Shown one piece after another: positions 1-64,000 of a DNA stretch of 64,000 nt (positions are counted from its first letter, which is position 1; every line of letters starts with the position of its first letter). This DNA comes from Pelomonas caseinilytica. Its GTDB lineage: Bacteria; Pseudomonadota; Gammaproteobacteria; Burkholderiales; Burkholderiaceae_C. The position numbers and the translations under genes were made by a program. The stretch lies in assembly GCF_021353235.1 (NCBI RefSeq), contig NZ_JAJTWT010000002.1:248001-312000 (forward strand), read 5' to 3'. The notes beneath the pieces are model-generated. The model was not told the origin of the DNA and did not search any database. It saw only the letters and a program-made list of their open reading frames with translations.

Positions 1-1038
1 CTCAGCCTGGACCTGCAGTGGCAGGGCAGCGCCCAGGGCGTCTTCCCGCTGGCGCTGGAGGCGAGCGATGACCTGAGGCATTGGCGCCCGCTGAACCCCG
101 AGGCGGCGGTGCTGCACCTGGAGCGCGACGGCCAGCAGCTCCACCAGGCCGAAGTGGCCCTGGACGCCGCCCAGGCGCGCTATCTGCGCCTGACCTGGCT
201 GGGCCAGCCCCTGTCTCTCAGCCGCGCCACGGTGGAGCACCTCGACCAGCGCCTGCCCGCCCCGGTGCTGCAGTGGACGCCGCCACGCCCACCCGACCGC
301 TGCGACGAGCGCGCCTGCACCTGGGCCCTGCCGCCGCGGCTGCCGCTGGACGCCCTGCGCCTGGACCTGGCCGAGCCCAACACCGTGGCCGTCGTGCGCC
401 TCTCCGAGCCCGCCGCGCCGGCCGCCCAGGCCGGCCCGTTCAGGCGGCATCACGCCCTGCACGGCCTGCGCCACCGGCACGCAGGCCGCAGCGGCGAGTC
501 GCCCGCCCCGCACGATGTCGAGGTCTGGCAGGGCGTGCTGTGGCGGCTGGACCTGAACACCGCCTCCAGCAGCGACGCCAGCCGCGAAAGCCGCCAGCCC
601 GTCATCGCCCTGGACGGCCGCGCCAGCCCCAGCCTGCGCCTGCAGGCGCGGCGGTCGACCCGCGAATGGGGCGCCACGCCGCCCACGCTGGCGGTCGGCA
701 GCCGCACGCGCGAGCTGGTCTTCCTGGCGCGGGATGCCGGCCCCGTGCGGCTGGCCTGGGGCGATCCGCAGGCGCCCGGCCAGCCCCTGGCCCCCAGCGA
801 GCTGATGCCGCTGGGCCGGGCCGGCACGCCAAGCCCCGCGAGCGTCAGCCTGCCGGCGCTGGCCTTCCCGGCCCTGCCGCTCGAGCCGGCGGCGGCCCCG
901 GCCTCGGGCGCCCGGGCCGATGCCGGGCACATGCCCTGGCTCTGGGCCGCGCTCGCCGCCGGGCTGCTGCTGCTGGCCGGCATGGCCTGGAGCCTGCTGC
1001 GCAGCACGCGCGAGGCGCCCGACGGCGCCGGGCACTGA
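1..1038 (+). CDS. DUF3999 family membrane-anchored protein (5' end outside window)
   Basis: The frame is open from the first base, so the N-terminus and signal peptide lie upstream; 345 residues are visible. The visible part is a beta-rich extracytoplasmic region with short W/L-rich strands, then a single hydrophobic segment near residues 312-330 and a short basic tail, which is the usual DUF3999 layout (large periplasmic region, C-terminal anchor). The function of this family is unknown. In other proteobacteria it often sits next to a DUF2339 membrane protein (family knowledge), which would be off the left edge here. The next gene starts 34 bases downstream on the same strand. The family call rests on overall pattern, not on a catalytic motif. 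Confidence 0.7.
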   Translation, partial: LSLDLQWQGSAQGVFPLALEASDDLRHWRPLNPEAAVLHLERDGQQLHQAEVALDAAQARYLRLTWLGQPLSLSRATVEHLDQRLPAPVLQWTPPRPPDRCDERACTWALPPRLPLDALRLDLAEPNTVAVVRLSEPAAPAAQAGPFRRHHALHGLRHRHAGRSGESPAPHDVEVWQGVLWRLDLNTASSSDASRESRQPVIALDGRASPSLRLQARRSTREWGATPPTLAVGSRTRELVFLARDAGPVRLAWGDPQAPGQPLAPSELMPLGRAGTPSPASVSLPALAFPALPLEPAAAPASGARADAGHMPWLWAALAAGLLLLAGMAWSLLRSTREAPDGAGH

Positions 1039-1072
1039 CGCATACTGGCCGCTCCGTCCGGAGGAGTTGACC

Positions 1073-2662
1073 ATGGCCCTGCTGCGTTGCGTCTTCGTCA
1101 TCCTGGCCGCGCTGGGCGCGCAGGCCGCGCCGGCCCAGAGCCTGCGCTGGGCCAGCCAGGGCGACATGCAGACCACCGACCCGCATTCGCAGAACGAGGT
1201 CATGACCAACAGCCTCAACAACCAGGTCTACGAAGGCCTGACGCGGCGGATGCGGGACATGAGCATGGGCCCGGCGCTGGCGACCGAGTGGAGCCAGGTC
1301 TCGCCGCGGGTCTGGCGCTTCAAGCTGCGCCCCGGCGTGAAGTTCCACGACGGCACGCCCTTCACGGCCGACGACGTGGTCTTCTCGATGCAGCGGCTGC
1401 GCGACCCCAATGCGCCGCAGCGCGTCTACGCCAATGCCGTGGGCATCCCGCGGGCGGTCGACCCGCTGACGGTGGAGTTCGTGCTCGACAAGCCCAACCC
1501 CATCGTGCCGGAGCTGATGGCCAACCTCTTCATCATGAGCCGGCGCTGGTGCGAGGAGCACCGCGTCACCCGGCCGCTGGACTTCAAGAAGCAGGAGGAG
1601 TCTTATGCCAGCCAGCACGCCAACGGCACCGGACCCTTCATCCTCGTCAGCCGCCAGCCGGGGGGAAAGACGGTGTTCAAGCGCAACCCGGCCTGGTGGA
1701 ACCGCTTCGAGGGCAACCTGCAGGAGTTCACCTACCTGCCCATCTCCAATGACGCCACTCGCACCGCCGCCCTCATCTCCGGCGAGGTCGACTTCGTCCT
1801 CGACCCGCCGCCGCGCGACGTGGCCCGGCTGCGCACCCTGCCCCAGCTCAAGGTGCTCGACGGCGAGGAGAACCGCCTGATCTTCATCGGCATGGACCAG
1901 ACCCGCGACCGGCTGCTCTACGGCCAGGCCCCCGGCGACCGCAACCCCTTCAAGGACCTGCGGGTGCGCAAGGCCCTCTACCACGCCATCGACATCGAGG
2001 CCATCAAGGCCAAGCTGATGAGCGGCTACGCCGTGCTCACCGGCGGCCTGACGTCTTCGTCGCGCGGCGCCTACGGCGACCCTGCCTTGGAGGCCCGCCT
2101 GCCCTACGACCCGGGCCTGGCCCGCCGGCTGCTGGCCGAGGCCGGCTACCCGGACGGCATCGAGGTGACCATGGACTGCCCCAACAACCGCTACGTCAAC
2201 GACGAGCGCCTGTGTATCGCCCTGGCCGGCATGTGGGCCCAGGTGAAGGTGAAGGTCAAGGTCAACGCCATGCCGCGCACCCTCTTCTTCCCCAAGATCG
2301 AGAAGTTCGACACCAGCCTCTACCTGGCCGGCTGGGGCGGTGGCTCGACGGACGCCGAGGTCATGCTGACCCCGGTGCTGCGCAACCGCGGCGAGCAGGG
2401 CGTGGGCGTGGCCAATTACGGCGGCTCCGTCAACGCCGAGGGCGACGCCCTTGCGGCGGCCTCCACGACCGAGACCGACCCCGTCAAGCGCGAGGCCCTG
2501 GTCAAGGCGGCGCTGAAGTCCTTCCGCGAGCAGGTCAACATCATTCCGCTGCACCGCCAGGTCATCCCCTGGGCCATGCGCCGCGAAGTGAGCATTCCGC
2601 ACTCGCCCAACAACTGGGCCAACATGGACTGGGTCACGGTGGGGCCATCGGCAAGCCGCTAG
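1073..2662 (+). CDS. ABC transporter substrate-binding protein, peptide/nickel type (SBP_bac_5)
   Basis: This is a 529-residue periplasmic solute-binding protein of the DppA/OppA class. The start ATG has a strong ribosome site GGAGGAG (1060-1066) six bases upstream and is followed by a signal peptide (hydrophobic residues 5-20, AxA-type cleavage near residue 22). The family core is clear: a motif near residues 80-110 with KFHDGTPFTADDVVFSM, then the NGTGPF element. No permease or ATPase gene lies next to it, so the transporter partners are encoded elsewhere or the protein serves another system. One oddity is a VKVKVKV run near residues 393-399, built from repeated GTSAAG codons, where homologues usually have a shorter V-x-V. 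Substrate is unknown; a peptide or small amphipathic compound is likely. Confidence 0.85.
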   Translation: MALLRCVFVILAALGAQAAPAQSLRWASQGDMQTTDPHSQNEVMTNSLNNQVYEGLTRRMRDMSMGPALATEWSQVSPRVWRFKLRPGVKFHDGTPFTADDVVFSMQRLRDPNAPQRVYANAVGIPRAVDPLTVEFVLDKPNPIVPELMANLFIMSRRWCEEHRVTRPLDFKKQEESYASQHANGTGPFILVSRQPGGKTVFKRNPAWWNRFEGNLQEFTYLPISNDATRTAALISGEVDFVLDPPPRDVARLRTLPQLKVLDGEENRLIFIGMDQTRDRLLYGQAPGDRNPFKDLRVRKALYHAIDIEAIKAKLMSGYAVLTGGLTSSSRGAYGDPALEARLPYDPGLARRLLAEAGYPDGIEVTMDCPNNRYVNDERLCIALAGMWAQVKVKVKVNAMPRTLFFPKIEKFDTSLYLAGWGGGSTDAEVMLTPVLRNRGEQGVGVANYGGSVNAEGDALAAASTTETDPVKREALVKAALKSFREQVNIIPLHRQVIPWAMRREVSIPHSPNNWANMDWVTVGPSASR

Positions 2663-2672
2663 AATGCCTCCC

Positions 2673-2711
2673 AACGCCGCGCTTCTCAGTCTTGCGCGGC
2701 GTTTCATTTTT
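2673..2711 (+). terminator. Rho-independent terminator after the substrate-binding gene
   Basis: A perfect 10-bp inverted repeat (AACGCCGCGC at 2673-2682 with GCGCGGCGTT at 2694-2703) and an 11-base loop are followed by TCATTTTT. It begins 10 bases after the stop codon at 2662. Confidence 0.8.
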
Positions 2712-2812
2712 CTGGCCCCCGCACGCGGCCTGGCCTGCCCGAAGACTGGTGTCGCCGCCCGGCGGCACGGCAGGCCCCGGTGAACGTTGGCGTGCTCCCC
2801 CTATTGGATTCG

Positions 2813-4327
2813 ATGAGTTTCGACACCCTCGGCCTCGCAGCTCCGCTGCTCAAGGCCATCGCCGACGCCGGCTACACCACCCCCACCCCCATCCAGGCGC
2901 AAGCCATTCCCGCCGTGCTGAAGGGCGGCGACCTGATGGCCGGCGCCCAGACCGGCACCGGCAAGACCGCCGGCTTCACCCTGCCGATGCTGCACCGCCT
3001 GCAGGCCGGCCCCCGTGCCACCAACAAGTTCGGCCGCCCGGCCGTGCGCGCCCTGGTGCTGACCCCCACCCGCGAACTCGCCGCCCAGGTCGAGGAGAGC
3101 GTGCAGACCTACGGCAAGTACCTGCCCCAGCTCAAGAGCATGGTCATGTTCGGCGGCGTCGGCATGCAGCCTCAGGTCGACAAGCTCAAGGCCGGCGTGG
3201 ACATCCTCGTGGCCACGCCCGGCCGCCTGCTCGACCACGCGGGCCTGGGCAACCTCGACCTGAGCAAGGTCGAGATCCTGGTGCTGGACGAAGCCGACCG
3301 CATGCTCGACATGGGCTTCATCCACGACATCAAGAAGGTGCTCGCCCTGCTGCCGGCCAAGAAGCAGAGCCTGCTCTTCAGCGCCACCTTCAGCGACGAC
3401 ATCAAGGCCCTGGCCGACCGGCTGCTCAACCAGCCCGAGCTCATCGAGGTCGCCCGCCGCAACCAGACCAACGACCAGATCGCGCAGAAGGTCCACCCCG
3501 TGGGCCGCGAGCGCAAGAAGGAGCTGCTGGTCCACCTGATCAAGAGCGGCGACTGGCACCAGGTCCTCGTCTTCACCCGCATGAAGCACGGCGCCAACCG
3601 CCTGACCGACTACCTCAACGACCAGGGCATCAGCGCCATGGCCATCCACGGCAACAAGAGCCAGGGTGCGCGCACCAAGGCCCTGGCCGACTTCAAGAGC
3701 GGCTCCCTCACCTGCCTGGTGGCCACCGACATCGCCGCGCGCGGCATCGACATCGACCAGTTGCCCCACGTCGTCAACTTCGAGCTGCCCAACGTGCCCG
3801 AGGACTACGTGCACCGCATCGGCCGCACCGGCCGCGCCGGTGCCCAGGGCGAGGCCGTCAGCCTCGTCTGCGTGGACGAGAACGGCTTCCTGCGCGACAT
3901 CGAGAAGCTCATCAAGCGCGAGATTCCCAAGGAGATCGTGCCCGGCTTCGCGCCCGACCCGGGCGAGAAGGCCGAGCCCATCGTGCTGGGCCGCACCGTG
4001 CTCAACCCCAACGGTAGCCGGGGCCGCAACCCCAACCCGCCGCAGCACGCCGGACGTGGCGGCCGGGGCGGCAACGGCGGCGGCGGTGGCCGTGGCGGCG
4101 ACAACCGCGGCGGCTCGCGCGACGGCGGCCGTGACGGCCAGGGCCGCTCCGGCGGCAAGCCCGCCGCCAAGCCCGGCAGCCACACCGGCGTGGGCGGCGC
4201 GCGCACCGCGCCCAAGCCGCATGCCGAGCACGCGCCCCGCGCCGCTGGTGCCCAGCCGGCCCGCGGCAACGGCGGCGGCGCGCCGCGCCACAACAACGGC
4301 CCGCGCCTGACGCAGCCCAAGCGCTGA
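2813..4327 (+). CDS. rhlE: DEAD-box ATP-dependent RNA helicase, RhlE type
   Basis: This 504-residue protein unwinds RNA duplexes, probably in ribosome assembly, RNA decay or cold adaptation. The start was set at the ATG giving MSFDTLGL, matching the typical RhlE N-terminus; a GTG at 2780 would add 11 unlike residues. Motifs run in the expected order: Q-motif with TPIQAQAIP, motif I AQTGTGKT near residue 45, PTREL, DEAD at 159-162 in [16 protein letters not shown] in LFSATF, and [10 protein letters not shown] near residue 333. From about residue 400 there is a low-complexity Gly/Arg/Asn tail with RGG-like repeats, then an Ala/Pro/Lys stretch, a common RNA-binding extension in betaproteobacterial RhlE proteins. 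It is monocistronic between two hairpins. Confidence 0.9.
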
Positions 4328-4393
4328 GCGACGACCGAGCACGGCGCCTGCGCCATGCAGGGCGCAGGGCATGACAGCGCCCTCAGACCGTCC

Positions 4394-4416
4394 ACGGCCC
4401 GCCCCGCGCGGGCCGT
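4394..4416 (+). terminator. Possible terminator after rhlE
   Basis: A GC-rich hairpin (ACGGCCCG at 4394-4401 pairing with CGGGCCGT at 4409-4416) stands between rhlE and the next gene. Only a weak T-rich stretch follows, so it is a poor intrinsic terminator and may only stabilise the 3' end. Confidence 0.4.
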
Positions 4417-4450
4417 TCTGCATTCGGCCGCGCTGCTCTAATCCCGCCCC

Positions 4451-7400
4451 ATGCCCAAACCGCCGCGACCACCCGCCAACGATCTCCAGTTCCGTCTGCC
4501 CGATGGCCGCGTCATGTCCGCCGTGGACATGCTGAAGCAGGCCCGAGCATCCAAACCGGGCGCGCCGCCGGCCGAAAAGCTGCCCGAAGCCGACCTGCAG
4601 ACCATCCTGGACGCCTTGCTCTTGCTCGGCGGCAAGGCGCCCATCGCCCACGTCGCGCAGTGGCTGCAGATGACGGATCGCGAGCGTGCCAACGGCCAGG
4701 CTTTCACCCTCGCCAACGCGCGCGACGGCCTGCGCCAGTTGCTGGCCGAAGGCCGGGCTGAAACCGCCCATGGCGGCATGACCTTCGTCCACCTAGCCGA
4801 CCACGCCGACCGCCTGCAGCAACTGCTGCAACAGCCCCACCGCGAGCGCCTGTGGCGCCAGCGCGTGCATCTCCTCAGCCCCGGTCGCGGCCACTGGCAG
4901 GACCCCATCGGCTGGGTCAGCTTGCGCGGCGCCGACGACGTCACCTCCACGCTGCGGCTGATGCTGTTCTCCGGCATGGGCATCGAGGATTTCCGCCGCC
5001 ACCTGTCAGGGCCGCTGCGCGCGCTGGACCAGCCCCATCTCATCGCCAGCGCCTTCACCCAACCCTGGCTGCCGCAGGCGCTGGAACTGATGGACCCCGG
5101 GTTGCGCGACGGCCTGATGGGCCAGTTGCTGGACCAATTGCCCGCCGCCCACCCGCTGCGCCGCCAGATCGGCGACTGGCTGCAGGCCCGGCCCCGCCCG
5201 CTGACGCTCGAGATGCGCGTGCGCCTGGCCGAGGACGCCATGCTGGCCCTGGACTTCGACCGCGCCGAGGCGCACCTCGCCGGCATCGAGGGCCCCGCCG
5301 TCACGCTTCTGGCGGCCACCCGCGCCTTCGCCGCTGGCCGCTGGCCCGAGGCCGCCGCAGGCTTCGAAGCCGCCATCAAGGCCATCCACGCTGCTAGCCG
5401 CAGCCGCCGCGGCGCGCTGTCGCTGGATGTGGCGCGGCCCTATCTGCTCAGCCTGCTGGCCCAGGACGACCCGCAGCACTGGGAGCAGGCGCGCAAATAC
5501 GCCATCGGCGAGTCGGGCACGCGCTCGCCCAGCCCTTATGACGACTGGGGGCTGTGGGCCCATGCCATCGGCTGCCGCCTCGGTCACGACAGCCCCATCG
5601 ACGCCGCCTTCCAGCCCCGCCCCGGCAGCGACGCCATGCAGGTGGACCGCCTGCTGCTGCTCGCCTGGCTGGGCCGTCCCGCCAGCGGCTGGACGGCGCC
5701 GCTGCTGCAGGCCGCCACCGAGGCCGTCCAGCCGCAGCCCCTGCTCGCCGAACTGCTCGGCGCCGCACTGCAGCGGCTGGACCTCGGCGGCGCCCCGCCC
5801 GCGCGCATTGCCAGCCCCTTCGGCGCGCCGAAGGAAGCCTGGCAGGACGCCCTCGCCGCCATCACCGCGCTGAGCCAGGACGGCAAGGCGGCCGGCGCGG
5901 CCGGCAACCAGCCCGACCTCGCCTGGCAGCTCAGCCTCGACGCCGCTGGCCGCGTCAAGACGCTGGAACCGCTGGAGATGCACGTCGGGGCGCGCGGCGG
6001 CGTGAAGTTCAAGGCGGCCAGCCTCAGCAAGCTCAAGAAGCAGGGGGCCCAGCGCAATCGCGACAACCTCGTGCTGCGCCACATCGAACGCGACGCCTGG
6101 GCGGGTGCGCGCGACCTGAGGCTGGACGTGACCCAGGCCCTCGTCGCCCTCGTCGGCCACCCCCACCTGATGTTCGCCGACGCCCCCGGCCAGTGGGTCG
6201 AATTGAGCGAAGGCCTGCCGACGCTGGAAGTCCGCCGCGTCGGCGACGCCTTCGAGTTCCACATCCAGCCGCCCCTCGTCACGGCCGAGCCCGCGCCGGA
6301 TGGCCAGCGCTTCGGCAACCAGGCCGAACTGGAGCAGGAGCGCCGCAACAGCCAGCGCGTGGAGCGCACCGGCCCGGGCCGCGCGACCCTCATCCGCATC
6401 ACGCCCGTCCAGCGCCGCGTGGCCGAGCTGGTGGCGCAGGGCTGGCGCGTGCCTGCACATGCCACCGCCGAGCTGGGCGCCGCCCTGCAGGTGCTGACGG
6501 GCCATTTCCAGCTGCATTCCGACGCCGAGGCCGGCCAGCGCGTGGCCGGCGACAGCCGCCTGCATGCCCGCCTCACGCCCCAGGGCGAGGGCCTGTCGCT
6601 GCTGCTCGTCGCCCAGCCCTTCGGCGACTTCGGCCCCGCCGTCACGCCGGGCCAGGGCCGCGAGCGCCTGATGTGCCTGCATGAAGGCGTGAGCCTGGCC
6701 ACCGAGCGCGACCTGGCCGCCGAAAGCCGGCACCGCGCCGAAGTCATCGCCGCCCTGCCCTTCCTCGACCCCGAGCAGCCGCCCGACCAGCCCTGGCTCC
6801 TGGCCGACCCCGAGCAAGCCCTGGCCGCCGTCGAGCGCCTGCCCGCCCTGCCCGGCATCGCCGCCCTGGCCTGGCCCAAGGGCAAGCCGGTGCGCGTGCT
6901 GCCGCTGGACGGCGCGGCCGTGCAGATCAACGTCAGCAGCGGGCGCGACTGGCTGGGCCTGAGCGGCGAGGCCTGCGTCGACGAAGGCCGGGTGCTGGGC
7001 CTGCAGGAGCTGCTGGCCCTGAGCCGCGGCAGCAAGAGCCGATTCGTCCGCCTGGCCGAGGGCCATTACCTCGCGCTGTCCGAACAGCTGCGCCAGCAGT
7101 TGCGCGACCTGGACGCGCTGAGCCAGGTCCGCAAGGGCGAGCTGCAGCTGCCCGCCGCCGGCTCGGCTTGGCTGGACCAGGGCCTGGCCGGCGTGCAACT
7201 GGCCGGCGACCGCGGCTGGCGAACCCGTGTCGAACAGCTCGCCGCCGCGGCCGCGCTGCAGCCCCGCGTTCCGAAGTCGCTGCGCGCCGAACTGCGCGGC
7301 TACCAGGTCGAGGGCCTTGCCTGGATGAGCCGCCTGGCCGCGGCCGGCTTCGGCGCCTGCCTGGCCGACGACATGGGCCTGGGCAAGACGGTGCAGGCCC

Positions 7401-8677
7401 TTGCCCTGCTCATCGATCGCGCGGCCGACGGGCCGGCGCTGGTCATCGCGCCCACCTCGGTCTGCGGCAACTGGCTGGCCGAATGCAGCGCCTTCGCGCC
7501 CTCGCTGAAGGCGCAGGGCTATGCGGATGCCAGCGACCGCGGCGCGCTGCTCGCCGCGGCCGGCCCCGGCGACGTCATCGTCGCCAGCTACGCCCTTGCG
7601 CAGATCGACGTCGAGGCCTTCGCCGCCATCCGCTGGCATACGCTGGTGCTGGACGAGGCCCAGGCGCTGAAGAACGCGGCCACCAAACGCGCCAGGTCCG
7701 TCGCCGAGCTCGACGCCGGCTTTCGCCTGGCGCTGTCGGGCACGCCGGTGGAAAACCGGCTCGCGGACCTGTGGTCGCTGATGAATCTCATCAATCCCGG
7801 CCTGCTGGGCACGGCGGCGCAGTTCAACGAGCGCTTCGCCGGGCCCATCGAGCGCCAGCAGGACGCGTCTGCCCGCGCAAGGCTGCGCCGCATCGTCGCG
7901 CCCTTCCTGCTGCGCCGGACCAAGGCCCAGGTGCTGCAAGACCTGCCCGCCCGCACCGAGATCGTCCACCGTGTGGAGCCGAGCGAGCAGGAGCGCCACT
8001 TCCTTGAAGCCCTGCGCCGCGATGCCCGGGCCGCCGTGGCCCAGGCCGCTGCCGACCCCGAGCGCGGGGCACCGATGCAGGTGCTGGCCGAGCTGATGCG
8101 GCTGCGCCGCGCCGCCTGCGACCCGCGCCTGGTGTCGCCCGAGCTGGGCCTGGTGGGCAGCAAGATGGCCGAGTTCGAGCGCATCGTGCGCGAGCTGGTG
8201 GAGGGCGGCCACAAGGCCCTCGTCTTCAGCCAGTTCACCGACTATCTCGACCTGCTGGGGGAGCGCCTCACGCAGATGAGCCTGGCCTTCCAGCGCCTGG
8301 ACGGCAGCACGCCCCAGGCCGAGCGCACGAAACGCGTCGCCGCCTTCCAGCGCGGAGATGCCGACGGGGGCGAGGTCTTCCTGATCAGCCTGAAGGCCGG
8401 CGGCTTTGGCCTGAACCTGACGGTGGCCGACTATGTGCTCATCGTCGATCCCTGGTGGAACCCCGCTGCCGAGGACCAGGCCGCCGGCCGCGCCCACCGC
8501 ATGGGCCAGCAGCGGCCCGTGACCGTGTACCGGCTGGTGACGGCGGGCTCGGTGGAGGAGCGCATCATCGAGCTGCACCGCGACAAGCGCGGCCTGGCCG
8601 AAGGCATGCTGGAGGGTGACGGGCAGGTGGCGCCGTTGGATGCGGCAGCGTTGGCCGCCCTGCTGGAGGATAAGTAG
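4451..8677 (+). CDS. Very large SNF2/Swi2-family DEAD/DEAH-box helicase
   Basis: This 1408-residue protein has a SNF2 ATPase core in its last third. The core has LRGYQVEGLAWM, Walker A DDMGLGKT near residue 975, a DEAQ box (VLDEAQALKN) near 1065, SGTPVENR, the helicase C-terminal lobe starting at KALVFSQFTDYL near 1254, LKAGGFGLNLT, and the arginine-finger segment QAAGRAHRMGQ. The first 900 or so residues are Ala/Leu/Arg-rich and unassigned; the early part may hold helical repeats, and no Cys/His zinc cluster of the SWIM type was noticed. Bacterial SNF2 proteins use ATP to translocate on duplex DNA or recycle RNA polymerase, and some act in phage defence. A toxin-antitoxin pair starts 48 bases downstream. 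The specific role is not known. Confidence 0.9.
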   Translation: MPKPPRPPANDLQFRLPDGRVMSAVDMLKQARASKPGAPPAEKLPEADLQTILDALLLLGGKAPIAHVAQWLQMTDRERANGQAFTLANARDGLRQLLAEGRAETAHGGMTFVHLADHADRLQQLLQQPHRERLWRQRVHLLSPGRGHWQDPIGWVSLRGADDVTSTLRLMLFSGMGIEDFRRHLSGPLRALDQPHLIASAFTQPWLPQALELMDPGLRDGLMGQLLDQLPAAHPLRRQIGDWLQARPRPLTLEMRVRLAEDAMLALDFDRAEAHLAGIEGPAVTLLAATRAFAAGRWPEAAAGFEAAIKAIHAASRSRRGALSLDVARPYLLSLLAQDDPQHWEQARKYAIGESGTRSPSPYDDWGLWAHAIGCRLGHDSPIDAAFQPRPGSDAMQVDRLLLLAWLGRPASGWTAPLLQAATEAVQPQPLLAELLGAALQRLDLGGAPPARIASPFGAPKEAWQDALAAITALSQDGKAAGAAGNQPDLAWQLSLDAAGRVKTLEPLEMHVGARGGVKFKAASLSKLKKQGAQRNRDNLVLRHIERDAWAGARDLRLDVTQALVALVGHPHLMFADAPGQWVELSEGLPTLEVRRVGDAFEFHIQPPLVTAEPAPDGQRFGNQAELEQERRNSQRVERTGPGRATLIRITPVQRRVAELVAQGWRVPAHATAELGAALQVLTGHFQLHSDAEAGQRVAGDSRLHARLTPQGEGLSLLLVAQPFGDFGPAVTPGQGRERLMCLHEGVSLATERDLAAESRHRAEVIAALPFLDPEQPPDQPWLLADPEQALAAVERLPALPGIAALAWPKGKPVRVLPLDGAAVQINVSSGRDWLGLSGEACVDEGRVLGLQELLALSRGSKSRFVRLAEGHYLALSEQLRQQLRDLDALSQVRKGELQLPAAGSAWLDQGLAGVQLAGDRGWRTRVEQLAAAAALQPRVPKSLRAELRGYQVEGLAWMSRLAAAGFGACLADDMGLGKTVQALALLIDRAADGPALVIAPTSVCGNWLAECSAFAPSLKAQGYADASDRGALLAAAGPGDVIVASYALAQIDVEAFAAIRWHTLVLDEAQALKNAATKRARSVAELDAGFRLALSGTPVENRLADLWSLMNLINPGLLGTAAQFNERFAGPIERQQDASARARLRRIVAPFLLRRTKAQVLQDLPARTEIVHRVEPSEQERHFLEALRRDARAAVAQAAADPERGAPMQVLAELMRLRRAACDPRLVSPELGLVGSKMAEFERIVRELVEGGHKALVFSQFTDYLDLLGERLTQMSLAFQRLDGSTPQAERTKRVAAFQRGDADGGEVFLISLKAGGFGLNLTVADYVLIVDPWWNPAAEDQAAGRAHRMGQQRPVTVYRLVTAGSVEERIIELHRDKRGLAEGMLEGDGQVAPLDAAALAALLEDK

Positions 8678-8692
8678 ACCGTATTCGGTCTA
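8675..8692. promoter_or_regulatory. Palindromic operator candidate for the Phd/ParE toxin-antitoxin operon
   Basis: TAGACCG-TATT-CGGTCTA is a perfect 7-bp inverted repeat with a 4-base centre. It lies 33 bases before the antitoxin ATG and overlaps the stop codon of the SNF2 gene. The heptamer TATTCGG recurs right after it (8682-8688 and 8693-8699), and TATATT at 8691-8696 could serve as a -10 element. Phd/YefM antitoxins bind such palindromes to repress their own operon; that role here is inferred. Confidence 0.5.
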
Positions 8693-8725
8693 TATTCGGC
8701 CCGCATTCTTTCAGGCAGCTCCGCC

Positions 8726-8995
8726 ATGCTCAGTGCGCAAGTCAAGCCCATCAGCTATCTCAAGAGCCACGCGGCCAGCATCGCCAACGAGATCGCGGAG
8801 TCCGGCGAACCCCTGCTCATCACGCAGAACGGTGAGGCCCGGCTGGTTGTCATGGACGTGCATGCCTACGAGCGCCAGCAGGAAACGCTTGCGCTCCTGA
8901 AACTGCTGTCGCTGGGCCAGCGCGACATCGAAGCAGGCCGCATGCGCGATGCCCATGAAGTGTTGGCTGACCTTGAGAAGGACGACGCCGCGTGA
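8726..8995 (+). CDS. Type II antitoxin, Phd/YefM family
   Basis: This 89-residue protein has the Phd/YefM fold: an N-terminal dimerisation and DNA-binding part with QVKPISYLKSHA and EIAESGEPLLITQNGEARLVVM, then an acidic helical tail that would wrap the toxin (LADLEKDDAA). Its stop codon overlaps the GTG start of the toxin by four bases (GTGA at 8992-8995), so the two are translationally coupled with antitoxin first. It should neutralise the ParE/RelE-like protein that follows and repress the operon through the palindrome at 8675-8692. Confidence 0.88.
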   Translation: MLSAQVKPISYLKSHAASIANEIAESGEPLLITQNGEARLVVMDVHAYERQQETLALLKLLSLGQRDIEAGRMRDAHEVLADLEKDDAA

Positions 8996-9315
8996 AGGTG
9001 GTCTTCCTGCCCGGGGCGGAGCAGGACCTGCGCGACATCCGCCGCGATGTTCTGAAGAAGTTCGGCGCACCGGCGTGGACAGACACGCTGAACCGACTGC
9101 GTGCCACGGTCGACACGCCGCAAGCCTCCCCGCTGTCGGGCGCCGTTCCCGACGAGGTCCGCGAACTCGGCAGCGAGCGCTACCGCCAGCTCATCTCGGG
9201 CAGGAACCGGGTCATCTACGAGCCCACTGCCGAGGTCGTCTACATCCACATCGTCTGCGATGTCCGGCGCGACCTGCGCGGGCTGCTGGCGCGGCGCCTG
9301 CTGCAAGTGCGCTGA
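8992..9315 (+). CDS. Type II toxin, ParE/RelE superfamily
   Basis: This 107-residue protein starts at a GTG overlapping the antitoxin stop. The ParE/RelE pattern is present: an N-terminal strand and helix with FLPGAEQDLRDIRRDVLKKFG, then the beta sheet segments RELGSERYRQLISGRNRVIYEP and VVYIHIVCDVRRDLRGLL. ParE members poison gyrase and RelE members cleave mRNA on the ribosome; the sequence alone does not decide between them, though the RYRQLISGRNRVIY segment is more like the ParE side. The length is normal and the frame intact, so the toxin looks functional. The 130 bases between it and the next gene hold no recognisable feature. Confidence 0.87.
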   Translation: MKVVFLPGAEQDLRDIRRDVLKKFGAPAWTDTLNRLRATVDTPQASPLSGAVPDEVRELGSERYRQLISGRNRVIYEPTAEVVYIHIVCDVRRDLRGLLARRLLQVR

Positions 9316-9445
9316 TGGGCACGGAGTCGACCTGGATCGCCGGCGCCGCCGGCCTTGTCGCCCGCGCGCCGCGGCTTGCGCTGGATCATCCCGGCCCGTC
9401 GGTGCAACTGCTCGAATCGGGTGCGATGCAAACCCTGGGAGCCCC

Positions 9446-10816
9446 ATGAAAATCACCTTCCTCGGCGCCGCCGACACCGTCACCGGCTCGCGCCACCTGC
9501 TCACCCTGGGCGACCAGCGCCTGCTGCTGGACGCCGGCCTGTTCCAGGGCTTCAAGACCCTGCGCGAGCGCAACTGGATGCCGCTGGGCGCGCCGGCCAG
9601 CGAGCTCGACGCCGTGCTGCTGTCCCACGCCCACCTCGACCACTGCGGCTACCTGCCCGCACTGCGCCGCCAGGGCTTCAAGGGCCCCATCTACGCCACC
9701 ACCGCCACGCGCGACCTCTGCGACGTGCTGCTGCGCGACAGCGCCCACCTGCAGGAGGAAGACGCCAAGCGCGCCAACCGCGAGGGCTCCAGCCGCCACG
9801 AGAAGGCACTGCCGCTGTACGGCGTACGCGAGGCCGAGGCGACGATGGCGCAATTCGCCCCCCTGCCGCGGGAAGGCCGCCTCACGCTCGGCGACACCCA
9901 GGTGCGCTTCACGCCGGCAGGCCACCTGCTCGGCGCCACCTCCATCCACGTCAGCCACGGCGGGCGCTCGCTGCTGTTCTCGGGCGACATCGGCCGCGTG
10001 GGCGACCTGCTGATGCCGCCGCCGCAGGTCCCGCCGGCCGCCGACATCGTGATGATCGAGTCCACCTACGGCAACCGCCTGCACCCGGCCGAGGACGTGC
10101 AGGCCCGCCTGGCCCAGGTGCTGCGCACGACGCTCAAGCGCGGCGGCTCGGTGCTGCTGCCGAGCTTCGCCGTCGGCCGCGCCCAGGCCCTGCTGCTGGT
10201 GCTGCAGCGGCTGCGCAATGCCGGCGAGCTGCCGCTGGACGTGCCGATCTGGCTGGACAGCCCCATGGCCGAACAGGCCACCGAACTGACCGTCAAGCAC
10301 GCCCGGCTGCTGCGCATTTCGGCGAGCGAAGCGCGCAGCCTGACCGACCGCGTGCGCTACGTCACCAAGCAGGCCCAGAGCCTGAAGCTGGCCGCCAGCC
10401 TGGCGGCGCCGCGCGCCCGGCCGTCCATCGTCATCTCCGCCAGCGGCATGGCCACCGGCGGGCGCGTGCTGAACTACATCGAGACGCTGGCGCCCCAGGC
10501 CCGCCATCACATCGCCTTCCCGGGCTTCCAGGCCGGCGGCACGCGCGGCGCGCGCATGGTGGCCGGCGAGCGCGAGATCAAGCTGCGGGGCCGCTGGGTG
10601 CCGGTCAATGCCGAGGTCAGCCACCTCGACGGCTTCTCCGGCCACGCCGATGCCGACGGCCTGATGCAGTGGCTGCGCGCCCTGCCCCGGCCGCCGGAGC
10701 AGGTCTACGTGGTGCACGGCGAGCCTGCCGCCGCCGACGCCCTGCGCTGCCGCATCCAGGAGGAACTCGGCCTGCCCGTGCGCGTGCCCCAGCACGGCGA
10801 GACCGTCGAGGCCTGA
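9446..10816 (+). CDS. MBL-fold / beta-CASP metallo-hydrolase with RNA-specificity domain
   Basis: This 456-residue protein belongs to the family that includes CPSF-73-like and bacterial beta-CASP enzymes, usually exo- or endoribonucleases. The metallo-beta-lactamase start KITFLGAADTVTGS is followed by the zinc motif SHAHLDHCGYLP near residue 60, GHLLGATSIHV, SGDIGRVGD and ESTYGNRLH. The beta-CASP segment occupies roughly residues 210-380 and contains SFAVGRAQALLLVL and the closing SASGMATGGRVLNYI. The C-terminal RMMBL element includes HLDGFSGHADADGL and YVVHGEP. The chosen ATG follows GGAG-like sequence at 9438-9441. Its stop codon is followed by one base and then repeat copy A. RNA is the likely substrate, by family. 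Confidence 0.85.
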   Translation: MKITFLGAADTVTGSRHLLTLGDQRLLLDAGLFQGFKTLRERNWMPLGAPASELDAVLLSHAHLDHCGYLPALRRQGFKGPIYATTATRDLCDVLLRDSAHLQEEDAKRANREGSSRHEKALPLYGVREAEATMAQFAPLPREGRLTLGDTQVRFTPAGHLLGATSIHVSHGGRSLLFSGDIGRVGDLLMPPPQVPPAADIVMIESTYGNRLHPAEDVQARLAQVLRTTLKRGGSVLLPSFAVGRAQALLLVLQRLRNAGELPLDVPIWLDSPMAEQATELTVKHARLLRISASEARSLTDRVRYVTKQAQSLKLAASLAAPRARPSIVISASGMATGGRVLNYIETLAPQARHHIAFPGFQAGGTRGARMVAGEREIKLRGRWVPVNAEVSHLDGFSGHADADGLMQWLRALPRPPEQVYVVHGEPAAADALRCRIQEELGLPVRVPQHGETVEA

Positions 10817-10997
10817 GATGGAGCTGCCCCCGGCCCAACCCCGCGCGCTGAACGCGGCGCGTGTCTGGTCCGCCCCCCGAGGGGGCGGCGATGCTCGCGG
10901 CTTCGAGCCGCAAGCACATCGCCGGCGCGGGCCGGCTCGGGAGCGGCCCAGCGCTCGGCCCGCAAATACCCCGTTTCATCGGCTGCGGGTGGTGCGC
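10817..10997 (+). repeat. Structured dispersed repeat, copy A, with coupled mini-ORF
   Basis: This segment matches 19275-19453 (opposite strand) at more than 90% identity over 10817-10962, then at a 15-bp block (10983-10997) after the same 20-base spacing. It can form three hairpins: CCGCCCCC/GGGGGCGG (10870-10888), TGCT-GCGGC/GCCGC-AGCA (10892-10916) and GCGGGCCG/CGGCCCGC (10927-10963). It also encodes a 65-residue reading frame (10818-11015, starting MELPPAQPRALNAARVW). That frame begins one base after the upstream stop (TGAGATG) and ends one base before the downstream start (again TGAGATG). Whether the peptide is made is unknown. Confidence 0.8.
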
Positions 10998-11016
10998 AGC
11001 ACCATGGACAACTGAG

Positions 11017-12306
11017 ATGGACGGCGCCCAACCCTTCGGCGTCTCCAGCGAACTCATCGTCGGCCTGGCGGCGGCGCTGGGCAGCGGGCTGCTCATCGGC
11101 CTGGAGCGCGAGCGCCACAAGCGCCGCGGCCCCAACCACGAACCCGCCGGCCTGCGCACCTTCACGCTGGCGTCGATGTGCGGCGCCCTCGCCCAGGCCC
11201 TGGCCGTGCCGGGGCTGGTGCCCGTCGGCGCCCTGGCCATCACGGCGCTGGCCGCCATGGCCTACCTGCGCAGCCGCGGCCGCCCGGGCCTGACGACCGA
11301 GGCCGCCCTGCTCGTCACCTACCTGATCGGTGCGCTGTGCGTGACGGCGCCGCTGCTCGGATCGCCCGCCGCCGTCGTCATGACGGCGCTGCTGGCCGCC
11401 CGCACCCGGCTGCACCGCTTCGCCACCCAGGTGCTGCGCGAGGAGGAGCTGCACGACGCCCTGCTGCTCGGCGCCCTGGCCTTGGTGGTGATGCCGCTGA
11501 TGCCCCAGCAGCCCCTGCCCTGGCTGGCCGGCATGAAGGCGCATTCCCTGCTCGGCCTGATGCTGCTCATGCTGGTGCTGCAGGCCGTCGGCCACGTCGC
11601 CCTGCGCCTGGCCGGCCCGCAGGCGGGGCTGGCCGTGTCGGGGCTGCTGTCGGGCCTGGTCTCGAGCACGGCCACCATCGCGGCCATGGGCGCGCGGGCC
11701 CGCGCCCAGCCGGGCCTGGCCCTGGCCTGCGCGGCCGGCGCGGTGATGTCCACCTGCGCGACCTGGCTGCTGGCCCAGGTCATGCTCTTCGCCATGGCCC
11801 CGCAGGCGGCGCTGCTGGTGCTGCCGGTGTCGCTGCTCGGCGCGGCCCTGTGCGGCGGCCTGGGCTGGCTGCTGGCCCGGCGTTCGCGCCGCGACGCGGA
11901 GGCCACCCCGGCCGCGCCCGAACCCGAGGGCCCGCGCGGCCCGCTGCGGCTGCGCGAGGCCCTGGTGCTGTCGCTGATGCTCGGCGCCGTGGCCGTGGCG
12001 GTGAGCTGGGCGCGCGAGCACTTCGGCCGCTCGGGCCTGTACGGCGCCGTGGCGCTGACGGCCTTTGCCGACGTGCATGCGCCCATCGCCTCGCTCGCGG
12101 GCCTGCAGGCCGCCGGCAGCATCGGCCGCGGCCAGGTGCTGCTGGGCCTGCTGCTCGCCTTCGCCTGCAACAGTACCACGCGCGGCATCACGGCCGTGGC
12201 GGCCGGCGGCTGGCGCTTCGCCCGCTTCGTCATCCCGGCCCTGGCCCTGCCGCTGCTGCTGGGCGGCGGCCTGGCGGCGCTGCTGCTCTTCGGGGCCGGT
12301 TCGTGA
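11017..12306 (+). CDS. MgtC/SapB family membrane protein with DUF4010 domain
   Basis: This 429-residue integral membrane protein has the MgtC/SapB domain at residues 1-140 (GSGLLIGLERERHKR, PAGLRTFTLASMCGAL, AYLRSRGRPGLTTEAALLVTYLIGAL). A DUF4010 half follows with about eight more hydrophobic segments (GLLSGLVSSTATIAAMG is typical). The MgtC domain is linked to magnesium stress and to modulation of the F1Fo ATPase in pathogens, but the long MgtC-DUF4010 proteins have no settled function. The ATG lies one base after the stop of the mini-ORF in repeat copy A, suggesting coupling. Its own TGA overlaps the GTG start of mnmC by four bases, so the two genes form an operon. Confidence 0.85.
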   Translation: MDGAQPFGVSSELIVGLAAALGSGLLIGLERERHKRRGPNHEPAGLRTFTLASMCGALAQALAVPGLVPVGALAITALAAMAYLRSRGRPGLTTEAALLVTYLIGALCVTAPLLGSPAAVVMTALLAARTRLHRFATQVLREEELHDALLLGALALVVMPLMPQQPLPWLAGMKAHSLLGLMLLMLVLQAVGHVALRLAGPQAGLAVSGLLSGLVSSTATIAAMGARARAQPGLALACAAGAVMSTCATWLLAQVMLFAMAPQAALLVLPVSLLGAALCGGLGWLLARRSRRDAEATPAAPEPEGPRGPLRLREALVLSLMLGAVAVAVSWAREHFGRSGLYGAVALTAFADVHAPIASLAGLQAAGSIGRGQVLLGLLLAFACNSTTRGITAVAAGGWRFARFVIPALALPLLLGGGLAALLLFGAGS

Positions 12307-14174
12307 CCCGCGCGCCGCTCGAGCCGGCCCGGGTCGTCTTCGACCCGGCCGGGCCGCCCCGGTCGGCCGAGTTCGGCGACGTCTACCACGCCCGCGCCGG
12401 AGCGCTGGAGCAGGCACGGCACGTCTTCCTCGGCGGCAATGGCCTGCCACGGCGCTGGCAGGGCCGCGAGCGCTTCGTCGTGCTGGAGACGGGCTTCGGC
12501 CTGGGCAACAACTTCCTGGCCACCTGGGAGGCCTGGCGGCAGGACACTGACCGCTGTGCGCGCCTCATCTTCGTCAGCGTGGAGAAGCACCCCCTGCGGC
12601 GGGACGACCTCGCCCGCGCGCACGAAGGCAGCCCGCTGCCGGCCCTGGCGGCCCAGCTCGTCGAGCGCTGGCCGCCGCTGTCGCCGGGCCTGCACACGCT
12701 GGGCTTCGAGGGCGGGCGGGTCGAGCTGCTGCTGGGCCTGGGCGACGCCCGCGGCCTGCTGCGCGAACTGGTGCTGCAGGCCGACGCCTTCTTCCTGGAC
12801 GGCTTCGCCCCGGCCTGCAACCCCGAGCTGTGGGACGCCTACCTGCTGAAGGGCCTCGCCCGGCTGGCCGCGCCCGGAGCCACGGCCGCCACGTGGAGCG
12901 TGGCGCGGCCCGTCCGCGACGGGCTGTCCGCCGCCGGCTTCGAGGTCGAGCGCGTGCCGGGCTTCGCCAGCAAGGGGCAGATGAGCGTGGCCCGCTTCGC
13001 GCCGCGCCATCTGCCGCAGCGCCCCGCCGGCCGCGAGCCGCTCGCGCCGGGAGCGCGCAGCGCCGTCATCCTCGGCGCCGGCCTGGCGGGCGCGGCCTGC
13101 GCGCTGGCGCTGTCGCGCGCCGGCCTGGCCTGCACCGTCATCGACGCCCTCGACGCCCCGGGCCGGGCCAGCTCGGGCAACCCGGCCGGGCTCTTCCACG
13201 GCACGGTCAACCCCGACGACGGTCCCCATGCCCGCTTCAACCGCGCCGCGGCCCTGGCTACCCAGGCCCAACTCGCCGAGCTGGGTCTGCCCCACCAGCA
13301 GGGCCTGCTGCGGCTGGAGACGCGGCTGCCGCTGGAGCGCATGCAGGACGCGCCCAGCTACGTGGAGGCGCTCTCGCGCGAGGCCGCCTCGGCCCGGGCC
13401 GGCACGGCCCTCGGCCACCCGGCCTGGTTCTACCCCGGAGGCGGCGCCGTGGACCCGGCGGCCTATGCCCGAGCCCTGCTGGCGGCCAGCGGCGCCGAGC
13501 TGCGGCTGCAGACGACCGTGGCCGCCCTGCACGAGCAGCCGGGCGGCTGGGCGCTGCTCGACGCTGCCGGCGGGCTCCTGGCGCAGGCGCCGCTCGTCGT
13601 GCTGGCGGGCGGCCACGGCCAATTGCCACTGCTCGGGCCCGCGGCCGACGGGCTCACCGTGCAGCGCGGCCAGATCACCCGTCTGCCGCAGGCACCCTGG
13701 TGCCCGGCCCTGCCCATCGCGGGCGAGGGCTATGCCATCGCGGACGGCCACGGCGGCCTCTGGTGCGGGGCCACGGCCCAGGACGGCGACGCCGATCCGG
13801 CCCTGCGCGCGGCAGACCAGGCCGACAACCTGGCCCGTTATGCCCGGATGGCCGGGCTGGCCGAGATACCTCAGGCGCCGCTGGCCGGACGCGTCGGCTG
13901 GCGGCTGATCGCCCCCGACCGCCTGCCGCTGATCGGTGGCCTGGCCGCCCCCGGCCCCCTGGCCGACCAGCTCAAGCTGCAGCCACGCCGGCCGGGCCTC
14001 GTCCTCTGCACGGCGCTGGCCTCCCGCGGCATCACCTGGGCGGCACTGGCCGGGCGCCTGGCGGCGGCACTCGCCCTGGGCTCGCCCAACCCCCTGGAAG
14101 CCGACCTCGTCGAGGCCGTGGACCCGCTGCGCTTCGCACTCAGGCGGGCCCGGCGTGGAAAACCAGCGGTTTAG
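12303..14174 (+). CDS. mnmC: Bifunctional tRNA mnm5s2U34 methyltransferase / FAD-dependent cmnm5s2U34 oxidoreductase
   Basis: This 623-residue enzyme performs the last two steps of wobble-uridine modification in tRNAs for Lys, Glu and Gln. The N-terminal methyltransferase (about residues 1-240) carries SAEFGDVYHA, ETGFGLGNNFL and FFLDGFAPACNPELWD. The C-terminal flavoprotein begins with the dinucleotide motif LGAGLAGAACALALS near residue 257 and contains SSGNPAGLFHGTVNPDD and, near the end, LASRGITWAALAG. The GTG start overlaps the upstream stop (GTGA). Fused two-domain MnmC is the normal gammaproteobacterial and betaproteobacterial form, and the length is as expected. Confidence 0.93.
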   Translation: MTRAPLEPARVVFDPAGPPRSAEFGDVYHARAGALEQARHVFLGGNGLPRRWQGRERFVVLETGFGLGNNFLATWEAWRQDTDRCARLIFVSVEKHPLRRDDLARAHEGSPLPALAAQLVERWPPLSPGLHTLGFEGGRVELLLGLGDARGLLRELVLQADAFFLDGFAPACNPELWDAYLLKGLARLAAPGATAATWSVARPVRDGLSAAGFEVERVPGFASKGQMSVARFAPRHLPQRPAGREPLAPGARSAVILGAGLAGAACALALSRAGLACTVIDALDAPGRASSGNPAGLFHGTVNPDDGPHARFNRAAALATQAQLAELGLPHQQGLLRLETRLPLERMQDAPSYVEALSREAASARAGTALGHPAWFYPGGGAVDPAAYARALLAASGAELRLQTTVAALHEQPGGWALLDAAGGLLAQAPLVVLAGGHGQLPLLGPAADGLTVQRGQITRLPQAPWCPALPIAGEGYAIADGHGGLWCGATAQDGDADPALRAADQADNLARYARMAGLAEIPQAPLAGRVGWRLIAPDRLPLIGGLAAPGPLADQLKLQPRRPGLVLCTALASRGITWAALAGRLAAALALGSPNPLEADLVEAVDPLRFALRRARRGKPAV

Positions 14175-14264
14175 GCCAGGTTCGATGCGGCACGGCGGCC
14201 GCCGCCGGCGCGGGGCCCGGGCAAACTGCCCGGATTGCCCTCAGCGGCTCCAAGAGGAAGCTCC

Positions 14265-16091
14265 ATGTTCAACGGTTTGCTGGGTTCCCGCAGCATTGCG
14301 CAGCGCCTGACCTTCGTGCTCGGCCTGGTCCTGCTCATCTCCTTCATCGGCTCGGCCATCGGCTTTTTCGCGCTCAACCAGATGGCGGCGCGCTCGTCGG
14401 AGATGTATGGCGACTTCCTGGCGGCCGAACGCGACGCGACCGAGTACTACCGCCTCGTCAGCGGCGGCGAAGCGCGGGCGCAGGCGATCGCCCTGTCCGG
14501 CGACCTGACCCTGGGTGACCAGCTCGCCGCCACGGCCGCCGCATCCACCGAAGTGGCGAGCGGCGTGCTCAAGAAGATCGAGCCGCGCATGGACACCGAG
14601 GCCGAGAAGGCCCTGCTCAAGGCCCTGGACCAGGCCCGCGGCGGCTACCGCACCGGGCGCGAAGCCCTGATGAAGGCCAAGAAGTCCGGCGACGAGGCCG
14701 CCGCCAAGCAGGTGTATGCCAACGAATTCCAGCCCGCCGTGACGCGGCTCAGCGAGGCCACCCAGGCCATCGTCAAGTCCCAGCGCGAGCAGCTCGACAA
14801 CTCGGCCCGCGAGCTGGAAAGCGCCAACGCACGGGCCCGCACCAGCCTGGTCGTCTTCGCGCTGATCTCCCTGGCCCTGGGCGTCTATTTGTCGCTCGCC
14901 CTGGGCGCCTCCATCACCCGCCCGCTGCGTAGCGCAGCGGAAGTGGCCGAGGCGATCGCCGAGTTCGACCTGACGCGCGACATCCCCACCGGCGGCCAGG
15001 ACGAAGTCGGCCGGCTGCTCAATGCCCTGCACGGCATGCAGAGCGCGCTGCAGAAGCTCATCGGCGAGGTGCGCGGTGCGGCCGACAGCATCGGCACGGC
15101 CAGTGCCGAGATCGCCACCGGCAACATCGACCTGAGCCAGCGCACCGAACAGACAGCCAGCAACCTGCAGAACGCCGCCTCCTCGATGTCCGAGCTGACG
15201 GGCACCGTCAAGCAGACGGCCGATGCCGCCATGACGGCCAACCAGCTCGCCAGCTCGGCCGCCAGCGTGGCCCAGCGTGGCGGCGAGGCGGTGTCGCAGG
15301 TGGTGGCGACGATGGACGAGATCAGCCAGAGCTCGCGCAAGATCAACGAGATCATCGGCGTCATCGACGGCATCGCCTTCCAGACCAACATCCTGGCCCT
15401 GAACGCCGCAGTGGAAGCCGCCCGGGCCGGCGAGCAGGGCCGCGGCTTCGCCGTCGTGGCCGGCGAGGTGCGGGCCCTGGCCCAGCGCAGCGCGGAGGCC
15501 GCCAAGGAGATCAAGAGCCTGATCAGCGCCAGCGTGGAGCGCGTGGACTCCGGCACCGAGCAGGTCCAGGCCGCGGGCGCCACGATGACCGAGATCGTCG
15601 CCAGCGTGCAGCGGGTGACGGACATCATCGGCGAGATCAGCGCCGCGGCCCGCGAGCAGAGCGAGGGCATCGGCGTGGTCAACGGCTCCGTCGTGCAGCT
15701 CGACCAGATGACCCAGCAGAACGCGGCCCTGGTGGAGGAGTCGGCCGCCGCGGCCGAGAGCCTGCGCGAGCAGTCGGCCCGCATGGCCGAGGCCATCGGG
15801 GTGTTCAAGCTGTCCGGCAGCACCTCCCGCCATTCGGCGGCACCGATGGCGGCCCGCCCGCCTCTCGCCAAGGCCGCGCCGGCCATGCCGCCCGTGGCCA
15901 AGGCACCCGCTCCCAAGGCCCCGGTGACGAAGGCCGCGGCCCCTAAGCCGCCGATGGCCAAGCCTGTCGCGGCCAAGCCGGCCGCCCAGCCCGCCAAGCC
16001 TCGGCCGGCCCCGGAGGTCGCCCCCCGTCCCGCGCCCGCTCCGCGGGTCGCCGCGGCGCCCGTCGACGACGGCGACTGGGAAACCTTCTGA
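14265..16091 (+). CDS. Methyl-accepting chemotaxis protein with CheR-docking tail
   Basis: This 608-residue chemoreceptor has a transmembrane segment near residues 18-38, a helical periplasmic four-helix-bundle region, a second membrane segment near 190-212 and a HAMP domain ([20 protein letters not shown]). The long cytoplasmic coiled coil has its signalling tip near residues 360-420 ([20 protein letters not shown]). After the coiled coil comes an 80-residue Ala/Pro/Lys linker and the terminal pentapeptide DWETF. It resembles the NWETF tether that recruits CheR and CheB in enterobacterial receptors. The ATG follows AGAGGAAG at 14253-14260. No che genes are nearby, so it is an orphan receptor; the ligand is unknown. 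Confidence 0.92.
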
Positions 16092-16126
16092 ACCGAAGCG
16101 GCCTCACCGGCCGCCACGACCACACC

Positions 16127-16150
16127 AAGCCGGGCCCTGCCCGGCTTTTT
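16127..16150 (+). terminator. Rho-independent terminator after the chemoreceptor gene
   Basis: The stem AAGCCGGG (16127-16134) pairs with CCCGGCTT (16140-16147) around a five-base loop and continues into a T-run ending at 16150, 36 bases after the stop codon. The rest of the 297-base gap up to 16388 shows no gene; the M4 protease promoter probably lies in it. Confidence 0.85.
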
Positions 16151-16388
16151 CTTGTGAATCCGGAAATGCCCGTCCCTGATTCGAGGCTGGAGCGCGGCTT
16201 TCCCTCGGACGGCGAGGCGCTGCCGCGGGAAAACGCCGGGCCGCAAGGCCGGACGCTGTTGCGCGCGGGCGCCAATTGGGGGTGACTCCCGACACCCCCC
16301 GATGCCGGGTGCACAGAAAGTCGGCCTGCCGCCAGACCCGGCGCGCCCCGCGGCAGATCCGCCGCTTCCAACAATCCAGGAGCTTTCG

Positions 16389-17942
16389 ATGTATCGCCCC
16401 AACTTCCGCCTCTCCCTGTTGAGCATGGCGTTCGTGGCCTCATTGGCCCAGGCCCAGTCCTTCCACGCCGATGCGGCCCAGCTGCATGCCCGCGCCGAGG
16501 ACCATGTGCGCCAGTTCCCCGGCCTCAGCCTGCACGGGCGCGACCACGCCTACCAGGTGCGCGACGTCATCGTCGACGCCGACGGCAGCAGCCACGTGCG
16601 CATGGACCGCACCGTCGGCGGCCTGCGCGTCATCGGCGGCGACCTGGTCGTGCAGACCGACCGCCTCGGCAACCTGCGCGCGATGCACCACAACCTGCAC
16701 TGGGGCATCCAGTCCGCCGGCAAGCCCGCCCTCAACGCCAGCCGCGCCGCGCTGGCCGTGACCCGCACCCAGGCCGGCAGCGTGGGCAAGCCCGAACTCG
16801 TCATCTACGCGCGTGACCAGGCGCCTGCCCTGGCCTGGGATGTGCCCCTGACCGGCGAGAACGCCGACGGCACGCCTTTCGAGAAGCACGTCATCGTCGA
16901 CGCCGCCAACGGCCGCCAGCTCGACGCCTGGGACGACATCCACACCGCCGCCGCCACCGGTACCGGCAAGACGCTGTACAGCGGCAACGTGACGCTGACG
17001 ACCAACAGCCTCACCAGCGGCTACGAGCTGCGCGACCCCAGCCGCGGCGGCACCTACACGATCAACATGAAGAACCGCACCAGCGGCGGAACCATCTTCA
17101 CCGACGCCGACAACACCTGGGGCAACAACGCGACGAGCGACGTCGCCAGCGCCGCCTCGGATGCGCAATACGGCACCGCCGTGACCTGGGACTACTACAA
17201 GAACGTCCATGGCCGCTCCGGCATCGCCAACGACGGCAAGGGCGCCTACAACCGTGTGCACTACAGCCGCAACTACGCCAACGCCTACTGGTCGGACACC
17301 TGCTTCTGCATGACCTACGGCGACGGCGACGGCACCAGCATCAAGCCGCTGGTGTCGCTCGACGTGGCCGGCCACGAGATGACGCATGGCGTCACCAGCC
17401 GCACCGCCAACCTGACCTACTCCGGCGAGTCGGGCGGCCTGAACGAAGCCACCTCCGACATCTTCGGCTCCATGGTCGAGTTCTATGCCGCCAACGGCAG
17501 CGACGCCGGCGACTACCTGATCGGCGAGAAGATCATGGTGGGCGGCGGCGCGCTGCGCAGCATGGTCAAGCCCAGCAGCGACGGCGCCTCGGCGGACTGC
17601 TGGTACTCGGGGGTGGGCAGCCTGGACGTGCACTACAGCTCGGGCGTCGCCAACCACTTCTACTTCCTGCTGGCCGAAGGCACCAACAGCAGCTACGGCA
17701 CCAGCCCCACCTGCGTGGCGGGCAACACCCGGGTGGCCACCGGCTCGGGCTCGCTCACCGGCATCGGCCGCGACAAGGCCGCCAAGATCTGGTACCGCGC
17801 CCTGACGACGAAGTTCACCTCGTCCACCAACTACGCCGGCGCGCGTGCCGGCACCATCGCCGCCGCCAACGAGCTCTACGGCACCGGCAGTGCCGAAGCC
17901 AATGCAGTGGCTGCAGCCTGGACGGCGGTGGGCCGCAACTGA
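16389..17942 (+). CDS. Secreted M4 (thermolysin/vibriolysin-like) zinc metalloprotease
   Basis: This 517-residue preproenzyme has a signal peptide at residues 1-23 (hydrophobic core LSLLSMAFVASLAQA). A propeptide with FTP-type repeats (residues 40-190, SLHGRDHAYQVRDVIVD and IVDAANGRQLDAW) should act as chaperone and inhibitor. The peptidase M4 domain follows: zinc motif HEMTH at 329-333, third ligand in NEATSD at 352-357 and the histidine of SSGVANHFYF. No C-terminal PPC domain is present, so the protein ends with the catalytic unit. The start ATG lies after AGGAGC at 16379-16384. Role: extracellular protein degradation, by family. The gene is monocistronic and convergent with the next. Confidence 0.93.
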   Translation: MYRPNFRLSLLSMAFVASLAQAQSFHADAAQLHARAEDHVRQFPGLSLHGRDHAYQVRDVIVDADGSSHVRMDRTVGGLRVIGGDLVVQTDRLGNLRAMHHNLHWGIQSAGKPALNASRAALAVTRTQAGSVGKPELVIYARDQAPALAWDVPLTGENADGTPFEKHVIVDAANGRQLDAWDDIHTAAATGTGKTLYSGNVTLTTNSLTSGYELRDPSRGGTYTINMKNRTSGGTIFTDADNTWGNNATSDVASAASDAQYGTAVTWDYYKNVHGRSGIANDGKGAYNRVHYSRNYANAYWSDTCFCMTYGDGDGTSIKPLVSLDVAGHEMTHGVTSRTANLTYSGESGGLNEATSDIFGSMVEFYAANGSDAGDYLIGEKIMVGGGALRSMVKPSSDGASADCWYSGVGSLDVHYSSGVANHFYFLLAEGTNSSYGTSPTCVAGNTRVATGSGSLTGIGRDKAAKIWYRALTTKFTSSTNYAGARAGTIAAANELYGTGSAEANAVAAAWTAVGRN

Positions 17943-17951
17943 GGCCCGTCG

Positions 17952-18542
17952 CTAGTCTTCGGAAGGGGCGCCCGCGGGTGCCCCTTTTTGCGTGTAGCTC
18001 GCCTTGCGGCCACGGGCCGGATACCAGACCTCGCGCTCGACCCAGTGCGCCAGACGCCCGGCACGGTCGCTGCGCTGCTCGCGCAGCCAGGCCAGCGCCA
18101 CTTCATCGAGCACATAGATGCCGTCGCGTTGCTCGCGCAGCGACCCGGAGCCGCGCCGCCTCAGCGAGGCGGCCGGCATCGGCGCGCCAAGGGCCGTTGC
18201 CACATCCTCCAATGCCAGCCAACGCTGGCGCAGCATTCCGTCGTCCTCGACGCGGATGCGATGGCCCTTGAACTGGTAGAAGCGGCCCTGCACCGGCCTG
18301 AACGCCAGGCCGCGCAGCAGGCGCCACATCATGATTCCCAGCGCAACGATGTCCGGCGCCAGCGCCTGACCCAGCGCACGGACCGCCACGAGCAGGCCCA
18401 GCAGCGCGCCGGGCACGCCACCCACCACCCACCACAGCAGCAACGCCATCGAGCCGCCCAGCGCCAGCTTCAGCAACACGCTGCGCCACCAGTGGTGCCG
18501 CTCATGCGACGCCGCATCGAAGCCGAAAGGCGGACGCGACAT
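17952..18542 (-). CDS. Hypothetical membrane protein with a two-helix N-terminus
   Basis: This 196-residue protein is of unknown function. After a short polar start (MSRPPFGFD) it has two hydrophobic segments, roughly residues 24-48 and 50-72. A basic cytoplasmic-looking region follows with GRFYQFKGHRIRVEDDGMLRQRWLALEDVATALG, a pattern that hints at a small regulatory or DNA-binding-like fold but is not diagnostic. The ATG chosen lies 8 bases after the rpiA stop, so the gene is probably the distal member of an rpiA operon. Its last codons contain the terminator of the convergent M4 protease gene. Confidence 0.65.
   Translation of the reverse strand: MSRPPFGFDAASHERHHWWRSVLLKLALGGSMALLLWWVVGGVPGALLGLLVAVRALGQALAPDIVALGIMMWRLLRGLAFRPVQGRFYQFKGHRIRVEDDGMLRQRWLALEDVATALGAPMPAASLRRRGSGSLREQRDGIYVLDEVALAWLREQRSDRAGRLAHWVEREVWYPARGRKASYTQKGAPAGAPSED
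17963..17989 (+). terminator. Rho-independent terminator after the M4 protease, inside the convergent gene's 3' end
   Basis: AAGGGGC (17963-17969) pairs with GCCCCTT (17980-17986), and the run TTTTT follows. It lies 20 bases past the protease stop but within the last codons of the convergent membrane-protein gene. Confidence 0.75.
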
Positions 18543-18550
18543 GCCGCGGT

Positions 18551-19222
18551 TCAGAACCTCAGCGTCTTCACGCCGTCGGCCGCGCCGAGCAGGCAGACCT
18601 GGGCGCGGTGGCGGGCGAACACGCCGACGGTGACGACGCCGGGCCATTGGTTGACCTCGGTCTCGAAGGCCAGCGGGTCGTCGATGGCCAGGCCACGCAC
18701 GTCGAGGATGTGGCCGCCGTTGTCGGTGACGACGCCCTCGCGCAGCCGCGCCTCGCCGCCCAGCCGGGCGAAGCGCCGCGCGAGCTGGGCCGCCGCCATC
18801 GGGATGATCTCCACCGGCAGCGGGAAGCGGCCCAGCGTCTTGACGAGCTTGGATTCGTCGGCGATGCAGACGAAGGTCTCGGCGAGGTCGGCGACGATCT
18901 TCTCGCGCGTCAGCGCAGCGCCGCCGCCCTTGATCATGAAGCCGCGCCCGTCGATCTCGTCGGCACCGTCGACATAGACGGCCAGGCCGGTGACCTCCGA
19001 GGCGTCGAGCACCTGGATGCCGTGGCTGCGCAGGCGCTGGGTCGAGCGCTCCGAGCTGGACACGGCGCCCGGGATGGCGATGGCCCCCGCCGCGATCCGC
19101 GCCGCCAGGGCGTCGATGAAGCAGTCCACCGTGGACCCCGTGCCGACGCCGAGGACCTGGCCGGCGGGGACGTGGTCCAGGGCCGCGCGGCCGACGAGTT
19201 GCTTGAGCTGGTCTTGGTTCAT
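18551..19222 (-). CDS. rpiA: Ribose-5-phosphate isomerase A
   Basis: This 223-residue enzyme interconverts ribose 5-phosphate and ribulose 5-phosphate in the pentose phosphate pathway and the supply of nucleotide precursors. Diagnostic segments are [15 protein letters not shown] (phosphate loop), the catalytic DGADEIDG, and [12 protein letters not shown]. Length and ends match the family. Its ATG overlaps the TGA of the mini-ORF carried by repeat copy B (ATGA at 19219-19222), so it could be translationally coupled to it. A small membrane-protein gene follows 8 bases downstream. Confidence 0.96.
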
Positions 19223-19274
19223 GAAGCGATGAGGAGAGAAGGGAGCGGGCGGCGCAGGCTTGACTTCAGTCGGA

Positions 19275-19453
19275 GCGCGCCACCCGCAGGAGTTTGAACC
19301 CGAGGGATTCGGGCCGAGCGCTGGGCCGCTCCCGAGCCGGCCCGCGCTGGCGACGCTTGAGGCTCAATGCCGCAAGCGTCGCCGCCCCCGCGGGGGGCGG
19401 ACCAGACACGCGCCGCGTTCAGCGCGCGGGGTTGGGCCGGGGGCAGTTCCATC
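19275..19453 (-). repeat. Structured dispersed repeat, copy B, with coupled mini-ORF
   Basis: This is the second copy of the element at 10817-10997, in inverted orientation 8.3 kb away. The conserved core is 19310-19453 and the conserved 15-bp block is 19275-19289. The middle hairpin is nearly perfect here (CGACGCTTG at 19351-19359 with CAAGCGTCG at 19373-19381). The copy starts one base after the aroG stop (TGAGATG). The mini-ORF (19452 down to 19219, 77 residues) ends in a TGA overlapping the rpiA ATG. Its first 33 residues differ from copy A at only two positions; the C-terminal part is in a different frame because of a 2-base indel. Confidence 0.8.
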
Positions 19454-20575
19454 TCACTCGCGGCGCTTCTGTACCGCGGCGGCGAGTTCGCGCAGCAAGG
19501 GTTCGGTCTGGGCCCAGCCCAGGCAGGCGTCGGTGATGGACACACCCGGCTTGAGGTCGGCCTTGGTCTGGCCCGGCTGCAGGTCCTGCCGGCCTGGCTG
19601 CAGATGGCTCTCGATCATCACGCCGGTGATGCGGCGGTCGCCGCCGGCGATCTGGGCGGCCACGTCGTGGCCGACGTCGACCTGGCGCTCGTACTTCTTG
19701 CTGGAGTTGGCGTGCGAGAAGTCGATCATGACCTGCTCGCGCAGGCCCGAGGTCCGCAGGGCGTCGCAGGCGGCGTTCACGGAAGCCGCGTCGTAGTTGG
19801 GCGCCTTGCCGCCGCGCAGGATGACGTGGCAGTCCTCGTTGCCGCGCGTCTCGAAGATGGCGGCCGTGCCCATCTTGGTCATGCCCATGAAGGCGTGGGG
19901 CGAGCTGGCGGCGAGCACGGCGTCGCTGGCAACCTTGATGCCGCCGTCGGTGCCGTTCTTGAAGCCGACCGGGCAGGAGAGGCCCGAGGCCAGCTGGCGG
20001 TGGCTCTGGCTCTCGGTCGTGCGCGCGCCGATGGCGCCCCAGGCGATGAGGTCGGAGATGTACTGCGGCGACAGCAGGTCCAGGAACTCGGTGCCGGCGG
20101 GCAGGCCCAGGGCGTTCACGTCCAGCAGCAGCTGGCGGGCCAGGCGCAGGCCCTCGTTCATGTGGAAGCTGCCGTCCAGCCGCGGGTCGTTGATGTAGCC
20201 CTTCCAGCCCACGGTCGTGCGCGGCTTCTCGAAGTAGACGCGCATGACGAGGAGCAGGTCGCGGCTGAGTTCGTCGCGGGCGGCCTTGAGCAGCCGCGCG
20301 TAGTCCATGGCCTGGTCGTGGTCGTGGATGGAGCAGGGGCCGACGACGACGAGCAGCCGGTCGTCGCGGCCGTGCAGGATGGCACCGATCTCCTGGCGGG
20401 CCTGCTCCACCAGCTCCAGCGTGGCGTCGGGGATGGGCAGTTCCTCCAGCAGCAGGGCCGGGCTGATGAGGGCACGGACCGCGCCGATGCGGGTGTCGTC
20501 GGTGCGGGTGGTGTCGCGGGTGGCGTCGCGCGAGCCGCTCTCGCGGTCGTGGGCGGGATCGTCCAGGGGTTTCAT
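19454..20575 (-). CDS. aroG: 3-deoxy-7-phosphoheptulonate (DAHP) synthase, class I
   Basis: This 373-residue enzyme condenses phosphoenolpyruvate and erythrose 4-phosphate in the first step of aromatic amino acid synthesis. Conserved segments of the AroFGH class are VVGPCSIHDHDQAM, YFEKPRTTVGWKGYIND, WGAIGARTTESQSHR, GFKNGTDGGIKVA and MIDFSHANSSKKYERQ. The isozyme (Phe, Tyr or Trp sensitive) cannot be read safely from sequence; overall it is closest to AroG. The start was set at MKPLDDP because upstream residues are unlike the family. It follows the EamA exporter gene by 28 bases on the same strand, so the two may be co-transcribed. Repeat copy B begins directly after its stop. Confidence 0.94.
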   Translation of the reverse strand: MKPLDDPAHDRESGSRDATRDTTRTDDTRIGAVRALISPALLLEELPIPDATLELVEQARQEIGAILHGRDDRLLVVVGPCSIHDHDQAMDYARLLKAARDELSRDLLLVMRVYFEKPRTTVGWKGYINDPRLDGSFHMNEGLRLARQLLLDVNALGLPAGTEFLDLLSPQYISDLIAWGAIGARTTESQSHRQLASGLSCPVGFKNGTDGGIKVASDAVLAASSPHAFMGMTKMGTAAIFETRGNEDCHVILRGGKAPNYDAASVNAACDALRTSGLREQVMIDFSHANSSKKYERQVDVGHDVAAQIAGGDRRITGVMIESHLQPGRQDLQPGQTKADLKPGVSITDACLGWAQTEPLLRELAAAVQKRRE

Positions 20576-20603
20576 GTCGGGGCTCCAGAGAACCCCGGCA
20601 TTG

Positions 20604-21524
20604 TCACTTCTTGCCGGCCAGGCAGACCGCCAGGGCCGAGACCGCGAATCCCGCAAGGGCCAACGGCGACAGCCTTTCGCCCAGCAGCACGAAGCCCATC
20701 AGGGCCGAAACGCCGGGGATGAGGAAGAACAGCCGCGCCACCTGCCCCGCCTGGCCGCGGCGGATCATGATGAACATCAGGCTGAAGGCGCCGATGGAGT
20801 TCACCAGGCCGAGCCACAGCCAGGCGCCGACGAGCTCCAGGTGCCAGTCCACGGCGAAATGCTCGGTCGGCCCCGCCAGCGCGGCCACCGCCAGGGCCGA
20901 CACGGCCATCTGGATGCCGGCGCCGCTGCGCAGGTCCATGTGGGCGCAAAAGCGCTTCTGGTAGAGGGTGCCGGCCACCAGCCCCAGCAAGCCCAGGCCG
21001 GCCGCGGCATAGCTCGCCCAGGCGCCGCCCAGCGGCTTGTCGGCCACCACCAGCCCCACGCCGGCCAGGCCGCCCAGCAGGGCCGCCCACTGCCGGCCGC
21101 TCAGGCGCTCGGCCAGCCAGAGATGGGCGCCCAGGGCGGTGGCCAGCGGCATCAGGCCGATGAGCAGGCCCGCCACGCCGGCGCTCAGGCCCCAGCGCAG
21201 CGCGAAGTAGATGCAGGAGAAGTGCAGCACCTGCATCAGCAAGCCCACGACGGCGAGGTGGCCCCAGGCTCGCGCCCGGTGCGGCCACGGCGCGTCGGTG
21301 GCCATGGCGAGTGCGAGCAACACGACGGCCGCCAGCCCGAAGCGCAGGGTCAGCAGCGTCAACGGCCCGGTGTGCGGCAGGGCCAGCTTGCCGGCCACGT
21401 AGCCGCTGCTCCACAGCAGGATGAAGAGCAGCGGCAGGCTGGACGCCGCCACGGCGGCCGCCAGCCGCGCGAGCGGGCCGGGACGGAAGGATTGGGCCGG
21501 CAAGCAGGGAGACAGGGCAGACAT
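20604..21524 (-). CDS. EamA/DMT-family exporter
   Basis: This 306-residue membrane protein has ten hydrophobic segments in two EamA repeats. The first repeat begins with LLFILLWSSGYVAGKLALP; the second ends with PGVSALMGFVLLGERLSP, a typical DMT signature. It probably exports a metabolite such as an amino acid; no substrate can be read. GGAG precedes the ATG on the minus strand (21529-21532). A LysR regulator is divergent across a 100-bp gap and is the likely controller; aroG follows downstream, which allows an aromatic metabolite as substrate (speculative). Confidence 0.85.
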   Translation of the reverse strand: MSALSPCLPAQSFRPGPLARLAAAVAASSLPLLFILLWSSGYVAGKLALPHTGPLTLLTLRFGLAAVVLLALAMATDAPWPHRARAWGHLAVVGLLMQVLHFSCIYFALRWGLSAGVAGLLIGLMPLATALGAHLWLAERLSGRQWAALLGGLAGVGLVVADKPLGGAWASYAAAGLGLLGLVAGTLYQKRFCAHMDLRSGAGIQMAVSALAVAALAGPTEHFAVDWHLELVGAWLWLGLVNSIGAFSLMFIMIRRGQAGQVARLFFLIPGVSALMGFVLLGERLSPLALAGFAVSALAVCLAGKK

Positions 21525-21624
21525 CGGAGGCTCCTGGAAACGACAGGCTGCCACTCTAGAAATCACCCAAAGAAGACACAATCCGCCGGCAAGTCGATTC
21601 AGAGTTTCCAGTTGGAGAACGATC

Positions 21625-22578
21625 ATGGGCCGTCTCGAAGACCTCCAAGCCTTCGCCCGCGTCGTCGACGCGCGCGGTTTCTCGGGCGCGGCGCGGCTGC
21701 TGGGCACGACGAAGTCGGCCGTCAGCAAGCAGGTGGTGCGGCTGGAAGACCAGCTCGGCGCGCGGCTGCTGCACCGCACGACGCGCAGCGTCAGCCCGAC
21801 GGCCGAGGGCCGCGCCGTGTATGACCGGGCCTTGCGCCTGCTGGAGGAGTCGCTGGCGATGGAGACCGAACTGGCCGGCCGGCGGGACGAGCCGCGCGGC
21901 GTGCTGCGCCTGTCGGTGTCCACCGCCTTCGGCAACCTGCAGTTCACCCGGCTCATGACGGCCTTCTGCGCCCGCCATCCGCAGCTCGACGTGGTGCTCG
22001 GGCTGAACGACCGCTACGTCGACCTGGCCGAAGAGGGCTTCGACGTCGTGCTGCGGCTGACGGCCAGGCCGTCGGACGGCCTGGTGGCCCGGCGGCTGGC
22101 GCCCATCCGCTTCGTGCTGTGCGCGGCGCCGGCCTACCTGCAGGCGCATGGCGAACCGCAATCGGTGGCCGACATCGCCGGCCACCGCTGCCTGCGCTTC
22201 GGCTACCTGCAGTCGCCCGACCGCTGGCGCTTCCGCCATGCCGAGCACGGCGAGGCCGAGGTGGAGACGCGTGGGGCCCTGCGCTTCGAGAGCGGGCTCA
22301 CGGCCAACAGCAGCGAGTCCCTGCGCATCGCCGCCCTCGCCGGCATGGGGTTGGCGGTGCTGCCGACCTACGCCGTCGGCCCCGACCTGCGCTCGGGCCG
22401 GCTCCAGGCCCTGCTGCCAGGCTGGCGCCCGGTGGGCGGCCTGGCCGATGCCGACACCCTCTATGCCGTCTACCTCCCCAGCCGCCACCCGGCGCCCAAG
22501 GTCAGGGCCCTGATCGATTTCATGCTCGAGCAGATGGGCGAGGTGCCGCCCTGGGACCGGCCGGAGGACGGCGGCTGA
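21625..22578 (+). CDS. LysR-family transcriptional regulator
   Basis: This 317-residue regulator has an N-terminal winged helix-turn-helix ([57 protein letters not shown]). The periplasmic-binding-like effector domain spans about residues 90-300. The N-terminal pattern is that of the subgroup resembling YafC/DmlR. The ATG has GGAGAAC at 21614-21620. It is divergent from the EamA exporter gene, the usual arrangement for a LysR regulator and its target; the 100-bp intergenic region is where its operator should be, though no clear T-N11-A palindrome stood out. The effector is unknown. Confidence 0.9.
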
Positions 22579-22615
22579 GGTCGGCCTCCACCGCGCTTGG
22601 CGACAATCAGGGGCT

Positions 22616-23656
22616 ATGCCACTGATTCCCTACGCCCTCACCCGCCCCTTCCTCTTCGGCCTCGACCCCGAACGCGCCCATGAGTTGACGCTGGACGGCA
22701 TCGCCCGGCTGCAGAACACGCCCGCGCAATGGCTGTGGTGCGGCGAACGGGTCAGCGACCCGGTGACCGTCGCCGGCCTGCGCTTTCCCAACCGCATCGG
22801 GCTGGCGGCCGGCCTCGACAAGAACGGCCGCTGCATCGACGGCCTGGGCGCCATGGGCTTCGGCTTCATCGAGGTCGGCACGGTGACGCCCAAGGGCCAG
22901 CCCGGCAACGACAAGCCGCGCATGTTCCGCCTGCCCGAGGCGCGGGCCCTGATCAACCGCCTGGGCTTCAACAACGAGGGCCTGGCCGCCTTCATTGGCA
23001 ACGTCCGGCGCGCCCACAGCTTCCGCGCGGCCGGCGGCATCCTGGGCCTGAACATCGGCAAGAACGCGGCCACGCCCATCGAGAACGCGGCGGACGACTA
23101 CCTGCTGGGGCTGGAAGGCGTCTTCCCGCATGCCGACTACATCGCCGTCAACATCTCCAGCCCCAACACCAAGAACCTGCGCGCCCTGCAGAGCGACGAG
23201 GCGCTGGACGCCCTGCTGTCGCGCCTGCAGCAGCGCAAGCTGCAGCTGGAGAGCCGCACCGGCCGCAGCGTGCCCATGTTCGTGAAGATCGCGCCCGACC
23301 TGGAGGAGGCGCAGGTGGCCGTCATCGCGCAGACGCTCAAGGTCAACGGCATCGACGGCGTCATCGCCACCAACACCACCATCGCGCGCGACAAGGTACA
23401 GGGCCTGCCCCACGCGGAGGAAACCGGCGGCCTGTCGGGGGCGCCGGTCTTCGAGGCCAGCAACCGCGTCATCCGCCTGCTGCGCGCCGCCCTGCCCGCG
23501 GGCTATCCCATCATCGGCGTGGGCGGGGTGCTCAGCGGCGAGGACGCCCGGGCCAAGATCGCCGCCGGCGCCGACCTCGTGCAGGTCTACACCGGCCTGA
23601 TCTACCAGGGCCCCGGCCTGGTCAGCGAATGCGCGCGGGCCCTGGCCAGGCGCTGA
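22616..23656 (+). CDS. pyrD: Dihydroorotate dehydrogenase (quinone), class 2
   Basis: This 346-residue membrane-associated flavoenzyme oxidises dihydroorotate to orotate with electrons passed to quinone, the fourth step of pyrimidine synthesis. It has the class 2 N-terminal helix region ([19 protein letters not shown]), FMN-site segments [15 protein letters not shown] and RLGFNN, the catalytic serine loop [21 protein letters not shown], and the phosphate-binding [13 protein letters not shown]. Length and start agree with the family. A lipoprotein gene begins 17 bases after its stop. Confidence 0.96.
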
Positions 23657-23673
23657 ACTTGCCCGTCACGGCC

Positions 23674-24168
23674 ATGAAAACCGCCGCCCTCGTCCTTTGT
23701 GCCGCGCTGCTGGCCGGCTGCGCCACCCTCGACCGCGATGCGCGGCTGCGCCCCGGCGAAAGCCGCGACGCCGACGTCATGGCGATCTACGGACCGCCCA
23801 CGCGGGTCTGGCCGGAGCCAGGCGGCGGGCGCACGCTGGAGTATTCGACCCAGCCCCGGGGCAAGCACTGCTACATGGTGCACCTGGGCGCCGACGGCCG
23901 CCTGATCGGCGTCGAGGACGGCCTCTCGCCCGCCAGCCGCGCCCGCATCGAGCCGGGCATGACGCCCGAGCAGGTCAGCCGCATCCTCGGCAACGAACGC
24001 AGCCGGGTCTTCTACCGCAACAGCGGCGAGGAGGTGTGGGACTGGACCATCGAGCCCGAGCAATCGGGCTATGGCATGCGCTTCAACGTCTACTTCAAGG
24101 ACGGCCGCGTGCTGCGCTCGGGCCAGAGCATGGTCTTCCCGAGCCGCTTCTTCGGGCTGGACGACTGA
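23674..24168 (+). CDS. Outer-membrane lipoprotein, SmpA/BamE-like
   Basis: This 164-residue lipoprotein has a signal peptide ending in the lipobox LLAGC (cysteine at residue 17). The mature part has two related segments: GESRDADVMAIYGPPTRVWPE and GMTPEQVSRILGNERSRVFY. Each follows the pattern (P/G)-G-x-(S/T)-x-x-x-V-x-x-x-(Y/L)-G that defines the SmpA/OmlA/BamE fold. Duplication of that motif suggests two BamE-like units. It follows pyrD closely, probably as a second cistron, and ends at a strong terminator. It is not the canonical BamE, which is shorter. Confidence 0.72.
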   Translation: MKTAALVLCAALLAGCATLDRDARLRPGESRDADVMAIYGPPTRVWPEPGGGRTLEYSTQPRGKHCYMVHLGADGRLIGVEDGLSPASRARIEPGMTPEQVSRILGNERSRVFYRNSGEEVWDWTIEPEQSGYGMRFNVYFKDGRVLRSGQSMVFPSRFFGLDD

Positions 24169-24170
24169 GT

Positions 24171-24204
24171 AAAAAAACCCCGCTGCTTGCGCAAGGCGGG
24201 GTTT
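24171..24204. terminator. Bidirectional Rho-independent terminator
   Basis: AAACCCCGC (24175-24183) pairs with GCGGGGTTT (24196-24204) around a 12-base loop. An A-run on the left (24171-24177) gives a seven-T tail for minus-strand transcripts. It ends the pyrD-lipoprotein transcript and the convergent PEP-CTERM gene. Confidence 0.88.
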
Positions 24205-24266
24205 CAGAGGAGACAGCCAGCTGGCATGACGGCGCGTCCGATGGGACGCACCGTTGCCGCTGCCGA

Positions 24267-24761
24267 TCAGGACTCGCGGCGGCGACGCGAAGCGACGAAG
24301 CCGATCACGCCCAGGCCGGCGCCCAGCAGGGCGTAGGTCTCGGGTTCCGGCACCGGCGCCGTCGTGGAGGCGATGGCGTAGGACGCCGTGCCCGCCGTCA
24401 CGCCGCCGAGGACGGAGTAGTAGTAGTTGCCGGAAGACAGCGACACCGTGTGGGTGGTCGGCACGCCGCCGAAGGTCCAGGCGCCGAGGCCGACGTCGTC
24501 GCTCGTACCCATCACGTGGTCGGCACCGAAGGAGTAGAGGCTGTAGGCCCCGCCCACGATGTTGCCGAACGACAGGACACCGCTGGTGACGCTCGAGGCC
24601 GAGGCCAGCGAGAAGCTGTAGGTGTCGAAGATGGCGCCGCTGGTGACGGTGTTGCCGCCCAGTTCGAGCGCATCGTGCGAGCCCCAGTTCGTGCTGGCAG
24701 CGTGGCTGCTGAGCGCGGTAAGTGCCACCACGGTCGCGGCGGCGATGTTTTTCAACTTCAT
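24267..24761 (-). CDS. PEP-CTERM sorting-domain protein, FxDxF type
   Basis: This 164-residue exported protein has a signal peptide at residues 1-21 (ending SSHAAS). The small beta-rich body is Gly/Ser/Thr-rich and contains the FxDxF-like segment IFDTYSFSL near residue 45. The C-terminal PEP-CTERM signal is VPEPETYALLGAGLGVIGFV followed by a basic SRRRRES-type tail. Such proteins are processed by an exosortase at the cell envelope and are linked to exopolysaccharide and floc formation. No exosortase or polysaccharide gene is in the window, so it is one of the scattered substrates. CAGGAGC precedes the ATG on the minus strand. The adhesive or matrix role is inferred from the family. Confidence 0.9.
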   Translation of the reverse strand: MKLKNIAAATVVALTALSSHAASTNWGSHDALELGGNTVTSGAIFDTYSFSLASASSVTSGVLSFGNIVGGAYSLYSFGADHVMGTSDDVGLGAWTFGGVPTTHTVSLSSGNYYYSVLGGVTAGTASYAIASTTAPVPEPETYALLGAGLGVIGFVASRRRRES

Positions 24762-24941
24762 ATGCGTAGCTCCTGACTTTGACGGTCAAGCACAACCGCC
24801 GGAAATCATTGTGCGGTGCAACGAAGCGGTAGGAAGTCTCGGGACACCCTTCGGCCTAGGGGTGCGACCCGATTTACTTGTAGCTTCTTGTAAGGATACG
24901 CACAGCCCTTGTCACTTCTGCACCCAAGCAGCGCGCGGCGT

Positions 24942-24977
24942 CACCAGTTCCGTGCAAGCCACCAGTTCTGTGCAGGC
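24942..24977. repeat. Tandem duplication of an 18-bp unit
   Basis: CACCAGTTCCGTGCAAGC (24942-24959) is repeated immediately as CACCAGTTCTGTGCAGGC (24960-24977), 16 of 18 identical. It lies directly after the parC stop, in the 218-base gap upstream of the PEP-CTERM gene (minus strand). It could be a doubled regulator site or simple slippage. Confidence 0.75.
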
Positions 24978-24979
24978 CG

Positions 24980-27349
24980 TCACTCGGCCGCCAGCCGCAA
25001 CACCTTCTGCAGGCCCTCGACCGTCTTGCCCTTGCGGGCCCGCTTGCCGGCGTGGGCAGCCAGGGACTGGTTCTTCAGCACCTCCTCGCGCGGCTTGCCG
25101 CCGCGCCCGCTGCCCAGCACCCGCAGCTGGGCGGTGAAGCAGGCGAGCGACGCCACGGAGTCCTTGGCTTCCAGGTCCATCAGCATCAGCCCCTTGCCGC
25201 CCTTGGGCTGGTGCTTGAGTTCATCGAGCGGGAAGCTGAGCAGCCGGCCCTGGGCGCTGAGCACGCCGAGCTGCAGGGCCACCGCGTCGCCCGGTACGGC
25301 CGCCAGCAACGGCTGCTCGCCCTCATCCAGCGCCAGGAATGTCTTGCCGGCCTTCTGGCGCCCGACGAGGTCGCCCAGCTGGGCGATGAAGCCATAGCCC
25401 GACGAGCCCGCCATGACGAGGCGCTGGGTCGGCGCGCCCGCCACGTAATGGGCGATCTGGCTGCCGCTTTCGAGCTCGATCAGGGTGGTGATGGGCTGGC
25501 CGTCGCCGCGCCCGCCCGGCAGGGCCGAGACGGGGACGGAATAGACGCGCCCGGTGCTGCCCACGACGATGAGCGGATCGACACTGCGGCAGCGGAAGGC
25601 CCCCCAAAGCGCGTCGCCCGCCTTGAAGGTCTGCGCCGCCACGTCCACCTCGTGGCCCTTGAGTGCCCTCACCCAGCCCTTCTGGCTGACGATCACGGTG
25701 ACCGGCTCGTCGACGATCCGCACCTCGGCGACGACGCGCTTCTCGGCCTGGATCAGCGTGCGGCGGTCGTCGCCGTATTGCCTGGCGTCGGCCTCGATCT
25801 CCTTGATGACGACGCGGCGCAGCGCGGTGGTGCTGCCGAGGATGTCCTCCAGCTTGCTCCGCTCGTCGCGCAGGCTGGACAGCTCCTGCTCGATCTTGAT
25901 CGCCTCCAGCCTCGCCAGCTGGCGCAGCCGGATCTCGAGGATGTCCTCGGCCTGCCGGTCGCTGAGCTTGAAGCGGGCGATCAGCGCCGCTTTGGGCTCG
26001 TCGGACTCGCGGATGATGCGGATCACCTCGTCGATGTTGAGCAGCACCAGCTGCCGGCCTTCGAGCACGTGGATGCGGTCGTTGACCTTGGCCAGGCGGT
26101 GCTCGGTACGCCGGCGCACCGTGGCCTGCCGGAAGGCCACCCACTCGGCCAGCACCTCGCGCAGGCTCTTCTGCGTCGGCCGACCGTCGGCGCCGATCAT
26201 GGTCAGGTTGACCGGCGCGCTGCTTTCGAGGCTGGTGTGGGCCAGCAGGGTGTTGATCAGCTCCTGCTGCTCGATCGTGCGGCTCTTGGGCTCGAAGACG
26301 ATGCGCACCGGGGCGTCCTTGCTGGACTCGTCGCGCACGCCGTCGAGCACGGCCAGCAGGCTGGCCTTGAGCTGCAGTTGCTCGGCCGAGAGCGTCTTCT
26401 TGCCGGCCTTGACCTTGGGGTTGGACAGCTCCTCAATCTCCTCCAGCACCTTCTGGGCGCTGGTGCCGTGAGGCAGCTCGGTGACGACGAGCTGCCACTG
26501 CCCGCGGGCCAGATCCTCGATCTTCCAGCGGGCGCGCAGCTTGAGGCTGCCGCGGCCGGAGGCGTAGGCGGCGCGAATTTCCTCGGGCGCGCTGATGAGT
26601 TGCCCGCCGCCCGGGAAGTCGGGGCCGGGCACGAGCTCGTAGAGGGCGTCGTCGCCGAGCTTGTCGTCCTTCAGCAGGGCCACGGCAGCAGCGGCCACCT
26701 CGCGCAGGTTGTGGCTGGGAATCTCGGTGGCCAGGCCCACGGCGATGCCGCTGGCGCCGTTGAGCAGCACCATGGGCAGGCGCGCCGGCAGCTCGACGGG
26801 CTCCTGCTGGGTGCCGTCGTAGTTGCCGCGGAAGTCCACCGTGCCTTCGTCGATCTCGTCGAGCAGCAGCCGCGCGATGGGCGCGAGGCGGGCTTCCGTG
26901 TAGCGCATGGCCGCGGCGCCGTCGCCGTCGCGGCTGCCGAAGTTGCCGTGGCCGTCGATGAGGGGATAGCGCAGGGAGAAGTCCTGGGCCATGCGCACGA
27001 GGGCGTCGTAAACCGACTGGTCGCCATGCGGGTGGAAGTTGCCGAGCACGTCGCCCACGACCTTGGCGCCCTTGACCGGCTTGGCCCCGGAGTTGCCCGA
27101 CCAGCCCAGGCCCAGGCGCTGCATCGAGTACAGGATGCGGCGCTGCACGGGCTTTTGTCCGTCTGAATAGGCCGGCAGCGCCCGGCCCTTGACGACGCTG
27201 AGCGCGTACTCGAGGTAGGCCTGCTGGGCATAGGCGGCCAGCGTCAGCGCGTTGGGGTCGTCGGGGCCGTTGCCGGCATTGCTGCCATTGCCATCAAGGG
27301 GGCCGCCGCCATCGGGGCCGTCGAAATCGATCGTGGTCTGGGAACTCAT
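24980..27349 (-). CDS. parC: DNA topoisomerase IV subunit A
   Basis: This 789-residue subunit cuts and rejoins DNA to decatenate sister chromosomes with ParE. The start gives a Gly/Asn/Asp-rich leader of about 35 residues before the conserved LTLAAYAQQAYLEYALSVV. Further landmarks are KPVQRRILYSM, the quinolone-region segment FHPHGDQSVYDALVRMAQ, and the catalytic tyrosine in AAAMRYTEARLAPI. The C-terminal beta-pinwheel region (about 480-760) has GYGFIAQLGDLVGRQKAGK. The ATG overlaps the stop of the lytic transglycosylase gene by four bases. It is the distal gene of a run that begins with parE. Confidence 0.95.
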   Translation of the reverse strand: MSSQTTIDFDGPDGGGPLDGNGSNAGNGPDDPNALTLAAYAQQAYLEYALSVVKGRALPAYSDGQKPVQRRILYSMQRLGLGWSGNSGAKPVKGAKVVGDVLGNFHPHGDQSVYDALVRMAQDFSLRYPLIDGHGNFGSRDGDGAAAMRYTEARLAPIARLLLDEIDEGTVDFRGNYDGTQQEPVELPARLPMVLLNGASGIAVGLATEIPSHNLREVAAAAVALLKDDKLGDDALYELVPGPDFPGGGQLISAPEEIRAAYASGRGSLKLRARWKIEDLARGQWQLVVTELPHGTSAQKVLEEIEELSNPKVKAGKKTLSAEQLQLKASLLAVLDGVRDESSKDAPVRIVFEPKSRTIEQQELINTLLAHTSLESSAPVNLTMIGADGRPTQKSLREVLAEWVAFRQATVRRRTEHRLAKVNDRIHVLEGRQLVLLNIDEVIRIIRESDEPKAALIARFKLSDRQAEDILEIRLRQLARLEAIKIEQELSSLRDERSKLEDILGSTTALRRVVIKEIEADARQYGDDRRTLIQAEKRVVAEVRIVDEPVTVIVSQKGWVRALKGHEVDVAAQTFKAGDALWGAFRCRSVDPLIVVGSTGRVYSVPVSALPGGRGDGQPITTLIELESGSQIAHYVAGAPTQRLVMAGSSGYGFIAQLGDLVGRQKAGKTFLALDEGEQPLLAAVPGDAVALQLGVLSAQGRLLSFPLDELKHQPKGGKGLMLMDLEAKDSVASLACFTAQLRVLGSGRGGKPREEVLKNQSLAAHAGKRARKGKTVEGLQKVLRLAAE

Positions 27350-28008
27350 GGGTGCAGGGTCAAGCGCTGCGCACGGGCCGGCTGGCTCTGCTGCAGCAGG
27401 GCCCAGTACAGCTCGAGGACGAGCTGCACGTGGGCCTGGGTTTCGTCGATGTCGGGCACGCGCCCGCCGGCGCGGCGCACGGCGCCCTCGCCGGCATTCC
27501 AGGCCGCCAGCGCCGCGTCGATGTGGCCGAAGCGGCGGATCAGGTCGGCCAGCATGCGCGCGCCGGTGTGGATGTTGATGCGCGGCTCGATCAGCCGCGC
27601 GGCCTCGGCCGGCGACGCGTAGCGGCTGGCCGTCTCGGGGGTGATCTGCATGAGGCCGAGGGCGCCGCGGGGCGACACGGCGCCCTTCTGGTAGCCCGAC
27701 TCGACCGCGATGATGGCCTTGAGGAGCTCGGCATCCACGCCATGCTGGCGCGCTGCTTCCCTCACCCACGGCTGCACGGCCTTGACTTCGGGGGCGATGT
27801 CCAGCCAGGTCAGCAGCGTGGCGCCCGAGTCCGCTTTGCCGGGCACCTGCAGCGCCCGCGCCATGCCGCCGAGCACGGGGCTGTAGCGCGAGTCCAGGGG
27901 CCGCGGCGCGAAGTGAGCCACGCCGGCCGCATCGACATAACCCCACAGCTCGGCGCGCGCAGGCAGGGCCAGCGCGAGCGGCAGGAGCAGCAGCCAGGCC
28001 GGCCTCAT
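27346..28008 (-). CDS. Lytic transglycosylase (SLT domain)
   Basis: This 220-residue exported enzyme cleaves peptidoglycan glycan strands. Signal peptide residues 1-19 (LLLLPLALALPARA) are followed by a short DUF4124-like segment (LWGYVDAAGVAHFAPRP). The SLT domain runs from about residue 80: catalytic glutamate in AIIAVESGYQKGAVSPRGALGLMQ (E near 105), TPETASRYA, INIHTGARML and AALAAWNAGEGAVRR. It overlaps parC by four bases and is itself overlapped by the GNAT gene upstream, so translation is coupled along the operon. The link with topoisomerase IV may reflect simple gene order. Confidence 0.9.
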   Translation of the reverse strand: MRPAWLLLLPLALALPARAELWGYVDAAGVAHFAPRPLDSRYSPVLGGMARALQVPGKADSGATLLTWLDIAPEVKAVQPWVREAARQHGVDAELLKAIIAVESGYQKGAVSPRGALGLMQITPETASRYASPAEAARLIEPRINIHTGARMLADLIRRFGHIDAALAAWNAGEGAVRRAGGRVPDIDETQAHVQLVLELYWALLQQSQPARAQRLTLHP

Positions 28009-28535
28009 CCGCCCTCCAGGCCCAGGGCCGTGCGGGCCCGATATTCGCGGTCCAGCAGCGACATCACGATGAGGGAGTCGTAGCCGTCGGCGCCGTCGAT
28101 GGCGACGCGCACGCTTTCGCGCAGACGCCCCTCCTCGACGAAGCCTTCGCTCTGGTAGAGGCTGAAGGCGCGCGTGTTGAGCGCCTTCACGTCGAGCCAG
28201 AAGCGATGCGCCTTGAGCTGGGTGAAGGCCATGGCCTTGAGCTGCCGCACGACGGCCCGCCCGAGGCCCCGGCCCTTGGCCTGCATGACCAGGCGCTTGA
28301 GCTCGACCGAGCCGTTGGGGTTGCGGCAGCCCTGCAGGATGACGAAGCCGATGCGGGCCAGTTCGTCTCCCTCCTCGACGATGAAGTGCCGCGAGTCCGG
28401 AAAGCGGATGGCGCCCTCGTGCTGGGGCCGCTCCCAGGGCGTGATGAACGGCAGGTTGGCGCCATCGCGCTCGAGCGATACGACCCAGTCGAGGTCGGAG
28501 AGCATGGTCGGGCGAAGGCGCAGCGCGGCGGTCAT
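28005..28535 (-). CDS. GNAT-family N-acetyltransferase
   Basis: This 176-residue acetyltransferase has the GNAT fold. The start LRLRPTMLSDLDWVVSLE is the usual first strand and helix. The acetyl-CoA loop is RLVMQAKGRGLGRAVVRQLK (Q/R-x-x-G-x-G/A type, near residues 85-104). The closing motif HRFWLDVKALNTRAFSLYQSEGFVEEG is RimI/RimJ-like and suggests a protein or small-molecule amine as acceptor. The gene overlaps its neighbours by ATGA on both sides, PIN toxin upstream and lytic transglycosylase downstream. GNAT proteins can be toxins in some TA systems, but no matching RHH antitoxin is present, so a plain acetyltransferase is likelier. Confidence 0.87.
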   Translation of the reverse strand: MTAALRLRPTMLSDLDWVVSLERDGANLPFITPWERPQHEGAIRFPDSRHFIVEEGDELARIGFVILQGCRNPNGSVELKRLVMQAKGRGLGRAVVRQLKAMAFTQLKAHRFWLDVKALNTRAFSLYQSEGFVEEGRLRESVRVAIDGADGYDSLIVMSLLDREYRARTALGLEGG

Positions 28536-28924
28536 GCGAGGAAGGGGTTCACCACGCGCAGGCGAGACTCGATCTGCAGACCGGCCTGCAGATCTTCGGT
28601 CATGAACTCATCCACGCCAGCGTCCAGCGCCGCCGCCAGTTGCAGGGCGTCCCACCAGCCGAGGCTGTGACGGCGTACCAGGGCGAGGGCGATGCGGTGG
28701 GTGTCCAAAGTGAGGTCCACGACGCGGCACAGCGCCGACACCGTTTCCACGACCTCGGAGACTTCCGGCCAGGACAGCGCCCGCTTGCGCCTGAGGACGT
28801 TCACCAACTCGTTCAGGGCCTGCACGCTGATGAACGGCTTGGTGGCCAGCAGTCGTTCCGCCACGGCCGCCTTCGCCGGATCGCGATCGAATGCATAGAC
28901 CAGGACATTCGTGTCGAGGGCCAT
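28532..28924 (-). CDS. PIN-domain ribonuclease toxin (VapC-like)
   Basis: This 130-residue PIN domain begins ALDTNVLVYAFDRDP, with the first acidic metal ligand in DTN. It continues with a glutamate in VQALNELVNVL near residue 40 and the two late acidic positions in GWWDALQLAAALDAGVDEFMTEDLQ. These form the Mg-binding site of VapC-type RNases. An alternative in-frame ATG at 28948 would add eight residues and overlap the antitoxin by 11 bases; the shorter start gives a typical VapC N-terminus. The partner antitoxin gene is immediately upstream. The frame is intact. The stop overlaps the GNAT start. Confidence 0.87.
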   Translation of the reverse strand: MALDTNVLVYAFDRDPAKAAVAERLLATKPFISVQALNELVNVLRRKRALSWPEVSEVVETVSALCRVVDLTLDTHRIALALVRRHSLGWWDALQLAAALDAGVDEFMTEDLQAGLQIESRLRVVNPFLA

Positions 28925-28937
28925 GCTCGGCCCCGCG

Positions 28938-29183
28938 TCAGCCTGCATCGGGCCCCCGCTCATTGGCTTCGTCCCGATTGAACTTGAAGTCGGCCGGCAG
29001 CCGCCCGCGGAATTGGCGAAGCCTGGCCAGCAACTCCTCCGTGTCGGGCGCACGGCTCAGCTTCAGGTGACGGTTGTCGACCGCCTCTATCGTCACGTCG
29101 TCGCCCTCTGCCAGCGACAGAGCTTCCACGACCGACGCCGGCAAACGCACGGCCAGGCTGTTGCCCCACTTCGCGACCTTCAT
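28938..29183 (-). CDS. AbrB/MazE-type antitoxin
   Basis: This 81-residue protein has an N-terminal swapped-hairpin DNA-binding domain with the exact AbrB/MazE pattern: MKVAKWGNSLAVRLPASVVEAL, then EGDDVTIEAVDNRHLKLS. A C-terminal arm (LRQFRGRLPADFKF) should occupy the PIN toxin active site. It precedes the toxin gene and is expected to repress its own operon by binding the AT-rich palindrome just upstream. Gene order antitoxin-toxin is standard for the VapB/VapC-like class with AbrB antitoxins. Confidence 0.88.
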   Translation of the reverse strand: MKVAKWGNSLAVRLPASVVEALSLAEGDDVTIEAVDNRHLKLSRAPDTEELLARLRQFRGRLPADFKFNRDEANERGPDAG

Positions 29184-29191
29184 GGCAGCCC

Positions 29192-29224
29192 CTTGATATA
29201 CATTGATAAAATTGTATATCCAAG
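29192..29224. promoter_or_regulatory. AT-rich palindromic operator/promoter of the AbrB-PIN operon
   Basis: GATATACA (29195-29202) and TGTATATC (29213-29220) form a perfect 8-bp inverted repeat with a 10-base AT-rich centre, extended imperfectly by CTT and AAG. It begins 9 bases from the antitoxin start and ends 5 bases from the parE stop. In DNA this GC-rich the AT content alone stands out. The arms include TATACA/TACAAT-like -10 sequences on the minus strand. Autoregulation by the AbrB-type antitoxin is inferred. Confidence 0.65.
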
Positions 29225-29228
29225 GACC

Positions 29229-31214
<1,986 letters not shown>

Positions 31215-31280
31215 AGGGGCGCGATTCTATGAAGGCGGTCGGGCTAGGATTCGCGGCCCCCGAAGACCGAGTTCCGACGC

Positions 31281-32657
31281 TTGAGATTCCTGACCGCCTG
31301 CCTGTTGCTGGCCTGTAGTTTTTCACAGGCCCAGCCTTCGCCTCCTCCGCAACAGCCCTACCAGGCCAGCGCGCCGCTGTCCTGGGAGCTGAAGAACGCC
31401 CGCTGGTTCGACGGCCGCCAAATCCAGCGCGGCAACCTCTATGTCGAGAACGGCGTCTTCGTCGCGAAGAAGCCGGCCAAGGTCAACCGCAAGATGGACC
31501 TGCGCGGCCAGCAGGTGCTGATCAACCCACTGGCCGAGGCCCACAACCACAACCTGCAGACCGCCTGGGGCTGGGGCCAGTACGCCGACCGCTACGTCGA
31601 CGACGGCGTCTTCTATGCCGCCATGCTCTGCGGCGACCCCGCTGGCGTCGCCGAGGTCAAACCCCTGGCCGCCGGCGCCGCCGCGCCCGAGGTCAGCTTC
31701 GTCACCGCCTGCATCACCTCCAGCGACGGCTATCCCCTCGCCGCCGTGCTGCCCGAGCCCAACCCCGAGGCCGCCGCTGCGCAGAAGCAGATCGTCCTCG
31801 TCGACAGCCCCGAGCAGGCGCGCCAGCAGTGGCCAGCCATCAAGGCCCGCGGCGGCACCTGGCTGCGCCTGGTCATCGCCCACAGTGAACGCCCCGAACT
31901 GCGCCAGCAACTGGCGAACTTCGGCCGGCTGGGCCTGACGCCCGAGACGGCCGCCGAGCTGACGCGGCTGGCCCACGTCGATGGCCGGCGCGTCGTGGCC
32001 CACGTCGAGACGGCCGCCGACTTCGACGCGGCGCTGGCAGCCGGCGTCGACGCCATCGCCCACCTGCCGGGCTATGCCAACACCCTGGACGAGGCACCCG
32101 AGGTCTTCGCGCTGAGCGAGGCGGCCGCCGCACGCGCCGCGCGCCAGCACACCGCCGTCATCACGACGACCGCCGCCACGGCGCTCTTCAGGCTCGACGG
32201 CCCGGCGCTGACGGCCCTGCGCGAGGTCCAGCGCGCCAATCTCGCACGGCTGCAGACGGCGGGCGTGCCGCTGCTGCTCGGCTCGGACGTCTTCATCGGC
32301 ACCGCCCGGGCCGAGCTGCATGCGCTCGACGAACTCGGCATGGACCGCGCCACCTTGCTGCGCCTGGCCACGCAGGACACGCCCCGCGCCCTCTTCCCCG
32401 GCCGGCGCCTGGGCTGCTTCGAGCCGGGCTGCGAAGCCAGCTTCCTGCTGCTGGGCGGCGACCCGCTGGCCGACCTGGGCCAGGTCGACATGCCGCTGCT
32501 GCGCGTCAAGCAGGGGCGGCTGCTGACCCGCCTGGCCGACGTGGCGGCCTCCAGTGCCCAGGCCACCACGTCCACGGCCGACGCGCCGAAGAAGACGGGC
32601 GCCAAGAAGAAGTCCGGGGGCAAAGCCAAGCCGCAAGCGAAGGCCAAGCGGCGCTGA
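31281..32657 (+). CDS. Exported amidohydrolase-family protein with Lys-rich tail
   Basis: This 458-residue protein starts at a TTG (MRFLTACLLLACSFSQAQ gives a signal peptide). Amidohydrolase features are a short beta start with KNARWFDGRQIQRGNLYVENG, the metal pair HNHN in EAHNHNLQTAWG near residue 90, HVETAADFDAALAAGVDAIAHLPG, the late aspartate in LLLGSDVFIG, and closing TQDTPRALFPGRRLG...LLLGGDPLADL. The last 40 residues are Ala/Ser/Thr then Lys-rich (KKTGAKKKSGGKAKPQAKAK), unusual for an exported protein of this family. The substrate is unknown. It is divergent from parE; the MFS gene follows 14 bases downstream. Confidence 0.75.
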   Translation: MRFLTACLLLACSFSQAQPSPPPQQPYQASAPLSWELKNARWFDGRQIQRGNLYVENGVFVAKKPAKVNRKMDLRGQQVLINPLAEAHNHNLQTAWGWGQYADRYVDDGVFYAAMLCGDPAGVAEVKPLAAGAAAPEVSFVTACITSSDGYPLAAVLPEPNPEAAAAQKQIVLVDSPEQARQQWPAIKARGGTWLRLVIAHSERPELRQQLANFGRLGLTPETAAELTRLAHVDGRRVVAHVETAADFDAALAAGVDAIAHLPGYANTLDEAPEVFALSEAAAARAARQHTAVITTTAATALFRLDGPALTALREVQRANLARLQTAGVPLLLGSDVFIGTARAELHALDELGMDRATLLRLATQDTPRALFPGRRLGCFEPGCEASFLLLGGDPLADLGQVDMPLLRVKQGRLLTRLADVAASSAQATTSTADAPKKTGAKKKSGGKAKPQAKAKRR

Positions 32658-32671
32658 GTACAGTCGCCGGG

Positions 32672-33889
32672 ATGAACCCTTCCCGCGCCGCCGAGTCCCA
32701 GCATTTGTCAGTGCAGCAGGTGCTGCTGTGCGGCGCCCTCATCGTCACGCTGTCCATGGGCATTCGCCACGGCTTCGGCTTCTGGCTGCAGCCCGTCATC
32801 GCGGAGCGGGGCTGGACGCGCGAGACCTTCTCCTTCGCCATGGCCGTGCAGAACCTGGCGTGGGGCGCCGCCGGCCCTTTCGCCGGCATGTTCGCCGACC
32901 GCTTCGGCGCCTGGAAGGTGCTCGTCGCCGGCGGCCTGTGCTACGCCCTCGGCCTCGTGCTGATGGCGGTGTCCGCCCAGCCGCTGCCGTTCACGCTGAC
33001 TGCCGGGGTGCTGATCGGCATTGCGCAGTCGGGCTCGACCTACGCCGTCATCTACGGCGTGCTGGGCCGCACGGTGTCGCCCGAGAAGCGCTCCTGGGCC
33101 TTCGGCGTCGCGGCGGCGGCCGGCTCCTTCGGCCAGTTCGTCATGATCCCGGTGGAGACCTGGCTGATCGGCCACCTCGGCTGGCAGGGCGCGCTCTACC
33201 TGCTGGCCGGCGCCGCCCTGCTCATCGCGCCGCTGGCCCTGGGCGTTCGCGAACGCCAGGCCATCGGCGCCGGCAGCGGCCACCAGAGCATCGGCCAGGC
33301 GCTGCGCGAGGCCTTCGGCTACCGCAGTTTCCAGCTGCTGATGCTGGGCTACTTCGTCTGCGGCTTCCAGGTGGTCTTCATCGGCGTGCACCTGCCGAGT
33401 TACCTGAAGGACCACGGCCTGGGCGTGCAGGTGTCGACCTGGGCGCTGATGCTGATCGGCCTGTTCAACATCTTCGGCACCTACGCCGTCGGCATGCTGG
33501 GCCAGCGCTTTCCCAAGCGCTACCTGTTGGCGGCCATCTACGGCCTGCGGGCGGTCGCCATCGCCACCTTCGTCTCGGTGCCGCTGACGCCGGCCAGCGT
33601 CTATGTCTTCGCCGCGGTCATCGGCTTCCTGTGGCTGTCCACCGTGCCGCCGACCAACGCCGTCGTCGCGCAGATCTTCGGCGCCCAGCACCTCTCCATG
33701 CTGGGCGGCTTCGTCTTCTTCAGCCACCAGATCGGCAGCTTCCTCGGCGTCTGGCTGGGCGGCAAGCTCTACGACGCCACCGGCAGCTATGACGTCGTCT
33801 GGTGGCTGGCCATCGCGCTGGGGGTCATGGCCATGCTGGCCAACCTGCCGGTGCGCGAGGCGCCCATCCTGAGGGCACGGCCCGCATGA
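32672..33889 (+). CDS. Major facilitator superfamily transporter
   Basis: This 405-residue protein has 12 hydrophobic segments. The first-half MFS loop reads GPFAGMFADRFGAWKVLVAGG and the second-half loop FNIFGTYAVGMLGQRFPKRYLL. The N-terminal segment GIRHGFGFWLQPVIAERGWTRETFSFAMA resembles the oxalate/monocarboxylate (OFA-like) branch, so a carboxylate or small organic acid is a plausible substrate, unproven. It lies 14 bases after the amidohydrolase and overlaps the 42-residue gene by ATGA. Confidence 0.88.
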   Translation: MNPSRAAESQHLSVQQVLLCGALIVTLSMGIRHGFGFWLQPVIAERGWTRETFSFAMAVQNLAWGAAGPFAGMFADRFGAWKVLVAGGLCYALGLVLMAVSAQPLPFTLTAGVLIGIAQSGSTYAVIYGVLGRTVSPEKRSWAFGVAAAAGSFGQFVMIPVETWLIGHLGWQGALYLLAGAALLIAPLALGVRERQAIGAGSGHQSIGQALREAFGYRSFQLLMLGYFVCGFQVVFIGVHLPSYLKDHGLGVQVSTWALMLIGLFNIFGTYAVGMLGQRFPKRYLLAAIYGLRAVAIATFVSVPLTPASVYVFAAVIGFLWLSTVPPTNAVVAQIFGAQHLSMLGGFVFFSHQIGSFLGVWLGGKLYDATGSYDVVWWLAIALGVMAMLANLPVREAPILRARPA

Positions 33890-34014
33890 AGCCGACGCGG
33901 CGCCTGCTCTGGGCCGCCGGTGTTGCGGTGGTTCTTGGCGCGGCCTGCCTGGCCTACCTGCAGCCGGCCGTCATGGTGCAGCTCAGCGAGCAGATCTGGG
34001 CCTGCTTCGGATGA
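33886..34014 (+). CDS. 42-residue single-pass membrane microprotein
   Basis: This tiny protein has a basic start (MKPTRR), one hydrophobic helix of about 20 residues (LLWAAGVAVVLGAACLAYL) and a short tail ending WACFG. Its ATG overlaps the MFS stop (ATGA at 33886-33889) and its own stop overlaps the start of the methyltransferase gene (34011-34014), so it is coupled on both sides. Nothing identifies a family. A role as a small subunit or stabiliser of the MFS carrier is a guess based on position. Confidence 0.6.
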   Translation: MKPTRRLLWAAGVAVVLGAACLAYLQPAVMVQLSEQIWACFG

Positions 34015-34517
34015 AGGGCAACCCGTCGACCTGGCTGCAGCGCTTCGTCCCCGAAGCTCCGGGCACGGCGCTGGACGTCGCCTGCGGCTGCGGGCGCAAC
34101 CTGTGCTGGCTGGCCGAGCGGGGCTGGCGCGTCACGGGCGTGGACCGCGATACGGCGGCCACCGCGCCGCTGCGGCCGATCGCCGAAATCCTCGACGCCG
34201 ACATCGAGGCCGGCCCCTGGCCGCTGGCCGGCCGGGAGTTCGATCTCGTCATCGTCTGCAACTACCTGTGGCGGCCCTTGTTCGATGCGATCAAATCGGC
34301 CGTCAGGCCGGGCGGCATGCTGCTGTGGGAAACCTTCGCCGACGGACAACAGGCGATAGGCCGGCCGTCGCGGCCTGAATTCCTGCTGCAGCGCGGCGAG
34401 CTCCTGCGCGTCTGCCACGACTGGCGCATCGTGGCTTACGAAGACCTGTTGGAGCCGGGGCGCGAGGGCGTCAACCCGCGCTTCGTCCAGCGCGTTGCCG
34501 CTGTCCGCACGGCCTAA
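34011..34517 (+). CDS. Class I SAM-dependent methyltransferase
   Basis: This 168-residue methyltransferase has the SAM-binding glycine motif [20 protein letters not shown] (residues 20-39), the acidic strand end VTGVDRD, and the motif [15 protein letters not shown] with a GGMLLWETF late strand. It is short, with no extra substrate domain; it resembles TehB/UbiE-like small-molecule methyltransferases. The acceptor is unknown. It is the last gene of the amidohydrolase-MFS-microprotein run; dapA starts 29 bases later. Confidence 0.83.
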
Positions 34518-34546
34518 AATCTTTCGATTCACAGCACCAGCACATC

Positions 34547-35428
34547 ATGAAGCCCATCCTCGGCAGCATCGTCGCCCTCGTCACTCCCATGAACGAGGAC
34601 GGCAGCATCGACTACCCGGCCATGCGCCGCCTGATCGACTGGCACGTCGAAGCGGGCACGGCCTGCGTCGGCGTGGTCGGCACCACGGGCGAGTCGCCCA
34701 CGGTCAGCATGGAAGAAAACCGCGAGATCATCCGCGTCGCGGTCGAGCATGCGAAGGGCCGCGTGCCCATCCTGGCCGGCACCGGCGCCAACTCGACCGC
34801 CGAGGCCATCGAACTCAGCCGTTACGCCAAGGAAGTCGGGGCCGACTGCACGCTGTCCGTCGTGCCCTACTACAACAAGCCGTCGCAGGAAGGCATCTAC
34901 CAGCACTTCAAGGCCATCGCCGAGGCCGTGGACATCCCCATGATGCTCTACAACGTGCCCGGCCGCACCGTGGCCGATATGGCGCCCGAGACGGCGCTGC
35001 GCTGCGCCGCGCTGCCCGGCGTCTTCGGCATCAAGGAGGCCACGGGCAACATCGAACGCGCGGCCTACCTCATCAAGCATGCGCCCCAGGGCTTTCACGT
35101 CTATTCTGGCGACGACGGCACCGCCGTGGCCCTGATGCTGCTGGGCGGCCATGGCAACGTCAGCGTGACGGCCAACGTCGCGCCCCGCGAGATGGCCGAG
35201 CTGTGCCGCCTGGCGCTGGACGGCAATGCCGTCGAGGCCCGCAAGATCCACCTCAAGCTGCTCGGCCTGCACAAGCAGCTGTTCTGCGAACCCAGCCCCG
35301 GTCCGGCCAAGTGGGCGCTGTCGCGCCTGGGCCGTTGCGGCGCCACGGTGCGCCTGCCGATCACGCCGTTGACGGCGGCAGGCCAGGCCGGCGTCGGCCA
35401 GGCGATGAACGAAGCCGGACTCCTCTGA
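34547..35428 (+). CDS. dapA: 4-hydroxy-tetrahydrodipicolinate synthase
   Basis: This 293-residue enzyme condenses pyruvate with aspartate semialdehyde at the first step of lysine and diaminopimelate synthesis. It carries [14 protein letters not shown], the catalytic tyrosine in [11 protein letters not shown] (near 133) and the Schiff-base lysine in GIKEATGN (near 161), and the full TIM-barrel length. It heads the dapA-bamC-MBL cluster, an order common in Burkholderiales. Confidence 0.96.
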
Positions 35429-35493
35429 GCCTCTGGTCTAATGCGCGGCTGCGCCGGCGCCGCCCGGCGCCTTTGTTCCCGGAGATTTCCAGC

Positions 35494-36672
35494 GTGACGT
35501 CCCTTCCCTCGATTCGCCCGACGGCGACCTGCCTGGCCTGCTCGGCGCTTGTCCTGTCGCTCACCGGCTGCAGCACCTTCGACAACATGTTCTCCAGCGA
35601 CAAGGTGGACTACAAGACCGCCTCTCGCCAGACCCAGGGCCTCGACGTCCCGCCCGACCTGACCCAGCTCGCCAAGGACAGCCGCGCCCAGGTGCAGGGC
35701 GGCTCCATCACCGCCTCGGCCCTGACGGCTGCGCGGCCGGCCACCACCTCCGGCGCACAAGGCCTGCCCGCGGGCAGCGTGGCCAGCAACGCCGCCGGCG
35801 ACGTGCGCCTGGAGCGCAGCGGCACCGACCGCTGGCTGCACACCTCCGCCACGCCCGAACAGCTCTGGCCGCAGATCCGCAGCTTCTGGCAGGAACGCGG
35901 CCTGGAGGTCGTCAAGGAGCAGCCCGAGGTCGGCGTGATGGAGACCAACTGGGCCGAGAACCGCGCCAAGCTGCCGCAGGACATCATCCGCTCCACCATC
36001 GGCAAGGTCTTCGACGGCCTGTACTCGACCGGCGAGCGCGACATGTACCGCACGCGCGTCGAGCGCGGCGCCAACGGCACGGACATCTTCATCAGCCACC
36101 GCGGCATGCAGGAGGTCTACACCACCCAGGGCCGCGATTCCACCGCCTGGCAGAACCGTCCGAGCGACCCCTACCTCGAAGCCGAGATGCTGTCGCGGTT
36201 GATGCTCAAGCTCGGCGGCAAGGAAGATGCAGCCAAGGCCGTCGTCGCCGAGGCCGGCAAGCCCGCGCCCGCGCCGTCGGCCAGCACGCTCAAGATCGGC
36301 GGCGACGAGCCCCGCGCCCGCCGCCCGCTGTCCGAAGTGCCCGACAGCCTCAGCGTCAACGAGGGCTTCGACCGCGCCTGGCGCCGCGTCGGCCTGTCGC
36401 TGGACCGCCATGGCTTCACCATCGAAGACCGTGACCGCGCCGCCGGCCTGTTCTACCTGCGCTACGCCGACCCCGAGAAGGCCGGCCAGGACGAGCCCAA
36501 CTTCTTCCAGCGCCTCTTCGGCGCCAAGGCCGTGACGCCGGTGCGCTACCGCGTCTCCGTCAAGGCCGAAGGCGACAAGAGCACGGTGCGTGTCCTCGAC
36601 GATCGCGGCCAGGCCATTGCCGACGACAACGCCAAGCGCATCCTCAGCCTGCTGATGGATGACCTGAAGTAA
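35494..36672 (+). CDS. bamC: Outer-membrane assembly lipoprotein BamC (NlpB)
   Basis: This 392-residue lipoprotein of the BAM complex uses a GTG start with GGAG at 35481-35484. The signal ends in the lipobox SLTGC (cysteine near residue 26), followed by the unstructured segment that binds BamD (DYKTASRQTQGLDVPPDLTQL). Two helix-grip domains follow: about residues 100-240 (LHTSATPEQLWPQIRSFWQERG, VGVMETNWAENRAKLP) and about 280-390 (LSVNEGFDRAWRRVGLSLDR, GLFYLRYADPEK). A Pro/Ala linker separates them. Position after dapA matches E. coli dapA-bamC. Confidence 0.93.
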   Translation: MTSLPSIRPTATCLACSALVLSLTGCSTFDNMFSSDKVDYKTASRQTQGLDVPPDLTQLAKDSRAQVQGGSITASALTAARPATTSGAQGLPAGSVASNAAGDVRLERSGTDRWLHTSATPEQLWPQIRSFWQERGLEVVKEQPEVGVMETNWAENRAKLPQDIIRSTIGKVFDGLYSTGERDMYRTRVERGANGTDIFISHRGMQEVYTTQGRDSTAWQNRPSDPYLEAEMLSRLMLKLGGKEDAAKAVVAEAGKPAPAPSASTLKIGGDEPRARRPLSEVPDSLSVNEGFDRAWRRVGLSLDRHGFTIEDRDRAAGLFYLRYADPEKAGQDEPNFFQRLFGAKAVTPVRYRVSVKAEGDKSTVRVLDDRGQAIADDNAKRILSLLMDDLK

Positions 36673-36703
36673 GCCCTCTGGCAGGTCGGGAAGCGCTGCC
36701 GTG

Positions 36704-37483
36704 ATGCGGTTTTGCAGCCTCGGCAGCGGCAGCGGCGGCAACTCGACCCTCGTCGAGGCCAGCCAGGGCATCACGACCACGCGCGTCCTCATCGACGCGG
36801 GCTTCAGCGAGCGTGAGCTGGCGCGGCGACTCGCGCGCGCCGGCTGCGAGCCGGCCGACATCGACGCGGTTTTCATCACCCACGAGCATGGCGATCACGT
36901 CGGCTGCTCGCTGGCTTTCGCGCGCCGCCATCGCATCCCCGTGGTCACGAGCCGTGGCACCTGGCGGGCCGTCGGTCGTGAGGACTTCGACACGGCCCTG
37001 CTGCGACTGGTGCGCAGCGGGGAAGCCGTCGTCATGGGCGACATGGAACTGCGGCCCTTCTCGGTCCCGCACGACGCGCTGGAGCCGCTTCAGCTCTGCC
37101 TGGGCGACGGCGCCGTGCGGCTGGGCATCGTCACCGACCTGGGTTGCGCGCCGGCTGCCGTCGCACAGGCCCTCCGGGGCTGCCATGCCCTGCTGCTGGA
37201 GAGCAATCACGACGAGGCGATGCTGCGCGCCGGCCCCTACCCGCCGTCGCTGCAGCGGCGCATCCTGGGCACGCATGGACACCTGTCCAACACGGCGGCC
37301 GCCGAGCTGTTGTCACGTTGCCGGCATGCGGCTCTGGGCGCCGTCGTGGCGGCCCATCTGAGCGAACGAAACAATTCGCCGGAGTTGGCCCGCGCGGCCC
37401 TCGCACCGGTGCTCGACTGCAAGCCCGACGATATTCGGGTCGCCGACCCATCCCTGGGCTTTGGCTGGCTGAACGTCGGCTGA
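36704..37483 (+). CDS. MBL-fold metallo-hydrolase, YycJ/WalJ-like
   Basis: This 259-residue metallo-beta-lactamase-fold protein starts MRFCSLGSGSGGNSTLVE; a GTG three bases earlier (36701) is also possible. The zinc motif is FITHEHGDHVGC near residue 64, with a late aspartate in LGIVTDLGCAP and histidines in LESNHDEAML and GTHGHLSN, then VAAHLSERNNSPELA. This pattern fits the YycJ group, which includes DNA or RNA exonuclease-like enzymes in other bacteria. It follows bamC by 31 bases, likely in the dapA-bamC transcript, and is closed by a strong terminator. Confidence 0.87.
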   Translation: MRFCSLGSGSGGNSTLVEASQGITTTRVLIDAGFSERELARRLARAGCEPADIDAVFITHEHGDHVGCSLAFARRHRIPVVTSRGTWRAVGREDFDTALLRLVRSGEAVVMGDMELRPFSVPHDALEPLQLCLGDGAVRLGIVTDLGCAPAAVAQALRGCHALLLESNHDEAMLRAGPYPPSLQRRILGTHGHLSNTAAAELLSRCRHAALGAVVAAHLSERNNSPELARAALAPVLDCKPDDIRVADPSLGFGWLNVG

Positions 37484-37581
37484 GCGCTGGCGAGGCCGGC
37501 AGGCCCGCTCGCCGAGGCGATTCGAACCGCGCAAAGTTTTGTAATCGGCGCGGCCCGATACTCGACCGGCGACGCGAAAAA

Positions 37582-37620
37582 GAAAAAAGCCGTCGCTGCA
37601 TGCGCAGCGGCGGCTTTTTC
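37582..37620. terminator. Bidirectional Rho-independent terminator
   Basis: GCCGTCGCTGC (37589-37599) pairs with GCAGCGGCGGC (37604-37614) around a four-base loop. An A-run is on the left and a T-run on the right, so it serves the MBL gene (+) and the small lipoprotein gene (-). Confidence 0.9.
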
Positions 37621-37637
37621 CGCGGGGACGAAGTGAA

Positions 37638-37847
37638 TTACTTCGAGGCGGCCGAAGCGGCGGCGTCGGCGGCAACCGAGGCGGCCGAAGCGGCGGCGTC
37701 AGCTGCGCTGGCGGCAGCGGAGGCTTCCGGAGCCGGAGCCGGGGCGGTCACGGCCGGAGCCGTCTCAACCTTGGGTTCTTCCTTCTTGCTGCAAGCGCTC
37801 AGAGCCACGGCAGCCAGCAGGGAAGCCAACAGGATCGACTTTTTCAT
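37638..37847 (-). CDS. Small Ala/Ser-rich lipoprotein
   Basis: This 69-residue lipoprotein has a signal MKKSILLASLLAAVALSAC with the lipobox cysteine at residue 19, then KKEEPKVETAPAVTAPAPAP. The C-terminal half is a low-complexity run of Ala, Ser and Asp built from repeats of AAASA and ADAAASAAS. GAGGA precedes the ATG on the minus strand. It resembles the small entericidin-like or periplasmic-spacer lipoproteins of betaproteobacteria only in general make-up. Function unknown; the repeat tail is probably flexible or a coiled helix. It is monocistronic. Confidence 0.8.
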   Translation of the reverse strand: MKKSILLASLLAAVALSACSKKEEPKVETAPAVTAPAPAPEASAAASAADAAASAASVAADAAASAASK

Positions 37848-37980
37848 ACTTGTCCTCAAACGTTTAAACGACGGTGCACACCATACTTTTGGGGTCGCTC
37901 GCCGATGTTTGTTCATCGACCGCCAACCCCCACAGAACAAGACGCGGAAAACCTCGAGCGCTTCCCTCGCCTAGCCAGCA

Positions 37981-37986
37981 ATTATA
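37981..37986 (-). promoter_or_regulatory. Perfect TATAAT -10 box upstream of the small lipoprotein gene
   Basis: ATTATA on the plus strand reads TATAAT on the minus strand, a rare exact match in DNA this GC-rich. It lies 134 bases upstream of the lipoprotein ATG. No good -35 hexamer is seen 16-18 bases further upstream, so the assignment is weak. Confidence 0.35.
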
Positions 37987-38008
37987 GGGGTTTGCGTGTC
38001 GCATTCAC

Positions 38009-38503
38009 TCACAGTCCCAAAGTCGTGGGCGCAAATGAGTCGCTGGAGCGTTGCGCCAGGGCATCAAACCACTCCAGGCCGCGCTGGCGGTGGGCGGCGT
38101 CCAGGCTCAGTTCGCCACGCCACAAATGCCGGTCGAACAGCTTGAGGCTCAGCGACATGTCGCCGCCCAGGCCCAGCAGCAGGCTCTCCGGCGCGGCCTC
38201 CAGCCTGAGCTCAGGCTCCACGGCCCGCGCCGTCACGCAGTGCGCGAAGTCGCGACGCCAGCGCACGAAGCGCGGGTGTCGGCGCACCACATCGTCGTAT
38301 TGCAGGGCCAGCAGGTGCAGTTGCCGGCCTGGCCCCGCCCAGGCGGTCAGCGCCTCCAGGACGCGGGCGTCGGACAGCGGCCAGTCGACGAAGCTGGCAT
38401 CCCAGGCGTGCAGTTCACGCAGCCCGGCCTCGGCCGCCCAGGACAGGGCCTCGACGAGCAGCCCCTGGAAATCGGCCCGGCTGGCGAAGGCCTGCGCCTG
38501 CAT
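38009..38503 (-). CDS. Hypothetical protein downstream of roxA
   Basis: This 164-residue soluble protein has an unknown function. The ATG giving MQAQAFASRADF overlaps the roxA stop (ATGA at 38501-38505 region), which supports that start over longer ones. Segments such as LSWAAEAGLRELHAWDASFVDWPLSD and RRHPRFVRWRRDFAHCVTARAV suggest a compact alpha/beta domain. It is translationally coupled to the ribosomal oxygenase and may work with it, but nothing in the sequence states how. Composition matches the neighbours. Confidence 0.65.
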   Translation of the reverse strand: MQAQAFASRADFQGLLVEALSWAAEAGLRELHAWDASFVDWPLSDARVLEALTAWAGPGRQLHLLALQYDDVVRRHPRFVRWRRDFAHCVTARAVEPELRLEAAPESLLLGLGGDMSLSLKLFDRHLWRGELSLDAAHRQRGLEWFDALAQRSSDSFAPTTLGL

Positions 38504-39618
38504 CACGGTTCCAGCGGCTGCACCCAACCGTCCTCTGTCCACTGATCAAGCAGTTCGCGCGCCTCCAGCGACAGGCACCCGACTTCGGCCGCGCTCAGCT
38601 CGCGCCGGTCCGCCAGGCCGCGCATCAGCGCCGCGTCCCGCCCGCCGGCCCGGAAGCTCTCGCCATTCAGGAAGACGTGCGTCGTGTCGTAGAGCATGCG
38701 GCTGCGCCGGTCGAGCCGGGCGCCCCGCCCCGGCGGCAGCACCTCGCCCGGCTCGAACCACACCTGGGCCTTGGGTTCCGTCAGCGCCTCGCCCAGCGCG
38801 CGCTCGACGGCGTGAGGGCGTTGCACGGCCGCCTCGACGGCGCGGCGGGCGAAGTCCAGCAGCGAGGGCGGCACGCGGCCCGGCTCCGTGGACGCCTCCT
38901 GGCGCGGGTCGGCGTAGAGCTTGCCGCTGCCGTCCACGTCGTCCAGCAGCCGGGGCAGCAGTTCGGCCGCCAGCCCGTCGGCCGTCGGGGCCCGAAAGCC
39001 CACCGACCCCGTCATGCACCCCGGCCCGACGGCCACGCCATCATGCGCCCAGCCCGGCGGCAGGTAGAGCATGTCGCCGGCTTCCAGCACATGGTCCTGT
39101 TCGGGCTTGAAGTTGGCGATGATCTTCAGCGGCACGTCGTCGCGCAGCACGGCGTCCTTCTGCGGCGCGATGCGCCAGCGGCGGCGGCCGGCAAGCTGGA
39201 TCAGGAAGACGTCGTAGGAATCGAAATGCGGGCCTACGCCGCCGCCGTCGCTGGCGACGGACAACATGAAGTCGTCCAGCCGCGCGTCGGGGATGAAGCG
39301 GAACAGGTCCATCATGCGGCGTGCCTCGGCCAAGTGCTGGTCGAGGCCCTGCACCAGCAGCGTCCAGCCCGGCTTGCCCATGGCCGGCAGGCGCGCGATG
39401 GGGCCGTGCCTGAACTTCCACTGCCCGTCGAAGGCCGTGACGAGGCGCGACTCGACGTCGTCGCGGGCGGCCAGCGCCGCAAGTTCCTTCAGCGAAGCCG
39501 GCGGCCGCGCATCGGCGAAGGCTTGGCGCACCAGCAGCGGCTTTTTCTGCCAGTGCCGGCGCATGAACTGCGCCGGCGTCAGGCCGGCGAGCATGGGGGT
39601 CGGGAGGTCGGTCTGCAT
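38503..39618 (-). CDS. roxA: Ribosomal protein uL16 arginine hydroxylase (JmjC/cupin oxygenase)
   Basis: This 371-residue protein is a 2-oxoglutarate/Fe(II) oxygenase of the YcfD/RoxA type, which hydroxylates an arginine of ribosomal protein L16. It has the family start PAQFMRRHWQKKPLLVRQAF, the iron ligands HFD in GGGVGPHFDSYDVFLIQL (near residues 128-130) with RRRWRI, and the distal histidine in LPPGWAHDGVAVG. A C-terminal dimerisation and winged-helix region follows. Diverges from the SlyD-like gene with only 31 bases between starts. The start MQTDLPTPMLAGL was chosen over a longer frame for family fit. Confidence 0.9.
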   Translation of the reverse strand: MQTDLPTPMLAGLTPAQFMRRHWQKKPLLVRQAFADARPPASLKELAALAARDDVESRLVTAFDGQWKFRHGPIARLPAMGKPGWTLLVQGLDQHLAEARRMMDLFRFIPDARLDDFMLSVASDGGGVGPHFDSYDVFLIQLAGRRRWRIAPQKDAVLRDDVPLKIIANFKPEQDHVLEAGDMLYLPPGWAHDGVAVGPGCMTGSVGFRAPTADGLAAELLPRLLDDVDGSGKLYADPRQEASTEPGRVPPSLLDFARRAVEAAVQRPHAVERALGEALTEPKAQVWFEPGEVLPPGRGARLDRRSRMLYDTTHVFLNGESFRAGGRDAALMRGLADRRELSAAEVGCLSLEARELLDQWTEDGWVQPLEP

Positions 39619-39649
39619 GCGGACATTGTGCCGATGCCAAAATACCGCG

Positions 39650-40171
39650 ATGCAAGTGACCCGCCCCTGTGTCGTCTCCCTGCGCTGGAGACTCGAAGAT
39701 GCCCAGGGCCAGCTCATTGACGAGCTGGCCGAGCCGATGGAGTTCCTGCACGGCGGGGACGACCTGTTCGCCAAGGTGGAGGCGGCGCTGGAGGGCCAGG
39801 AGATCGGCTTCGAGGCCGACCTCGCGCTGCAGCCCGAGGAGGCCTTCGGCGACTACGACTCCGGCCTCGTCTGCTTCGAGGCGCGCGGCCTCTTCCCCAA
39901 GGACGTCGAGCCCGGCATGCAGTTCGAGGGCCTGCCAGAAGGCGCGGTGACCGAAGGCATGCCCGTGGATGCGGTCTACACGGTCACCGAGGTCTATCCG
40001 GAACACGTGGTGCTCGACGGCAACCATCCGCTGGCGGGCATCGGCCTGCGCATGCACCTCAAGCTGATGGACGTGCGCCCCGCCACGGCGGAGGAAGTGG
40101 ATGCCGGCTCGGTGGGCGAACCCATCTTCATGGTGCAGACCGGCGCGCCGCCTGACGCCTCCATCCACTGA
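39650..40171 (+). CDS. FKBP-type peptidyl-prolyl isomerase, SlyD-like
   Basis: This 173-residue isomerase and chaperone has an FKBP domain with an IF-type insertion: ELAEPMEFLHGGDDLFAKVEAALEGQEIGFEADL is followed by LQPEEAFGDYDSGLVCFEAR and then LDGNHPLAGIGLRMHLKLMDV. The last is the SlyD hallmark D-x-N-H-P-L-A-G. A histidine-rich metal tail as in E. coli SlyD is missing. The start was set at MQVTRPCVVSLRW. It is divergent from roxA across 31 bases and convergent with dut. Confidence 0.87.
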   Translation: MQVTRPCVVSLRWRLEDAQGQLIDELAEPMEFLHGGDDLFAKVEAALEGQEIGFEADLALQPEEAFGDYDSGLVCFEARGLFPKDVEPGMQFEGLPEGAVTEGMPVDAVYTVTEVYPEHVVLDGNHPLAGIGLRMHLKLMDVRPATAEEVDAGSVGEPIFMVQTGAPPDASIH

Positions 40172-40198
40172 CAAGCGGACGCCGTCCCCGGCGCGCCG

Positions 40199-40648
40199 TC
40201 AGGCCTTCCCGGTGGAGCCGAAGCCGCCGGCGCCGCGCTCCGACACATCGAAGCTGTCCACGCGGCGGAACTGCGCCTGCACCACCGGCACGATGACGAG
40301 CTGGGCGATGCGCTCGAAGGGCTGGATGGTGAACTCGGCCTGCCCGCGGTTCCAGCAGCTCACCATCAGCTGGCCCTGGTAGTCGCTGTCGATGAGGCCG
40401 ACGAGGTTTCCCAGCACGATGCCGTGCTTGTGGCCCAGGCCCGAGCGCGGAAGGATGAAGGCGGCCAGGCCCGGGTCGCCGATGTGGATGGCGAGGCCCG
40501 TGGGGAGGAGCGTCGTCTGGCCGGGGGCCAGGGTGATGGGCTCGTCCAGACAGGCGCGCAGGTCGAGGCCGGCGCTGCCGGGCGTGGCGTAGGCGGGAAT
40601 CTGCTCGGCCATGCGGGCGTCGAGCACTTGAAGGTCGATGGCGTGCAT
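40199..40648 (-). CDS. dut: Deoxyuridine 5'-triphosphate nucleotidohydrolase
   Basis: This 149-residue dUTPase makes dUMP and keeps uracil out of DNA. It carries the trimeric dUTPase motifs in order: [53 protein letters not shown] and the C-terminal lid [12 protein letters not shown]. Its ATG shares one base with the coaBC stop. Pairing of coaBC and dut is widely conserved in proteobacteria. It is the last gene of the nucleoside run. Confidence 0.96.
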
Positions 40649-41862
40649 CAGAGTCGGGTCGAAAGGTCTCGGATCAGTTCGCGGGCGAGGCTCAGCTTGT
40701 CCGCCCGCCCCCCGGCTTCAGGGAGCTCGCGCCGGCCGCGCTCGTCGATGAGCAGCAGCGCGTTGTCGTCACGGCCGAAGGTGGCCGGACCGAGGTTGGC
40801 GACGATGAGCGGGATGCCCTTGCGGCGGCGCTTGGCGTCGGCGTGCTCCTCGAGCTTTTCGCTCTCGGCGGCAAAACCGACGCAGAACGGCGGGTCGGGC
40901 AGACGCGCCACGGCGGCGAGGATGTCGGGGTTCTCGGCCATCGCGATCACCGGCGCCGTCGCGCCGCCCTCGGCCTTCTTGAGCTTGTGCTCGTGGGACT
41001 GGGCCGGCCGCCAGTCGGCCACGGCGGCCGTGGCGATGAAAACGTCCTGACGCGGCGCCAGCGACAGCACGGCGTCGTGCATCTGCTGCGCCGTCTGCAC
41101 GTCCAGGCGCTGGACGCCGCGGGGCGTGGCCAGCTGCACCGGTCCGGCCACCAGCGTGACCTCGGCGCCGGCCTCAGCGGCCGCGCGGGCGATGGCGAAG
41201 CCCATCTTGCCGCTGCTGTGGTTGGTGATGCCCCGCACCGGGTCGATGGGCTCGAAGGTCGGACCCGCGGTGACGAGCAGGCGGCGGCCTCGCAGCGGCT
41301 TGGGCGCAAGCAGCGCCTCGACGTCGTCGAAGATCTCCTGCGCCTCCAGCATGCGGCCATCGCCGATCTCGCCGCAGGCTTGGTCGCCGCTGGCCGGGCC
41401 GATGACGGTGGCGCCGTCCGCCTTGACCTGGGCCAGGTTGCGCTGCGTGGCCGGGTGGGCCCACATCTCGCGGTTCATGGCCGGCACGACGAGCAGCGGG
41501 CATTCATGGATGCGCCGGGCCAGGGCGGTCAGGCTGACGAGGTCGTCCGCCCTGCCCTGCGCCAGCGCGGCGATGGCATCGGCGCTCGCGGGGGCCACCA
41601 GCATGGCGTCGGCCTCGCGGCTGAGTTCGATGTGGGCCATGTTGTTGGCCGGCCGGGCGTCCCATTGCGAGGTGTAGACGGGCCGGCCCGACAGCGCCTG
41701 CATGGTCACCGCGGTGATGAACTGCTCGGCCGCCTGGGTCATCATGACCTGCACGGTGGCGCCGGCCTTCACGAAGAGGCGGGTCAGCTCGGCGATCTTG
41801 TAGCCGGCGATGCCGCCGGTCATTGCGAGCAGGATGTGCTTGCCGTGTAGTGGACTCGTCAT
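40648..41862 (-). CDS. coaBC: Bifunctional phosphopantothenoylcysteine decarboxylase / phosphopantothenate-cysteine ligase
   Basis: This 404-residue enzyme of coenzyme A synthesis has an N-terminal flavin-dependent CoaC half with [37 protein letters not shown] and the catalytic cysteine in [13 protein letters not shown]. The C-terminal CoaB half (from about residue 190) has [28 protein letters not shown] and [10 protein letters not shown]. Start overlaps the trmB stop by four bases. Length and fusion are normal. Confidence 0.96.
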
Positions 41863-42557
41863 GTGCCGCGCTTCCTGAACACCAGATCCCAGACGCCGTG
41901 CCCGAGCTTCAGCCCTCGCGCCTCGAACTTGGTCAGGGGCCGGTAGGCGGGCTTGTCAGCATAGCCGGCCGCGGTGTTCAGGAGGGCAGGCTCGGCCGAC
42001 AGCACTTCGAGCATCTGCTCGGCATAGGGCTGCCAGTCGGTCGCGCAGTGCAGGTAGCCGCCGGGCGCCAGGTGCTTCACCAGCTGCGCCACGAAGGCCG
42101 GCTGGATGAGGCGGCGCTTGTTGTGGCGCTTCTTGTGCCAGGGGTCTGGGAAGAAGATGTGCACGCCCGCCAGCGCCCCCTCGCCCACCATGTCGCGCAG
42201 CACCTCCACCGCGTCGTGCTGAACGATGCGGATGTTGGTGAGCCGCCTTTCATCGATGAGCTTGAGCAGCGCGCCCACGCCGGGCTCATGCACCTCGCAG
42301 CCGATGAAGTCGTGGTCGGGCAGCGTGGCCGCGATCTCGGCGGTGGCGCCGCCCATGCCGAAGCCGATCTCCAGCACGACCGGGGCCTGGCGGCCGAAGG
42401 TGGCGGCGAAGTCGAGCTTCTCGGCCTTGTAGGGCAGCACGAATTTCGGGCCCAGCTCGGCCAGGGCCTTGATCTGGCCCGTGCCCATGCGGCCGGCGCG
42501 CGTGACGAAGCTCTTGATGGCGCGGCGCGGCGTTGCGGCCTGGTCGTCCTCGCCCAT
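41859..42557 (-). CDS. trmB: tRNA (guanine-N7)-methyltransferase
   Basis: This 232-residue enzyme methylates G46 in the variable loop of tRNA. It has SAM-binding [27 protein letters not shown], and the family signature [19 protein letters not shown], with the closing segment [18 protein letters not shown]. The start was set at [13 protein letters not shown] because its first base overlaps the deoA stop. Presence inside a nucleoside catabolism run has no obvious functional reason. Confidence 0.95.
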
Positions 42558-43870
42558 CAACCCACCTCGGCCATGACCATGGGCGAGGCGGCCACGTCGG
42601 CATCGCCCAGCGTGCAGGCGGCCAGGTAGGACGCCACCGCGCGGTCCGCCGACGCCTCGTCCGCCGCATGCACCATGGCGAGCGGTTCGCCGGGCGCGAA
42701 GCGCGTGCCGACCGGCCGCACGGCCGAGAAGCCGACGCGCATGTCGATGGCGTCGCCGGCCTTGCGGCGGCCGCCGCCCAGCTCGACGATGAGCACGCCC
42801 AGGTCCCGCGTGGCCATGGCCTGCAGCACGCCGGCGCGCGGCGCGGGCACAGGCTTCACGACGGGTGCGGCGGCCAGGTACTGCGCTGGCCTGTCGAGCA
42901 GGTCGGCCGGGCCGCCCAGGGCGGCCACCATCTGTGCGAACTTCTCGGCAGCGGCGCCGCTGTCGAGCGCGGCCTGCAGCTTCACGCGGGCCGCGGCGGT
43001 GTCGGCCGCCAGCCGGCCCAGCACCAGCATCTCGGCACACAAAGCCAGCGTGGCCTCGTGCAGACGGGCCTCGCGCGGGCCGTCGCCCTTGAGGTAGCGC
43101 AGCGTCTCCCAGATCTCCAGCGCGTTGCCGACGTCGGTGCCCAGGATCTGGTTCATGTCGGTGATCAGCGCGCGGGTGCGCAGGCCGGCGCCGCCCGCGA
43201 CGGCGACGATGCTCTCGGCCAGTTCCCGCGCGAACTCGGGTGTGGCGGCGAAGGCGCCGTTGCCGCACTTGATGTCCATGGCCAGGCCTTCGAGGCCGGC
43301 GGCGAGCTTCTTGGACAGGATGCTGGCGGTGATGAGGGGCACGCTCTCGACCGTGGCCGTCACGTCGCGCGTGGCGTAGAAGCGCTTGTCGGCGGGAGCC
43401 AGGTCGGCCGTCTGGCCGATGATGGCGCAACCCAGCGAACGCACCAGTTGATCGAAGCGTGCCGGGTCGGGCGTCGTCGTGTAGCCGGGAATGGCCTCGA
43501 GCTTGTCCACCGTGCCGCCGGTGTGGCCCAGGCCGCGGCCGGCGATCATGGGCACGTAGCCGCCGCAGGCCGCCACCATGGGCGCGAGCATGAGGCTGAC
43601 CTTGTCGCCCACGCCACCGCTGCTGTGCTTGTCGAGCACCGGGCCGGACATGCCGGGCCAGCGCATGACGCGGCCGGAGTTCATCATGGCGCGGGTCAGC
43701 AGCACGGCTTCGTCACGGCCCATGCCGCGCAGGAAGACGGCCATGCCCAGCGCCGCCACCTGGCCTTCGCTCCAGGAGTTGTCGACGAGGCCGCGGACGA
43801 AGTGGTTGATCTGCGCTTCGTTCAGCGCCTGGCCGTCGCGCTTGGCGCGGATGATTTCTTGGGCGAGCAT
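42557..43870 (-). CDS. deoA: Thymidine phosphorylase
   Basis: This 437-residue enzyme cleaves thymidine or deoxyuridine with phosphate to a free base and deoxyribose 1-phosphate. Diagnostic parts are [21 protein letters not shown], the phosphate-binding [36 protein letters not shown], and the C-terminal [14 protein letters not shown] domain. Two bases separate it from deoC upstream and it abuts trmB downstream, so it is in the middle of a tight operon. Confidence 0.95.
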
Positions 43871-43872
43871 GG

Positions 43873-44649
43873 TCAGTAGGCGGAGGTCGAGGCGGCCGAG
43901 GCGGCGCCTGAAAGGACGGCTTCGATGTCGGTGAGCAGGCCGCTCGCTCCGAAGCGCAGGCGCTGCGGGTTCAGGGCCGCGGCACCGAGGATGGCCTCGG
44001 CCTGGGCGATGTAGCCGGCGGCGTCCGCCACCGAGCGCACGCCGCCCGAGGCCTTGAAGCCGGCGGAGGACAGGCCGCTGGCCTTGATCTCCTTGAGCAT
44101 CACGGCGGCGGCTTCCGGCGTGGCGCCGGTCTTCGTCTTGCCGGTGCTGGTCTTGACGAAGTCGGCACCGGCGGCCAGGGCCAGGCGCGTGGCTTGGGCG
44201 ATGCGGTCGGCGGAACCCAGCTCGCCAGACTCGATGATGACCTTGAGCGTCAGCGGGCGGCTGGCGAACCGCACCTCCGACAGGAACTCCGCGACCTCGG
44301 TGGTCTGGTCCGCCAGCAGCGCGCGCCAGGGCAGCACCACGTCGACCTCGTCACCGCCAGCCTGGGCGATCTCGGCCACGTCGGCCAGGGCCCGCGGCAG
44401 GTCCAGGGCACCGTCGGGGAAGTCCGCCACGGCCGCCACCTTGATCGCGGCGGGAAGCGCGGCCCGGGCCTGCGCGACGAAGCGCGGCCAGACGCAGACG
44501 GCAGCCACCGGGCCGTGGGCCGTCTGCGCGCGCCGGCACAGGGCCTCGATGTCGGCTGCGGTGTCGGCGTCGTTCAGGCTGGTGAGGTCCAGGCAGGCCA
44601 GGGCCGTGCGGGCCGCGGCCTTCAGTTCGGTTTTGGGGTCGGCCTTCAC
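43873..44649 (-). CDS. deoC: Deoxyribose-phosphate aldolase
   Basis: This 258-residue aldolase splits deoxyribose 5-phosphate into acetaldehyde and glyceraldehyde 3-phosphate. It has LDLTSLNDADTAADIEALCRR, VAAVADFPDGALDLPRA, VDVVLPWRALLADQ, the Schiff-base lysine in DFVKTSTGKTKTGAT, and GFKASGGVRSVADA. The GTG start overlaps the stop of punA by four bases. It ends in an Ala/Ser-rich tail (SGAASAASTSAY). It needs a phosphopentomutase to receive deoxyribose 1-phosphate, and none is encoded here. Confidence 0.93.
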   Translation of the reverse strand: MKADPKTELKAAARTALACLDLTSLNDADTAADIEALCRRAQTAHGPVAAVCVWPRFVAQARAALPAAIKVAAVADFPDGALDLPRALADVAEIAQAGGDEVDVVLPWRALLADQTTEVAEFLSEVRFASRPLTLKVIIESGELGSADRIAQATRLALAAGADFVKTSTGKTKTGATPEAAAVMLKEIKASGLSSAGFKASGGVRSVADAAGYIAQAEAILGAAALNPQRLRFGASGLLTDIEAVLSGAASAASTSAY

Positions 44650-45482
44650 AGCGTCAGCTCGGCGAAGCTGGCGACCAGGGCCGCCAGGAAGGCCGCCGCG
44701 CGCTCGCCCGACATCTGCGCCTGCTTGAGCGTCAGGTCGTGGGTCAGCGCCTCGGCCGACAGGCCGGCCGCCATGTTGGTCATCAGGGCCAGGCCCATGA
44801 CCTTGAGGCCGGCGTGGCGGGCCAGGATGGTCTCGGGCACGGTGCTCATGCCGACGGCGTCCGCGCCCCAGGCCGCGAACATGCGGATCTCGGCGGGCGT
44901 CTCGAACTGCGGGCCCAGGGCCCAGCAGTAGACGCCCTCGCCCAGCATGAGGTTCTCGCGCTTGGCCAGCGCCAGCGCGTGCTGGCGCAGTTCGGGGTCG
45001 TAGGCACCCACCATGTCGACGAAGCGCTGGCTGCCGGGCTCGCCCACCAGCGGGCTGCGCTGCGGCGCATTGATGTGGTCTGCGATCAGCATCAGGCTGC
45101 CGGGCGGCATATGGCTGCGCAGCGAGCCCGAGGCATTGGTCTGCAGCAGCAGCTTGACGCCCCAGCGCTTGAGGGTGCGCAGGGCGCCGGCCATGCCCGT
45201 GCACTCGCCGCTTTCGTAGGTGTGGGCCCGGCCGCGCAGCATGATGACGCGCTGGCCGCCGATGCGGCCGCAGACGACCTCGTTGACGTGGCCTTCCACC
45301 TTGGGCTGGGGAAAGGCAGGCAGCTCGGTGTAGGGCAGCGCCTTGGCATCCTGCACGTGGCTGACGGCGCCGGCCCAGCCGGAGCCGAGGACGACGGCGA
45401 CTTCAGGGGCGGCGCCGAACAGGGATTGCAGCTTGTCGACGCTCGCGGCGATCGCGACGTCGAGGGTCTTGTTGTCGATCAT
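44646..45482 (-). CDS. punA: Purine-nucleoside phosphorylase
   Basis: This 278-residue enzyme of the trimeric PNP/MTAP class phosphorolyses purine (deoxy)nucleosides. Motifs are VAVVLGSGWAGAVSHV, PQPKVEGHVNEVVCG, the ribose and phosphate site GRAHTYESGECTGMAG, LLQTNASGSLRSHMPPGSL, and GPQFETPAEIRMFAAWGADAVGMSTVPE. This is the PunA/XapA type rather than the hexameric DeoD type. The start MIDNKTLDVAIAASVD lies eight bases after cdd. Confidence 0.92.
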   Translation of the reverse strand: MIDNKTLDVAIAASVDKLQSLFGAAPEVAVVLGSGWAGAVSHVQDAKALPYTELPAFPQPKVEGHVNEVVCGRIGGQRVIMLRGRAHTYESGECTGMAGALRTLKRWGVKLLLQTNASGSLRSHMPPGSLMLIADHINAPQRSPLVGEPGSQRFVDMVGAYDPELRQHALALAKRENLMLGEGVYCWALGPQFETPAEIRMFAAWGADAVGMSTVPETILARHAGLKVMGLALMTNMAAGLSAEALTHDLTLKQAQMSGERAAAFLAALVASFAELTL

Positions 45483-45490
45483 GGGAAACC

Positions 45491-45907
45491 TCAGAAGTTC
45501 AGATGACTGGGCCCGAAGCTGTGGGGCAGCAGTTCGGCCAGGGTCCAGCGTTGGCGGATGCCGCCGGGGTCGCCGGCGATGATGACGAGCTCCTCGGGCA
45601 CCGAGAACTCGCGCAGCTTCTGGCGGCAGCCGCCGCAGGGGGTGATGATGTCCGGGCCGGGGCCGGTGACGAGGGCGACCCGGGCCTGCTTGCCGCCGGC
45701 CATGATCATGGCCGTCAGCGCCGAGGGCTCTGCGCACCAGCCCTGGGGGTAGGAGGCGTTCTCCATGTTGGCGCCGATGTGGATGCGGCCCTGCTCGTCC
45801 AGGATGGCCACGCCGACCTTGTACTTCGAGTAGGGCGAATGCGAGAACTCGCGGGCGCGCAGGGATTCGGCGAGCAGCCGGTCCAGCAGGTCTTGGGAGA
45901 GGTCCAT
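45491..45907 (-). CDS. cdd: Cytidine deaminase
   Basis: This 138-residue zinc enzyme converts cytidine and deoxycytidine to uridine forms. The ligands and catalytic glutamate lie in NASYPQGWCAEPSALTAM (Cys-Ala-Glu) and PCGGCRQKL, and the segment FSHSPYSKYKVGVAIL is the usual substrate side. It is the short homotetrameric form. Start and the permease stop share a base. It feeds pyrimidine nucleosides to deoA. Confidence 0.94.
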   Translation of the reverse strand: MDLSQDLLDRLLAESLRAREFSHSPYSKYKVGVAILDEQGRIHIGANMENASYPQGWCAEPSALTAMIMAGGKQARVALVTGPGPDIITPCGGCRQKLREFSVPEELVIIAGDPGGIRQRWTLAELLPHSFGPSHLNF

Positions 45908-46872
45908 CAGCGTTCCTTCACGTAGGGCCGGCCCAGGGCCTTGGGCGCGATCGCCGAGCCGATGAAGCCGGCCAGCAGCACGACGGTCAGGATGTAGGGC
46001 AGCGCCTGGATCAGTTGCACCGGCACCTCGCCGACGCCCGGAAGCTGCACGCCCTGCATGCGGATGGCGACCGCGTCCAGGAAGCCGAACAGCAGGCAGG
46101 CCGCCATCGTGGGCAGTGGCTTCCATTTGCCGAAGATCATCGCGGCCAGGGCGATGAAGCCGCGGCCGGCCGTCATGTTGGGCGAGAAGGAGGCGTTCTG
46201 GGCCAGCGTCAGGTAAGAGCCCGCCAGGCCGCAGAGCACGCCGTTCATCAGCAGGGCCTGGTAGCGCAGGGCCTGCACGGACATGCCGGCCGCCTCCACC
46301 ATGGCCGGGTTCTCGCCGACGGCGCGCAGCCGCAGCCCCGGCCGCGTGCGCTCGAGGAAGAACCACACCGCCGCCACCATCAGGAAGGCGACATAGACCA
46401 GGACGTTATGGCTGAGCAGGCCGTGGCCGAAGACGGAGGCGAGCCAGTGCCCGGGCTGAGGCTCGGCGAAGGCCGGCGCGAGGGCCGTGAGGCGCACCTC
46501 GGGGTCGATGGGCGGCGTCTGCCCGCCCTGCTGGAACCAGGCGATGCCGAGCACCACCGTCAGGCCCGCGGCGATCATGTTCAGCGCCACGCCGGAGACG
46601 ACCTGGTCGCCGCGGTGGGTGACGCAGGCGAAGCCATGCAGCAGCGACGCCAGGCAGGCCACGCCGACGGCGGCGAGCAGGCCCAGGCCGGTCGAGTGGG
46701 TGACCGAGGCCGTCGCGGCGGCAGCGAAGGCGGCAAAAAGCATCTTGCCTTCCAGGCCGAGGTCGACGACGCCCGAACGCTCCGACAGCACGCCGGCCAT
46801 GGCGCACAGCAGCAGCGGCGCGCTGACGCGCAGCGTCGACGCCAGCACCGAGGCGATCAGGACTTCATCCAC
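45907..46872 (-). CDS. Nucleoside ABC transporter permease (second permease, BMP-associated)
   Basis: This 321-residue inner-membrane protein has about nine hydrophobic segments and the conserved block VLSERSGVVDLGLEGKMLFAAF near residue 27, shared by permeases of BMP-type nucleoside ABC importers (NupQ/YufQ and PnrA-linked systems). AVGENPAMVEAAGMSV matches the EAA-like cytoplasmic loop, which contacts the ATPase. It overlaps the first permease gene by eight bases and cdd by one, which links uptake with catabolism. Confidence 0.9.
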   Translation of the reverse strand: MDEVLIASVLASTLRVSAPLLLCAMAGVLSERSGVVDLGLEGKMLFAAFAAAATASVTHSTGLGLLAAVGVACLASLLHGFACVTHRGDQVVSGVALNMIAAGLTVVLGIAWFQQGGQTPPIDPEVRLTALAPAFAEPQPGHWLASVFGHGLLSHNVLVYVAFLMVAAVWFFLERTRPGLRLRAVGENPAMVEAAGMSVQALRYQALLMNGVLCGLAGSYLTLAQNASFSPNMTAGRGFIALAAMIFGKWKPLPTMAACLLFGFLDAVAIRMQGVQLPGVGEVPVQLIQALPYILTVVLLAGFIGSAIAPKALGRPYVKER

Positions 46873-47974
46873 GGCGGCCTCCCTTCAGTGCCGCGTAGAC
46901 GCGGGCGAACAGCGGCGCGCTGACCGTGGCCATCGCCCCCGAGAACAGCACGATCAGGCCCTGGGCCGTCACCACCATCTCGCGGCTGAAGCCCTGCAGC
47001 TCGAAGCTCACCTCGACGCCGCCCTGGTAGAGCACGCCGAAGAGCAGCGAGGCCAGCACGATGCCCACCGGATGGTTGCGGCCCATCAGCGAGACGGCGA
47101 TGCCGGTGAAGCCGGCGCCAGCCACGAAGTCCAGCGTCAGCTTGCCCTGCACGCCGGAGATCTCGTTGATGCCCACCATGCCGGCGAGGGCCCCCGACAG
47201 CGCCATGGCGAGCAGGATCTGGGCGCGCGGCCGGATGCCGGCGTAGTGCGCCGCCCGCGGCGCGCTGCCGACGGCCCGCACCGCGTAGCCGGCGGCGCTG
47301 CGCCAGAGGAACCAGGCGACGAAGACGCAGGCCGCGAGGGCGATGAGCAGGCTGAGATTGAGTGGCGAGGACGGCAGCTCGACGCCGAAGGCGGCGGCGA
47401 TCTGGTGCAGCGCCGGCATGCGGGCGCTGGCGGCGAATTCGGCCGACTCCACCGCCATGCTGTCCGCCGGGCGCAGCCAGTTCACGAGGAGGTAGCCGTT
47501 CAGGCCCGCCGCCAGGAAGTTGAACATGATGGTCGTGATGACGATGTGGCTGCCGCGCCAGGCCTGCAGATAGGCCGGCAGCGCCGCCCACAGCATGCCG
47601 AACAGGGCCGCGGCCACGACCAGCAGCGGCAACAGCACCACGGCCGGCAGCTTCGGCCCCAGCCACAAGGCCGCCAGGGCCACGCCGATGCCGCCCAGCG
47701 TCGCCTGCCCTTCCCCGCCGATGTTGAACAGACCGGCATGGATGGCCACCGCGACCGCCAGGCCGGTGAAGATGAAGGTCGTCGCGTAATAGAGCGAATA
47801 GCCCAGGCCGCGCACGCTGCCGAGGGCACCGTTGATCAGCACCGCCAGCGCCTGCCAGGGGCTGTGCCCGATGACCATGACGACGAGGCCGGCCACCGCC
47901 AGGGCGACGGCCAGGTTCCACAGCGGCAGCAGGCCGATGTCGATCCACTTCGGAAGTTGGATGGGCTGGCTCAT
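46865..47974 (-). CDS. Nucleoside ABC transporter permease (first permease, BMP-associated)
   Basis: This 369-residue inner-membrane permease has NGALGSVRGLGYSLYYATTFIFTGLAVAVA and GLFNIGGEGQATLGGIGVAL (the first-permease counterpart of the LGLEG block) and the ATPase loop AVGSAPRAAHYAGI. The start MSQPIQLPKW was chosen; an upstream extension would run into the inverted repeat at 47989-48068. It follows the ATPase gene after 111 bases, the only real gap in the run. Confidence 0.9.
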   Translation of the reverse strand: MSQPIQLPKWIDIGLLPLWNLAVALAVAGLVVMVIGHSPWQALAVLINGALGSVRGLGYSLYYATTFIFTGLAVAVAIHAGLFNIGGEGQATLGGIGVALAALWLGPKLPAVVLLPLLVVAAALFGMLWAALPAYLQAWRGSHIVITTIMFNFLAAGLNGYLLVNWLRPADSMAVESAEFAASARMPALHQIAAAFGVELPSSPLNLSLLIALAACVFVAWFLWRSAAGYAVRAVGSAPRAAHYAGIRPRAQILLAMALSGALAGMVGINEISGVQGKLTLDFVAGAGFTGIAVSLMGRNHPVGIVLASLLFGVLYQGGVEVSFELQGFSREMVVTAQGLIVLFSGAMATVSAPLFARVYAALKGGRRG

Positions 47975-47988
47975 TGGCAACGCCCAGG

Positions 47989-48068
47989 AACACAGCCACA
48001 GAGGCACAGAGGCACAGAGAGGGCGTCATGGAGGCCCCTCTGTGCCTCTGTGCCTCTGTGGCTTTGTT
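47989..48068. repeat. Long inverted repeat (REP/BIME-like) inside the nucleoside operon
   Basis: The left arm 47989-48019 pairs with the right arm 48038-48068 at 30 of 31 positions around an 18-base loop. Each arm contains CACAGAGG-type octamers in tandem. The base composition is unlike the surrounding DNA, and no open frame is present. It fills most of the 111-base gap between the ATPase and first permease genes. The stem would form in mRNA, but there is no T-run, so a transcript-stabilising or expression-tuning role, like REP between binding-protein and permease genes elsewhere, is likelier than termination. Confidence 0.9.
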
Positions 48069-48085
48069 TGAATTCGCTTTGCATG

Positions 48086-49630
48086 TCAGGCTGCTTCTTG
48101 TGATGCCATCAACAGGCCCAGACGCCGTTCGTCGCATTCGTCGATCGCCAGCTCGCCGGTGATGCGGCCGCAGTTCATGACGACGACGCGGTCGGCCAGG
48201 GCCAGGATCTCGTCGAGCTCGCTGCTGACCAGCAGCACCGCGCAGCCGGCGTCGCGCAGCGCGCGCAACTGGCCGTGGATGAATTCGATGGCGCCGATGT
48301 CCACGCCCCGCGTGGGCTGGCCCACCAGCAACACCGTCGGCGCCTCGCCGATCTCGCGGGCGAGGATGAGCTTTTGCTGGTTGCCGCCGGAGAACTTGCT
48401 GGAGCCGAGGTTCTCGTCGCGCGGGCGCACGTCGAAGCGCTCCTGCATGCGCCGGGTCGCCTCGCGCATGGCGGCATGGTCCATGGACGCGCCGCGGCGG
48501 TACTTGGGCAGGTCCTGGTAGCCCAGCACGGCTGATTCCCAGGCCGGGAAGCTCATCACCAGCCCGACGGCGTGCCGGTCCTCGGGCACGTGGGCCAGGC
48601 GCAAGGTGCGGGCGCGGGCGGTGTCCAGCCAGGCCTCGGGCGTGAAGGCGGTGCCGCCGAGTTCCAGCCGCCCGCCCTCGGGCGCGCGCAGGCCCGACAG
48701 CACCTCCAGCAGCTCGCTCTGCCCGTTGCCCGAGACGCCCGCCACGCCGACGATCTCGCCCGCCTTGAGGGTCAGGCCCACGTCCTTCAGCGCGGCGACG
48801 CCGTTGGCATGCCTGAGGCTCAGGCCGGTGGCCTGCAGGCGCACCTCGCCGGCGTGGACCTCCAGGCCCTCGGGGCGGCCCAGCGTCACCTTGCGGCCGA
48901 CCATGGACTCCGCCAGGGACGCCTCGCTCCAGCCCGAAATGGGCCGGGTCTCGACGACCTGCCCGGCCCGCATCACCGTCACGGCGCTGCACAGGTTCAT
49001 CACCTCGCGCAGCTTGTGCGTGATGAGGATGAGGGTGGTGCCGAGCTGCTGCAGCCGGCGCAGCGTGACGAAGAGCTGGTCGGTCTCCTGCGGCGTCAGC
49101 ACCGCGGTCGGCTCGTCCAGGATGAGGATGCGGGCGCCGCGGTAGAGGGCCTTGAGGATCTCCAGCCGCTGCAGTTCGCCGACGGGCAGGTCGCCGACCA
49201 GGGCATCGAGGTGGACCTGCAGGCCGGTCTCGGCCATCAGCGCTTCCAGCCTGGCCCTGACCTTGGCCTTGGACGGCGCCAGGAAGAAGCCGCCCTCCGC
49301 GCCCAGCATGATGTTCTCGAGGCAGCTCAGCGTGTCGACCAGCATGAAGTGCTGGTGGACCATGCCGATACCCAACTGGATGGCCTGCTGGGAGTTGGCG
49401 ATGTGCACGCGCCGGCCGCCGAGCTCGATGTGCCCCGAGTCGGCGTGGTAGTAGCCGTACAGGATGGCCATCAGGGTGCTCTTGCCGGCACCGTTCTCGC
49501 CGACCAGGCCGTGCACGCTGCCCGCGGCGATGTCGAAGGACACCTCGCGGTTGGCCTGCACGGCGCCGAAGCGCTTTGAGATGCCCTGCAGGCGGACGGC
49601 CGGCAGGGTGTCGCTGGCGGGGCCGCTCAC
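48086..49630 (-). CDS. Nucleoside ABC transporter ATP-binding protein (two ABC domains)
   Basis: This 514-residue ATPase has two nucleotide-binding domains in tandem. Domain 1 has Walker A VGENGAGKST near residue 45, a variant signature LPVGELQRLEI, Walker B LILDEPTAVL and HKL. Domain 2 has a degenerate Walker A GVSGNGQSEL, the intact signature FSGGNQQKL and Walker B VLLVGQPTRGVDIG, as in RbsA-like and YufO/NupO-like importers where one site is inactive. GC-rich and co-directional with the BMP gene, from which eight bases separate it. Confidence 0.92.
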   Translation of the reverse strand: MSGPASDTLPAVRLQGISKRFGAVQANREVSFDIAAGSVHGLVGENGAGKSTLMAILYGYYHADSGHIELGGRRVHIANSQQAIQLGIGMVHQHFMLVDTLSCLENIMLGAEGGFFLAPSKAKVRARLEALMAETGLQVHLDALVGDLPVGELQRLEILKALYRGARILILDEPTAVLTPQETDQLFVTLRRLQQLGTTLILITHKLREVMNLCSAVTVMRAGQVVETRPISGWSEASLAESMVGRKVTLGRPEGLEVHAGEVRLQATGLSLRHANGVAALKDVGLTLKAGEIVGVAGVSGNGQSELLEVLSGLRAPEGGRLELGGTAFTPEAWLDTARARTLRLAHVPEDRHAVGLVMSFPAWESAVLGYQDLPKYRRGASMDHAAMREATRRMQERFDVRPRDENLGSSKFSGGNQQKLILAREIGEAPTVLLVGQPTRGVDIGAIEFIHGQLRALRDAGCAVLLVSSELDEILALADRVVVMNCGRITGELAIDECDERRLGLLMASQEAA

Positions 49631-49638
49631 GGCGCCGC

Positions 49639-50622
49639 TCAGAACTTGCAGGCGTTGTCGGCCATGTAGTCGGCCACCTTGATCTTGCCGCCGACGATGT
49701 CGGCCTTGATCGCCTCGACCTTGGCCTTGAGCTGGGGCGTCACGAGCTTGGCGTTGTTCTCGTCGAGCGCGTAGTCGACGCCGGCTTCCTTCAGGCCCAG
49801 CACCTGCACGCCGGGCTTCCAGGCCTTGAGCACGTTGTAGACGGCCACGTCCACGTGCTTGACCATGGAGGTCAGCATGGTGCCGGGCTGCAGGTGGTTC
49901 TGGTTGCTGTCCACGCCGATGGCGAGCTTGCCGGCGTCCTTGGCCGCCTGGTAGACGCCCACGCCCGTGCCGCCGGCCGCGGCGAAGACCACGTCCGAAC
50001 CCTTGGCGAACTGCGCCTTGGCCAGTTCACCGCCGCGGGTCGGGTCGTTCCAGGCCGTGGAGGTGGTGCCCGTCATGTTGGCGAAGACCTCGATCTTGGG
50101 GTTGGTGGCCTTGGCGCCCTGCTCGTAGCCGCACTGGAACTTGCGGATCAGCGGGATGTCCATGCCGCCCACGAAGCCGACCTTGCCGGTCTTGCTGACC
50201 AGGGCCGCCATGGCACCGACGAGGTAGCTGCCCTCGTGCTCCTTGAAGAGCACGGACTGCACGTTGGGCAGGTCGACCTTGGCGTCGATGATGGCGAACT
50301 GGGTCTTGGGGAAGTCCTTGGCCACCTGCTGCAGGGCCGAGGCCTGGGCGAAGCCGATGCTGATGATGGGGCTGGCGCCCCGCTCGGCCATGCGCCGGAT
50401 GGCCTGCACGCGCTGGGTGTCGTTGCTGATCTCGAACTCGAGATAGGCCTTGCCCGATTCCTTCTTCCAGCGTTCGGCGCCCTGGTAGCCGGCCTGGTTG
50501 AAGGATTTGTCGAACTTGCCGCCCATGTCGAAGATCACCGCGGGCTGGGACTGGGCCATGGCCTGGGCGGCGCCGCAGGCGAGCGACAGGGCCAGGGAAA
50601 GACGAGTCAGGGTGGACGTCAT
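49639..50622 (-). CDS. BMP-family nucleoside-binding protein
   Basis: This 327-residue periplasmic binding protein belongs to the Bmp/Med/PnrA family, several members of which bind purine nucleosides. A signal peptide (residues 1-22, LTRLSLALSLACGAAQAMA) is followed by PAVIFDMGGKFDKSFNQAGYQGAERW, KVGFVGGMDIPLIRKFQCGY and AAGGTGVGVYQAAKDAG, the usual core. Two upstream in-frame ATGs (50658, 50670) exist, but TACAAT at 50658-50663 (minus strand) looks like a -10 box, which would place the transcription start near here and favours 50622. It heads the run of eleven genes. Confidence 0.9.
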   Translation of the reverse strand: MTSTLTRLSLALSLACGAAQAMAQSQPAVIFDMGGKFDKSFNQAGYQGAERWKKESGKAYLEFEISNDTQRVQAIRRMAERGASPIISIGFAQASALQQVAKDFPKTQFAIIDAKVDLPNVQSVLFKEHEGSYLVGAMAALVSKTGKVGFVGGMDIPLIRKFQCGYEQGAKATNPKIEVFANMTGTTSTAWNDPTRGGELAKAQFAKGSDVVFAAAGGTGVGVYQAAKDAGKLAIGVDSNQNHLQPGTMLTSMVKHVDVAVYNVLKAWKPGVQVLGLKEAGVDYALDENNAKLVTPQLKAKVEAIKADIVGGKIKVADYMADNACKF

Positions 50623-50703
50623 GGGGCGGGAGGCGTTGTTCCGGCGAAAGGGGCGCATTGTAGAAAACATCCCTCAAGTTTTACTGACTAGGAAAACACC
50701 GAT

Positions 50704-52053
50704 TCACCCGGCCTTGGCGCGCCGCAGCTTGCGGTGGGCCGACCGGGCGTGCGGCAGCCAGCCGAGTGTCGCCCATCGCCGCCACATCAGCAGGCCGCGT
50801 ATCCACTCGTCGGCGGCATAGGCGATCCACACCCCCTCCAGGCCCCAGCCCAGGTGCACGCCCAGGAACCAACTGCCCCCGGCCAGCACCACGGCCATGG
50901 AGGCCGCCCCGGCGGCGACGGGGTAGCGGGCGTCGCCCGTGGCGCGCAGCGCGTTGATGACGACGAGGTTGAAGGTGCGGCCGGGCTCCAGCAGCACCGT
51001 CCACCACAGCAGCCGGCAGCCGAGTTCGATGATCTGCGGGTCGGACGTGAAGCGGGCCAGCAGCCAGGGCCCGGCGAGCGCGAAGCTGCCCGCCACCAGG
51101 AAGGCCACCACGAAGCCCAGGCGCAGCGACTTGCGCACCAGCCTGTGGGCGGCATGCAACTGGCCGGCCCCGATCATGTGGCCTACCAGGATCTCCACCG
51201 CGAAGCCCATGGCCAGCCCGAACATCAGGATCACGTGCAGGAACTGCACCGTGTAGGCATGGGTGGCCAGCGCATGGGCGCCGAGCTGGGCCACCGCCGC
51301 CAGGCTGATCATGAAGGCCAGCCGCCAGGAGATGTTCTCGGCGGCGCCCGGCACGCCGATGTGCAGCACCGTGGCCAGCGGTGCGCGCACCAGGCGCCAC
51401 CAGTCCGGCCCGCGCAGCCGCAGGCCCAGGCGCGAACGCCACAGCATGATGTGCAGCACCAGGCCGGTGCCGCGGCCGAAGAGGCAGGCCAGGGCATAGC
51501 CGACCAGGCCGAGGTGGGGCATGGCCAGCAGCGCGACCGTCAGCGTCACGAGCTGGATGGCGACCACCACCATCAGCGCCTCCCGGCTGCGCAAGTGGGC
51601 CCGCATGACGCTGGCCATGGTGGCGTTGAGCGCATCCAGCAGCAGGGCCGGGGCCAGGGCGCGCAGCAGGCCGGCGGCCAGCGGCGCCACCTCCGGCGGC
51701 GCATTGACGAGGGCGAGCATCGGCCCGGCGGCGGCCAGCGCCACCACGGCACCGCCGAGGCCCAGCCAGGTGCTCGCGCCGACGGTGGCCCGGGCGACGG
51801 CATCGGCCTGCTCGCGCCGGCCCGCGCCGAGCGCCTGGGTCACCGCGACGCTGACGCCAGCGCCGATCACCCGGAACAGCACGAAAAGCGCCGCGAACAC
51901 CTGGTTGGCCAGGCCGAAGGCGGCGCCGCTGTTGTCCGACAGCCGGGCCGCCAGCCCCGTGCCGACCACGCCGATGCCTATGCCCAGCAACAGCTCCAGC
52001 AGCAGCGGCCAGGTCAGCGGAAAGAGGCGGGGGCGAGCGTAGGGAAGGGTCAT
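50704..52053 (-). CDS. MATE-family multidrug/metabolite exporter
   Basis: This 449-residue protein has 12 hydrophobic segments in two related halves ([26 protein letters not shown] at the N-terminus; [28 protein letters not shown] in the second half). This is the layout of Na+ or H+-coupled MATE exporters, NorM/DinF-like. The C-terminus is basic. The substrate cannot be read from the sequence. It is divergent from acnA (76 bases apart) and convergent in orientation only with itself: the nucleoside operon lies downstream on the same strand. Confidence 0.86.
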
Positions 52054-52129
52054 GGCCGAGTCCGATCGGCGGGATTCACACAGGTCAAGGCAAGCTCGCC
52101 AAAATGGACCGCATGCTAAAGGAGTAACC

Positions 52130-54841
<2,712 letters not shown>

Positions 54842-54974
54842 GCCCCGGCGGCGCCCGCCTGTCCAGACATCTTTCCGGGACAGGTTTGTCCCACGACACG
54901 CGGGCGGGTCCGCTCAACAGAATCGCCAGCTCCATCCCACCAGCGCCCCCTCCCGGGGGCCGACAGGAGCTTGC

Positions 54975-56048
54975 ATGAAGACCTGGTCCAAGTTCTCCGC
55001 AGCCACCCTCGCCGTGCTGGCCGCCGGCAGCAGCCATGCCGCCAGCACCGGCTGCCTCGACGTGCGCGTGAGCAGCGCGTCGCCCATCCTGCGCGGCGAC
55101 GTGGACGTCCACGTGGACGTCGCCGTCACCAACCTCTGCCGCGTGCCGGTGCAGGTGCTGCGCTGGCAGCTGCCCAGCGACGCCATGAGCGGCGCCCTCT
55201 TCACCGTCACGCGCGACGACCGCCCCGTGCGCTACACCGGCCCCGTGGTCAAGCGCGCCCCGCCCACGGCCAAGGACTATGTCCAGATCGCCGCCGGCGC
55301 CACACTGAACTACCAGGTCGAGCTGACCGGCCAGTACGACTTCAGCCGCAACGGCCGCTACGCCATCGAGTTCCACAGCGACCGCGGCACCCATGGCTCC
55401 GGCGCCCAGGCCCTGCACAGCGCCACGGCCGCCTACCTGTGGGCCGAAGGCCGCAACGAACGCCTGGAGTCCGCCAACGCCGACGACGCGGCAGCCCTGG
55501 CCGCGGCGCCCACCGCCACGGCCGCCGCCGCCAGCATCAGCTACACCGGCGCTTGCACCAGCAGCCAGAAGTCCACCCTGGCCCAGGCGGTCACGGCAGC
55601 CACCGACTACAGCGCCAGCTCGGCCACCTACCTCAGCGGCACGCCCTCGGCCACGCCGCGCTACACGAGCTGGTTCGGCGCCTACACGCAAACGCGCTGG
55701 AACACCGCCAAGGACCATTTCGTCAAGGCCCGCAACGCCTTCCAGACCGCCGCGCTGACGCTGGACTGCAGCTGCAAGGACAGCGGCACCTATGCCTACG
55801 TCTATCCGACCCAGCCGTACAAGATCTACGTCTGCGGCGCCTTCTGGAGCGCGCCCATGACGGGCACCGACAGCAAGGGCGGCACGCTGGTGCACGAGAT
55901 GATGCACTTCAACGTCGTCGCCAGCACCGACGACTGGGCCTACGGCCAGTCGGCCGCGCTGAGCCTCGCCCAGTCCAACCCCACGAAGGCCCTGGACAAC
56001 TCGGACAACCACGAATACTTTGCCGAGAACAACCCCTTCAAGAACTGA
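54975..56048 (+). CDS. Secreted M35 (aspzincin) lysine-type metalloendopeptidase
   Basis: This 357-residue preproenzyme has a signal peptide at residues 1-22 (ending SSHAAS) and a beta-rich propeptide (about 25-140, NLCRVPVQVLRWQLPSD and KRAPPTAKDYVQIAAG). The catalytic domain has paired cysteines (LDCSCKDSG), the zinc motif HEMMH at residues 307-311, and the aspzincin downstream aspartate region TDDWAYGQSAA. The closing NHEYFAENNPF is typical of peptidyl-Lys metalloendopeptidases. Secreted proteolysis is the likely role. The next gene encodes a free-standing paralogue of its propeptide. Confidence 0.9.
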   Translation: MKTWSKFSAATLAVLAAGSSHAASTGCLDVRVSSASPILRGDVDVHVDVAVTNLCRVPVQVLRWQLPSDAMSGALFTVTRDDRPVRYTGPVVKRAPPTAKDYVQIAAGATLNYQVELTGQYDFSRNGRYAIEFHSDRGTHGSGAQALHSATAAYLWAEGRNERLESANADDAAALAAAPTATAAAASISYTGACTSSQKSTLAQAVTAATDYSASSATYLSGTPSATPRYTSWFGAYTQTRWNTAKDHFVKARNAFQTAALTLDCSCKDSGTYAYVYPTQPYKIYVCGAFWSAPMTGTDSKGGTLVHEMMHFNVVASTDDWAYGQSAALSLAQSNPTKALDNSDNHEYFAENNPFKN

Positions 56049-56082
56049 CCCGCCCGCACGGGACCCCGGTTAGGCTAGCCGC

Positions 56083-56589
56083 ATGAAGGTACTGCACCGC
56101 CTGCCCGGGCTCCTGATGCTGATGGCGGCCCCGCTGGCCCAGGCCGGCGGCGGCATGCCTGCGCCAGCGGAACTGGCCTGCCGCTTCGAGGCGACGACCG
56201 ATGCGGCCGGTCAAGTGATGCTGAAGTTCACGCTGCGCAACGCCGGCTCGCGCGAGCTTCACCTGCTGCGCTGGGGCAGCCCCTTCGAGGGCGCCTGGTT
56301 CGCGCCCTTCGTGCGCGCCAGCACGGCTCAGGGCGAGCTGCCCTTCCAGGGTGCCCTGCGCAAGCGTGGCGACCCGTCGGCCCAGGACTACTTGCGCCTG
56401 GCCCCCGGGCAGGCGCTGAGCGCTGAGCTGCCCCTGGCCGACGCCTACGCCCTGCCCGCCTCCGGCCCCGTCACGCTGCGCGCCGCCTGGCGCTGGCACG
56501 ACGTGATGGCCAGCGGCACGCCGCCGCGCCCGCGGGACCGCCACCAGGGCCGGGACCAGGCTTGCGGCGAGCTGACGCTGGCACGCTGA
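56083..56589 (+). CDS. Secreted paralogue of the M35 propeptide domain
   Basis: This 168-residue exported protein has a signal peptide at residues 1-21 (ending LAQAGG) and no catalytic motif. Its body aligns by eye with the M35 propeptide just upstream: HLLRWGSPFEGAWFAP against VLRWQLPSDAMSGALF, then F-Q-G-A-x-x-KR-x-x-P-x-A-Q-DY-x-x-L-A-x-G-x-x-L in the same order, and a Y-x-x-P-A-x-G close. It therefore looks like a duplicated propeptide cut free of the protease. By analogy a secreted inhibitor or folding helper for the neighbour is plausible; that function is inferred. Confidence 0.72.
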   Translation: MKVLHRLPGLLMLMAAPLAQAGGGMPAPAELACRFEATTDAAGQVMLKFTLRNAGSRELHLLRWGSPFEGAWFAPFVRASTAQGELPFQGALRKRGDPSAQDYLRLAPGQALSAELPLADAYALPASGPVTLRAAWRWHDVMASGTPPRPRDRHQGRDQACGELTLAR

Positions 56590-56667
56590 CCGCACTGACT
56601 TGGCGCTGGGCGGCAGGGCCCTGCCCTAAGCTGCGACCCTTTTGTCGCAAGACCGCCACCACCGCCC

Positions 56668-57801
56668 ATGCACCGACTTCCCGGCCTCGACCTGCTGCGC
56701 AGCATCGCCATCGTCTGGGTGATGCTCTTCCACAGCTTCCTGGTGGACGGCCTGGGGCCGCGCTTCGAATGGCTGTCCCGCTTCGGCTGGGCCGGCGTGG
56801 ACATCTTCTTCGTGCTCAGCGGCTTCCTGATCGGCTCGCAGCTGCTGCGTGGCCTGCAGCGCGGCGAGCCGCTGTCGTTGCTCGACTTCTACCGCCGCCG
56901 GGCCTGGCGCATCCTGCCGGCCTTCGCCGTCGTGCTGGCCGTCTACGTCGCCTTCCCGGTCCTGCGCGAGGCGCCGGGGCTGGCACCGTGGTGGCAGTTC
57001 ACCAGCTTCACCCTCAACCTGCTGATCGACTACGGTAGCAGCCCGGCCTTCTCGCACGCCTGGTCGCTGTGCGTGGAGGAGCACTTCTATCTCGTCTTCC
57101 CGCTGCTGGCCGGGGCGATGGCGGGACGCGCCACGGCGCGCGGCGTGGCGGCGCTGGCGCTCGCCCTCGTGCTCGGCGGCATTGCGCTACGCACGGGCGT
57201 CTGGCTGCACGATGCCGCCCTGCAGCCGGAGCGCAACTGGTTCATCGAGGACATCTACTACCCGACCTGGATGCGCCTGGACGGGCTGCTCGTGGGGGTG
57301 GTGCTCGCGGCGCTGCGCGCCTGGCGGCCCACCGTCTGGGCGCGGCTGCAGGCCCGCTCGACCTGGCTGCTCTTCGCCGGCCTCGCCCTGGCCGCCCTGG
57401 CCTTCTGGCTGTTCCGCGACCGCACGGGCCTCGTCGCCAACGCGCTGGGCTGGCCGCTGCTGTCCTGGGGCTTCGGCTTGCTGGTGCTCTCGGCCACGGC
57501 CGCAGACGGCTGGCTGGGCGGCCGGGCCGTGCCGGGCGCGGCCTGGCTCGCCGGCGTCTCCTACAGCCTCTACCTCAGCCACAAGCTGGCGATGCACGCG
57601 GTCCACGAATGGCTGGCCCCGCTGCTGCCGCTGCAGGGCATCGCCCTGTTCCCGGTCTATGCGGTCGCCATCCTGGTGCTGGGCGCGTCCCTGCACTACG
57701 GCATCGAGCGGCCCGGCCTGCGGCTGCGGGACCGCCTCGACCGCAACGCTGCGGTCAGTCGAACACCGGGATCAGATAGGGACGCCCGGCGACCAGCGTG
57801 A
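56668..57801 (+). CDS. Acyltransferase family 3 membrane protein
   Basis: This 377-residue integral membrane acyltransferase has ten or so hydrophobic segments. It begins GLDLLRSIAIVWVMLFHSF with the family histidine (FH) near residue 22, then WAGVDIFFVLSGFLIGSQLL, FYRRRAWRILPAF and HAWSLCVEEHFYLVFPLL, all hallmarks of the OafA/ExoZ-type family that acetylates sugars of surface polysaccharide. The last 20 or so residues extend past the final helix and overlap the convergent small gene by 47 bases, so the C-terminal tail may be non-conserved. No polysaccharide genes are nearby. Confidence 0.88.
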   Translation: MHRLPGLDLLRSIAIVWVMLFHSFLVDGLGPRFEWLSRFGWAGVDIFFVLSGFLIGSQLLRGLQRGEPLSLLDFYRRRAWRILPAFAVVLAVYVAFPVLREAPGLAPWWQFTSFTLNLLIDYGSSPAFSHAWSLCVEEHFYLVFPLLAGAMAGRATARGVAALALALVLGGIALRTGVWLHDAALQPERNWFIEDIYYPTWMRLDGLLVGVVLAALRAWRPTVWARLQARSTWLLFAGLALAALAFWLFRDRTGLVANALGWPLLSWGFGLLVLSATAADGWLGGRAVPGAAWLAGVSYSLYLSHKLAMHAVHEWLAPLLPLQGIALFPVYAVAILVLGASLHYGIERPGLRLRDRLDRNAAVSRTPGSDRDARRPA

Positions 57802-58114
57802 CGACGCGCCGCGGCAGCCAGCCCAGCGGCTGGGTGCCGGCGCGCGTGACGCGGGCCACGGCGGCGCGTGCGGCGTCCAGCAGCGCCGACAGGCGCGGTC
57901 GCTCACCCCGGCACTTGGAGCGCGGGATCACGAGAGCCAGGTCGAGGCTGCCGGGGCCGCTCGCGTCGGGCGCGGCGACTTCGAGGCGGGCATTCACCAC
58001 GAGGGTCATCGGCGTGCTCAGGGCGACGTCGAGGTCGGCGTCCACGACGTCATCGTCGGGCGCCACCGGCAAAGTCTGCAGCGGAAGCATGAAAGACGCG
58101 GGATTCTTGGACAT
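57755..58114 (-). CDS. Hypothetical small protein, convergent with the acyltransferase
   Basis: This 119-residue protein starts MSKNPASFMLPLQTLPVAPDDD and contains beta-strand-like segments (TPMTLVVNARLEVAAPDASG, SLDLALVIPRSKCRGERP). A basic helical part (SALLDAARAAVARVTRAG) and a short hydrophobic end PYLIPVFD follow. No family was recognised. The 47-base tail overlap with the acyltransferase is unusual in this window and one of the two ends may be mis-assigned. Composition matches genuine genes here. Confidence 0.5.
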   Translation of the reverse strand: MSKNPASFMLPLQTLPVAPDDDVVDADLDVALSTPMTLVVNARLEVAAPDASGPGSLDLALVIPRSKCRGERPRLSALLDAARAAVARVTRAGTQPLGWLPRRVVTLVAGRPYLIPVFD

Positions 58115-58192
58115 GGGGCGCCATCCTGCCAGGCGCTCATGACACTTCCGTCGGGCGCATGGCAACGAAGCTGTAGGACGAGGCCGATTCGC

Positions 58193-58450
58193 TCAGCTGC
58201 GCACCGTCATCGCCCGGGCGTGGCGCACCGTCGGCGCGGCGAAGAGGCGGCCGATCAGGGTGCGGGCGAAAAAGTAGTCGTTGCGCAGCTTCTCGCCGAG
58301 GGCGTCCAGGCCGACGCGGCCACTCGGATCGCAGGGGATGTCAAGCCCGGCGTCGCCGGCGGTGAGCGGTTCGAAGTGAAGCAGATGGGTCGCCTGCTCG
58401 GCCTTGCGAGGGGTTGAGGCGGCAGGACTGGAAGGGGACAACCGGGACAT
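58193..58450 (-). CDS. Hypothetical 85-residue protein with strong ribosome site
   Basis: The ATG lies five bases after AAGGAGGT (minus strand, 58456-58463), the strongest Shine-Dalgarno match noted in the window, which favours real translation. The protein has a Ser/Pro/Ala-rich start (MSRLSPSSPAASTPR) and a structured-looking part (HLLHFEPLTAGDAGLDIP, ALGEKLRNDYFFARTLIGRLFAA). No family recognised. It lies 78 bases upstream of the preceding small gene, same strand, possibly an operon. Confidence 0.6.
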   Translation of the reverse strand: MSRLSPSSPAASTPRKAEQATHLLHFEPLTAGDAGLDIPCDPSGRVGLDALGEKLRNDYFFARTLIGRLFAAPTVRHARAMTVRS

Positions 58451-58572
58451 CGTGACCTCCTTGGAGCGTGACGAGTGCATGGAAGCCACTCTGCCCCGGC
58501 CGCGCGGGTCAGCTTGTAGGCAGCCGGGTGCGGCCCGGGTGATGCCCGGCGCTTGTGCGTGTAGGAAGGGGC

Positions 58573-60240
58573 CTAGGGCCGCGGCGGCGTGGCCAGCACG
58601 GCGACGCTGAGTTCGAACCAGAAGCGGCTGCCCTCGCCCAGGCGGCTCTGCAGCCGGATCTCGCCGCCCATCATGCGCACCAGCTGGCGGCTGATGGCCA
58701 GGCCCAGGCCGGTGCCGGCCACGCGCTGCTCGGCGTTGCCCGCCTGCTCGAAGGGCTCGAAGAGGCGCTCCACCTGGTCCTCGGCGATACCCACGCCGGT
58801 GTCCTCCACCTCGAAGCGGATCAGCGCCTGGCCGTCGCCGGCCGGGGCCAGCGCCAGCGCGCGCAGCGTCACGCCGCCGGCGTGGGTGAACTTCACCGCG
58901 TTGCCGAGCAGGTTGAGCAGGATCTGGCTGAGGCGCTTCTCGTCGGCCAGCACCAGGGCGGGCAAGGCCGGGTCGAGTTCGAGCTCCAGCGTGATCTGCT
59001 TGCCTACCGCCATGACCTTGACGATGTCGACGACGGCCTGCAGCCGTGCGGCAAGCTCCACCGGCGCGAGGCGCAGCTCGGCCTTGCCGGCCTCGATGCG
59101 CGACAGGTCGAGGATGTCGACGATCAGCGTCAACAGGTGCTGGCCGCTGCCGTGGATGATGTCCAGCCCGCTGCGCTGCTTGGCGGTCAGGTTGGTGTCC
59201 ATCTTGAGGATCTGCGCATAGCCCATGACGGCATTCAGCGGCGTGCGCAGCTCATGGCTCATGCGGGCGAGGAACTGGCTCTTGGCGCGGCTGGCCACCT
59301 CGGCGCGCTCCTTGGCCGCGACCAGCTCCAGCGTGCGCTCGCGCACCAGTTCCTCGAGGTGGTCGCGATGGGCGGCCAGCTCGGTCTCGCGTTCCTGCAG
59401 CGAGGCGATCATCCGGTTGAAGGTGTCGGCCATGGCAGCGATGTCACGCGGACCGCCGGCGGGCGCGCGGGCGTCGCTGTCGCCACGCTCGACGCGCTCC
59501 ATCGCCTTGGACAGGGCCGCCAACGGACGCGTCAGGCGCAGCGCCAGGAAGCGCACCGCGAAGAGGAAGAGCAGCGCCGACACCAGCGCCACGCCGAAGT
59601 TGGCGACGAAGAGGGAGGCCTGGGTGCGGCGCAACGTGGACTTGCTGAGGATGACCCGCACATGGCCCAGCAACTGGGCCGGCTTGAGGGTGACGTCGAA
59701 GGGCGAGGCCTCGGGCCGCGTCCACACCGGCGCGGCGAAGGCCCAGCTGTCCTCGGTTTCCTGGTCCAGCCAGGGTTCGCTGGCCGCGCGTGCCGGCGGG
59801 GCGGCCTCTGCCAGGACGTTGCGGCCCGGGCCCAGCGCCGCCAGCAGCCGGCCGTGGGTGTCGCGGATCTCGATGGCCATCACGTCCGGAAAGGCCAGCG
59901 ACGCCCGCACCGCCTCGTCGGCGTTGTCGGCCGAGGCGTAGAGCAGGGCCAGCGAACTGTTGGAGGCGAGGTTGGCGGCGATCCGGCCGCCCTGCTCCAT
60001 CAGCATGGCCCGCACCTGGCGCCCGCCCTGCCAGGCATTGACGGCAGCCACCACCAGGGCCAGGCAGAAGGCCGCGAGCGTGACGGCCACGTTGAGGTGG
60101 CGGCGGAAGGAGGTCTCGCGCAGCCAGCGCGCGTAGACGTTGAGCGGCCAGGGCCGCTGCACGGCATCCGGCGCCGGGCCCGCAGCGCCCTCGCGCAGCA
60201 GGGCAGGCGGCTGGCTGTCGAGTGGTTGGGTGGGCGACAA
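58573..60240 (-). CDS. Membrane sensor histidine kinase
   Basis: This 555-residue kinase starts at TTG, with GAGGT about seven bases upstream (60247-60251). One transmembrane segment is near residues 48-69, followed by a periplasmic sensor region (CHASE8-like, QGGRQVRAMLMEQGGRIAANLASNSSLAL). The second segment is at 209-231. A HAMP domain follows at about 232-285, a coiled coil, then HisKA with phospho-acceptor His329 in SHELRTPLN. The HATPase has NLLGNAVKFT, DTGVGI, EPFEQ and GTGLGLAISRQL. There is no receiver domain and no response-regulator gene nearby. The binding-protein gene ends ten bases before its start. Confidence 0.92.
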   Translation of the reverse strand: MSPTQPLDSQPPALLREGAAGPAPDAVQRPWPLNVYARWLRETSFRRHLNVAVTLAAFCLALVVAAVNAWQGGRQVRAMLMEQGGRIAANLASNSSLALLYASADNADEAVRASLAFPDVMAIEIRDTHGRLLAALGPGRNVLAEAAPPARAASEPWLDQETEDSWAFAAPVWTRPEASPFDVTLKPAQLLGHVRVILSKSTLRRTQASLFVANFGVALVSALLFLFAVRFLALRLTRPLAALSKAMERVERGDSDARAPAGGPRDIAAMADTFNRMIASLQERETELAAHRDHLEELVRERTLELVAAKERAEVASRAKSQFLARMSHELRTPLNAVMGYAQILKMDTNLTAKQRSGLDIIHGSGQHLLTLIVDILDLSRIEAGKAELRLAPVELAARLQAVVDIVKVMAVGKQITLELELDPALPALVLADEKRLSQILLNLLGNAVKFTHAGGVTLRALALAPAGDGQALIRFEVEDTGVGIAEDQVERLFEPFEQAGNAEQRVAGTGLGLAISRQLVRMMGGEIRLQSRLGEGSRFWFELSVAVLATPPRP

Positions 60241-60249
60241 GCGGTGACC

Positions 60250-61224
60250 TCAGTTGGAGGGATAGACCAGGTCGAACCCGGACTGCACGGCACCCACCTC
60301 CAGCCCCAGGTGGGCAGCGGTGCGGATGTTGAGGGCAGCGCGGGTCTGGCGCAACGGCAGGACGCCGGCCGAGCTGCCCCGCGGGGCGGTCAACAGCCGC
60401 TGGGCCGATGCGGCCAGCGTGCGGCCGAGCTCGACGTTGTCGGGATAGAGCGAGAACAGGGCGCCGCGCTTGACGTGGGCCACGTGGCTGGAGAACACCG
60501 CCATGTTGCGGTTCCAGCCTTCCTTCAGCACCAGGGGCAGCACGGCGTTGTCGTCGACGGTGGTCGGGTCCTGCGGCAGCCACACGGCGTCGCGCGCCGG
60601 GTCGGCCGCCGCCAGCAGCTGCGAGTAGGCGCGCAAGGCTTCGGCAGGGTCCATGGCCTCCTGGGCCAGCAGCTCCAGGCCCTCGGCCCGCGCCGCCTCG
60701 CGCGCCAGCCGCGCGAGCCAGCCGTTGAGCCGGGGATCGAAGACGAGGTGCACGCGGCGCGCGCCAGGCACCAGGCGCCGCAGCCGCGCCAGCAGCTGGG
60801 CCGGGTCGGGCGCCAGCGTGTACACCGGAAAAGCCCGCGCCTCGGCCTCCTGCACCGACACCACGCAGCCCACGAGCACCGGCAGTTCGCCGGCCAGCGA
60901 GGCGGCGACGCGCATGCCGCCGCGCCCCAGCCCGATGACGACCTTGGCATCACGCTTGCGCAGGCCCTCGGCCACGTCCGCGGGCGCGGCGGCGGCACTC
61001 ATCGCCAGGCTGGTCACCGAGCCATGCAGCCGCTCCTCGATGCCCTCGACGATGGCGGCGAAGACCTGCCTGAAGGGCTCGCCCAACTCGGGGTAGACGA
61101 CGGTCACCGGGCGCCCTCCTTCGGCCGCGCCGGCCCGCGCCGCGGCCAGCACGGCCATGCCACCGAAAGCCCTTCGCAGCAGAGCGCGGCGAGTGGCGTC
61201 CGAGGAGCAGCCGGGGACCTTCAA
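60250..61224 (-). CDS. ABC-type substrate-binding protein (ABC_sub_bind family)
   Basis: This 324-residue protein has a Tat-like leader (RRALLRRAFGGMAVLAAARAGA). The body is a type-1 periplasmic binding fold: PVTVVYPELGEPFRQVFAAI, KVVIGLGRGGMRVAASL, HLVFDPRLNGWLARLAREAA, DAVWLPQDPTTVDDNAVLPLVL. No permease or ATPase is adjacent. Together with the downstream histidine kinase and the divergent TonB receptor it forms a cluster that may report an envelope ligand to the kinase rather than import one; this is inference from gene order and the missing transport subunits. Confidence 0.82.
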   Translation of the reverse strand: MKVPGCSSDATRRALLRRAFGGMAVLAAARAGAAEGGRPVTVVYPELGEPFRQVFAAIVEGIEERLHGSVTSLAMSAAAAPADVAEGLRKRDAKVVIGLGRGGMRVAASLAGELPVLVGCVVSVQEAEARAFPVYTLAPDPAQLLARLRRLVPGARRVHLVFDPRLNGWLARLAREAARAEGLELLAQEAMDPAEALRAYSQLLAAADPARDAVWLPQDPTTVDDNAVLPLVLKEGWNRNMAVFSSHVAHVKRGALFSLYPDNVELGRTLAASAQRLLTAPRGSSAGVLPLRQTRAALNIRTAAHLGLEVGAVQSGFDLVYPSN

Positions 61225-61417
61225 CTTGGGTTCGTAGCGATGCGACGCTGGACAAAGGGTGGCGCATTATGCAGACGCTGGGCAGACCGCCCGTCGCCTG
61301 AACCGGGGGTCCGGGCGTAGTTCACGAACACGCCACACTCCACCCCCTCGAAGGGGCTTGACCCCGCCGCCCAACCGCACAATAGGTGGACATCACCGTC
61401 GCGGGAGAAGCTGGCTC

Positions 61418-63529
61418 ATGAGACCTATCGTTGGCTTGGCGATCTTGGCCGGCGCCTGCGGCCTGGCGATGCCGCCCGCCGCCTCGGCCCAGGTGCCCGG
61501 CGACGAGGAGGACCTGGCCCAGGTCTATGGCGACAAGAGCGTCGTCTCCATCGCCACCGGCGCGCCCCAGGCCCTGCGCCGCGCCCCGGCCGTCGCCACG
61601 GTCATCACGGCCCAGGACATCGCGGCCATGGGCGCCACCGGGATCGACGAGGTGCTGGAGAGCGTGCCCGGCATCCACGTCAGCCGCAGCAACAACACCT
61701 ACGCCCCGCTCTACCTCATCCGCGGCATCCACAGCGAATTCAATGCGCAGACCTTGATGCTGCTCAACGGCGTGCCGCTGACCACCTTGTTCGTCGGCAA
61801 CCGCGGCCTGGGCTGGGGCGACATGCCGGTCGAGAACATCGCGCGCATCGAGATCATCCGAGGCCCGGGCTCGGCCCTGTACGGCGCCGACGCCTTCTCC
61901 GGCGTCATCAACGTCATCACCAAGACGGCCGCCGACGTCGGCGGCACGGAGTTCGGCGCCCGCGTGGGCTCGTTCAAGAGCCGCGACGGCTGGTGGCAGT
62001 ACGGCGGCAGGCTGGGCAGCTACGACGTCGCCGCCTACCTCCGCCTGGGCGACACCGACGGCCAGCGAGAGACCGTCACGGCCGATCAGCAGACCCTGCT
62101 CGACACCGTGTTCGGCACCCACGCCAGCCTCGCGCCCGGGCACATGAACACGGGCTTCAAGGCCGTGGACGCCAATGCCGAGGTCGCCCGCGACAAGTTC
62201 CGCCTGCGCGCCAGCTACAAGCTGCGCGACGACCTGCAGACGGGTGCCGGCGTGGCCGCCGCGCTGGACCCCGTCGGCCGCTACCGCATCGAGCGCGTCA
62301 CTTCGGACCTGTCCTGGTCGGACATCGACCTCGGCCCCGACTGGCGCGGCACGCTGACCGCCAGCTATCTGAGCTATGCGCAGACCTTCAACGTGCCGCT
62401 GCAGCTCTTCCCGCCGGGGGCTTTCGGCGGCAGCTTTCCGAACGGCATGCTGGGCGCGCCGAGCAGCTGGGAGCGCCAGCTGCGGCTGGCGGCCGTGGCC
62501 TCCTACGGCGGCTTCAAGGGCCACAGCCTGCGCCTGGGCGCCGGGCATGACGACCTCGACATGTACCGCACGCGGGAGCTGAAGAACTTCACCATCATCG
62601 CCAGCGGCCCGGCCGTCGGCCTGCCCGTGCCCACGGCCGACGGCCAGCTCCAGGAGTTCCCCGCCGCGGCCTCCTTCGCCGAGCCCCACCGCCGCCAGGT
62701 CAGCTATGTCTACGTGCAGGACGAATGGGGCGTGGCCAAGGACTGGACGCTGACGGCCGGCCTGCGGCATGACCGCTACTCCGATTTCGGCAGCACCACC
62801 AACCCGCGCGCCGCCCTGGTGTGGGATGCCAACCTCGACCTCACGGTGAAGCTGCTCTACGGGCGCGCCTTCCGTGCGCCGGCCTTCACCGAGCAGTACA
62901 GCATCAACAACCCCGTCATCCGCGGCAATGCCGCCCTCCGGCCCGAGACCATCAGCACCTGGGAGGCGGCGTTCTCCTGGCAGGTGCAGGCGGACGCCCA
63001 GCTCAACCTGAGCCTGTTCCGCTACGACATGAAGAACATCATCCGCACCACCGACGCCGGCGGCGGCACCGCCCAGTTCAACAACATCGGCGCCCAGCAT
63101 GGCAATGGCGTTGAGCTGGAGGGCCTGTGGGACGCGACACGCAAGCTGCGCCTGAGCGGCAACCTGGCGCTGCAGCACTCCATCGAGGACATGACGGGCA
63201 CGGACGCCGGCTACGCGCCGCGCCTGCACTTCAACCTGCGGGCCGACTGGAGCCTGACGACCGGCTGGCGGCTCAGCGGCCAGGTCAACCACGTTGCCGA
63301 GCGCAAGCGCTCGGCCGGCGATGCGCGCGCGCCCATCCCTGACTACACGACGGCCGACCTGACGCTGCGCACGGCGGCCGGCAAGGACGGCTGGTCCTTC
63401 GCCGCCTCGGTGCGCAACCTCTTCAACGCCGATGCCCGCGAGCCCAGCATGGCGCCGGGCCTGGCCCTGCCCAACGACATCCCGCTGGCGCGGCGCTCAC
63501 TCTACGTTCAGCTCGCTTACCGCCTCTGA
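61418..63529 (+). CDS. TonB-dependent outer-membrane receptor
   Basis: This 703-residue receptor has a signal peptide at residues 1-25 (ending AASAQV), a TonB-box-like DKSVVSIATG, and a plug domain (RRAPAVATVITAQDIAAMGATGID, VPGIHVSRSNN, RIEIIRGPGSALYGADAFSGVINVIT). A 22-stranded barrel ends with SLYVQLAYRL and a terminal leucine. It resembles CirA/FepA-like or vitamin-type receptors, with no TonB-linked signalling extension at the N-terminus. GGGAGA precedes the ATG. It is divergent from the binding-protein gene across 193 bases and tail-to-tail with the P450 gene (33-base overlap). Ligand unknown. Confidence 0.9.
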   Translation: MRPIVGLAILAGACGLAMPPAASAQVPGDEEDLAQVYGDKSVVSIATGAPQALRRAPAVATVITAQDIAAMGATGIDEVLESVPGIHVSRSNNTYAPLYLIRGIHSEFNAQTLMLLNGVPLTTLFVGNRGLGWGDMPVENIARIEIIRGPGSALYGADAFSGVINVITKTAADVGGTEFGARVGSFKSRDGWWQYGGRLGSYDVAAYLRLGDTDGQRETVTADQQTLLDTVFGTHASLAPGHMNTGFKAVDANAEVARDKFRLRASYKLRDDLQTGAGVAAALDPVGRYRIERVTSDLSWSDIDLGPDWRGTLTASYLSYAQTFNVPLQLFPPGAFGGSFPNGMLGAPSSWERQLRLAAVASYGGFKGHSLRLGAGHDDLDMYRTRELKNFTIIASGPAVGLPVPTADGQLQEFPAAASFAEPHRRQVSYVYVQDEWGVAKDWTLTAGLRHDRYSDFGSTTNPRAALVWDANLDLTVKLLYGRAFRAPAFTEQYSINNPVIRGNAALRPETISTWEAAFSWQVQADAQLNLSLFRYDMKNIIRTTDAGGGTAQFNNIGAQHGNGVELEGLWDATRKLRLSGNLALQHSIEDMTGTDAGYAPRLHFNLRADWSLTTGWRLSGQVNHVAERKRSAGDARAPIPDYTTADLTLRTAAGKDGWSFAASVRNLFNADAREPSMAPGLALPNDIPLARRSLYVQLAYRL

Positions 63530-64000
63530 CGTCTCGAACACCACCGGCAGGCTGCTGAAGCCGAAGAGCACGACCGACTGCAGCGGCTCGGCCGCCCTGC
63601 CCTCGTCCAGGCGCAGCTGGCCGAAGCGGCGCAGCAGCGTCGACAGCGCCACCCGCGCCTCCAGCCGGCCCAGGCCCGCGCCGAGGCAGTAGTGGATACC
63701 GTGGCCGAAGCTCAGGTGGCGGTTGGCCGTGCGGGTGATGTCGAAGCGGTCGGCATGCGGGAAGGCCGACTCGTCGCGGTTGCCCGAGGCGTTGAAGGTC
63801 ATGACCTGCTGGCCGGCCCGGATGAGCTGGCCGCCCAGCTCCACGTCGCGCGTCGCGCGGCGGGCGAAGAACTGGAAGGGCGTGTTGAAGCGCAGCGCCT
63901 CCTCGATGGCCGAGGGCAGCAGTTCCGGGTCGGCCTCGAGCTGGCGCAAGGCCTTGGGATGGGCCAGCAGCAGCTGCAGGGTGTTGCCGATGAGGTTGGT
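63497..64000 (-). CDS. Cytochrome P450 (N-terminus beyond window)
   Basis: The frame runs off the right edge (codon TNLIGNTLQLL and onward), and 167 C-terminal residues are visible. P450 features are the K-helix ExxR in IEEALRFNTPF, the meander region PHADRFDITR, and the heme-binding loop FGHGIHYCLGAGLGRLEAR with its cysteine ligand. It resembles bacterial soluble class I enzymes (CYP107-like). No redox partner is in view. Its 3' end overlaps the TonB receptor gene by 33 bases, tail to tail. Confidence 0.92.
   Translation of the reverse strand, partial: TNLIGNTLQLLLAHPKALRQLEADPELLPSAIEEALRFNTPFQFFARRATRDVELGGQLIRAGQQVMTFNASGNRDESAFPHADRFDITRTANRHLSFGHGIHYCLGAGLGRLEARVALSTLLRRFGQLRLDEGRAAEPLQSVVLFGFSSLPVVFETSEAVSELNVE

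What the first reader, a model, noticed from the sequence alone, without database searches (positions are those of the whole stretch)
10817..11019. Repeat element that bridges two genes and carries a mini-ORF coupled to both (copy A)
Between the MBL/beta-CASP gene and the MgtC gene lies one copy of a roughly 180-bp repeat. A 65-residue reading frame in it starts one base after the upstream stop (TGAGATG at 10814-10820) and ends one base before the downstream start (TGAGATG at 11013-11019). Hence three cistrons could be read by termination-reinitiation. The same element occurs at the aroG-rpiA junction. Such exact fit at both ends, twice, is unlikely for a random insertion and suggests a mobile spacer that preserves translation through the operon, or a leader-type peptide. 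Structure and frame are seen; purpose is inferred.
Basis: partly seen in the sequence, partly recalled or inferred. Interest (0 to 1): 0.72.

Follow-up and report, generated by a model that had tools for sequence, protein, structure and literature searches.

The report
Post-stop repeat with bridging mini-genes
A folded repeat found in a hundred or so copies per genome in Roseateles and its relatives sits just behind stop codons, and where another gene follows in the same direction it often carries a tiny reading frame that seems to lead the ribosome across to that gene; this would let a spreading piece of DNA enter operons without breaking them.

Summary
The ~200-bp element at 10814-11019 belongs to a dispersed family without Rfam match: a ~140-nt multi-hairpin core with strong covariation and variable ends. 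There are 115 CM matches in this genome and 84-147 in three sister species. Of 225 copy rows examined, 185 begin 0-13 nt after the stop codon of a gene in the same orientation, 88 of 99 in this genome; random non-coding placement would give about 10%.

Where a gene follows in the same direction, a frame with a start codon at the upstream stop runs through the core and ends at the next start in 52 of 107 copies; shuffled tails give 26±3.6, at most 36 in 2000 shuffles. Copies before converging genes show such open frames less (13/52 vs 73/90). Several frames are used, so the peptide is not what is kept. Five relatives lack copy A and have a direct TGATG overlap there. Best reading: a mobile hairpin element, tolerated in operons when a bridging mini-ORF keeps ribosomes moving by termination-reinitiation. 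Translation is not shown; the mobiliser is unknown.

The parts
9446..10816 (+). upstream gene of copy A: MBL-fold / beta-CASP / RMMBL protein, stop TGA 10814-10816 (start as called by my script; an earlier GTG at 9101 is in the same open frame)
   Evidence: codon-usage gene call, ORF list, Pfam
10818..11015 (+). bridging mini-ORF A, 65 codons plus stop; start 1 nt after the upstream stop, stop 1 nt before the MgtC start
10826..10966 (+). structured core of copy A (141-nt model R1: hairpin 1, short C4/G4 hairpin 2, long hairpin 3, irregular terminal hairpin 4)
   Evidence: cmsearch 130.5 bits, E 2.6e-21; covariation
10967..11015 (+). variable tail of copy A, ends ATGGACAACTGA; a tail type shared by part of the family
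   Evidence: alignments and listings
11017..12306 (+). downstream gene of copy A: MgtC / DUF4010 protein
19454..20575 (-). upstream gene of copy B: DAHP synthase (aroG), stop TGA at 19456-19454
19306..19444 (-). structured core of copy B
   Evidence: cmsearch 120.8 bits, E 1.2e-19
19219..19452 (-). bridging mini-ORF B, 77 codons plus stop; starts 1 nt after the aroG stop, ends in the ATGA overlap with rpiA
18551..19222 (-). downstream gene of copy B: ribose 5-phosphate isomerase A

Best explanation
It is a copy of a non-autonomous, dispersed multi-hairpin element of Roseateles and related genera that lands, or survives, directly behind the stop codon of a gene, in that gene's orientation. Between two genes of one operon such an insert would block ribosomes, part the stop/start overlap and favour polarity. 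Copies that persist there tend to carry a short frame that begins at the upstream stop and ends at the next start. Ribosomes ending the first gene would reinitiate on this mini-ORF, melt the hairpins, end at the next start and reinitiate again. The peptide does not matter; passage of the ribosome does. Shown: the family, its fold, its position, empty sites in relatives, and selection-like enrichment of in-frame bridges. Inferred: mobility by an unknown enzyme, actual translation, and reinitiation.
For: Family: 115 CM hits in this genome, 147, 146 and 84 in three sisters, with 150 candidates scored per genome. Fold: 21 of 46 pairs with two-sided changes, 0 of 500 shuffles as good, slid structures fail. 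Position: 185 of 225 copy rows 0-13 nt behind a same-strand stop; null about 10%. Empty sites: five relatives have TGATG where copy A sits; at a CobT junction 6 of 20 genomes hold the element at the same spot with several different heads. Bridging: frames with ATG/GTG at the stop end at the next start in 52 of 97, other frames in 21 of 224 (p 6e-17); 28/67 vs 16/161 without the shared tail type. Tail shuffles give 26±3.6 against 52 of 107. Gaps peak at -1 (22) and +4 (19) of 89. Open frames from a start at the stop: 73/90 before a near gene in the same direction, 13/52 before a converging gene. Copies A and B bridge in different frames. Mechanism precedent: attC hairpins relieved by short ORFs through termination-reinitiation (PMC8876359, passages).
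Against: No expression data. 55 of 107 copies before a gene in the same direction do not couple within -7..+5, and coupling is nearly confined to starts under 60 nt from the core (51/90; 1/18 at 60-110 nt; 2/20 farther). An SD-like word before the next start is as frequent with coupling as without (9/51 vs 6/39), so dependence on coupling is not shown. 25 of 52 copies before converging genes also have a start codon at the stop. Part of the excess could reflect shared descent of heads and tails, although it survives removal of the common tail type. No transposase or clear target-site duplication was found (27, 35). Gene calls are by my own codon-usage script.
Confidence: 0.62

Rival explanations
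1. Primarily an RNA element of the upstream gene: hairpins close behind the stop set the mRNA 3' end, stabilise it or slow termination (REP-like), and this keeps copies behind stops. Bridging frames are a by-product or secondary repair.
For: The tie to the stop holds also before converging genes (52 of 181 distinct anchored copies; same distances as the others), where no coupling is possible. E. coli REPs fewer than 16 nt from a stop lower translation (reported in PMC12306157, passages). The fold is conserved.
Against: Covariation shows no preference for G-U over A-C on the sense strand (79, of which 52 at one pair, vs 98), so the transcript need not be the selected form. It does not explain the in-frame bridging excess or its concentration before genes in the same direction.
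Confidence: 0.25
2. A functional leader peptide or small protein encoded by the repeat.
For: Open 45-93-codon frames with start and stop in operon-like spacing.
Against: Coupled frames use all three offsets (34, 13, 5) and give at least two unrelated peptides; no Pfam match to the 65-residue frame; copies A and B differ in frame over the last third.
Confidence: 0.04
3. Chance or artefact: in GC-rich DNA frames stay open and the gene caller places starts near stops.
For: Core frames 0 and 1 are open in 93 and 79 of 108 copies anyway; gene pairs in the window also use close spacings (10 of 44 adjacent same-direction pairs at -4, -1 or 1).
Against: Same copies, other frames: 21 of 224 couple. Tail shuffles reach at most 36 against 52. 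The contrast in open frames between same-direction and converging neighbours does not depend on the caller's choice of start.
Confidence: 0.05

Closest known systems
attC sites of integron cassettes with short ORFs
   Same: Hairpin behind a stop codon that hinders ribosomes; a short ORF in it is described as relieving this by termination-reinitiation (PMC8876359, passages). Sense orientation right behind the cassette gene is recalled.
   Different: No RYYYAAC or GTTRRRY core sites at the ends in 182 rows; the copies looked at lie behind ordinary chromosomal genes; several hairpins over ~141 nt with a different fold.
REP / BIME elements, including those within 15 nt of stops in E. coli
   Same: Dispersed palindromic repeats, often over 100 per genome (PMC2817692, abstract start in listing), mostly downstream of coding regions (PMC3733652, abstract and passages), some within 15 nt of stops (PMC12306157, passages).
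   Different: 141-nt core of several hairpins instead of 20-40 bp. GTAG/CTAC or CGTC/GACG tags next to the core in only 5 and 21 of 182 rows. No copy within 1.5 kb of the three Y1 transposase genes of this genome. In E. coli only 446 of 4,072 predicted REPs are within 15 nt of a stop against 185 of 225 rows here.
YPAL/RU-2 and ERIC/RU-1 small mobile sequences of enterobacteria
   Same: 100-200 bp, folded, filled and empty sites, some carry ORFs (PMC2229807 and PMC2759123, passages). YPAL placement close behind stop codons is recalled from De Gregorio 2006; a look-up under the DOI I recalled found nothing held.
   Different: In the passages seen the ORFs are fused in frame to genes, not separate cistrons bridging two genes. 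No clear terminal inverted repeats in four copies tested here.
Rickettsia palindromic elements (RPE)
   Same: Palindromic repeat that leaves translation possible at its insertion site (PMC2229807, passages).
   Different: RPE frames are fused inside genes; this family lies between cistrons and uses stop/start junctions.

Membership tests
attC site | RYYYAAC near the 5' end and GTTRRRY near the 3' end | tested here: not met
   0 of 182 rows with either
attC site | part of a cassette array with an integron integrase | not tested
   no integrase search was made
REP (GTAG/CGTC-tagged) | 20-40 bp palindrome with unpaired GTAG or CGTC tag | tested here: not met
   core 141 nt; tags in 5 and 21 of 182 rows
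REP (GTAG/CGTC-tagged) | association with a RAYT (Y1) transposase gene | tested here: not met
   three Y1 genes in own genome, no element match in their 1.5-kb flanks; one copy lies about 3 kb from one of them; other genomes not tested
REP (GTAG/CGTC-tagged) | frequent position within 15 nt behind a stop codon | tested here: met
   185 of 225 copy rows at 0-13 nt
MITE-like small mobile sequence (ERIC, YPAL, NEMIS) | filled and empty sites in relatives | tested here: met
   five relatives empty; 6 of 20 filled
MITE-like small mobile sequence (ERIC, YPAL, NEMIS) | terminal inverted repeats | tested here: not met
   four copies tested; best local matches between the ends score 5, 5, 5 and, in copy A, 9 (14 of 19 letters)
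MITE-like small mobile sequence (ERIC, YPAL, NEMIS) | target-site duplication | tested here: inconclusive
   copy A has CTGAGATGGA at both ends, but TGARRTG-type ends are also family consensus; not separable by eye at the three junctions seen
known structured RNA family | match to an Rfam model | tested here: not met
   none at E<=1 around copy A; none at gathering in six other loci

The most novel reading that the evidence does not exclude
The element inserts where translation ends, not at a DNA word: its insertion is directed to sites of translation termination (for instance through its transcript or an RNA-guided step). It then spreads with its own bridging cistron, a mobile element adapted to operon grammar.
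Probability: 0.1. Interest if true: 0.9.

Novelty: new variant of a known kind. Interest (0 to 1): 0.62.

Why it matters
How repeats colonise compact bacterial operons without silencing downstream genes is open. This family gives about a hundred natural insertions per genome, with filled and empty orthologous sites, in which the role of a bridging ORF in termination-reinitiation and polarity can be measured directly. It also adds a folded repeat family for which no Rfam match was found. Short ORFs annotated at such junctions may be spacer frames and not genes.

Tried and rejected
Plasmid and phage collections: no match to the element in plasmids; four unannotated phage records match coding parts of the flanking stretch. 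Y1 transposase partner: three genes, no element in their flanks. Split copies enclosing a gene: none printed. Terminal inverted repeats, attC cores and REP tags: not met. TGA as a DNA target word: anchored own copies use TGA/TAG/TAA 81/6/1 against background 219/21/15, p 0.19, so not supported, though not excluded. A conserved M-D-N mini-peptide in the tail was considered, but many coupled copies lack that tail. Order-wide presence: of 150 genomes only this one matched, but that draw held just three other genomes of the family and used stricter filters; one search found DNA matches in 29 of 59 relatives.

Rows dropped or corrected: L032/L058 (one locus) were first counted as anchored through a chance CCCC and were removed; still include them (182 rows instead of 181, 108 instead of 107). 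One search left out L050, the orthologue loci (L051-L053, L154-L199), matches under 30 bits and duplicates within a group. The four groups overlap a little (185 anchored rows are 181 distinct). Seven of the 74 '' rows and one of the 43 G012 rows lay under 200 bp from a locus end. The own-genome sample is 99 distinct copies; the CM search listed 115 matches from 150 scored candidates. G012 copies were taken from the top of its list.

Full report
What is there. Between the beta-CASP gene (stop TGA 10814-10816) and the MgtC-family gene (ATG 11017) lies a 65-codon frame, 10818-11015, that starts one base after the first stop and ends one base before the next start (Pfam). A second copy lies in reverse at the aroG-rpiA junction. 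There the frame starts one base after the aroG stop, runs 77 codons and ends inside an ATGA overlap with rpiA. Copy B lacks two bases in hairpin 3, so the last part is read in another frame and through a different tail, yet it still meets the next start.

The family. A DNA search of the own genome gave 44 matches, some of them pieces of one copy. Of 59 relatives 29 had matches, some weak, among them all 19 other same-genus genomes. In some of these (Ideonella L060, Piscinibacter L064, Methylibium L118 and others) the match covers hairpin 4 alone, in a shorter related element. A covariance model of the ~140-nt core finds 115 matches in this genome and 147, 146 and 84 in three sisters, with 150 candidates scored per genome. 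In a draw of 150 genomes of the order only this one matched, under stricter filters and with three other family members in the draw. Rfam has no match.

The fold. In 52 sequences 96.3% of cells pair, 21 of 46 pairs change on both sides, no shuffle reaches this, and sliding the partners destroys it. The support is uneven: hairpins 1 and 3 carry 18 of the 21 pairs, while in hairpin 4 eight of 13 pairs never vary and one changes on both sides. Hairpin 3 swaps whole blocks (for example TTGCGG..CCGCAA, TTGCCGG..CCGGCAA and TTGGCGG..CCGCCAA). On a larger alignment G-U and A-C cells are 79 and 98, with 52 of the G-U at one pair and about half of the A-C at three pairs of hairpin 1. The covariation therefore does not tell whether the selected form is the transcript or single-stranded DNA.

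Position. A random non-coding position would be within 14 nt of such a stop in about 10%. Of the 11 others here, seven lie antisense to both flanking genes, several with the CCCC end close to a start codon (for example CGAGGGGCTCC-ATG). The other four are one whose upstream stop lies inside the element, two with no near stop, and one inside a called gene. Stop codons used (81 TGA, 6 TAG, 1 TAA) do not differ significantly from background (219, 21, 15; p 0.19). The closely similar CCCCCGG subfamily, likely the youngest, is anchored in 35 of 36 copies.

Filled and empty sites. At copy A five relatives (L155, L156, L157, L159, L166) have the two genes overlapping as TGATG without an insert; a sixth (L158) is cut off. 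At an Lrp-type junction the element is present here and in two of 16 relatives, directly behind the stop; at a CobT junction several relatives are empty with a short leader of about 14-26 nt. A census of 20 genomes at the CobT junction finds it in six, with heads differing between lineages (four of the 14 without it also lack CobT as the direct neighbour, by reading of the junctions). The upstream-gene tree needs about five changes (bootstrap 4-5), but its supported branches alone do not exclude one origin, and the presence pattern is no more clustered than shuffled labels. So the element is patchy and sits at the same place in several lineages; repeated insertion, loss or replacement are not separated.

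Bridging frames. Of 107 distinct anchored copies followed by a gene in the same direction within 110 nt, 52 have a frame with ATG or GTG at the upstream stop that ends within -7..+5 of the next start. Frames with such a start couple in 52 of 97, the remaining frames in 21 of 224 (p 6e-17). The nearest gaps peak at -1 (22 copies) and +4 (19) of 89. Exchanging tails among copies gives 26.0±3.6, maximum 36 in 2000. Without the common CAACTGA-type tails it is 28 observed against 12.9±2.7, maximum 22. A start codon at the stop with an open frame through the core is found in 73 of 90 copies before a gene under 60 nt away in the same direction, and in 13 of 52 before a converging gene (p 8e-11). Coupled frames fall at offsets 0, 2 and 1 to the CCCC start in 34, 13 and 5 cases and give at least two unrelated peptide types. 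This argues for passage of ribosomes, not a peptide. Against a strict need for coupling: about half of the copies before a same-direction gene do not couple, and downstream starts have a Shine-Dalgarno-like word as often with coupling (9/51) as without (6/39).

How it most likely works. Precedent comes from integrons: attC hairpins behind a stop hinder ribosomes, and a short ORF in attC is described as relieving this by termination-reinitiation (PMC8876359, passages only). REPs fewer than 16 nt from stops reduce translation in E. coli (PMC12306157, passages). The family here combines both situations in ordinary operons: a folded insert just behind the stop and, where a cistron follows, often a bridging frame. 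Membership fails for attC (0 of 182 rows with either core) and for tagged REPs (tags in 5 and 21 of 182; no copy in the flanks of the three Y1 genes). The MITE-like label fits in size, empty sites and ORFs, but no clear inverted ends were seen in four copies and a target duplication could not be separated from the family's own ends.

Is it in print? Ten literature searches in the open-licence library showed no description of this family or of repeat-borne bridging cistrons in their listings; five papers were looked at by passages. Subscription papers are not held, so this is weak evidence of absence.

Limits. No expression data; gene calls are mine; copies are not fully independent; the enzyme that moves the element is unknown.

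Noticed in passing
L200, L213, L218, L223, L250 (own genome), L271, L067: Minority copies lie antisense to the flanking genes with the CCCC end about 4-19 nt from the called start codon, in some as CGAGGGGC-NNN-ATG, an SD-like word at good spacing; the element may serve as a ribosome binding site in this orientation.
   Followed up: partly
L235, L238, L239, L244, L251-L256, L258 and others: A longer variant carries an extra multi-hairpin block (GTCTTGCAGACCGCGCAGCC...GGCAGGCAC...) inserted after hairpin 1; those printed mostly start directly behind the stop as well.
   Followed up: partly
G000:C12:426752-427308 (L014, L050): Neighbouring element copies in which one CTGARATG-type end seems shared by two units.
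   Followed up: no
L002, L006, L046 flanks: Another short repeat, in part with an inverted partner (CACAGAGGCACAGAGGCAC...), follows directly behind three element copies.
   Followed up: no
L171-L183: Most empty Lrp junctions share a leader word like CTCGGTTATCGTGC before the downstream gene that is missing in the three element-bearing genomes; two of these share a different downstream N-terminus.
   Followed up: no
A1 columns 9/46; A2 columns 131/144: A recurrent pyrimidine mismatch in hairpin 1 (seen by eye) and a U-G/C-G/A-G position in hairpin 4 recall mispairs in hairpins recognised by IS200/REP-type nucleases (recalled).
   Followed up: no
L166/L160 (G009): The MgtC-family gene is split in this relative: two matches in different frames with one stop.
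   Followed up: no
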